IMG/VR virus record: IMGVR_UViG_3300046167_000309
Coordinates: 1 to 30,468 of that record
Reading direction: 5' to 3' (one strand)
Length of the DNA stretch: 30,468 nucleotides
Origin: a virus
The position numbers were made by a program, and so were the translations under genes. Below the pieces are notes generated by a model that was not told the DNA's origin, made no database searches, and saw only the letters and a program-made list of their open reading frames with translations. Shown here one piece after another: positions 1 through 30,468 of this stretch (its first letter is position 1; each line of letters opens with the position of its first letter).

Positions 1-816
1 CAACTTGAATATGAATTCTTGGTTTCTGAAGCGGGAACCGGTTCAAACGGATATTCCACAATTCCGACGTTTGAAGAAATTGATGCAAATACCGATTCAA
101 CTGCGGGTGGTAAATGTGATATAAATGTGACCGGTGGTAAATTTTATCATAATGGGCCGGGTGATTTACCGATTGTCGGTGATTCAATCAAGTCAAGTTT
201 GTTGTCTTCTTATGCGGGTGGAAATTTATCATTCCCGCAAATCGATGGAACAACAAATGATTATGGCGCACTTGCATACGAAGAAGTTAATCAAGGAACA
301 CTTTGGTATGGAAGTACATATTATTGGAAATCAAAAAAATATCTTGTTTTTCAATGGTCAACTTCAAAAGTTGTGGCGACTTACGTTTGTCCGGAAGTTG
401 TGGTTGAAATAAAATCACCTTGGAATAATTTAATATCCGCAAACGGTGACATATATGGATTTGAAACAATACCAACATCATTAAATGAGATATTAAATTC
501 TTCATGGTACACTAAGTCTTGGAAAAACCCCCCCAAGTTGTACCGGCAACAGAAATATAACTGCTGACGCAACAAGTTTGCACAATGGACAAGGAAATTT
601 CCCGGTTGTCGGTGACAAGGTTTGTCTTCGTACAGATCAAAATTTCAATGGCGGATTTGAATCATTCGGGGGAATTCCGGCGGGTTATGCCACATCAAAA
701 TTTTATACCGCATTTGGAATATTAGATTCAGCAATAAGGACGGAAACAATTTTGTCGGATTCATTGTTGTGGATGTCCGAACCGCCGAAGTCGTCGCAAG
801 ATATGATTGTCCTTAA
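1..816 (+). CDS. C-terminal part of large tail tip/fibre protein (frame broken twice)
   Basis: This is the end of a tail protein that has no start in the window; frame 1 is open from base 1 and continues in frame from the last base of the window. Two related modules of about 90 residues are seen. The first begins near KCDINVTGG and ends KYLVFQWSTSKVVATYVCP; the second begins near SCTGNRNITAD and ends FIVVDVRTAEVVARYDCP with TAA at 814-816. The frame is lost at the C7 run 528-534, where one base too many moves reading from frame 1 to frame 2. It is restored near 728-731, where one base is missing. Removing one C and adding one base gives a continuous product matching the first module in pattern (GDLPIVGD against GNFPVVGD). 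Role inferred: adhesin-like modules at the tail tip. Without correction the first frame stops at 565-567. Confidence 0.7.
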
Positions 817-826
817 AACAAAAAAA

Positions 827-970
827 ATGATTGATAATATTTTAAATTTATTACAACTAGCGAAACAAGAAGGATGGCAAGGCGAAAACATCGACATCGC
901 CCTTGGAAAAAACAAATTTCCCCAATCTTTAAAAGAAGCAATAAAACAACTACGACATGAAACAAACTGA
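827..970 (+). CDS. Small conserved-looking protein, 47 aa, upstream of tape measure
   Basis: An ATG at 827 opens a 47-codon frame (MIDNILNLLQLAKQEGWQGE...) that ends at 970 and overlaps the tape measure start by 14 bases. It is predicted helical, with a clean ATG 10 bases after the stop of the tail gene at 816. A longer open frame from 578 runs through it, but that upstream part is the out-of-frame continuation of the tail protein. Position between tail tip and tape measure suggests a small tail assembly or coupling role, which is inference; I do not recognise the family. Confidence 0.55.
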   Translation: MIDNILNLLQLAKQEGWQGENIDIALGKNKFPQSLKEAIKQLRHETN

Positions 971-2845
971 AATTGAACTTATCCTTCGTGCCGAAAAAAC
1001 CATTGACCAATTAAATGAAGTCAAGGCGGCAATCGAAAACAACATCATTGAATCCGAAAAACTTCGTGAAACAAACGAAAAGGGATTTAAGGGTCTGAAG
1101 GGTACACTTAAAAATGCACAAACCGGGATCAAAAATCTTGCAAAAGGATTTTCGGGTGCGGGACTTGCTGCAAAAGGATTTGTGTTGGCATTGGGTGCAA
1201 AGATATTCGACACGTTCCTTGATATTGCAAAACAAAACCAAGTTGTTGTCGATGCGCTTGGTGTTGCATTTGGAACGGTTTCTTCGGTTGTCAATCAAGT
1301 TGTAAATGGTTTAACGGATGCATACAAGTCCGTTCAAGATGCAACCGGTGGTTTTAATGCACTTGGTGATGTTTTAAAAAATGTCATTTTAATTCCATTA
1401 AATATTGTCAAGACACAATTCTTTGCATTACAAAAAGGATTGTTGACCGCACAAGCTGCATGGGAAATGTCATTCCTTGGTGGCAAAGACCCGGAAAAAA
1501 TTGCTGAATTAAACACTAAACTTGAAGAAGTTGATGCCAATCTTAAAAATGCGGCGGGATCACTTGTCGATAATGTCAAGAATATTGGTCAAGGATTTGG
1601 CCAAGCAATTGAAGAAGTTAAAACATTTGGAAGTGCTGCGATTGACAATATTAAAGAAATCGATGTTGCACAAACATTGTCAAATCAACAACGCATTCAA
1701 GATTTAAGAAATGAAGCACAAATTGCCATTGCAGAAAATGACAAACTTCAATTTCAATTTCAACTTGCAGCGGAACGTCAAAGACAAATTCGTGATGACG
1801 TAACGGCATCAATCGAAGATCGTACAAAGGCAAACAACAAACTTGGTGAAGTATTGCAAGAACAAGCACAACTTCAAGAAGCAAACGCACTTAAAAATTT
1901 GGAACTTGCACAATTAGAAGCAAAAGAATTTCCAAATTCAATTGAACGAAAAGTTGCACTCATTGAAGCTGAAAAGAATCTTGCCGACATACGTGAAAAC
2001 ATTGCCGGGTTTGAATCTGAACAACGTGTCAATGCTGAAGCATTAGAATTGGAAGCGATTGAACTTGTAAATACCAAAAAAGAAGCGGAAAACGCGCGTC
2101 TTATTGCAAAGAAACAATTCAATGCCGAAGAAATTGACGACGAACTTCTTAAACTTGAAGCACTTCGCAGTATTGCACAACAAGAAAAAGAACTTGAAGA
2201 AACAAGACTTCAAGAACAAATCGATCGACTTGGTGTGGGTACACAAGCGCGTCAAGATGCGGAACAACAATTGCTTGATTTCCGACAAGAAAAAGATTTG
2301 CAAATTGCGGAACTTGACAACCAAATTACGGATCAAGAAGATAAGAACAGAAAACAAACATTGGCCGAAGAAGAACTTCTTCAGAAACAAAAACTTGCCC
2401 TTGCCGGTGACGCACTTGGTGCCGTGTCACAATTATTGGGTGAAAATTCCAAGGCGGGCAAGGCCGCGGCAATTGCTCAAGCAATTATCAATTCATATCT
2501 TGGATTTACTGAAGTACTTAAAACACCAACGACATTACTCGAACCATTTGGTTCAATTCAAAAGGCGGTTTCGGCTGCGGGTATTCTTGCGAGTGGTTTA
2601 AAAACAGTCAAACAAATTGCATCAACACAAATCCCGGTGGTGGGGGTTCTTCAGCCGGGCCAAGGGGTGCATCCGCACCACAAGCACCCGCATTCAATGT
2701 TGTTGGCGCATCACCGGAAAATCAACTTGCACAAGCATTGGGTGACCAACAAAAACAACCGGTCAAGGCATATGTCGTTTCGGACGAAGTTACAAATGCC
2801 CAAGCAATGGATCGCAAGATTGTCAAGGGTGCATCAATTGGATAA
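957..2845 (+). CDS. Tail tape measure protein (one frameshift near the C-terminus)
   Basis: Tape measure proteins set tail length and line the tail lumen. The product is long (about 628 residues after correction). It opens with a helical region, has a hydrophobic segment near residues 60-90 (GAGLAAKGFVLALGAKIF) and a second Gly/Ala-rich hydrophobic stretch near 480-550, and a very long Glu/Gln/Lys-rich coiled coil in between. As printed, the frame runs to 2870, but its last 80 residues are His/Lys-rich and unlike the rest. Shifting by -1 at about 2634-2646 gives GGGGSSAG followed by FNVVGASPENQLAQALG and YVVSDEVTNAQAMDRKIVKG, ending in TAA at 2843-2845. That ending is the usual one for Bacteroidetes phage tape measures, so 2845 is the real end. 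The gene follows the tail tip gene and precedes the head block. Confidence 0.85.
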
Positions 2846-2874
2846 CAAAATCGACAAAAAAATATTATAATAAT

Positions 2875-3916
2875 ATGGATATAATTGAACTTTTTATTGA
2901 CGACGAAGACGAAGTATCGGGAATCGATGCAATAAGTGTTGTCGAAAATCCGGCAATCGAAGAAGACTTCATTGCATTAAAAAATCAAGAATTTCAATCT
3001 TGCCGAAGTTGACAAAGAAAAACGCATCTTGATGGGTGCGGCACTTGTCCCAAATAAACCCATATTTCGACGTTCGGGTGAAAATGAGTATTATATATAC
3101 TTCAGCCGTGAAACGGTCAGAAAGGCATCCGAATTGTTCTTTATACGTGGCAATCAATCCCGTTCGACACTTGAACATGATATTCCGTTGAACGGACTTA
3201 CCGTTGTGGAATCTTGGATCGTAGAATCCGAACAAGACAAATCACGTCAATACAATATGAATGTTCCGGTCGGAACGTGGATGGTTTCCATGAAGGTATT
3301 AAACGACGACATTTGGGAAAATTATGTCAAAACCGGTAAGGTAAAAGGATTTTCAATTGAAGCATACTTCACCGACAAAATGGAACGTCCAAAAGACAAG
3401 ACAATCACGGATGAACTTGCAGCAATCGAAGAAGAAGAAAAACAATATATCTTGTCACAAATACGTGCAATTATTAAAAATGACAAACGGACAAAATCCG
3501 GGAAGAAGATTGAAATGGAATCATATTCAGATTACCCGGATGCGGTTTCCAATAATGCACAACGTGGAATTGATTTAAATAAAAAGGTCAATAATAAATG
3601 CGCAACCCAAGTTGGGAAAATTCGCGCCCGTCAATTAAGTCAATCAAAACCGATTTCGAAGGAAACTTTGGTTCGAATGTTTTCATATTTAAGTCGCGCA
3701 CAAGAATATTATGACGAAGGTGACAACGAAGCGTGTGGAACGATTTCTTATTTGTTGTGGGGTGGCAAAGCCGGTCTTCGATGGGCGACATCAAAAATGC
3801 GTGAATTGGATTTATTATCTGAAGAATTAAAAGAACCTTGTCAAAAAGGATATGAAATGATTGGGTTTAAAATGAAGAATGGACGTCGTGTCCCTAATTG
3901 CGTACCCGAAGAATGA
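2875..3916 (+). CDS. XkdF-like prohead maturation protease (one frameshift)
   Basis: This should cleave scaffold and capsid precursors in the prohead. The true start is ATG 2875: MDIIELFIDDEDEVSG then VVENPAIEEDF, a typical XkdF-type N-terminus. The frame is then lost in the A6 run 2979-2984; dropping one A continues as FNLAEVDKEKRILMGAALVPNKPIFR in the frame open from 3029. Candidate catalytic residues are the His of TLEHDIPL and the Ser of GFSIEAYF, the positions expected for phage serine proteases of this type. A second domain follows (DYPDAVSNNAQRG to GGKAGLRWATSKMREL), a C-terminal domain often attached to phage head proteins, and a tail reading GYEMIGFKMKNGRRVPNCVP. The gene sits before scaffold and capsid genes as expected, and its stop overlaps the next ATG. 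Confidence 0.8.
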
Positions 3917-4260
3917 GATACAACGTACCACAAGACAATCGACGCGCGTGCTTATGCCGTGACGGATCATATTCAACAAAATGTTGCGACGCGGACGATT
4001 ATTTCGCCCAAGGAATAGGAAGCATATATGCGCATGATCCGGAACCGTTTCAAGGTTACCGAATTCGTGGATGTTCAGATTCACACGAACATAATGTTCA
4101 TTATCATGGTACATTGACCGTCGGTGATGTTTATTATATTGTTCTTCAAAACGGTCATTCGGGTTGTCACACAATTCTTGAAGAACGAAATCACGAAGGT
4201 ATTCACATAAACACCGCAACAAGATACGACGATTGCGATGCTTGTGTCGCGGCAAATTAA
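3913..4260 (+). CDS. Cys-rich small virion-associated protein, 115 aa
   Basis: The ATG at 3913 overlaps the protease stop (ATGA), which argues for this start over the in-frame GCG/ATG-poor region upstream at 3898. The N-terminus reads MRYNVPQDNRRACLCRDGSYSTKCCD, giving a C-x-C-x8-CC pattern, and further Cys occur at GCSDSHEH, SGCHTIL and DDCDACV. Such Cys-rich short proteins recur next to the capsid genes of Bacteroidetes phages. Cys and His density suggests metal binding or disulfide stabilisation; this is inference. No catalytic motif is visible and the role is unknown. It is the second gene of the head block, translationally coupled to the protease. Confidence 0.7.
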   Translation: MRYNVPQDNRRACLCRDGSYSTKCCDADDYFAQGIGSIYAHDPEPFQGYRIRGCSDSHEHNVHYHGTLTVGDVYYIVLQNGHSGCHTILEERNHEGIHINTATRYDDCDACVAAN

Positions 4261-4297
4261 AAATACAACAAAACTAAATCTTAATTATTATTTAAAT

Positions 4298-4894
4298 ATG
4301 AATTCAAACGATATGATAAATCAAATCAAAACGTTGCTTGGCATGGAAACCAAACTTGCACAAGCAAAACTCGAAAACGGAACCGTGATCGAAGCAGAAG
4401 AAATGGTCGAAGGAAATGAAATTTTCATTGTGACCGAAGAAGAACGTATTGCAATGCCGGTCGGTGAATACCAACTTGAAGACGGACAAGTGCTTGTCGT
4501 TGAAGAAGAAGGAATCATTGCATCAGTAGGCGCAAAAGAAGAAGCACCGGAAGAAGAAGTTGAAGCTGAAGTTGCTGAAGACTTATCTGAAGAAGTGACT
4601 GAAGAAAATCTTGAAGAAGAAAAAGAAGAAATGGGTTACGCGACAAAAGAAGAACTTGCCGAAGTGAAATCAATGATTGAAGAAATCAAGGCAATGATCG
4701 AGAAAAAAGAAGAAATGTCGGAAGAAACACCCGAAGAAGTACAAGAAGAAGTAAAAGAAGAATTGTCGGCAGTTGAAAAGGTTACACACAACCCGGAAAC
4801 GGAAGACAAGAAAATAAGTTTCTTATATGGTCAATCACGTCCACAAAACACAATGGATCGTGTAATGGCAAAAATATCACAAATCAAAAAATAA
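4298..4894 (+). CDS. Acidic, coiled-coil scaffold-like protein
   Basis: The ATG at 4298 lies in the start box TTTAAATATG; an open frame from 4238 extends upstream into the previous gene and is not used here. The protein of 198 residues begins MNSNDMINQIKTLLGMETKL and has a beta-rich part with two DG turns (LENGTVIEAEEM, GEYQLEDGQVLVVEEEG). A long Glu/Lys-rich helical region (residues about 85-160) follows, then a short C-terminal segment ending DRVMAKISQIKK. The small N-terminal domain plus very acidic helix, directly upstream of the major capsid gene, fits an internal scaffolding protein that is removed by the protease at 2875. No sequence motif proves this; the assignment rests on architecture and position. 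Confidence 0.65.
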   Translation: MNSNDMINQIKTLLGMETKLAQAKLENGTVIEAEEMVEGNEIFIVTEEERIAMPVGEYQLEDGQVLVVEEEGIIASVGAKEEAPEEEVEAEVAEDLSEEVTEENLEEEKEEMGYATKEELAEVKSMIEEIKAMIEKKEEMSEETPEEVQEEVKEELSAVEKVTHNPETEDKKISFLYGQSRPQNTMDRVMAKISQIKK

Positions 4895-4917
4895 ATTTTA
4901 ATAATCAATAAACAGTT

Positions 4918-5871
4918 ATGGCTACAACTACAAGTTTAACAACAAGTTATTCCGGTGAAGGCGGGAAAGAATATATTGCCGCGGCACTTCTTTCGGGATC
5001 AACAATCGAAAACGGTTTAATTACCGTAAAACCAAATGTGAAGCACAAAGAAGTTTTGAAAAAAGTTTCTACCGACGCAATCTTAAAAGATGCATCTTGT
5101 GATTTTACTGCGACTTCAACACTTACATTGACTGAAAGAATCATTGAACCAAAAGAACTTCAAGTGAATCTTCAATTATGTAAAAAAGATTTCCGCGGGG
5201 ATTACGAAGCAATTGATATGGGAATGAGTGCGCACGACACACTTCCCCCTTCATTTGCTGATTTCTTAATCGGACACGTTGCCGGTAAAGTTGCACAAAG
5301 AATCGAACAAAACATTTGGGCGGGCGACGCTTCAACAAGTGGTGACTTCGATGGGATTTCAACAATTATCGCAGCGGATGCAAACCTTCCCGCAGCACAA
5401 GAAGTTGCCGGAACAACCGTGACATCTTCAAATGTTATTGCACAACTTGGAAGCATCGTTGACGCGATTCCTTCATCATTATACGGAAGTGAAGACCTTC
5501 ATATATATGTAAGTCAAAACATCGCCCGTGCATACGTGCGTGCCTTAGGAGGATTTTCAGTAGCGGCGACATCAAACGCCGGTGTTGGATCACAAGGAAC
5601 TCAATGGTGGAACAATGGCGCATTATCATTTGATGGCGTAAAACTCGCAATTGCAAATGGCCTTGGGGATAATATTGCACTTGCTGCGGAAAAATCAAAT
5701 ATTTTCTTCGGCACCGGGATTCTAAATGACACAAATTTAGTGAAGGTTTTGGATATGTCCGACTTAGACGGAAGTGACAATGTTCGCGTAATTATGCGAA
5801 TGACTGGCGGTGTTCAGTATGCAATCGCTGAAGATATCGTGACTTACGGAATCACAAATTCCGCGAACTAA
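4918..5871 (+). CDS. Major capsid protein
   Basis: A 317-residue protein of the right size and place for the HK97-fold shell protein: between the scaffold-like protein and a strong terminator. It starts MATTTSLTTSYSGEGGKEYI and has the typical mixed helix and strand organisation, including a spine-helix-like stretch (PPSFADFLIGHVAGKVAQRIEQNIWAGD), a G-loop-like DFDGIST, and a late FDGVKLAIANGLGDN strand followed by ...MRMTGGVQYAIAEDIVTYG. There is no long N-terminal delta domain, consistent with a separate scaffold gene. The hairpin with T9 directly behind the stop (5895-5931) should give a defined 3' end to this abundantly needed message. Confidence 0.85.
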   Translation: MATTTSLTTSYSGEGGKEYIAAALLSGSTIENGLITVKPNVKHKEVLKKVSTDAILKDASCDFTATSTLTLTERIIEPKELQVNLQLCKKDFRGDYEAIDMGMSAHDTLPPSFADFLIGHVAGKVAQRIEQNIWAGDASTSGDFDGISTIIAADANLPAAQEVAGTTVTSSNVIAQLGSIVDAIPSSLYGSEDLHIYVSQNIARAYVRALGGFSVAATSNAGVGSQGTQWWNNGALSFDGVKLAIANGLGDNIALAAEKSNIFFGTGILNDTNLVKVLDMSDLDGSDNVRVIMRMTGGVQYAIAEDIVTYGITNSAN

Positions 5872-5894
5872 TAAATAATTAATCAACAAAAAGG

Positions 5895-5931
5895 GGTGGG
5901 CGATCCAAACGGTTCACCCGCCTTTTTTTTT
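5895..5931 (+). terminator. Rho-independent terminator after the capsid gene
   Basis: The arms GGTGGGCGATCC (5895-5906) and GGTTCACCCGCC (5911-5922) pair over 12 positions with two mismatches and one G-T wobble. The loop is AAAC and nine T follow (5923-5931). It lies 24 bases behind the capsid stop codon. Confidence 0.85.
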
Positions 5932-5947
5932 ATAAAAAAATATAAAT

Positions 5948-6496
5948 ATGGCTTGCGATTTAAGTTTAGGAAGAAAGGTTCCATGTAAAGACGTTGTTGG
6001 CGGGATTAAGGCGGTATATTTCATCGATTACGGTGACATTGCGATTGCTTACGATTCAACCGACACGGATTTAATTGAAGACCTTGGTGCGGTTACCGCA
6101 TACAAATACGAATTAAAAGGCAATTCATCGTTTGAACAAACATTTACATCTTCACGTGAAAACGGGACGACATTCTTTGAACAAACATTGAACTTGACCT
6201 TGACGAAATTGTCAAAAGAAGACAACAAAGAATTGAAACTTCTTGCGTATGGACGACCACAAGTTGTGGTTCACGATTACAACGGGAATGCATTCTTAAT
6301 GGGTGCCGAACATGGTGCGGAAGTTACCGGAGGGTCAATTGTGACCGGCTCAAATATGTCTGAATTAAGCGGGTACACGTTAACACTAGGCGCACAAGAA
6401 CAAGTCCCGGCGAACTTCTTGGAAGGTGCAACTGAAGCTGATCCATTTGGTGGTTTAACATCAACGGTGACCGTAACGGTGGGAACTAATTCATAA
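5948..6496 (+). CDS. Probable major tail (tube) protein
   Basis: A 182-residue, beta-rich, mildly acidic protein (MACDLSLGRKVPCKDVVGG...). It has internal SSFEQTFTSSRENGTTFFEQTLNLTLTKL and LMGAEHGAEVTGGSIVTG segments and a C-terminal LTSTVTVTVGTNS. Size, beta content, its own terminator on both sides and position right after the capsid gene fit a major tail tube subunit. I recognise the general type from Bacteroidetes phages but have no catalytic or domain signature to cite. An alternative is a head decoration protein. The start ATG lies in TATAAATATG, the same start box as other structural genes here. Confidence 0.6.
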   Translation: MACDLSLGRKVPCKDVVGGIKAVYFIDYGDIAIAYDSTDTDLIEDLGAVTAYKYELKGNSSFEQTFTSSRENGTTFFEQTLNLTLTKLSKEDNKELKLLAYGRPQVVVHDYNGNAFLMGAEHGAEVTGGSIVTGSNMSELSGYTLTLGAQEQVPANFLEGATEADPFGGLTSTVTVTVGTNS

Positions 6497-6520
6497 TAAT
6501 TTTTTCATTTGATTGAAGAA

Positions 6521-6546
6521 GGGTGTCCGATTGGATGCCCTTTTTT
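6521..6546 (+). terminator. Rho-independent terminator after the tail tube gene
   Basis: GGGTGTCC (6521-6528) pairs with GGATGCCC (6533-6540), including two G-T wobbles, around a GATT loop. Six T follow (6541-6546). It lies 25 bases after the stop at 6496. Confidence 0.85.
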
Positions 6547-6552
6547 ATTATA

Positions 6553-6573
6553 CGAACTTATTGTTCGCACGTG
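6553..6573. promoter_or_regulatory. Short inverted repeat and CACGTG palindrome in an intergenic gap
   Basis: CGAAC-TTATT-GTTCG (6553-6567) is a perfect 5-base inverted repeat, followed at once by the palindrome CACGTG (6568-6573). The near-promoter CATATTTG lies at 6579-6586 and the next start codon is at 6618. The arrangement could be an operator beside a weak promoter. No protein partner is known, and inverted repeats this short also occur by chance. Confidence 0.25.
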
Positions 6574-6617
6574 TGTTTCATATTTGCTTCATGTTTAACC
6601 AATAAAATTTTTATATC

Positions 6618-6809
6618 ATGACAAATTTAAATCACATTACGGACTATCTTGAAATCAAGAATGACATTGAATCACTAAAAAAGAAAATTGAAAATTGTTC
6701 GATTACCGGTGAAATAATGGGAAGGAAAAATGAATTGTTTGTTGAATTACTTGATCAATACATCAAATTATTAAGGCGACAATCATGGGAACATGAATAT
6801 CCAAGATAA
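6618..6809 (+). CDS. Hypothetical helical protein, 63 aa
   Basis: A small gene isolated between two terminators (6521-6546 and 6817-6837), so it is probably transcribed as its own unit. The product (MTNLNHITDYLEIKNDIESLKKK...) is predicted helical and charged, with one Cys and no membrane segment. The AT-rich region before it contains a possible weak promoter. I do not recognise the family. A monocistronic gene between strong terminators within the structural block suggests independent expression. Confidence 0.6.
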   Translation: MTNLNHITDYLEIKNDIESLKKKIENCSITGEIMGRKNELFVELLDQYIKLLRRQSWEHEYPR

Positions 6810-6816
6810 GAAGAAG

Positions 6817-6837
6817 GGGGACAATGTCCCCTTTTTT
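6817..6837 (+). terminator. Rho-independent terminator with GGGGAC hairpin, copy 1
   Basis: GGGGAC (6817-6822), loop AAT and GTCCCC (6826-6831) form a perfect 6-bp stem, followed by six T (6832-6837). The same hairpin, loop included, is used again at 15075-15097. Confidence 0.85.
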
Positions 6838-6859
6838 ATTATAACAAATTGAAGTGTTT

Positions 6860-6877
6860 TTTATTATATTAATATGA
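6860..6877 (+). promoter_or_regulatory. AT-rich start box shared with 23550-23567
   Basis: The 18 bases before and across the start codon at 6874 are identical to those at 23550-23567. Both follow a terminator and open a structural gene block. The core TATTAATATG recurs in variant form at other starts. It may be a phage promoter element close to the start codon, or an unstructured translation initiation context of the kind used where no Shine-Dalgarno site exists. Confidence 0.45.
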
Positions 6878-7212
6878 TAATCTTGCAAGAATCCGGATCG
6901 TCACAAACGATAAATTTTATTCCAAGGGAATACACCCAAGGGACGACATACACGGTCAAGATTGTAAACGAATCGACAAACGCAGAAGTGTACAATCAAG
7001 ACGTGACAACATTCACGGAAAATCTTTATTATTTCCAACATTCCGACACGTTCAGTTTAAAAGAAGACACTTATTATATGCTTACAATTACATCGTCGGA
7101 AGTCGTATTTAAGGACAAAATATTTTGCACAAATCAAACGGTTTCATCTTATTCAGTAAATGAATCTGAATACACACCGCACACAACTGACAACGAATTT
7201 ATATTCTTATAA
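6874..7212 (+). CDS. Conserved-looking beta-rich protein upstream of portal, 112 aa
   Basis: The product (MIILQESGSSQTINFIPREY...) is beta-rich, with the central motif VVFKDKIFCTNQTVSSYSVN and a short hydrophobic C-terminus ending EFIFL. Proteins of this type lie next to portal genes in Bacteroidetes phages; the function is not known. The stop codon overlaps the portal ATG by one base, so the two are translationally coupled. Likely a minor head or neck component, by position only. Confidence 0.65.
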   Translation: MIILQESGSSQTINFIPREYTQGTTYTVKIVNESTNAEVYNQDVTTFTENLYYFQHSDTFSLKEDTYYMLTITSSEVVFKDKIFCTNQTVSSYSVNESEYTPHTTDNEFIFL

Positions 7213-8960
7213 TGGATACACACATCATAAATTTATCGTCTTACGTTAAACCCAAGGTCATTGAAGACAAAAGAAAAGATTGGGTTGCTTATGGCGTTGA
7301 CAATAATTATTATCAATACTTAATCGACTTATTTGTCAATTCAACGACCAATGGTGCAATCATTAATGGTGTTGCAAATATGGTTTATGGAAAGGGTATT
7401 GACGCACTTGATTCATCAAGCAAACCGGATCAATATGCGGCCATGAAATCAATCTTTTCCGACACGTGTATGCGTAAGGTCATTCTTGATTTTAAGATGC
7501 TTGGTGAAGGCTCATTTCAAGTTTTATATCAAAACGGTAAGGTTGTTAGTGCTGAACATTTCCCAAGACAAACATTGCGTGCGGAAAAAATGAACGACAA
7601 GGGTGAAATCGAAGCATATTTTTATCACCCGAAATGGCATGAAGTAAAACCGAATGACAAACCAAAAAGAATTGCGGCATTTGGTTTTGGTAATGGAAAA
7701 GAACCGGAAATCAAAACAATCAAACGATATGTGTCCGGTTACGATTATTATTGTCCACAAGATTATGAAACGGCATACGCCGAACTTGAATGTGAAATTT
7801 CTGACTTCTTAATCAATGACGTAAAGAACTCATTTTCGGGAACGAAGGTTGTCAATTTTAACAACGGGACACCGGACATGGAACAACAACTTCGCATCAA
7901 AAATGATGTGATGAATAAACTTACCGGGTCAAAGGGTGAAAAAGTGATTGTTTCGTTTAACAACAACCAAGAATCAAAAACCACGGTTGACGACATAAGT
8001 TTAAACGACGCACCGAGTCATTACGAATACCTTTCAAGGGAATGTCAAAACAAACTTATCATTGCACACCGTGTGACGTCACCGCTTCTTTTGGGAATGC
8101 GAACCGAAAACAATGGACTTGGATCAAATGCCGACGAAATCAAAACGGCGTCATTGTTATTTAACAACGTCACAATTCGACCTTATCAAGATATGATTAC
8201 CGAAGCAATGGACGCGATCCTTGCAGTCAACGACATATCCTTAAAATTATACTTCAAAACACTTCAACCGTTGGAATTCATTGAAACAGACAATGCAATC
8301 ACCGACGAAGCACGTGAAGAAGAAACCGGGGTCAAATTATCAAGTGACGATCGTCCATTTTTAGATGACGACACGGCAAACGATTTGTGGGAAATGATTA
8401 AGGATTTGGGTGAAGATGAAAATCTTGAAGATTATGAACTCATTGATGTCGAAGATGCCGAAGACGAACCCGAAGATTTTGATGTTGAAGAATATTTGAA
8501 CGGATTAAATTTGTCCGCGACACAAGAATCAACACAAGATGACAAACGATATAAGGTTCGATATAAATACGTAAAAGGAACAACAAAAAAACCAAAAGGT
8601 GATTCAAGGCCATTTTGTCAAAACATGATGAAAAACGGCAAAATATTCCGCAAAGAAGATATTGGACAAATGTCGGCACGTGGGGTCAATAAAAAACACG
8701 GACACAAAGGACAAAATTATTCATTGTTTAAGTGGCAAGGCGGTGTGAATTGTCATCACCGATGGGAACGACGTATATACAAAAAACGATTAAAAAAAGA
8801 CGGAACCGAATGGGGTGGCAACGCACTTGATGGAACCAAATTTGTGAACGTAAGTCAAGCGGTTCGTGAAGGATTTAAACTTCCAAAAAATCCAAAAGAA
8901 GTTTCGGAAGCAAATATCACAAGAACAGATCGCGGACATCACCCAAATTATAAAGGATAA
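7212..8960 (+). CDS. Portal protein with fused minor-head (MuF-type) C-terminal domain
   Basis: The portal is the dodecameric DNA channel and packaging motor dock at the head vertex. Residues 1 to about 380 have portal features: an N-terminal DWVAYGVDNNYYQYL, the wing and stem region with YLSRECQNKLIIAHRVTSPLLLGM and a following NADEIKTASLLFNN. An acidic linker follows (about 385-445). A separate C-terminal domain begins near SRPFC at residues 465-469, with IFRKEDIGQM, and GGVNCHHRWERRIY (Cys514, His515, His516). The Cys, Glu and Cys-His pattern resembles the C-terminal region of phage minor head proteins of the MuF group. At 582 residues the protein is longer than a usual 400-480 residue portal, in agreement with a fusion. 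No separate minor head gene was seen. Confidence 0.85.
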   Translation: MDTHIINLSSYVKPKVIEDKRKDWVAYGVDNNYYQYLIDLFVNSTTNGAIINGVANMVYGKGIDALDSSSKPDQYAAMKSIFSDTCMRKVILDFKMLGEGSFQVLYQNGKVVSAEHFPRQTLRAEKMNDKGEIEAYFYHPKWHEVKPNDKPKRIAAFGFGNGKEPEIKTIKRYVSGYDYYCPQDYETAYAELECEISDFLINDVKNSFSGTKVVNFNNGTPDMEQQLRIKNDVMNKLTGSKGEKVIVSFNNNQESKTTVDDISLNDAPSHYEYLSRECQNKLIIAHRVTSPLLLGMRTENNGLGSNADEIKTASLLFNNVTIRPYQDMITEAMDAILAVNDISLKLYFKTLQPLEFIETDNAITDEAREEETGVKLSSDDRPFLDDDTANDLWEMIKDLGEDENLEDYELIDVEDAEDEPEDFDVEEYLNGLNLSATQESTQDDKRYKVRYKYVKGTTKKPKGDSRPFCQNMMKNGKIFRKEDIGQMSARGVNKKHGHKGQNYSLFKWQGGVNCHHRWERRIYKKRLKKDGTEWGGNALDGTKFVNVSQAVREGFKLPKNPKEVSEANITRTDRGHHPNYKG

Positions 8961-9464
8961 TGGCAAAAGGATTAATGATTTCAAGGAATGACTTGGTCAA
9001 ATATACAAGTTTAAGCGGAAATATCGACACGGATAAATTCATTCAATATGTGCTTATTGCACAAGAAATCACCGTTCAACAATTACTTGGAACGGACTTG
9101 TACGAAAAGATTCAAACCGATATCGAAGGGACTTCATTGAGTGGTGATTATTTAACACTTGTCAATGATTACATCAAACCCGTTTTGATTCATGCCGCAG
9201 CGGTTCAATATATTCCATTTGCATCATATACATTTCGGGAACAAGGGTGTTTTTAAACATACATCCGAAACCGGGGAATCGGTATCAAAAGAAGAAGTGG
9301 ATTATTTGGTTGAAAAGGAACGCGACACAATGCAATTTTATGCAGACCGTTTGATTGATCATTTATCATTCAACGCACCTTCAAAATATCCGGAGTATAA
9401 CACAAACACAAACGAAGATATTTCACCAATAACGGGACAATCATACACGGGATGGGTATTGTAA
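8960..9464 (+). CDS. Head-tail connector, DUF6712-like (one frameshift)
   Basis: The start overlaps the portal stop (TAATG). The N-terminal part MAKGLMISRNDLVKYTSLSGNIDTDKFIQYVLIAQEITVQQLLGTDLYEKI is helical and of the adaptor type found after portal genes. Reading breaks at 9233-9239: dropping one T of the T3 run gives YTFGNKGVFKHTSETGESVSKEEVDYLVEKERDTMQFYADRLIDHL, continuing to TAA at 9464. Uncorrected, the first frame stops at 9256. The joined product has about 167 residues, the expected size for a neck adaptor ring protein joining portal and tail. Confidence 0.75.
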
Positions 9465-9547
9465 AAACGTATAAACCAAAAGAAATAAATGTCGTCAAGT
9501 TAAAAACATATTTGACATCATTGTATAACAAAAAGGCAAAAAAATAA
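9452..9547 (+). CDS. Tiny basic protein, 31 aa
   Basis: ATG 9452 lies inside the end of the connector gene (13-base overlap). The product MGIVKTYKPKEINVVKLKTY is followed by LTSLYNKKAKK. It is strongly basic with no acidic cluster, and its codons match its neighbours. The function is unknown. Coding is supported by the clean start, the stop directly before the next gene's leader, and position in a dense gene chain. Confidence 0.45.
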   Translation: MGIVKTYKPKEINVVKLKTYLTSLYNKKAKK

Positions 9548-9557
9548 TTATATAAAT

Positions 9558-9725
9558 ATGGAATTTGGATCAATATATCCGGAATCTTGGTGGGGTAACG
9601 CAAACGAAGCGAACGGATGGGGAATTGTTTATCCATTAACCGCCGGGGGTTCATATATAACGGTTGACACGACATCGTATTCAGCCGACACAACATCAAT
9701 AAAAGCAGACGCAACGGAAGTATAA
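9558..9725 (+). CDS. Small 'WWGN' structural protein, 55 aa
   Basis: The ATG follows a start box (TATAAATATG). The sequence starts MEFGSIYPESWWGNANEANG and ends in a row of T/S/D/A repeats (DTTSYSADTTSIKADATEV). This short type, with the SWWGN motif, is familiar to me from Bacteroidetes phage tail modules, but its function is not established. It lies between the connector and a tail fibre-like protein; a minor tail or fibre attachment role is plausible. Confidence 0.6.
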   Translation: MEFGSIYPESWWGNANEANGWGIVYPLTAGGSYITVDTTSYSADTTSIKADATEV

Positions 9726-9739
9726 AATAAAAAATTAAA

Positions 9740-10309
9740 ATGGCACAACAAACAATTAATATTGGAACAACTGCAAATGACGGAACGGGTGATCCATTAA
9801 GAACCGCATTTGACAAAGTCAACGACAACTTTACGGAATTATACACCGACGACGCCGGTGATGTTGGATCAATAACGGGCGGAACGGGTATAACGGCTTC
9901 GGCTTCAACCGGTGATGTCACACTAAGCATCACAAACGACGGCGTTGATCACGATCAACTTGCGGCACGATTTACCGAAAAACAAGACATTGCAACAACA
10001 ACCGGAACAATTAATTTGGATGCTTCTTCTTATTCAATATTTGAATTGACTTCAGCACTTACCGGTGCAACGACATTAAACATTCAAAACATCAAGAAAG
10101 GACAAGTGATTGATATTCTTGTAACGGGTGCGCAAACCATTACAATGGCGGATGACTTTACAACTTCAGCAATTAACCAAGCGGGAAGCGGTGTTTACGA
10201 CGGTGCATCTTCAAACCATATTCAAGTTGTGTGTGTTGATGACAACGATTCGGATGCAATATTGATTTATTCAGTTGCAACATACACAAGCGATACAGAC
10301 CCATCATAA
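9740..10309 (+). CDS. Tail fibre-like structural protein
   Basis: A 189-residue protein with the N-terminal hallmark INIGTTANDGTGDPLRTAFD followed by KVNDNFTELY, found in many phage tail fibre and virion proteins. A Gly/Thr-rich segment (GDVGSITGGTGITASASTGDVTLS) comes next, then a beta-rich C-terminal half. Fibres of this sort are trimeric and carry receptor-binding tips. It starts the tail fibre run 9740-11827. Confidence 0.75.
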   Translation: MAQQTINIGTTANDGTGDPLRTAFDKVNDNFTELYTDDAGDVGSITGGTGITASASTGDVTLSITNDGVDHDQLAARFTEKQDIATTTGTINLDASSYSIFELTSALTGATTLNIQNIKKGQVIDILVTGAQTITMADDFTTSAINQAGSGVYDGASSNHIQVVCVDDNDSDAILIYSVATYTSDTDPS

Positions 10310-10321
10310 AAATAATATAAA

Positions 10322-10783
10322 ATGAAAGGAATAAACATAAACGGTACAATTAAAACTTATTCATCGGTTCCAAAAACTTGGGGTGCGATGCTTGGTGTAA
10401 ATTATATGTCTGACGAAGATTTGGAAGATCTTGGATTTTACGATGTTGTAAGACCAAGCACAAAACAATCTGAACAACTTGGCGACATATTTTTTGATGC
10501 CGCCAATGAAGTTTTTACTTATCCCGTAGAATCAAGAACATATACCCAAACGGTTGCGGAATTAAAAGAACAAAAGATTGCAAATCTTAAACATTTATAC
10601 AATTCAGAACTTGCAAAAACCGATTGGTATATAATTCGTGGTCAAGAAGGAACTGCCGTTCCACAAGACATCCTTGACGCAAGAACGACATTAAGAACTG
10701 AATGTGCGACACACGAACAATCAATAAATGCCAAAACAACAAAGGCAAGTGTTATTGATTACGAACTTCCAAGTTTTATATAA
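10322..10783 (+). CDS. Tail fibre assembly-like protein, DUF4376-like C-terminus
   Basis: 153 residues. The N-terminal part (MKGININGTIKTYSSVPKTW) is beta-rich. The C-terminal half has KEQKIANLKHLYNSELAKTDWYIIRGQEGTAVPQDILDARTTLRTE, whose TDWY-I-R...G-x-A-V-P-x-D-I-L-x-A-R spacing is the pattern of phage tail fibre assembly or DUF4376-type proteins. It probably helps fold or attach the neighbouring fibre proteins. It abuts the next gene without a gap. Confidence 0.6.
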   Translation: MKGININGTIKTYSSVPKTWGAMLGVNYMSDEDLEDLGFYDVVRPSTKQSEQLGDIFFDAANEVFTYPVESRTYTQTVAELKEQKIANLKHLYNSELAKTDWYIIRGQEGTAVPQDILDARTTLRTECATHEQSINAKTTKASVIDYELPSFI

Positions 10784-11827
10784 ATGGGATTAAATAAAAG
10801 ACTTATCGACCAAGCCGGTGGTGGTTCAGAACCAAGCAGTCCACTTGATATTGCTACTTGGACGGGTGATGGAAATGACAACCGACAAATTTCAGTATCA
10901 AACAATCCGGACTTTGTAATTGTAAAAAGGCGAAGTTTTTTAAGTTCTTGGTTGTGGAATTATGAAGATGGTTCAAACATAAAATTTTTATCTTCAAATA
11001 ATGCTAATGAAGCATCTGATGCAGGTGATGGTGTTAAATCATTAAATGATGGATCTTTTACGCTTGGAACCGGTGGTTTAGCCAATGATAACGGACAGAC
11101 ATGTGTTGGTTATTCATTTCAAGGTGGTGGGTCTTATGTAAGCAATACAGATGGTTCAATAACAAGTCAAGTATCTGCTAATCAGGATTCAGGGTTTAGT
11201 ATAGTGAAGTGGACAGGAAACAGTACAGCAGGAGCTACTATAGGAACAGGATTAAGTTTACCATCCCAACTAATAATTATTAAAAATTTAAATGTTGTAG
11301 GCGGTTCATCAAAAAACTGGACAGTATATGCAGAACCATTAGGAAACACTGATTATTTATATTTAAATTCAACTGGGCAAGCACAAACTTATAATTTTTG
11401 GAATAATACTTCGCCAGTAAGCGATAAATTTACTGTTTCTTCAGATACAAATGTAAACAGTTCTTCAGGCAACTACATCGCATATTGCTTCCATTCAGTA
11501 GACGGATACCAAAAAATAGGGAGTTATACGGGTACTGGAACAACTTCATCTTTCACCGGTTTTGGATTTCAACCAAGATTTATAATGATTAAAAGAACAG
11601 ATGCGTCTTCGAATTGGTGGATATTTGATAGTGAAAGGGGAAACAATAAGGGTTTAAGACCTAATTTGATAAATGGAGATGATACTACTGACGCAAACGG
11701 AAACACTTATGAATATAGGATTAACTTTATATCTGATGGTTTTCAATATGAAATAGACAACTCAACAAGTCCACATCCTGATTTAAATGCACATCAAGTA
11801 AATTATGTTTATTTAGCAATCGCATAA
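10784..11827 (+). CDS. Beta-repeat tail adhesin, DUF7483-like
   Basis: 347 residues. Two related halves are visible. Each carries a turn of the form GY/KxxG-S-Y/T-G-N/T-G...F-x-P...MIIK-R/N, for example IVKWTGNSTAGATIG with LPSQLIIIKNLN, and IGSYTGTGTTSSFTGFGFQPRFIMIKRTD. A third, similar but weaker unit begins at IATWTGDGNDNRQISV with PDFVIVKRRS. This pattern occurs in tail proteins of marine phages. Role inferred: receptor binding. Codon use differs from neighbours (more ATA, AGG, CAG and GCT), and a run of low-complexity S/N/G is present. The ATG follows the previous stop directly. Confidence 0.65.
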   Translation: MGLNKRLIDQAGGGSEPSSPLDIATWTGDGNDNRQISVSNNPDFVIVKRRSFLSSWLWNYEDGSNIKFLSSNNANEASDAGDGVKSLNDGSFTLGTGGLANDNGQTCVGYSFQGGGSYVSNTDGSITSQVSANQDSGFSIVKWTGNSTAGATIGTGLSLPSQLIIIKNLNVVGGSSKNWTVYAEPLGNTDYLYLNSTGQAQTYNFWNNTSPVSDKFTVSSDTNVNSSSGNYIAYCFHSVDGYQKIGSYTGTGTTSSFTGFGFQPRFIMIKRTDASSNWWIFDSERGNNKGLRPNLINGDDTTDANGNTYEYRINFISDGFQYEIDNSTSPHPDLNAHQVNYVYLAIA

Positions 11828-11830
11828 ACA

Positions 11831-11971
11831 ATGAATGATTTGAAGATATATGCAACGAACTTGATCGCACTTGCGTTTAGTGTCACATCAATAAATCCAT
11901 TTTTGCAAGCCATTTCATTATTGTTGGCGATTATTTATACAATAATATCAATATCTAAAAAATTGAAATAA
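11831..11971 (+). CDS. Small membrane protein, 46 aa (holin-like)
   Basis: MNDLKIYATNLIALAFSVTS is followed by INPFLQAISLLLAIIYTIIS and a short basic end ISKKLK. One or two membrane segments are present. This opens the lysis block: four other small membrane proteins and an endolysin follow. A holin or holin regulator is likely, on size and position only. It is too short to have been called by many gene finders; its codons and spacing support it. Confidence 0.55.
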   Translation: MNDLKIYATNLIALAFSVTSINPFLQAISLLLAIIYTIISISKKLK

Positions 11972-12349
11972 ATGCAGCTTCCAAAAAACGGTGTCGCAAA
12001 AGAAATTCGACATTATGTCGGGTCGTTGTTTATCTTCTTGTTTGTCATTGGGATCATTGTTGTATTGATACAATTCCCGGTTCTTGATACAAACAAAGAA
12101 GTCGTAATGATGTTAATTGGAACAATTAGTGCTTCGATCGGAATCGTCGTGTCGACAATAACCGGAAGCAAACCGGACGATATTACGGCATTAAAAAACA
12201 ACCTTGAAAAAAAGGAAAATCAAATTGAATTACTTGTCAAGGCAAAAGACCAACTTGAAGCAATGGTCATTGATTTACAAAAACAAATGTTGGAAAATCA
12301 AGATGCAATTATGGACAAAATAATCCTTGAAGGCGGCAATCGATTATGA
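11972..12349 (+). CDS. Two-TM membrane protein with coiled coil (holin/spanin-like)
   Basis: 125 residues. Membrane segments lie near 16-36 (VGSLFIFLFVIGIIVVLIQF) and 44-64 (VVMMLIGTISASIGIVVSTI), and a charged coiled coil fills the C-terminal half (NNLEKKENQIELLVKAKDQL onward). It starts right after the TAA of the preceding gene. It probably acts with the endolysin, as a holin or as an envelope spanning component. A structural membrane role cannot be excluded. Confidence 0.55.
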   Translation: MQLPKNGVAKEIRHYVGSLFIFLFVIGIIVVLIQFPVLDTNKEVVMMLIGTISASIGIVVSTITGSKPDDITALKNNLEKKENQIELLVKAKDQLEAMVIDLQKQMLENQDAIMDKIILEGGNRL

Positions 12350-12382
12350 TGAAAAAAACAATCTGCCAAAAAAATAAATAAT

Positions 12383-12460
12383 ATGAAAAAAGTAAAATGT
12401 AAATGTGGAAACACGACAAATCCAAACGGATATTGTGACGGTACACACTTAAATAAATAA
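12383..12460 (+). CDS. 25-residue CDGSH-type iron-sulfur peptide
   Basis: MKKVKCKCGNTTNPNGYCDG is followed by THLNK and TAA. The four likely [2Fe-2S] ligands are Cys6, Cys8, Cys18 and His22, giving C-x-C-x9-C-x3-H with CDGTH at 18-22. The canonical CDGSH signature is C-x-C-x8-C-x3-H with CDG[SAT]H, so this copy has one extra residue in the loop. It is almost nothing but the motif. It lies in the lysis block between the holin-like genes and the endolysin. Its start is in a run of A/T typical of starts here. The job in the phage is unknown; redox sensing or modulation of host iron-sulfur metabolism are guesses. Confidence 0.6.
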   Translation: MKKVKCKCGNTTNPNGYCDGTHLNK

Positions 12461-12462
12461 AA

Positions 12463-12618
12463 ATGATAAAAGAATATTTTAATATTGCAATTGACAAAAT
12501 CAAGAAATGGTATTTTATAAATTGGAATGGTGGAATGTTTGATCGTGGAAAAACAATCTTTGTTTCCGTGGTTGCATTCTTTGTATTGGTTAAAATTATA
12601 TATTCAATTTTTGCATGA
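12463..12618 (+). CDS. Small single-TM protein upstream of endolysin, 51 aa
   Basis: MIKEYFNIAIDKIKKWYFIN then WNGGMFDRGKT, followed by a C-terminal membrane segment (TIFVSVVAFFVLVKIIYSIF). Its stop overlaps the endolysin start in ATGA, so the two are translationally coupled. That coupling and the single hydrophobic helix fit a holin-type or lysis timing protein. Confidence 0.6.
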   Translation: MIKEYFNIAIDKIKKWYFINWNGGMFDRGKTIFVSVVAFFVLVKIIYSIFA

Positions 12619-12977
12619 AATATTTCAGCTTATCCGAATTTGATTCACCGGATCACCCCGGTTCGGGGACAAACATGGACGGAAGATTCCTTGAAATGTT
12701 GGACAACGCCCGTGGGATTTACGGACGGTCAATGCGTATCAATTCGGGATACCGAACAATTTACAAAAATCAAGAAGTCGGTGGGAAACCAAATTCAACC
12801 CATTTGCAAGGAATCGCGGCGGATGTACATTGCAACAATTCCCGTGACCGTCACGATATGGTCAAGGCATTTATGGAAGCCGGGTTTTCACGTTTGGGGG
12901 TCGGAAATACATTCATTCACATCGATTCCGGCGACATCCATTCAGATAAGGACGCAAACGTCATTTGGACATACTAA
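12615..12977 (+). CDS. Endolysin, peptidase M15 (D,D-carboxypeptidase-like)
   Basis: A 120-residue zinc peptidase that should cut peptide bridges of peptidoglycan at lysis. The M15 signature is present: RINSGYRT, then THLQGIAAD with His63 and Asp70 as metal ligands, and FIHID with His102 and Asp104. The order SGYR, H-x(6)-D and H-x-D is the M15_3 type. Length is that of a bare catalytic domain, with no wall-binding domain and no signal peptide, so export depends on a holin. The start is the ATG overlapping the previous stop. Confidence 0.85.
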   Translation: MKYFSLSEFDSPDHPGSGTNMDGRFLEMLDNARGIYGRSMRINSGYRTIYKNQEVGGKPNSTHLQGIAADVHCNNSRDRHDMVKAFMEAGFSRLGVGNTFIHIDSGDIHSDKDANVIWTY

Positions 12978-12995
12978 CACAACCGGGTCAACCTT

Positions 12996-13412
12996 ATGGA
13001 TAAGAAACGCTTCAAAGACACCGACGTTGGAAAATTCCTTTTAAATAAAATACCTTCAGTTGTCGGAGCAATTGCCGGGCAATCACCCGTTGGAAATGTA
13101 ATTCAAGCAATCATTGGCGGTTCGGATATGTCTGAAGAAGACAAACAAGTTGCCCTTGAAAAATTAAGAAACGAACGCGCAGAAATTGACGGGATCACAA
13201 GAAGATGGGTTTCGGATTCAAGAAGTCAATCTTGGCTTGCAAGAAATGTTCGTCCCCTTACATTGGCCGTATTGGTTTGTTCTTATGTTGGTGGGTGGTA
13301 TATGGGTCTTCCAACTGAAGACACGGCTTCGTTGCTTACATGGGTTTTATGTGGGTACTTCGGCGCAAGAACTGCGGACAAAATCGGTGTTAAATTTCCA
13401 AGTCAAAAATAA
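12996..13412 (+). CDS. Holin of the 3-TM (GTA holin) type
   Basis: 138 residues. Residues 1-80 include IPSVVGAIAGQSPVGNVIQA and a charged helix with EEDKQVALEKLRNERAEIDG; the conserved WVSDSRSQSWLARNVRPLTLAV follows; then hydrophobic segments near 85-105 and 110-128, ending with YFGARTADKIGV. The WVSD...SWLxRNVRPLT signature and ARTADK ending are those of the 3-TM phage holin family. It probably forms the pore that frees the M15 endolysin. The order endolysin-holin is unusual but not rare. Confidence 0.75.
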   Translation: MDKKRFKDTDVGKFLLNKIPSVVGAIAGQSPVGNVIQAIIGGSDMSEEDKQVALEKLRNERAEIDGITRRWVSDSRSQSWLARNVRPLTLAVLVCSYVGGWYMGLPTEDTASLLTWVLCGYFGARTADKIGVKFPSQK

Positions 13413-13546
13413 TGGCAAGGGCGGCAAGTTATAAACATACTTTTAAACCAAAGAAAAAACGTCCCGGAATTCATTCGAAATCCAAACAATCACAACTTAA
13501 ATCGTCAAAGAATTATATTAAAAAATATAAGGGTCAAGGGCGATAA
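13412..13546 (+). CDS. Very basic conserved-looking small protein, 44 aa
   Basis: MARAASYKHTFKPKKKRPGI is followed by HSKSKQSQLKSSKNYIKKYK and GQGR. Nearly half the residues are Lys, Arg or His. TAATG overlap couples it to the holin. Short basic proteins with the pattern SYKHxFKPKK...SKNYxKxYxGQGR recur in Bacteroidetes phages; the function is unknown. Nucleic acid or capsid binding is suggested by charge alone. Confidence 0.6.
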   Translation: MARAASYKHTFKPKKKRPGIHSKSKQSQLKSSKNYIKKYKGQGR

Positions 13547-13623
13547 TGTTAAAAAAACAATCAAACGATTTCTTGAAAATATTAAAAAATTCGTCGAACT
13601 TTGGCGGGTTAGTGGTTTATTAA
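13546..13623 (+). CDS. Possible 25-residue peptide
   Basis: TAATG couples this frame (MLKKQSNDFLKILKNSSNFG followed by GLVVY) to the preceding gene. It has a basic helix then a hydrophobic end. It may be a real small gene or only chance; coupling is the only support. The AT-rich stretch from 13624 to 13648 is otherwise empty. Confidence 0.25.
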   Translation: MLKKQSNDFLKILKNSSNFGGLVVY

Positions 13624-13648
13624 TGTTTAATTTTAAAATAAAAAACAA

Positions 13649-13891
13649 ATGAATGAAGATTTAACGATTAGAAAATTAGCAGAAAAAATTGCAAAAGATT
13701 TTCAATTAAGTGTTCGGGAACGAACGGATGCAATTTTGGAACTTGACAGTATTTCAATGACAAACCTTGGAATTGATTCAAAATCAAATGAAAAAAAGAA
13801 AGTTAAATCGGATTCAAAATATCTTTACAAATTAATTTCCGGGTTTAATGAAAAAGACGGTAATTTATTATTGAAGGCACTTGATAAATAA
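13649..13891 (+). CDS. Hypothetical protein, 80 aa
   Basis: MNEDLTIRKLAEKIAKDFQL onward; predicted helical with a basic central run (KSNEKKKVKSDSKYLYK). No domain recognised. The N-terminal segment may form a helix-turn-helix-like pair, but no clear DNA-binding signature is present. It is the first gene of the replication and recombination side, after the lysis block. Confidence 0.55.
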   Translation: MNEDLTIRKLAEKIAKDFQLSVRERTDAILELDSISMTNLGIDSKSNEKKKVKSDSKYLYKLISGFNEKDGNLLLKALDK

Positions 13892-13904
13892 CTTACAAAA
13901 AACA

Positions 13905-14297
13905 ATGCCGAAGAATTCCAAGAAGCCGACACGATCAAAAATCGTTAAAAAACTTGATGTTATATTTAGTCAATATATAAGACTTAAATATGCTGACAAA
14001 CGTGGAATGGTAAAATGTTGGACTTGTGATCGTGAATATTTTTGGAAAAATATCCAAAATGGACACTTCCAGTCAAGACGATCGTATGCTACGCGTTGGG
14101 AAGAAGATAATTGTCGACCCCAATGTTTAAAATGCAATATGTTTGACCAAGGCCGTCAATATGAATTCGGTTTAAAACTCGGTGAAGAACTTGCACAAGA
14201 AATGTATTTAAAATCACAACAAATTGTTAAATTTACAACAGATGAATTGATCGAAAAGATCAATCATTATTCGTCAGAAGTTAAACGGATGACGTAA
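13905..14297 (+). CDS. NinG-like recombination protein (zinc, HNH-like)
   Basis: The start is set at ATG 13905 (MPKNSKKPTRSKIVKKLDVI). A TTG at 13881 would overlap the previous gene. Residues follow the lambda NinG pattern: KCWTCD (Cys38, Cys41), NGHFQSRRSYATRWEEDNC (Cys70), RPQCLKCNMFDQG (Cys74, Cys77) and QYEFGLKL. NinG family members act in phage recombination on branched DNA, with a zinc-binding HNH-like fold; the direct activity is inferred from the family. A strong terminator follows at 14325-14354. Confidence 0.75.
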   Translation: MPKNSKKPTRSKIVKKLDVIFSQYIRLKYADKRGMVKCWTCDREYFWKNIQNGHFQSRRSYATRWEEDNCRPQCLKCNMFDQGRQYEFGLKLGEELAQEMYLKSQQIVKFTTDELIEKINHYSSEVKRMT

Positions 14298-14324
14298 TTG
14301 TGTTTTTTTGTTCATACTGAAAAG

Positions 14325-14354
14325 GGGGTGTTTTTTAAGCATCCCTTTTTTTTT
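14325..14354 (+). terminator. Rho-independent terminator after the NinG-like gene
   Basis: GGGGTG (14325-14330) pairs with CATCCC (14340-14345), one G-T wobble, around a 9-base loop; nine T follow (14346-14354). Confidence 0.8.
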
Positions 14355-14391
14355 ATCAATTTTTTTTTATAACTTAGTGAAAAATACAATT

Positions 14392-14550
14392 ATGTCTTAT
14401 ATAACACACGAACGAATTGCTGAATTGCACGGTGAAAACCAAGAATTGAAACATAAAATAAATTTGCAAATTCATCAATTAAAAAACAAGAACAAAGAAT
14501 TGTCCAAAAAGGACGAAATCATTAAACATCTAAAAAATCAAATCAAATGA
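14392..14550 (+). CDS. Coiled-coil protein, 52 aa
   Basis: The start is ATG 14392 (MSYITHERIAELHGENQELK...); the longer open frame from 14308 runs through a terminator and is rejected. It is almost entirely a Lys/Glu/Asn-rich coiled coil. It ends by ATGA overlap with the next gene. Function unknown; a partner for a replication protein is possible. Confidence 0.5.
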   Translation: MSYITHERIAELHGENQELKHKINLQIHQLKNKNKELSKKDEIIKHLKNQIK

Positions 14551-14687
14551 ACGAAACACAACTTCAAATTATTCGACAATCAAGTGCAAAGACGGCATTT
14601 GAATTCGTTGCAAAAAAAGACTTACGATCCGCCGATGGATTTGCATTAGCAAAATTAATTGAACAATATGTCATCACCGGGAAGTAA
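14547..14687 (+). CDS. Small helical protein, 46 aa
   Basis: ATGA-coupled to the previous gene. MNETQLQIIRQSSAKTAFEF then VAKKDLRSADGFALAKLIEQYV and ITGK. It has no recognised domain. The strict coupling and neighbour-like codons support coding. Confidence 0.5.
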   Translation: MNETQLQIIRQSSAKTAFEFVAKKDLRSADGFALAKLIEQYVITGK

Positions 14688-14728
14688 AATCAAACGAACT
14701 TATTTTAATTTTAAATATCTTAATTATT

Positions 14729-15067
14729 ATGTCACAATCAGTAAAAGGAACAATCAAAACAATCAGTCAAGAATCGACTTATGGCAAGACGCGCAAGAAA
14801 TCATTAATCTTGACGACTGACGATAAGTATCCACAAACGTTGGAAGTTGAATTTCTAAATGACAAAATCAATTTGTTGCAAGGTTACGACCAAGGCGAAC
14901 AAGTTGAAGTTGCAATTAACATTCGCGGTCGCGAGTGGACAAGTCCAAAAAACGAAGTGAAGTATTTCACATCATTAAGCGGTTGGAAAATTGACCGCAC
15001 CGTTGGATTAACAAACGCAACACAAAACCAAGACCGCAAAGAAGCAAACGTTGATTTGCCATTTTAA
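14729..15067 (+). CDS. DUF3127 protein, single-strand-DNA-binding-like
   Basis: 112 residues with the DUF3127 pattern: an OB-like start (VKGTIKTISQESTYGKTRKK), LILTTDDKYPQTLEVEF, NLLQGYDQGEQVEVAINIRG and REWTSPKNEVKYFTSLSGW. It ends with an acidic, polar tail and VDLPF, as SSB-type proteins do. It most likely covers single-stranded DNA during phage replication and recombination. DUF3127 is common in Bacteroidetes. A terminator hairpin follows directly. Confidence 0.8.
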   Translation: MSQSVKGTIKTISQESTYGKTRKKSLILTTDDKYPQTLEVEFLNDKINLLQGYDQGEQVEVAINIRGREWTSPKNEVKYFTSLSGWKIDRTVGLTNATQNQDRKEANVDLPF

Positions 15068-15074
15068 AATCAAG

Positions 15075-15097
15075 GGGGACAATGTCCCCTTTTTTTT
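15075..15097 (+). terminator. Terminator or attenuator with GGGGAC hairpin, copy 2
   Basis: GGGGAC (15075-15080), AAT, GTCCCC (15084-15089), then eight T (15090-15097). The hairpin matches 6817-6831 exactly. The T run ends at the base before the next ATG (15098), so the helicase message would have to be read through the terminator; it may set the ratio of the two proteins. Confidence 0.8.
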
Positions 15098-16012
15098 ATG
15101 ATCATAGATAAAAACACAATAAAAGACGAAATATTTGCCATTAAGAATGGTGATGTTGTACAAGGTTTAAGGATTGGAATTCCTCAAATTGATGAATTTT
15201 ACAGACTTAAATTAAACGGCAGTTTGGATATATACGCGGGTCACGCGGGGGTTGGAAAAACTTCTTTTTGTTTATATTTAATGACGTTATTTGCGAACAA
15301 ATATGATTTAAAATTTGTTGTTTGGTCTTCGGAAAATACTGCCGGATCCGTTACGCAAAAGATCATTGAATATAAAATGGGAAAACCAATTGACACCGCG
15401 ACAGAAACAGAAATTGAACAAGCAATTGATTGGACGTATGAACATTTTAAAATTCTTAAGGTTGAAGAACTTTGTACATACAAGGATGTTCTTGAACAAA
15501 TTCTTGGGATTCATAAGGCCTTGCCAATGGCTGCGGCATTTATAGACCCTTACAATTCACTTGCGAAACCAAAAGAAGAAATGAAGGCATACGGCGCGCA
15601 TGAATTAGATTATATGATTGCGTCGGAAATGCGTTTGTTTGCTGAAAAACATAAGATCACCTTAATGGTTTCAATGCACGGTGTGACTGAGTCAAGTCGT
15701 AAGGTGCATCCGGTTACACATCCAATGGCCGGTTTCCCAATGCCGTTATCATATTCACAAGTTGAAGGTGGTGTGAAGTGGGCAAACCGTTGTTCAAATT
15801 TCTTTGTTTGTCATAGATATTTTCAATCAAATGACAAATGGAACATCATGGAACTTCACGTTTTGAAGGTCAAAGAATACATTTCCGGCGGTCGTCCGAG
15901 TCCGCTCGATTCCCCCATCGCCGTCAAGATGCTTCCAAACAACGTGGGATATGAATACGGTGGAATAAATTTAATGGGTGAACAAAAAACACAAAAAACC
16001 GTTTTATTTTGA
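15098..16012 (+). CDS. DnaB-like replicative helicase / RecA-fold ATPase
   Basis: 304 residues, RecA fold. Walker A is GHAGVGKTS at residues 48-56; Walker B-like AAFIDPY has Asp150. The sensor region has LMVSMHGVTE and the later EGGVKWANRCSNFFVCHR, as in DnaB/gp4 family ATPases. The usual DnaB N-terminal domain is absent. It probably unwinds DNA at the phage fork, with the DUF3127 protein upstream binding the single strands. The next gene overlaps by four bases. Alternatively it is a helicase loader-like ATPase. Confidence 0.7.
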   Translation: MIIDKNTIKDEIFAIKNGDVVQGLRIGIPQIDEFYRLKLNGSLDIYAGHAGVGKTSFCLYLMTLFANKYDLKFVVWSSENTAGSVTQKIIEYKMGKPIDTATETEIEQAIDWTYEHFKILKVEELCTYKDVLEQILGIHKALPMAAAFIDPYNSLAKPKEEMKAYGAHELDYMIASEMRLFAEKHKITLMVSMHGVTESSRKVHPVTHPMAGFPMPLSYSQVEGGVKWANRCSNFFVCHRYFQSNDKWNIMELHVLKVKEYISGGRPSPLDSPIAVKMLPNNVGYEYGGINLMGEQKTQKTVLF

Positions 16013-16224
16013 TTTATTCCTTAATCGTAATTTTTGCCATTGTTTTGATTGTCGGTCATTTTAAGAAGGCCGAAATTCAATTGTCACCGATTTTTGGTGT
16101 TATGGTTGGGGTGTTGTATTCATATAACGACGACGAAGAAGGAAAAGAACATTGGTTGCAATGTTGTATGTTTTTTGTATCAATTACCGTAATATGGAAC
16201 GATCCGCCGAGTGGCTTGAATTAG
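16009..16224 (+). CDS. Small membrane protein, 71 aa (TTG start)
   Basis: TTGA overlap with the previous stop sets the start at TTG 16009. Two hydrophobic stretches are seen: LIVIFAIVLIVGHF, and CCMFFVSITVIW near the end. Its last 31 bases overlap the sigma-like gene. Function unknown. Confidence 0.45.
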   Translation: MIYSLIVIFAIVLIVGHFKKAEIQLSPIFGVMVGVLYSYNDDEEGKEHWLQCCMFFVSITVIWNDPPSGLN

Positions 16225-16766
16225 TAGCAAAAGACCATGATAAATGGATTAAAATTGTTGAATCGTTTGGTGAAAACCAATATCAACATGACATCGTCCA
16301 AGAAGCATATTTGGCCCTTTATAAATACACGACACCGGAAAAAATTATTCACGACGGCAAGGTTTCCCAAGGATATATGTATTTCACCCTTAAAACAATC
16401 ACCTATCAGTTTTACAACGCGAAAAACAAAATCACAAAGGTTTCCCTTGACGACGAAGAAAACATCATTCAGTTGGTCGCAGAAGACAACATTGAAGAAC
16501 AAGAAGCATTTCATAAGATATGCACACTTATTGATCAAGAAATGGAATCGTGGTCATGGTATAATCGACGACTTACGGAATTATATCGTGACACCGATAT
16601 GTCAATCCGCAAGATTGCAGCGGCGACAAATATAAGTTTCGTAAGTATATTCAACACACTTAAAAATTGTAAAAATGAAATCAAACAAAAATTCCAAGAA
16701 GACTTCGAAGACTACAAGAACAAGGACTTCGACAAAATCCAAGAACCAAGAATTCGAAACATTTAA
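16194..16766 (+). CDS. Sigma-70-like factor, ECF type
   Basis: The start is placed at ATG 16194 (MERSAEWLELVAKDHDKWIK); the longer frame from 16152 overlaps the previous gene more. A region-2-like segment (QHDIVQEAYLALYKY and MYFTLKTITYQFYNAKNK) and a C-terminal helix-turn-helix region-4-like segment (MSIRKIAAATNISFVSIFNT) are visible, joined by an acidic linker. This layout is that of ECF-like sigma factors. It could steer host RNA polymerase to phage promoters. Region 2 is diverged, so promoter binding is inferred. Confidence 0.65.
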   Translation: MERSAEWLELVAKDHDKWIKIVESFGENQYQHDIVQEAYLALYKYTTPEKIIHDGKVSQGYMYFTLKTITYQFYNAKNKITKVSLDDEENIIQLVAEDNIEEQEAFHKICTLIDQEMESWSWYNRRLTELYRDTDMSIRKIAAATNISFVSIFNTLKNCKNEIKQKFQEDFEDYKNKDFDKIQEPRIRNI

Positions 16767-17139
16767 AAAGAATCACGAACAAGGTTCAACCGGTTTGGGT
16801 GATACCGTGGAAAAAATTACCAAGAAAACCGGGATTAAGAAAGTAGTTGACACCGTATTTCAAAAACTTCAAAAATCATGCGGATGCGAAGAACGTAAAA
16901 TCAAACTCAATGAAATGTTTCGATACGAAAAACCGGAATGTTTTAATGAAGAAGATTTCAATGTTGTCCATGAAGCGATTACATCAAATAAAAATAAATT
17001 CACAATTGAAGAACAAGAAAAATTTGTCGATATTTACACACGAGTATTCACGAATTTAAAACGTCCGGAGTGTACGCCTTGCAGTTTTAAAAATGAGGTT
17101 TACAACCGACTTGTCAAAGTTTACAACACATATAAATAA
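16675..17139 (+). CDS. Conserved-looking protein with GLGDTVEKITK and CGCEERK motifs
   Basis: 154 residues starting inside the sigma gene (92-base overlap). A Lys/Thr/Ser-rich N-terminus is followed by GLGDTVEKITKKTGIKKVVD and SCGCEERKIKLNEMF, a pattern I associate with Bacteroidetes phages. The C-terminal half is helical with CTPCSF. There is no later ATG that keeps these motifs, so the long overlap is accepted. Function unknown; the Cys-x-Cys and Cys-x2-Cys pairs may bind metal. Confidence 0.65.
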   Translation: MKSNKNSKKTSKTTRTRTSTKSKNQEFETFKKNHEQGSTGLGDTVEKITKKTGIKKVVDTVFQKLQKSCGCEERKIKLNEMFRYEKPECFNEEDFNVVHEAITSNKNKFTIEEQEKFVDIYTRVFTNLKRPECTPCSFKNEVYNRLVKVYNTYK

Positions 17140-17147
17140 AACACACA

Positions 17148-17435
17148 ATGAACAAAAAAATGCAAAACCTTAAAGAAATGGAATATTATGGAAATTTTAA
17201 TTTGGTTGGTGAAATCCTTCTTAAATTAAAAAAGAAATATCCAAACAACGAAACATTGAAGGAAGCAATTTCAGCAATGACGCACATTGGTTTTTTCGTT
17301 ACGGAAATGATGCAAGCACAATATTATTACGACAAATCACTTGAATCATATCGTGCGGACAAATTACGAGCAATTGAACGCGCAAGACGTGTTGAAGAAG
17401 AACTTGAAGAACTAAAAGAAAAATGGAAAGTTTAA
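17148..17435 (+). CDS. Helical protein, 95 aa
   Basis: MNKKMQNLKEMEYYGNFNLV onward. The C-terminal third is a strong coiled coil (RAIERARRVEEELEELKEKW). No domain recognised. It follows the previous gene after eight bases and overlaps a tiny membrane peptide gene. Confidence 0.6.
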   Translation: MNKKMQNLKEMEYYGNFNLVGEILLKLKKKYPNNETLKEAISAMTHIGFFVTEMMQAQYYYDKSLESYRADKLRAIERARRVEEELEELKEKWKV

Positions 17436-17494
17436 TCGTCGGATATATTGTTTTCCGATTTTTAGAATATTTAATTAAAGAAATAATCGAATGA
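17423..17494 (+). CDS. Possible 23-residue membrane peptide
   Basis: MESLIVGYIVFRFLEYLIKE then IIE. It starts 13 bases before the end of the preceding gene and ends in ATGA overlap with the next, which would couple all three. The peptide is one hydrophobic helix. Support comes only from coupling. Confidence 0.35.
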   Translation: MESLIVGYIVFRFLEYLIKEIIE

Positions 17495-17742
17495 GTGATT
17501 CAATAAAAAAATGGCATGAAATGAATGCGGAGTGGATTGAACCACGATACACACCAAAAGAAGATGACATTGTCACAAGCATCATAAGAAAATTCAAAAA
17601 ACGTTCTGAAGAAGGAATCAAAGAATATGGAACGACATTAGCGGACAACCCGGATGGGTTTTATAAATGGATTGAAGAAGCGCAATCCGAAGCCATGGAT
17701 TTCATCTTGTATTTGGAAAAAATAAAACAATTAAACAAATGA
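17491..17742 (+). CDS. MazG-like nucleotide pyrophosphohydrolase-type protein
   Basis: 83 residues. The pattern KKRSEEGIKEYGTTLADN, then FYKWIEEAQSEAMDFILYLE, is a known phage protein type resembling the all-alpha NTP pyrophosphatase fold (MazG-like). Conserved Glu residues in IEEAQSEAMD are the likely metal ligands. Such proteins may cleave nucleotides or ppGpp in phages; the activity here is inferred. Confidence 0.6.
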   Translation: MSDSIKKWHEMNAEWIEPRYTPKEDDIVTSIIRKFKKRSEEGIKEYGTTLADNPDGFYKWIEEAQSEAMDFILYLEKIKQLNK

Positions 17743-17858
17743 AGGAATCGACACTTGTAAAGATGCAACGCGACATTAAAAATTTGACAATGACACTTGC
17801 AATTGTTATTGAACGTCTTAAAAATTTAGAAGGTGAAAAAGAAAACGATGCCACATGA
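17739..17858 (+). CDS. Small helical protein, 39 aa
   Basis: ATGA-coupled to the MazG-like gene. MKESTLVKMQRDIKNLTMTL then AIVIERLKNLEGEKENDAT. A single amphipathic helix with an acidic end; function unknown. Confidence 0.45.
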   Translation: MKESTLVKMQRDIKNLTMTLAIVIERLKNLEGEKENDAT

Positions 17859-17952
17859 TTTTTGGAATTACGGAATCAATCCGATTCTTGGATACAGATA
17901 CACACCCGACGGAAAATCTGTTTCGTATTTTTTAAGGAAAAAGTCAAAATAA
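17848..17952 (+). CDS. Small basic protein, 34 aa
   Basis: Overlaps the previous gene by 11 bases. MPHDFWNYGINPILGYRYTP then DGKSVSYFLRKKSK. Aromatic-rich with a basic end. No family recognised. Coupled position supports coding. Confidence 0.4.
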   Translation: MPHDFWNYGINPILGYRYTPDGKSVSYFLRKKSK

Positions 17953-17991
17953 TTAAATAAAAATGTTTATATTCGAAGAAACAACACAATT

Positions 17992-18141
17992 ATGACTTAC
18001 GAAGAAATATATTACAGATCATTAAGCGACGAAGAACTTGAACGCCACGCAAAGTTTGGCGGTCTTGACGCATACGGAAAACGATGCCAAGAAGAACGTG
18101 ACAGACGACACCAAGAACAAAACGAAATCACATCCTTATGA
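17992..18141 (+). CDS. Small charged protein, 49 aa
   Basis: MTYEEIYYRSLSDEELERHA then KFGGLDAYGKRCQEERDRRH and QEQNEITSL. Very rich in Arg, Glu and Asp, predicted helical. ATGA overlap links it to the next frame. A 10-codon frame (17963-17995) ends on its start in the same ATGA way and may be a leader. Confidence 0.45.
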   Translation: MTYEEIYYRSLSDEELERHAKFGGLDAYGKRCQEERDRRHQEQNEITSL

Positions 18142-18269
18142 TTACCTTATTCAACGGCGAAACATATCTTGAAGGCGAAATCAAGCACGATGGCTGCGGA
18201 CGATTCGTTTTATTACGGACACCTTGGCAAGCACGCATTGTCGTCTTCAGTATTAAGAAACATTTTTGA
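18138..18269 (+). CDS. Possible 43-residue protein overlapping the exonuclease start
   Basis: ATGA coupling to the gene before; MITLFNGETYLEGEIKHDGC then GRFVLLRTPWQARIVVFSIK. The composition looks protein-like, but it overlaps the exonuclease frame by 80 bases. Either both are real or the exonuclease starts later than 18190. Confidence 0.35.
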   Translation: MITLFNGETYLEGEIKHDGCGRFVLLRTPWQARIVVFSIKKHF

Positions 18270-18930
18270 CGATCCGGACAAGCAGCTTCAATATATGAAG
18301 GGGAAAGGCGGGAACACCGAAGCATTGATGCTTGGTAAATTGACACATTGGTGTTGGCTTGAACCGGACGTCTTTTATTCACAAGTTTATACGGACTTAC
18401 GTGGCAACACTAACGCATACAAAGAACTTGTTTCACAACACGGTGCGGATAATGTGTTCAAAGAAAAACACCGAAACATTGCGGAATGGTTGTGTCGTCG
18501 ATTAGACAACAACGAAGAAATCCGGGAAATCCGAAAAGGTGCGGACGTCGAGGTTGCGAGTGTAAAAATGATTGACGGGTTTCCGACACGTGGAAAGGCT
18601 GACATGATTAAAGGCGACACAATGTATGATTTAAAAACTGGTATCGTCACACCACAACAATTTGAATGGAAAATCGACGCAATGAATTACGACTTACAAG
18701 CGTGGATTTATATGCAGTTGTTTCCCAAATTGAAAAATTTTACATTTATTTACATAAACAAACACACACGTGCGCCGGGTATTATTGAAATGCCACAAAC
18801 AGTCATTGACCGTGGTGGTGAAAAATACAAGACCGCCGTCGAAGTTTATATGAAAATATTTCACGGCAAAGAACTTGACGAAATTGAATTTTTATTGGAT
18901 CAGTATGTTTATCGCGGAACTGCAAGATGA
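18190..18930 (+). CDS. PD-(D/E)XK exonuclease, exodeoxyribonuclease VIII-like
   Basis: 246 residues from ATG 18190 (an upstream TTG at 18169 is possible). The N-terminal LSSSVLRNIFDDPDK and EALMLGKLTHWCWLEPDVF match the start of phage RecE/exonuclease VIII-like nucleases. The core has GKADMIKGDTMYDLKTG: Asp138, then Asp147 and Lys149 of the D-x-K motif; Asp138 is the second acidic ligand. It likely degrades double-stranded DNA ends for recombination or end processing. No Erf/RecT annealing partner was seen nearby; the DUF3127 protein or NinG-like protein may act with it. Confidence 0.7.
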   Translation: MAADDSFYYGHLGKHALSSSVLRNIFDDPDKQLQYMKGKGGNTEALMLGKLTHWCWLEPDVFYSQVYTDLRGNTNAYKELVSQHGADNVFKEKHRNIAEWLCRRLDNNEEIREIRKGADVEVASVKMIDGFPTRGKADMIKGDTMYDLKTGIVTPQQFEWKIDAMNYDLQAWIYMQLFPKLKNFTFIYINKHTRAPGIIEMPQTVIDRGGEKYKTAVEVYMKIFHGKELDEIEFLLDQYVYRGTAR

Positions 18931-19130
18931 ATCAAGACAAAATCCTTGAATATTATTTCTTGGCACTTAATGACATTCGAAATGGGTCGTCAATCCAAGA
19001 ACTTGAAGAAGCACTTAAGATATATGAATCCGAAGATGAATTTGAGGCTTGCGCCGGCATACTCAAGGCAATAAACGAAATAAAATATACAACAATAAAA
19101 AACTTAAAGAATGGACATAAAAATGATTAA
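18927..19130 (+). CDS. Small acidic helical protein, 67 aa
   Basis: ATGA-coupled to the exonuclease. MNQDKILEYYFLALNDIRNG then SSIQELEEALKIYESEDEFE. Helical with one Cys. Its last 20 bases overlap the DnaA-IV-like gene. It may be an exonuclease partner; this is inferred from coupling only. Confidence 0.55.
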   Translation: MNQDKILEYYFLALNDIRNGSSIQELEEALKIYESEDEFEACAGILKAINEIKYTTIKNLKNGHKND

Positions 19131-19608
19131 AAAGGTTGTAACGGAAGCAACCGGAATTGATTTAAATGATAAAAAACTAAATTCACGAAGGATAAGTGAA
19201 AACGTCGAAGCACGAACAATGTATTTTAGCCTTGCAAGGGAATACACGACATTATCACTTGCCGACATAGGTAAATCAATAAAACCCCGAAAAGATCATG
19301 CAACGGTCTTGTATTCGATTCGTAAGGCAAAAGACGCAATTCGTTTCGACAAAAGATTCCGACAAAAACTTGACAACTTACGATCAAAGGTTGAATTTCT
19401 TCGGACACAAGTTGAAGAATCTGAAATTGATTTTATCACGGCATTGAATCGATTGGAACGAATGGAAGAACGCAATATGCAGTTGATTGGACAAAATGCC
19501 GACTTGTTGAAACAAATTGAAGACTTAAATGAAAAAATCAAACGTCAAAATAGATACCTTGCTGAAAATGGATACCAAGTCAACCGAAGCATCTTCAAAG
19601 AAGATTAA
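19111..19608 (+). CDS. DnaA domain IV-like DNA-binding protein with coiled coil
   Basis: 165 residues. Residues about 20-80 look like DnaA domain IV: NVEARTMYFSLAREYTTLSL then ADIGKSIKPRKDHATV (Asp62, His63, Thr65, Val66) and LYSIRKA. The R-x-D-H-[AT]-T-V core is the DnaA box-reading helix. No AAA+ domain is present; the rest (90-155) is a coiled coil. It could bind host-like DnaA boxes as an initiator, recruiter or decoy. It overlaps its neighbours on both sides, as in a tight operon. Confidence 0.7.
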   Translation: MDIKMIKKVVTEATGIDLNDKKLNSRRISENVEARTMYFSLAREYTTLSLADIGKSIKPRKDHATVLYSIRKAKDAIRFDKRFRQKLDNLRSKVEFLRTQVEESEIDFITALNRLERMEERNMQLIGQNADLLKQIEDLNEKIKRQNRYLAENGYQVNRSIFKED

Positions 19609-20080
19609 AGACCCCGCGTGTGAAACGTGTGGACAAAAACCTTCGATTGCATTCTTTGACGGACAAGTCAGCGAACACTTCAAGGGGTGTGATATTTATA
19701 TCGGTGATCTTGATTTCAAGTTAGCAGACGACACAAATGTCATAATCGCAGAAATAAAATATGTAAGTAAGGCACACAAATTCCTTGGCAAGAAAATAAC
19801 ATTCAACCAAGCACGTGAATATGCAGCAATGACCGGAGTGGTCGACAACCTTGGAAGGGAACAAAAGACATACGTGTTCGAAGCACACGAAGTTGAAAAA
19901 CCTTACGTTGCAATTGTTCCATTCTTAAAACCAACGGGAAAAGAACGACACGCATTCGACTTCATGGACATAGACAACGCACGTCTTGTGTACGTGTTTA
20001 AGGACGATCAGTTTGGTCGTTGGTTGGCCGGTGACAGATATGTTGGGACAGAAATGCGACAACAATTAAAATGCGTATGA
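19568..20080 (+). CDS. Possible PD-(D/E)XK-type nuclease or restriction-like protein
   Basis: 170 residues from ATG 19568 (an upstream ATG at 19529 overlaps the previous gene by 80 bases). A short Cys pair (DPACETCGQ) is followed by FKGCDIYIGDLDFKLADDTN, VIIAEIKYVSK and TFNQAREYAAMTG. The D-x(n)-E-x-K with a following Gln looks like a nuclease core, but this is weak. It lies between the DnaA-IV protein and the methyltransferase, with a 10-base overlap. If nuclease and methyltransferase are a pair, they would be restriction-modification-like. Function otherwise unknown. Confidence 0.5.
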   Translation: MDTKSTEASSKKIKDPACETCGQKPSIAFFDGQVSEHFKGCDIYIGDLDFKLADDTNVIIAEIKYVSKAHKFLGKKITFNQAREYAAMTGVVDNLGREQKTYVFEAHEVEKPYVAIVPFLKPTGKERHAFDFMDIDNARLVYVFKDDQFGRWLAGDRYVGTEMRQQLKCV

Positions 20081-20724
20081 AGTTATTCAATAAGGATTGC
20101 ATTGAAGCCATGAAGGAAATGGACGACAATCAATTTGATTTGGCAATTGTTGATCCGCCTTATGGAATAAATGCAGATAAAAAAAATAATGGTAAAAATA
20201 GTGATAGACACGAAAAAACAAGTAAAGCCAAAATAAACACTTATAAAAAAACTAATTGGGATATTGACATACCAACTGATGAATATTTTGTCGAATTAAA
20301 AAGGGTATCAAAAAGACAAATTGTTTGGGGTGCAAATTTTTTTAATTTACAAGGGGGAATGTTGTATTGGCATAAACAAGTGACAATGCCAACATACAGT
20401 CAAGGTGAATTAGCTTACTTGTCTTGGATGAACAAAATCGACTTTGTCGATATTGCATGGCATGGAATGATTCAACATGACATGAAAAACAAAGAACAAA
20501 GAATTCATCCGACACAAAAACCCGTTAAATTATACGAATGGCTTCTTATGAATTACGCAAAGGAAGGCGACAAAATACTCGACACACATCTTGGGAGTGG
20601 ATCAATTGCAATTGCTTGTCACAATCTTGGATTTGATTTGACCGGATATGAAATTGACGAAGAATATTTCAGCGCAGCCGTCAAGCGATACCAACAACAC
20701 AAAAACCAATTAAGAATCTTTTGA
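20071..20724 (+). CDS. DNA N6-adenine or N4-cytosine methyltransferase, beta class
   Basis: 217 residues with motif IV DPPY at residues 28-31 near the N-terminus, and motif I-type DTHLGSGS at 171-178 near the C-terminus, the beta-class order (N6_N4_Mtase family). GFDLTGYEIDEEYF follows, typical of phage enzymes. The region between carries the target recognition part. It probably protects phage DNA from host restriction. The base modified cannot be told from sequence. Confidence 0.85.
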   Translation: MRMKLFNKDCIEAMKEMDDNQFDLAIVDPPYGINADKKNNGKNSDRHEKTSKAKINTYKKTNWDIDIPTDEYFVELKRVSKRQIVWGANFFNLQGGMLYWHKQVTMPTYSQGELAYLSWMNKIDFVDIAWHGMIQHDMKNKEQRIHPTQKPVKLYEWLLMNYAKEGDKILDTHLGSGSIAIACHNLGFDLTGYEIDEEYFSAAVKRYQQHKNQLRIF

Positions 20725-20780
20725 TTTTAACAACAAATGATTTTTTTTATTATATAATTGATTAAACAAGTTTTTTCAAG
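20725..20780 (+). promoter_or_regulatory. AT-rich gap with promoter-like element before terminase
   Basis: The only gap between methyltransferase and terminase holds TTTATTATAT (20746-20755), shared with the leaders at 6860 and 23550, and TATAATTG (20753-20760), one base off TAnnTTTG. No TTTG lies at the right distance upstream. A late promoter here would serve the terminase genes. Confidence 0.4.
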
Positions 20781-21017
20781 ATGGCACACGGCGGAAAAAG
20801 GGAAGGATCGGGACGCAAACCCAAGGCGGAAGAAATCGAACTTATTGAACGATTGTCGCCATTGGATGACCTTGCATTCGAAGCATTAAAAGACGGCATC
20901 AAACAAAAAGACTTCCGTTACGTCAAATTGTTCCATGAATACCGATACGGCAAACCAAAAGAAACAAAGGACATCAATCTTGATCAAGATGTTCCATTCA
21001 TCATTGAAATGGATTAA
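20781..21017 (+). CDS. Terminase small subunit-like DNA-binding protein
   Basis: 78 residues: GGKREGSGRKPKAEEIELIE, LSPLDDLAFEALKDGI, then LFHEYRYGKPKETKDINL. The basic N-terminus and the YRYGKPKE motif recur in short proteins directly upstream of large terminase genes in Bacteroidetes phages. It should recognise the packaging site. Its TAA is in the same frame as the large subunit, 24 bases before the TTG used there. Confidence 0.7.
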   Translation: MAHGGKREGSGRKPKAEEIELIERLSPLDDLAFEALKDGIKQKDFRYVKLFHEYRYGKPKETKDINLDQDVPFIIEMD

Positions 21018-21041
21018 CCATTCCCATTTCGTGATTCCAAT

Positions 21042-22220
21042 TTGGAAATAAAGAAAACCGAAGCATTCCGAAAAATATATAAACTTGACAAACGTATTCG
21101 TTTGATTCGTGGGGGATCCGCTGCGGGGAAAACAATTTGCATCCTTTCCATAATGATCAACGAATGTATGAAGCCGAATAAGGGGTTCGAAATGTCCGTT
21201 GTGGCGGCGACATATCCAATGCTTAAACGTGGCCCGGTAAGGGACTTTAAATTGATCATGAAGGCACTTGGAAGGTTTCGTGATTCACGTTGGAATCAAA
21301 CAACACTTAAATATACATTTTCAACCGGGTCAACAATCGAATTCTTTTCAAATGAAAATCCGGATCGAACCCGTGGGGCAAGACGTTCGCATTTGTTTGT
21401 GAATGAGTGCAACGTCGGTATTGACTTCGAAGCGTTTAATCAATACGCAATTCGTACATCTGAAATCATTTGGTTGGATTACAACCCGTCACAATTGTTT
21501 TGGGCGGATCGTGAACTTGTTCCAAGGGACGACGTGGATTTTATTACGGTAACATACAAAGACAACGACACACTTCCGGACACAATCCTTGATGAATTTA
21601 AGATTGCAAGACAAAAGGCCAAAACATCTGAATATTGGCGCAATTTTGTAAATGTGTATTTGGAAGGTCGTATCGGACGATTGTCGGATGTGGTGATTCC
21701 GGATTGGATTGAAATACCAAAACTTCCGGAAGACGCAAGACTTCTTTGCCATGGCTTGGATTGGGGTTACTCAATCGACGAATCAAGTTGTGTGGCATTG
21801 TACAAGCATAATGAATCATATATCTTCGACGAAGTGTTGTATCAAAAAGGAATGTTGAATTCAAACATTTCCCAATATTTAGAAAACAATAATATTAAGG
21901 GTCAATTGTGGGCGGATTCAGCCGAACCAAAATCAATCGCCGAATTACAATCGTATGGTCACACAATCAACCCGGTCACCAAAGGACGTGATTCAATAAT
22001 CTACGGCATCAACTTAATAAACCAAAACAAAGTATTCGTCACATCAAGATCAAAGAACCTTATTACGGAACTGAATGGATATGTGTGGGCAACTGATAAG
22101 GTTGGGAATAAAATACAGAAACCAAATCCCTTATCCGGGGATCACGCAATCGATGCGGCCCGGTATGCGTTAATGATGCAACTTGAAAACCCCAACAAAG
22201 GGAAATATTATATTTATTAA
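21042..22220 (+). CDS. terL: Terminase large subunit
   Basis: 392 residues: DNA packaging motor with ATPase and nuclease. Walker A GGSAAGKT is at 24-31, the Walker B-like segment SHLFVNE ends with Glu122, and the C-terminal RNase H-like nuclease has Asp240 (LDWGYS), Asp292 (ADSAEPK) and Asp371 (GDHAIDAARYA). It is of the Terminase_3/PBSX type. No ATG precedes the ATPase motif in frame: the start is TTG 21042 (MEIKKTEAFRK), giving the expected short N-terminus. The portal gene lies far away at 7212, and a promoter for the next genes follows closely. Confidence 0.9.
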   Translation: MEIKKTEAFRKIYKLDKRIRLIRGGSAAGKTICILSIMINECMKPNKGFEMSVVAATYPMLKRGPVRDFKLIMKALGRFRDSRWNQTTLKYTFSTGSTIEFFSNENPDRTRGARRSHLFVNECNVGIDFEAFNQYAIRTSEIIWLDYNPSQLFWADRELVPRDDVDFITVTYKDNDTLPDTILDEFKIARQKAKTSEYWRNFVNVYLEGRIGRLSDVVIPDWIEIPKLPEDARLLCHGLDWGYSIDESSCVALYKHNESYIFDEVLYQKGMLNSNISQYLENNNIKGQLWADSAEPKSIAELQSYGHTINPVTKGRDSIIYGINLINQNKVFVTSRSKNLITELNGYVWATDKVGNKIQKPNPLSGDHAIDAARYALMMQLENPNKGKYYIY

Positions 22221-22238
22221 AAAATAATTATTAAAAAA

Positions 22239-22270
22239 TTTGGTTAATAAAAATAAACGTTTTATATTTG
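22239..22270 (+). promoter_or_regulatory. Bacteroidetes-type promoter
   Basis: TTTG (22239-22242), a 20-base spacer and TATATTTG (22263-22270) match the Bacteroidetes -33/-7 consensus (TTTG-N19 to 22-TAnnTTTG) at every fixed base. The gene it would serve starts at 22300, giving a leader of about 25 bases. It is the only full match I found in an intergenic position, so the block 22300-23472 is probably expressed by the host polymerase, perhaps early. Confidence 0.75.
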
Positions 22271-22299
22271 AATCATAATAACAAATAAAAACACATAAA

Positions 22300-22458
22300 A
22301 TGAAAACAAGACTTAAGTACGAAAACGAAATAAATCAAATTTTAAAACAAAGACACGAATCAAAAGGATATGTTTTTGAAGAACCAATAAAACTTAAAAA
22401 GTTAAATGAACAAGAGTTGATGTATTTTTACAGATTGGTAAAATTTGATTTATCTTAA
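22300..22458 (+). CDS. Small basic protein, 52 aa, cassette 1
   Basis: MKTRLKYENEINQILKQRHE then SKGYVFEEPIKLKKLNEQEL and MYFYRLVKFDLS. First gene after the promoter at 22239-22270. Its leader (ACACATAAAATGAAA across the start) and the hairpin after it are repeated in the next cassette. Function unknown; early anti-host proteins of phages are often of this size and place, but that is inference. Confidence 0.55.
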   Translation: MKTRLKYENEINQILKQRHESKGYVFEEPIKLKKLNEQELMYFYRLVKFDLS

Positions 22459-22464
22459 AACAAC

Positions 22465-22485
22465 GGGGGATTCGTCCCCCTTATA
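22465..22485 (+). terminator. Hairpin with TTCG loop, cassette 1
   Basis: GGGGGA, loop TTCG and TCCCCC (22465-22480) form a perfect 6-bp stem. The tail is only TTATAT, so it is a weak terminator or a 3' stabilising hairpin. The same 16 bases recur at 22798-22813. Confidence 0.6.
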
Positions 22486-22508
22486 TCAAAAACAATAAAA
22501 CACATAAA

Positions 22509-22790
22509 ATGAAATTTATTCAAAACAACGTGGTCAAGTCACGAAAAAAACTTGAAGAACAAGGATTCGCAAAAATTGTTTCAAATGATTGGTATCAATA
22601 CGGTGATGAAGGCGAGTGGAAATATGTTCTTGAACTTAAAGAAGATTATAAACTTGCACTTGAAGGAACACTAACTTACGCCGCAAGAACAATCGGTGAA
22701 TTGTGTTCAATTTACAATTATGGATTAGTACACGACCCAAAAGATGAATACGATTGGAATATGTACGACGACATAAAAAGTCAATCTTAA
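22509..22790 (+). CDS. Hypothetical protein, 93 aa, cassette 2
   Basis: MKFIQNNVVKSRKKLEEQGF onward; mixed alpha and beta, with GEWKYVLELKEDYKLALEGT in the middle and an acidic end. No domain recognised. The leader repeats that of the previous cassette and a TTCG hairpin with five T follows. Function unknown. Confidence 0.6.
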   Translation: MKFIQNNVVKSRKKLEEQGFAKIVSNDWYQYGDEGEWKYVLELKEDYKLALEGTLTYAARTIGELCSIYNYGLVHDPKDEYDWNMYDDIKSQS

Positions 22791-22797
22791 AACACAC

Positions 22798-22818
22798 GGG
22801 GGATTCGTCCCCCTTTTT
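22798..22818 (+). terminator. Hairpin with TTCG loop and T5, cassette 2
   Basis: GGGGGA-TTCG-TCCCCC (22798-22813) with TTTTT behind (22814-22818). The T run ends three bases before the next ATG (22822), so read-through is needed for the following genes. Confidence 0.7.
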
Positions 22819-22821
22819 AAT

Positions 22822-23043
22822 ATGAAATACACAAAAGAAATTTACGAATACGACGGGGACATATTTCATGTAATAACTGAACCCGGAAAAGATGTTGCCA
22901 TTTTCGAAAATGAAATTGGATATGATGTCACATTGATGACTGAAGTGTTTGACGGTGAAATTATTCACCAAGAAGAAATCGAATCAGACATGGACTTCGA
23001 AGACTTCACACACGAATATGCTTGTAATTTTAAAAAATATTAA
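22822..23043 (+). CDS. Acidic protein, 73 aa
   Basis: MKYTKEIYEYDGDIFHVITE onward. Net charge is strongly negative (DGEIIHQEEIESDMDFEDF). It may act as a nucleic acid mimic or bind a host protein, but nothing in the sequence proves this. The stop is one base before the next gene's start region. Confidence 0.55.
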   Translation: MKYTKEIYEYDGDIFHVITEPGKDVAIFENEIGYDVTLMTEVFDGEIIHQEEIESDMDFEDFTHEYACNFKKY

Positions 23044-23044
23044 T

Positions 23045-23251
23045 ATGGACAATCAAGTTGAATGGATTAAAATCAAAAAGATTTCAAACAAAGAAATGCG
23101 TAAAAACCTTCGTAAGTTATTTTTCCAAGGAATATTGTTCTTTGGTTTGGCTTATGTTTTCATGATTTTTATGTTGGAAACAATGGTTTGGTTTTGGCAA
23201 TCTGAAATTTTAGAAGTATCTGCGAAATATTTACGTTCATGGATCAAATAG
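23045..23251 (+). CDS. Small single-TM protein, 68 aa
   Basis: The start is ATG 23045, in a TATTAATATG box; the open frame from 22949 lies inside the previous gene. A basic cytosolic N-terminus (KIKKISNKEMRKNLRKL) is followed by a membrane segment (FQGILFFGLAYVFMIFMLET) and an amphipathic end. Membrane proteins of this kind in early phage blocks may alter the host envelope; function unknown. Confidence 0.55.
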   Translation: MDNQVEWIKIKKISNKEMRKNLRKLFFQGILFFGLAYVFMIFMLETMVWFWQSEILEVSAKYLRSWIK

Positions 23252-23472
23252 AATTTTGGAAGGTTTTGGACACGTGTTGGAAGAACGACATATTCGTTCA
23301 CCAAAAACCCACAAACATTGGAATGGTTCGCGGGGGACACAAAGTCAAACTTAATCTTGAAATCAATGGTCGTATTGTGAAGTTTGGAACAATGGAGTTT
23401 CGACAAAACACAAAAGAACTTCACGACAAGATTGAGGAAATATATCGATCACGTTATGAGTTAATCGCATAA
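23239..23472 (+). CDS. Hypothetical protein, 77 aa
   Basis: Overlaps the membrane protein by 13 bases. MDQIEFWKVLDTCWKNDIFV then HQKPTNIGMVRGGHKVKLNL and a helical end. No family recognised. Last gene of the accessory block; a hairpin terminator follows. Confidence 0.55.
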   Translation: MDQIEFWKVLDTCWKNDIFVHQKPTNIGMVRGGHKVKLNLEINGRIVKFGTMEFRQNTKELHDKIEEIYRSRYELIA

Positions 23473-23503
23473 CACCTTTTTTCATTTGTTTTTGTTTGGA
23501 TTT

Positions 23504-23533
23504 GGCCGCTTAATTGCGGTCATTTCTTTTTAT
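23504..23533 (+). terminator. Probable terminator before the tail block
   Basis: GGCCGC (23504-23509), loop TTAATT and GCGGTC (23516-23521) pair with one G-T wobble, followed by a T-rich stretch ATTTCTTTTTAT. Confidence 0.6.
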
Positions 23534-23549
23534 ACACATTCGACACTTA

Positions 23550-23567
23550 TTTATTATATTAATATGA
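23550..23567 (+). promoter_or_regulatory. AT-rich start box shared with 6860-6877
   Basis: Identical over 18 bases to 6860-6877 and, like it, behind a terminator and across the start codon of the first gene of a structural block. Interpretation as for that copy. Confidence 0.45.
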
Positions 23568-24297
23568 AAGTGAAAATAAATGTTCCCGAAGATTTAAGCG
23601 AAATCACGCTTGGTCAATACATGAAATTTTTGAAGTTGGATTTTGACGAAGAAACCAAGAATTCGTTTGCACTCCAAAAAATGGTTGAAATATTTTGCAA
23701 CGTCAATTTGAAGGATATTGCAGAAATTAAGTTTTCGGACATTACAAGCATTACAAATCACTTACAAGACATATTCAACCAAGAATGCAAAATGATTCCG
23801 CAAATCGAATTAAATGGTGTTAAATACGGTTTTATTCCAAACCTTGATGACATGAGTCTTGGCGAATATATCGATTTGGATAATTACTTCCATGATTGGG
23901 ATTCAATGGATCGTGCAATGTGCGTGTTGTATCGTCCGACAAAATTTTCAAAAAACGGCAAGTATTTGATTGAAGAATACAAAGGAACCGAAAACCACAT
24001 GGAAATGCAAAACCTTCCATTGAATGTTGTGATGGGTGCAAGGGTTTTTTTTTATCATATCGGAATCGAATTGCTGAATCATATCCCGAACTTTTTGCGG
24101 GAAGCGGACATGACGGATCAGCAAACGCAAATTTTCAATCAAAATATGGATGGTATTCAAGCATTTACGGACTTGCTTCGGGGGACATTACCCGGTTCGA
24201 CGACGTCACAAAATTAAACGTTCATAAATGTTTAATGTATTTGACATTTACAAAAGAAAAAACGGAATTGGAAAGGAAAATGATAAATAAGAAATGA
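23564..24297 (+). CDS. Tail assembly chaperone-like protein with -1 frame extension
   Basis: The start is ATG 23564 (MKVKINVPEDLSEITLGQYM), in a start box; the frame from 23486 runs through a terminator and is rejected. The zero frame ends at 24217. Moving to frame -1 near 24140-24145 gives KYGWYSSIYGLASGDITRFD, DVTKLNVHKCLMYLTFTKEK and TELERKMINKK, ending in TGA at 24295-24297, which overlaps the next start in ATGA. The extended product has about 244 residues and resembles the full-length form of this Bacteroidetes phage protein. Tail chaperones in other phages use programmed -1 frameshifts, but no good slippery heptamer is seen here: the site is CAA AAT with a run of four A. A missing base is therefore possible too. 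Confidence 0.65.
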
Positions 24298-24749
24298 AAC
24301 AAGTTTACGACACAACAACCAAAATAAAAAACCAACTGCAAGCGGAACCATTCATCAACACGGTGACATTCGGTTCACTTAATGACGTTGATCTTGACAA
24401 GCAATCAATTTTCCCATTGTCACACATGACAATCAATTCAACAAGTATTGCGACAAACGTGTTCCGTTTCAATATGTCAATCCTTGTCATGGACATCGTG
24501 GACATATCAAAAGAAGAAACAACCGATAAATTTACCGGTAACGACAACGAACAAGATGTTCTTAATACAACACTTGCAGTTTTGACGCGAGTGCTGAATA
24601 TAATGCAAAAGGGTGACTTGTATTCACAAAAATATCAAATCGAAGATGTGGTGTCTTGTGAACCATTTGTCGATCGATTCGAAAACAAACTTGCGGGATG
24701 GGCGGCGACATTTGATGTTGTTGTACAAAACGACATGACAATTTGCTAA
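24294..24749 (+). CDS. Tail completion or neck-like protein, 151 aa
   Basis: MKQVYDTTTKIKNQLQAEPF, INTVTFGSLNDVDLDKQSIF, then a long segment LNTTLAVLTRVLNIMQKGDL, ending in LAGWAATFDVVVQNDMTIC. Size, alpha/beta mix and position after the chaperone fit a tail terminator or completion protein. It overlaps the chaperone stop and the next gene start (TAATG). Function inferred. Confidence 0.55.
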   Translation: MKQVYDTTTKIKNQLQAEPFINTVTFGSLNDVDLDKQSIFPLSHMTINSTSIATNVFRFNMSILVMDIVDISKEETTDKFTGNDNEQDVLNTTLAVLTRVLNIMQKGDLYSQKYQIEDVVSCEPFVDRFENKLAGWAATFDVVVQNDMTIC

Positions 24750-25270
24750 TGGAATTTAAAAAAACAAAACTTGCACTTGAATTGTTTGCCAAGGCCGTGA
24801 AGCTGAAGGCGCAACAAACCCTTAAAAAAGAAAAACAAATTTCTTCGGGCAAGTTGTATGATTCAATTGATTACAATTTAAATGTTTTTAAGAATTCATT
24901 TAGTCTTGAATTTTATATGGAAGACTATGGGACATTCATGGACTTGGGTGTCAAGGGTACGGAATCAACATATCCCGAATCAAGAAATTCCCCATATAAA
25001 TATTCCGGACGTTTTAAAATGATTAATCCGGCATCACTTGACAAATGGCTTATTAAAAAATCAATTGCACCACGTGACAAGTCCGGACGTTTTATTGAAC
25101 GTAAAAATTTGAAGTATGCAATTGCGACAAGCATTTATCGTAAGGGTTTAAAAGGGTCACGATTTTTCACGGGATCATTTGAAGAAGAATTTAAAAACAT
25201 TGACAACCAAGTACAAGAAGCATTCGGACTTGATCTTGATGACTTCTTAATTAAAACACAAGTCGTATAA
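24749..25270 (+). CDS. HK97 gp10-like tail completion protein
   Basis: 173 residues from ATG 24749, coupled by TAATG (a TTG at 24743 is less likely). MEFKKTKLALELFAKAVKLK then ISSGKLYDSIDYNL, and later YMEDYGTFMDLGVKGTE followed by RFFTGSFEEEF. The S/N-G-K-L-x-S motif after a helix and the YG-x-F-M-D-L-G-V-K-G pattern are those of gp10-like tail completion proteins. The stop overlaps the next ATG by one base. Confidence 0.65.
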   Translation: MEFKKTKLALELFAKAVKLKAQQTLKKEKQISSGKLYDSIDYNLNVFKNSFSLEFYMEDYGTFMDLGVKGTESTYPESRNSPYKYSGRFKMINPASLDKWLIKKSIAPRDKSGRFIERKNLKYAIATSIYRKGLKGSRFFTGSFEEEFKNIDNQVQEAFGLDLDDFLIKTQVV

Positions 25271-26729
25271 TGGCAACAAAAATCAACGTAAGATCACCGT
25301 TTTACATAAACATCACCGAACCTTCGGTTCCGACACCAACATTCACGTGTGGTGTTGCTGAAGTTTTAAATTTAACAATTGACCAACAAGGTCAAATCAG
25401 TACACCAACATTGGCTTATGGTCAAATTGATTCAATCACTTCAACCGATTCGGATTTTTCAAATGGCAAATTTGCAACGGTTTCAACCGATACGGATCGA
25501 ACAATCACAATAAGAATATTGATTCCAAGTAATTTTGCAAACGCAAGTGATGTTTATATTGATTGTGATAATCTTGTCACACAACCCGCCCTTGTGACAT
25601 CCGGGCCAAGTCCTTCTTGTAGCGGTGGCCCGACAACAAGCGGTTCAATCCCTTCACAAACATTAGATGTCAACGGTGATTCCGACACAATCGATTTGAC
25701 GTCTTATTTTACACAAGGAAGTCAAGCAATCGCCGGATATACGGTGTACAATCCTTCAACGGTTGTCAATGCTTCAGTAAGTGGCGACACATTAACATTG
25801 TCTTCAAATGCAATAGGTGGTTCAACCACGGTTCATGTATCGGCATTTGACAACGCAACTAATTCGTGTACCGCAACCCAATCAATAAGTGTGACGGTAA
25901 ATGCACCAAGTCAAACGTATTCTTGTGTAAATAGTGGAATAAACGCATTGGCCGGGGGATCAATTGCACAAGACGGAACAATCACAAATCCAAATTCAAC
26001 CGGGAACAATCACGGCAATAAAAGACACATCCGGTGGTTCAACAATCACATCATATTCAGCAAACAACACGGGAAGCGATCGAAGTGTGACATTATATTT
26101 CGATATAACCGCACCGGCGGGATATGCAAACGCGGGATCAACAATTGAATGTTCACATACATTTAATCAACCGGCTGCCGATCCGGAATTCACTTGTGAT
26201 ATTGCAAACCTTAAGTGGACAACAAATTTCGACAAAAGGAATCATAAATCCGGGGAGTGCGCAAATTGGTACAATTTCAGATTGGACACCAAAAACATTT
26301 GCCGAAGTTTCAACGGATACCGGAAGAACAGTCACATTCACGGTTGATGTTCCAAGTGGATATTCAAATTCGGGAACAATCAGTTGTCCAAAAACAATAA
26401 CACAACCGGCATCAACACCAACGTGTGGAACAAACAATTTTTACATAAGTGCGGGTTCATTGGTTCCGGGTACTTTTTGCACCGCGGTTTATCGACTATC
26501 AAGTGCAATTTCAAGCACCGGTAATTTATACGGTCTTGGAAGTGTTGTGTGTAAAAATGGAACACCCTTTGACGGTCAAGATTTGTATTATGCCGTTGCG
26601 GTAAGTACGGTAAATGTTGGCCCGAATTATGGCACATTTATCATTTGGCAAATCGATTCAAACGGTGTGATTCTTGACGTAAGGGAATCAAAATGCAGTG
26701 GAACAATTGGCGACACCGTCGCATTATAA
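25270..26729 (+). CDS. Tail protein with tandem Ig-like repeats (two frameshifts)
   Basis: The start MATKINVRSPFYINITEPSV is a known type for Bacteroidetes phage tail proteins. Three related repeats follow, each running from a Cys near the start to a QPA ending: residues about 27-112, 219-300 and 300-375. Between the first and second lies a cadherin/Ig-like unit (PSQTLDVNGDSDTIDLTSYF to QSISVTVNA). The C-terminal unit (CGTNNFYISAGSLVPG to LDVRESKC) resembles modules at the end of the tail gene at 1-816. Reading breaks twice: one G too many at 26002-26004 and one A too many at 26234-26237. Corrected, the product is about 486 residues. As printed, the frame from 25270 stops at 26148. Role inferred: receptor or surface binding. 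Confidence 0.7.
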
Positions 26730-26739
26730 AACATAAAAA

Positions 26740-27726
26740 ATGGCACTAGGAAGCGCAACATTACGATTGTATATTTATTCGGGAATTGAAGGGACATATA
26801 CCGACACCGATTTAAAATACACATTAAGCAAAAACAAAATATCCGGACAATCAAACATTGTTCTTGAAATTGGTGAACTTGTTCGTGATTATCTTGACAT
26901 AACATTTGACGGAACATATTCGTCACACACAAAATGGGTTTCAGCGGTTGTGACGTACTTCGACACCGACGGCGAAGAATTTACACATTCAAGTCCACAA
27001 ACATTTAATTACATCGCACTTGACGGATATGGATATTTTGAAGATCAAATCAATCCGGAACTTGTGCGTCATGCACTTATATCTTCAAACAACATTTATT
27101 TACCGGAAGGAACCGCGGGCAAACTTCCAATATTTGCTGAAGGTGTTGGCAAGGTGACAATCGATTCAAGTGATACACAAATCACGGATTCGGGTAATTC
27201 AAACCAAAAAATTCAATACGTTACAATTCCCGCAGATTCGTCAACAATACGAGTGTACGATACGGACGACACAACCTTATTAAAAACAATAACGGTCAAC
27301 AATATATGTGAACCAAAATTCACACCTTATAAAGTAGTATTCCAAAACAAACTTGGCGCACTTCAAGATTTATATTTTTTTAAGAAGACAACGGAATCGT
27401 TCAATGTGTCCGATGAATTATTTAAAAGAAATATAATCAATGCGTCAACGGTTACTTATGCGACAAGTGAAACACAAAATCAAAGATACAATGTCAACGG
27501 AAAAACAAGATTGACTTTAAACACCGGTTTCATAAAAGAAGACATGAACCAAACCATTGAAGAATTGTTCTTGACTGAAAATGCTTGGATTGAATATGAA
27601 GGAAATGTTCTTCCAATTATCCCGGCAAGTAAATCAATGACATTTAAAACTTCATTAAACGACCGTTTAACAGATTACACAATTGACTTCGAATTTGGAT
27701 TCGATAAGATAAACAACATCCGATAA
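26740..27726 (+). CDS. Tail protein (distal tail or baseplate-like)
   Basis: 328 residues, beta-rich: MALGSATLRLYIYSGIEGTY, then ISGQSNIVLEIGELVRDYLD, a central hinge SKNGSTN-like region without membrane segments, and a C-terminal LTDYTIDFEFGFDKINNIR. The middle carries KPKF-like ICEPKFTPYKVVFQNKLG. It abuts the next tail gene after one stop codon. Position between the Ig-repeat tail protein and the large tail tip protein supports a distal tail or baseplate hub role. I do not recognise a named family. Confidence 0.6.
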   Translation: MALGSATLRLYIYSGIEGTYTDTDLKYTLSKNKISGQSNIVLEIGELVRDYLDITFDGTYSSHTKWVSAVVTYFDTDGEEFTHSSPQTFNYIALDGYGYFEDQINPELVRHALISSNNIYLPEGTAGKLPIFAEGVGKVTIDSSDTQITDSGNSNQKIQYVTIPADSSTIRVYDTDDTTLLKTITVNNICEPKFTPYKVVFQNKLGALQDLYFFKKTTESFNVSDELFKRNIINASTVTYATSETQNQRYNVNGKTRLTLNTGFIKEDMNQTIEELFLTENAWIEYEGNVLPIIPASKSMTFKTSLNDRLTDYTIDFEFGFDKINNIR

Positions 27727-30468
27727 ATGCTTCAAATACAATTATACGTCGAAAACGATCAAGGGGTTCTTGAAGAAGTCGAATTGTACAAGGACGAATC
27801 CGTCACGCTTACACAATCGATTCAAGATATTATGGACATCGAAAAGGTGTTCACCGATTATTCGAAGACGTTTAATGTACCGGCATCAAAAACAAACAAT
27901 AAGTTTTTCAAGCATTTTTACAATTACCACATCGACGGATTTGATGCAAGAAGAAAAAAGAATGCGGAACTTCATTTGAATTATAAGCCGTTTAAGAAGG
28001 GAAAAATAAAACTTGAAGGTTCACAACTTAAAAACAACGAACCGCACACATACAAGCTGACATTCTTCGGAAACACCGTCACATTAAAAGACTTGATTGG
28101 TGAAGATAAACTTGGCAACCTTACCTTATTAGACAATTTTAGTTTCCAATATAACGACACCAATATTGAAACATATATGAATGACGGTCTTGATGGTTAT
28201 ATTGGCGGAACAGATGAAATACAAGATGCAATTGTTTTCCCATTAATCACACACACCGATCGTTTGATTTACGATGCTTCAGATACTTCAGCGGGAACAA
28301 ATAATTTGTATTATTCATTGCTTGACACAAATGCACACGGTGTCAAATTCAACCAATTAAAACCCGCACTTCGTGTTTATGCAATAATAAAGGCAATTGA
28401 AAAGAAATACGAAATTGAATTTTCCAATGATTTCTTCAATCAAACAAATTTGCAGTTTTACAATCTGTATATGTGGCTTCACGCCAAAGAAGGTTCTTTA
28501 TTTGATGACCAAGATGCACAATATACAATCAAGGATTTCACAAATGTACGTGGTGACAATACAAGTATATTCGGCGTTCATAATTCTTACTTCGATAATT
28601 CATACGATGAATCAAAACAAACGCGAACAATACGTGTAAAAATAACACCGACAACAAGTGACGAATATTCCCTTGTGATAAAACAAAACGGTGAAGAATT
28701 TAAGAAGTTTTCCGGATTGAGTGGGACGACAACAAATGGTGTCACCAACAATATTCCGGAAATAGAAATTCCAAATGGTGAATATACATTTTTCATTGAA
28801 GCAACAAACGCCGCGACATTAACCGCGGATATAACAATCGAACAAACCGGTGGTGGTTTCCTTGGATTAGCCGGAAGAAAACAAATCACATTCACCGGGA
28901 ACACAAGTGTTCTTGTTGACGAACAAATCAACATCACGTCGAACTTACCAAAAATGAAAACATTGGACTTCTTGTCCGGTATTTTTAAAATGTTCAATTT
29001 GACTTCATTTGTAGATGACGACGGAAAAATTGTTGTCAAGACATTAGATTCATTTTATGCTTCTTCGACAAACACTTGGGACATCACAAAACATTTGGAC
29101 AAAGAAGAATCAATTGTTGATTCGGTTATTCCTTACCGACAAGTAAATCTTGGATACAAGGGCGGTGAAACATTCCTTGCAAAGAATCACGAAAACCTTG
29201 CAAATAAAAAATGGGGAACATTAGAATATGCAGCATCGGACAAATTCGAAGGTGATGCATACAACATTGAAATCCCATTTGAACACATGAAATTTGAACG
29301 GCTTCGTGATGCCGTAAGTGGTAACCAAACAAATATTCAATGGGGTTGGTCGGTTGACACAAAACAAGAATCCACAATCGGTGAACCGCTTCTTTTTTAT
29401 ATTGGAAGACCAATCGCGTCAATTGCAGCGGTGAATATTGCCGGTAATCGTGTGAATATCGATTCACCTTACACACCGACAAATTCATTGCAACTGACAA
29501 ATTTATTCGGTGATCAATCACAATCATTAAATTTTCACGGTGAATTTGATGAATATACAGAAATCCCAAATGACAACACCTTGTTTGAAACATATTACAA
29601 GGATTATGTCAAGGATTTATTTGACAAACAAAAACGGTTGACATTTGTTTCGGCTTATTTACCAATGTCGATCACCGAACAATTATCCCTTGCCGACAAG
29701 ATTATCATATTCGATAATTTATATCGTATTAATAAAATAACGACAAACTTCGAAACCAACAAATCGGATTTGGAATTGACCAACATTCTTGAAGAAAAAA
29801 CATTCACGGTCAATCCTTATCAAATTAATGTTGATTTATCAAACGATTTAATTACTGCGGACACAACGGCCTTCACGGCGGACATCGGAAATTTACTTGC
29901 GGACGGTTTCCTTATAATTGGACAACCAACGGTTCCAAATGAAATTGATTCAAATACAGTTACACCGCCAACAACCGAACCTTGTGTGGTTACTGCGGCA
30001 ACAATTAGTTTAGAAGGCGGAACACCCGGTTGTGACAATGTCAGATTTTTTGCGACAATTCAATCTAGTGGTACATTGTGCGGTTCAAACAACATTGATG
30101 AATATGGATTCTTATTGTCAACGACATCTTCTTATTTGACCGCAAGTGACGACATCGATACGTTAAAGGCGGATTCAAATATTCAAGTCGTCCCGGTTAT
30201 AAGACAAGCCGGTTCGCCTTCACTTACAACGGGCAGAAAAATCACAACCAAAACGGGACTTGTTGATCCCGCAACATATTACGCAAGATTTTATGTTCGC
30301 ACAAACACAAGTGATTTATATGCATTTGCTGACGAAATAACGGACGTAATTCAAGAAACGACAAGTTGCGCTGAAGTAAGTACTTCGGATTCAACGACAA
30401 TGACGGTTGACAATAATGTGTTGACAATTGACGTAGGTGACACCGATGGTGACGGAATAAATGAAGGG
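27727..30468 (+). CDS. Large tail tip/fibre protein, N-terminal part (continues past window end)
   Basis: Open in one frame from ATG 27727 to the last base (914 codons). The N-terminal 600 residues are beta-rich with a baseplate-hub-like layout, for example KVFTDYSKTFNVPASKTNNK and FLSGIFKMFNLTSFVDDDGK, then KEESIVDSVIPYRQVNLGYK. From about residue 760 the sequence is Thr/Ser/Asp-rich with a Cys-bounded module (PCVVTAATISLEGG to TSCAEVS). The last residues read VGDTDGDGINEG, a Ca-binding-like turn. Joining to base 1 keeps frame and continues with QLEYEFLVSEAGTGSNGYST, so the whole protein is about 1,185 residues and ends at 816. Likely tail tip with receptor-binding modules. Confidence 0.75.
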   Translation, partial: MLQIQLYVENDQGVLEEVELYKDESVTLTQSIQDIMDIEKVFTDYSKTFNVPASKTNNKFFKHFYNYHIDGFDARRKKNAELHLNYKPFKKGKIKLEGSQLKNNEPHTYKLTFFGNTVTLKDLIGEDKLGNLTLLDNFSFQYNDTNIETYMNDGLDGYIGGTDEIQDAIVFPLITHTDRLIYDASDTSAGTNNLYYSLLDTNAHGVKFNQLKPALRVYAIIKAIEKKYEIEFSNDFFNQTNLQFYNLYMWLHAKEGSLFDDQDAQYTIKDFTNVRGDNTSIFGVHNSYFDNSYDESKQTRTIRVKITPTTSDEYSLVIKQNGEEFKKFSGLSGTTTNGVTNNIPEIEIPNGEYTFFIEATNAATLTADITIEQTGGGFLGLAGRKQITFTGNTSVLVDEQINITSNLPKMKTLDFLSGIFKMFNLTSFVDDDGKIVVKTLDSFYASSTNTWDITKHLDKEESIVDSVIPYRQVNLGYKGGETFLAKNHENLANKKWGTLEYAASDKFEGDAYNIEIPFEHMKFERLRDAVSGNQTNIQWGWSVDTKQESTIGEPLLFYIGRPIASIAAVNIAGNRVNIDSPYTPTNSLQLTNLFGDQSQSLNFHGEFDEYTEIPNDNTLFETYYKDYVKDLFDKQKRLTFVSAYLPMSITEQLSLADKIIIFDNLYRINKITTNFETNKSDLELTNILEEKTFTVNPYQINVDLSNDLITADTTAFTADIGNLLADGFLIIGQPTVPNEIDSNTVTPPTTEPCVVTAATISLEGGTPGCDNVRFFATIQSSGTLCGSNNIDEYGFLLSTTSSYLTASDDIDTLKADSNIQVVPVIRQAGSPSLTTGRKITTKTGLVDPATYYARFYVRTNTSDLYAFADEITDVIQETTSCAEVSTSDSTTMTVDNNVLTIDVGDTDGDGINEG

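Follow-up and report, generated by a model that had tools for sequence, protein, structure and literature searches.

A predicted 25-residue CDGSH module in a phage lysis operon and its relatives in marine viruses and bacteria

Introduction

Can a CDGSH module stand alone as a peptide of only 25 residues, and what might a phage gain from carrying one? These questions are raised by a small open reading frame in a virus record (IMG/VR record IMGVR_UViG_3300046167_000309; the whole stretch analysed, 30,468 nucleotides, is called the window below). A preliminary description of the window had read this frame as a minimal, perhaps peptide-sized, CDGSH module in a phage lysis block, with a loop between ligands one residue longer than canonical.

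The type 1 protein of this class, mitoNEET/CISD1, is a membrane-anchored homodimer of about 108 amino acids. The published CDGSH consensus, C-X-C-X2-(S/T)-X3-P-X-C-D-G-(S/A/T)-H, places eight residues between the second and third ligands (PMC5859297). Lin et al. list the universal CISD residues as C2, C4, S/T7, P11, C13, D14, G15, S/T/A16 and H17, assign the dimer interface to Phi1, P11 and Phi12, and conclude that without a beta-sandwich, including an N-strand and a P motif, the module does not form an integral structure; CISDs work as pairs (PMC3174974).

The window frame is a real gene

Translation bore out the frame as it had been described: the ORF encodes MKKVKCKCGNTTNPNGYCDGTHLNK followed by a stop codon, with Cys6, Cys8, Cys18 and His22 in the pattern C-x-C-x9-C-x3-H and an intact CDGTH core (Table 1). 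The 17-residue motif leaves just eight further residues, too few to make up a beta-sandwich. The loop between the second and third ligands, GNTTNPNGY, is indeed one residue longer than in the published consensus (nine versus eight; PMC5859297).

By our own arithmetic, the ligand pattern carries about 35 bits of information, and about 2e-6 occurrences would be expected in a window of this length. Relative to the closest relative (L120), the ORF has 2 differences in 75 coding bases, both synonymous, and the 40 bases immediately upstream hold several differences. Taken with the spacing and reversed-pattern controls given below, the information content of the pattern and the exclusively synonymous changes place the ORF beyond chance. 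We conclude that it is a real gene, an ordinary member of a conserved family, at the coordinates in Table 1. Tblastn, which is insensitive at such lengths, found no match among GenBank phages for either the 25-residue peptide or a 43-aa relative, and two longer relatives with the canonical x8 spacing gave only weak matches to one unannotated faecal phage. At the sensitivity used, PHROGs had no family for CDGSH mini-peptides.

Table 1. Features of the lysis block and proteins associated with the CDGSH module
Feature	Sequence	Coordinates	Strand	Basis or remark
XkdF-type (S78) protease	window	3029-3916		no CDGSH tail
Hydrophobic ORF, 46 aa, head of lysis block	window	11831-11971	+	ORF list; no family match; read from sequence
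Holin-like membrane and coiled-coil protein, 125 aa, directly upstream of peptide	window	11972-12349	+	phrog_297 holin, E 0.003, weak
CDGSH-module peptide (predicted), 25 residues	window	12383-12460	+	translation; Pfam zf-CDGSH 14 bits; family scans
51-aa protein, one apparent transmembrane segment	window	12463-12618	+	ORF list; no family match (Pfam, PHROGs)
M15 peptidase, presumed endolysin	window	12615-12977	+	PF08291, E 3.3e-15
Holin, 138 aa	window	12996-13412	+	phrog_3427, E 9.9e-12
XkdF-type (S78) prohead protease with x9 module as C-terminal tail	L026	1914-3677		related phages
N-terminal x9 module, apparent membrane segment and YceI domain in one protein	L353	905-1564	-	Flavobacteriales
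PSP1-domain protein with x9 module as C-terminal tail	L343	2554-3732	+	PF04468
Ribosomal protein bS16 with x9 module as C-terminal tail	L438	4292-4939	-

A family of CDGSH mini-peptides in viruses and bacteria

Relatives were collected by scanning DNA for the pattern C-x-C-G-x8-C-D-G-[ST]-H, which has the x9 spacing of the window peptide. Matches came from at least 119 viral contigs and from at least 120 loci in bacteria, and most lie in ORFs 22-60 residues long. When the spacing was lengthened by one residue (x10) as a control, only 3 viral contigs matched. Among 199 Flavobacteriaceae genomes, the real pattern was found at 15 places in 13 genomes and the reversed pattern at none.

Conservation extends to positions that the search pattern leaves free. 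Ser or Thr occupies the CDGSH Ser/Thr position (position 7 of Lin et al., three residues beyond the second Cys) in all 170 distinct peptides, with Thr in the window, and the loop Gly is present in 162 of them; Asn or Asp stands ahead of the turn in 160. Estimates of pN/pS over the whole core are biased by the pattern search, and unforced codons alone were used. For these loop codons pN fell well short of pS: pN/pS was 0.39/0.70 in phages, 0.30/0.72 in hosts and 0.20/0.71 in a CxCGC subgroup of phages; in the window lineage it was 0.37/0.57, from six sequences that are too few and too diverse for a firm ratio. CDGSH mini-peptides form a conserved family that is widespread among marine viruses and bacteria, yet its members score below annotation cut-offs. 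Our literature search found no description of such peptides, in keeping with the earlier surmise that phage-encoded copies are undescribed. The idea of a phage-specific oddity has to be given up, since the chromosomes of marine Flavobacteriia and Paenibacillus encode the same peptides, as do, in tandem copies, those of Opitutae.

Comparison with CISD proteins

The ligand arrangement of CISDs, C-x-C...C-x3-H with a CDG(S/A/T)H core, is present in the window peptide and kept in every relative that carries the frame, which upholds the earlier reading of a minimal, peptide-sized module in a phage. Ligand order and core are also common to the peptide and mitoNEET, although the latter has a C-terminal P motif and an x8 loop with Pro. 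In the window peptide Gly takes the place of this proline, and Pro11 occurs in none of the 170 distinct peptides (0/170). A hydrophobic Phi1 is found in only 23 of the 170, the position usually being Lys or Gln. The peptide scores 14 bits against PF09360 (E 0.063; 16 bits in a six-frame search), below the curated cut-off of 29.5 bits; canonical-spacing phage peptides can exceed that cut-off, as does one of 39 aa with 32 bits.

For a 32-aa syntenic relative, AlphaFold gave a model with a pLDDT of 82-83 over the motif and no beta-sandwich; the window peptide has neither an N-strand nor a P motif. When this model was compared by Foldseek with 350,542 PDB chains, the only two matches were 3TBM and 3TBO (CDGSH types 4 and 3), at an rmsd of 1.3-1.4 Å over 22 columns and with E values of 4.9 and 6.3 that are not significant alone; VIA-align gave Z <2. 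With these two types (PF09360) the peptide has in common the CxC...CDG(S/T)H ligand order, the Ser/Thr and the Asp-Gly, and the model of the 32-aa relative also reproduces their short helix after the His. It differs from them in the missing N-strand, P motif and beta-sandwich, in the x9 rather than x8 loop, in the substitutions at Pro11 and Phi1, and in length (25 residues versus at least 53).

The longer loop is found in a bona fide CISD. L340 is an 80-aa tandem CISD (zf-CDGSH, 61 bits) whose first motif is x9 and whose second is canonical x8, which supports placing the x9 loop in the CDGSH lineage; the two CDGSH matches of the modelled 32-aa relative, not significant alone, lend support as well. 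Among tandem CISDs of type 6 (MmCISD, and L340 here), L340 shares the x9 loop with the tandem modules of Opitutae, but type 6 proteins have N-strands that make a minimal beta-sandwich, whereas neither the tandem Opitutae peptides nor that of the window show any. For a tandem Opitutae peptide, AlphaFold gave a poor model (pLDDT 53), unusable for judging whether modules pair. Because it keeps the ligands and Ser/Thr but lacks Pro11, Phi1 and the sandwich and has an extra loop residue, the window peptide is best classed, from its sequence, as a free-standing CDGSH module outside the seven described CISD types rather than as a canonical CISD.

Placement in phages

The gene sits in a tight operon that runs from the 125-aa membrane and coiled-coil protein through the peptide to the 51-aa single-TM protein, the M15 peptidase and the holin; the 51-aa frame starts two bases past the peptide stop codon. 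The peptidase and holin matches downstream (Table 1) substantiate the lysis-block placement, and the 138-aa holin shares 31% identity with the protein annotated as holin in Nonlabens phage P12024L, whose gene adjoins that of the endolysin. No CDGSH motif was found in the lysis-block regions of P12024L or of phage ctz7E20. Near position 12330, a single additional base, absent from L120, L123, L124 and L125, shifts the last codons of the window's 125-aa gene and brings its stop forward; the insertion may be real or an assembly error. The window terminase is closest to those of Flavobacterium psychrophilum phages (43% identity), with more distant matches in 6 of 299 Flavobacteriaceae genomes, and because of these matches the host of the virus is likely a flavobacterium.

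Among 80 loci fetched via the downstream holin, the peptide lies near 8, including 7 of the 10 closest, each time with all four ligands. The other 72, many of them fragments with little upstream sequence, show no trace of it nearby, not even a degraded one. Since it is present near just 8 of the 80, the peptide is an accessory, not a core, gene of the lysis operon, carried by many phages of flavobacterial type, and it is no regular or required component of the cassette. The preliminary description had named a missing frame or lost ligands in related phages as evidence against its reading: ligands proved to be kept without exception and no degraded copy was found, but many relatives do lack the gene, which is what one would expect if it is accessory.

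Lysis-block neighbours were found at 62 of 93 phage x9 loci, and the peptide usually follows directly 3' of a holin-like membrane gene. In the 35 lysis-block loci with both neighbours identified, a set in which a few contigs occur twice, its start lies between -10 and +6 nt from the membrane-gene stop in 24 and between +155 and +191 nt in five more. In other phages the module is located elsewhere or fused to unrelated proteins.

Cellular relatives and the YceI link

Peptides of 25-30 residues are encoded on the chromosomes of marine Flavobacteriia and Paenibacillus, with tandem copies in Opitutae; a host version reads MKADRPKCGCGNTSNSEGYCDGSHLNK, and the peptide of marine Flavobacteriia is nearly identical to that of phages. 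Polaribacter glomeratus (L349) is a cultured carrier of the gene. At 50 host loci the peptide adjoins a YceI-domain gene, on the same strand in 50/50, with a median gap of 4.5 bp (n=48 measured). The cellular peptide is usually operonic with a YceI lipocalin gene in marine Flavobacteriia, and in bacteria it mostly comes immediately after this lipid-redox gene. Subsets of host loci have MarR, HxlR, rhodanese or anthranilate synthase genes nearby, and in another subset the next gene downstream encodes an NADPH-dependent FMN reductase. In one Flavobacteriales locus (L353; Table 1), the x9 module, an apparent membrane segment and the YceI domain are joined in a single protein. L371 resembles this fusion but is cut by the locus end.

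The Burkholderia protein BcnA belongs to the YceI family. YceI/BcnA and a cytochrome b561 jointly guard the envelope against lipid peroxyl radicals, and the abstract describes the BcnA-LcoA-PsrA system (YceI lipocalin plus cytochrome b561) without a CDGSH peptide; what it has in common with the host loci is the YceI-domain protein, the usual partner of the host peptide (PMC9113575). No report treating YceI and CDGSH together was found in our literature search. The notion that hosts with the peptide are those without normal CISDs was dropped: a canonical match is present in 6 of 13 peptide-bearing Flavobacteriaceae versus 122 of 186 others.

Discussion

Our preferred reading, to which we assign as a whole a probability of about one half, is that the peptide is a free-standing CDGSH module, probably [2Fe-2S], that serves membrane-linked redox partners. 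It would consist of the CDGSH (NEET) metal-binding loop without the beta-sandwich that carries it elsewhere, with a turn of the Asn-Pro-x-Gly type replacing the proline turn. The kept residues suggest that the three Cys and one His would bind metal, most likely a labile [2Fe-2S] cluster, and the missing CISD dimer interface suggests that the peptide may act as a monomer or dock on a partner. In cells, host operons and the L353 fusion more tentatively suggest that the peptide works on the cytoplasmic side, as redox or cluster partner to an envelope system that is linked to YceI and acts against quinone or lipid oxidation. The phage may have acquired a copy that it makes late, with its membrane and lysis proteins, so as to keep the redox state of the envelope favourable until lysis. 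Late support of the host envelope redox state is the likeliest phage role, and the weakest step of the argument. Phage and host roles may well differ, because in peptide-bearing phages no YceI is visible beside the peptide, and the lysis-block position could be a mere convenient slot for accessory genes.

The main rival, which we regard as unlikely, is a small module binding zinc (or otherwise not Fe-S), whose metal is structural and which serves as a partner-binding tag with no redox role. A chain of 22-30 residues without a beta-sandwich would leave an iron-sulfur cluster exposed to solvent, and the same module is attached, much like a structural tag, to the ends of such unrelated proteins as the XkdF protease, bS16 and a WYL_2 protein. 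Yet the residues specific to Fe-S CISDs (the C-x-C spacing, Ser/Thr and Asp-Gly) are all kept, L340 has the same loop, and the neighbours are redox proteins: YceI and FMN reductase, and 2OG-Fe oxygenase for the x8 class. It is much less probable still that the ORF is spurious or a decayed piece of a larger CDGSH gene, a view already contradicted. The frame is very short, falls under the Pfam cut-off and has no GenBank phage match, but length and ligand set are constant over hundreds of loci, substitutions are synonymous, operon spacing is tight, and the 80 syntenic relatives include no degraded intermediates.

Two other proposals accept the module and differ over its task. The peptide might regulate lysis as a sensor of the inner-membrane redox state, or of cluster loss there, that times the coupled holin-like gene; this would fit a start within about 10 bases of the membrane and coiled-coil gene stop in most lysis-block loci, and the 62 of 93 phage x9 loci in the lysis block. 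We consider it improbable: lysis goes on independently of the peptide to judge from the 72 of 80 holin-matched relatives without a nearby copy (many being fragments short of upstream sequence), and elsewhere the module stands apart or is fused to unrelated proteins. Interference with the host seems more improbable again. Here the phage peptide would pair with a host CDGSH peptide or CISD, poison or steal its cluster and weaken host redox defence, as the near-identical peptides of likely hosts and the pairing of CISDs (PMC3174974) might allow; however, interface residues are missing, and all four ligands are retained, one of which would often be lost in an inhibitor. The genes around the host peptide (YceI, FMN reductase, MarR/HxlR) point to a putative redox-partner role rather than interference.

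If cluster binding holds true, few genetically encoded iron-sulfur proteins would be as small as these peptides, and the CDGSH module would work without the dimerisation scaffold thought necessary. Phages would then carry a copy of a predicted host-type redox peptide in the lysis operon, and the host YceI operon offers a testable lead on bacterial CDGSH function, which is still poorly understood. Size, the missing scaffold, breadth and the YceI link are the main interest of the family. A broader proposal, tentative and advanced as a possibility, is that free-standing iron-sulfur micro-proteins of 22-30 residues constitute a large unannotated family of marine phages and bacteria outside the seven CISD types, binding [2Fe-2S] without a beta-sandwich or canonical dimer and serving envelope proteins as plug-in redox partners (YceI in cells, a lysis-operon membrane protein in phages).

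Other forms of the module

L026, L045, L055 and L109, from related phages, encode an XkdF-type (S78) prohead protease that ends in an x9 module; the window has its own protease of this type, which lacks this C-terminal tail (Table 1). Four phage loci (L006, L009, L032 and L075) encode a variant of 56-72 aa in which the module is followed by a conserved Cys-rich tail, for example VCKGVCKITGNKIQLGWCGTKCC, which is perhaps a second metal site. The canonical x8 phage modules (viral contigs L201-L320) are also often 24-60 aa long. A 2OG-Fe(II) oxygenase gene lies within 1 kb at 50 of 120 x8 viral loci, and the density of such genes, fused copies counted, is about 5.5 per 10 kb at less than 1 kb from the module versus 0.5 at 4-7 kb. 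Several x8 modules, as in L207, are N-terminal fusions to the oxygenase.

The x9 module also forms the C-terminal tail of a PSP1-domain protein and of ribosomal protein bS16 (Table 1). A conserved actinobacterial peptide of 49 aa (L337, L352, L360, L376, L404, L425, L431 and L440) has Lys replacing the loop Gly and continues from the x9 module into a conserved tail, KVVKAVKADLAEKLEANGFPHASEYVKNN. Tandem x9 modules occur in L341, L354, L383, L385, L387, L402, L407, L418, L436 and L442, among them Opitutae and other Verrucomicrobiota, mostly in ORFs of 54-92 aa, with one inside an ORF of 146 aa.
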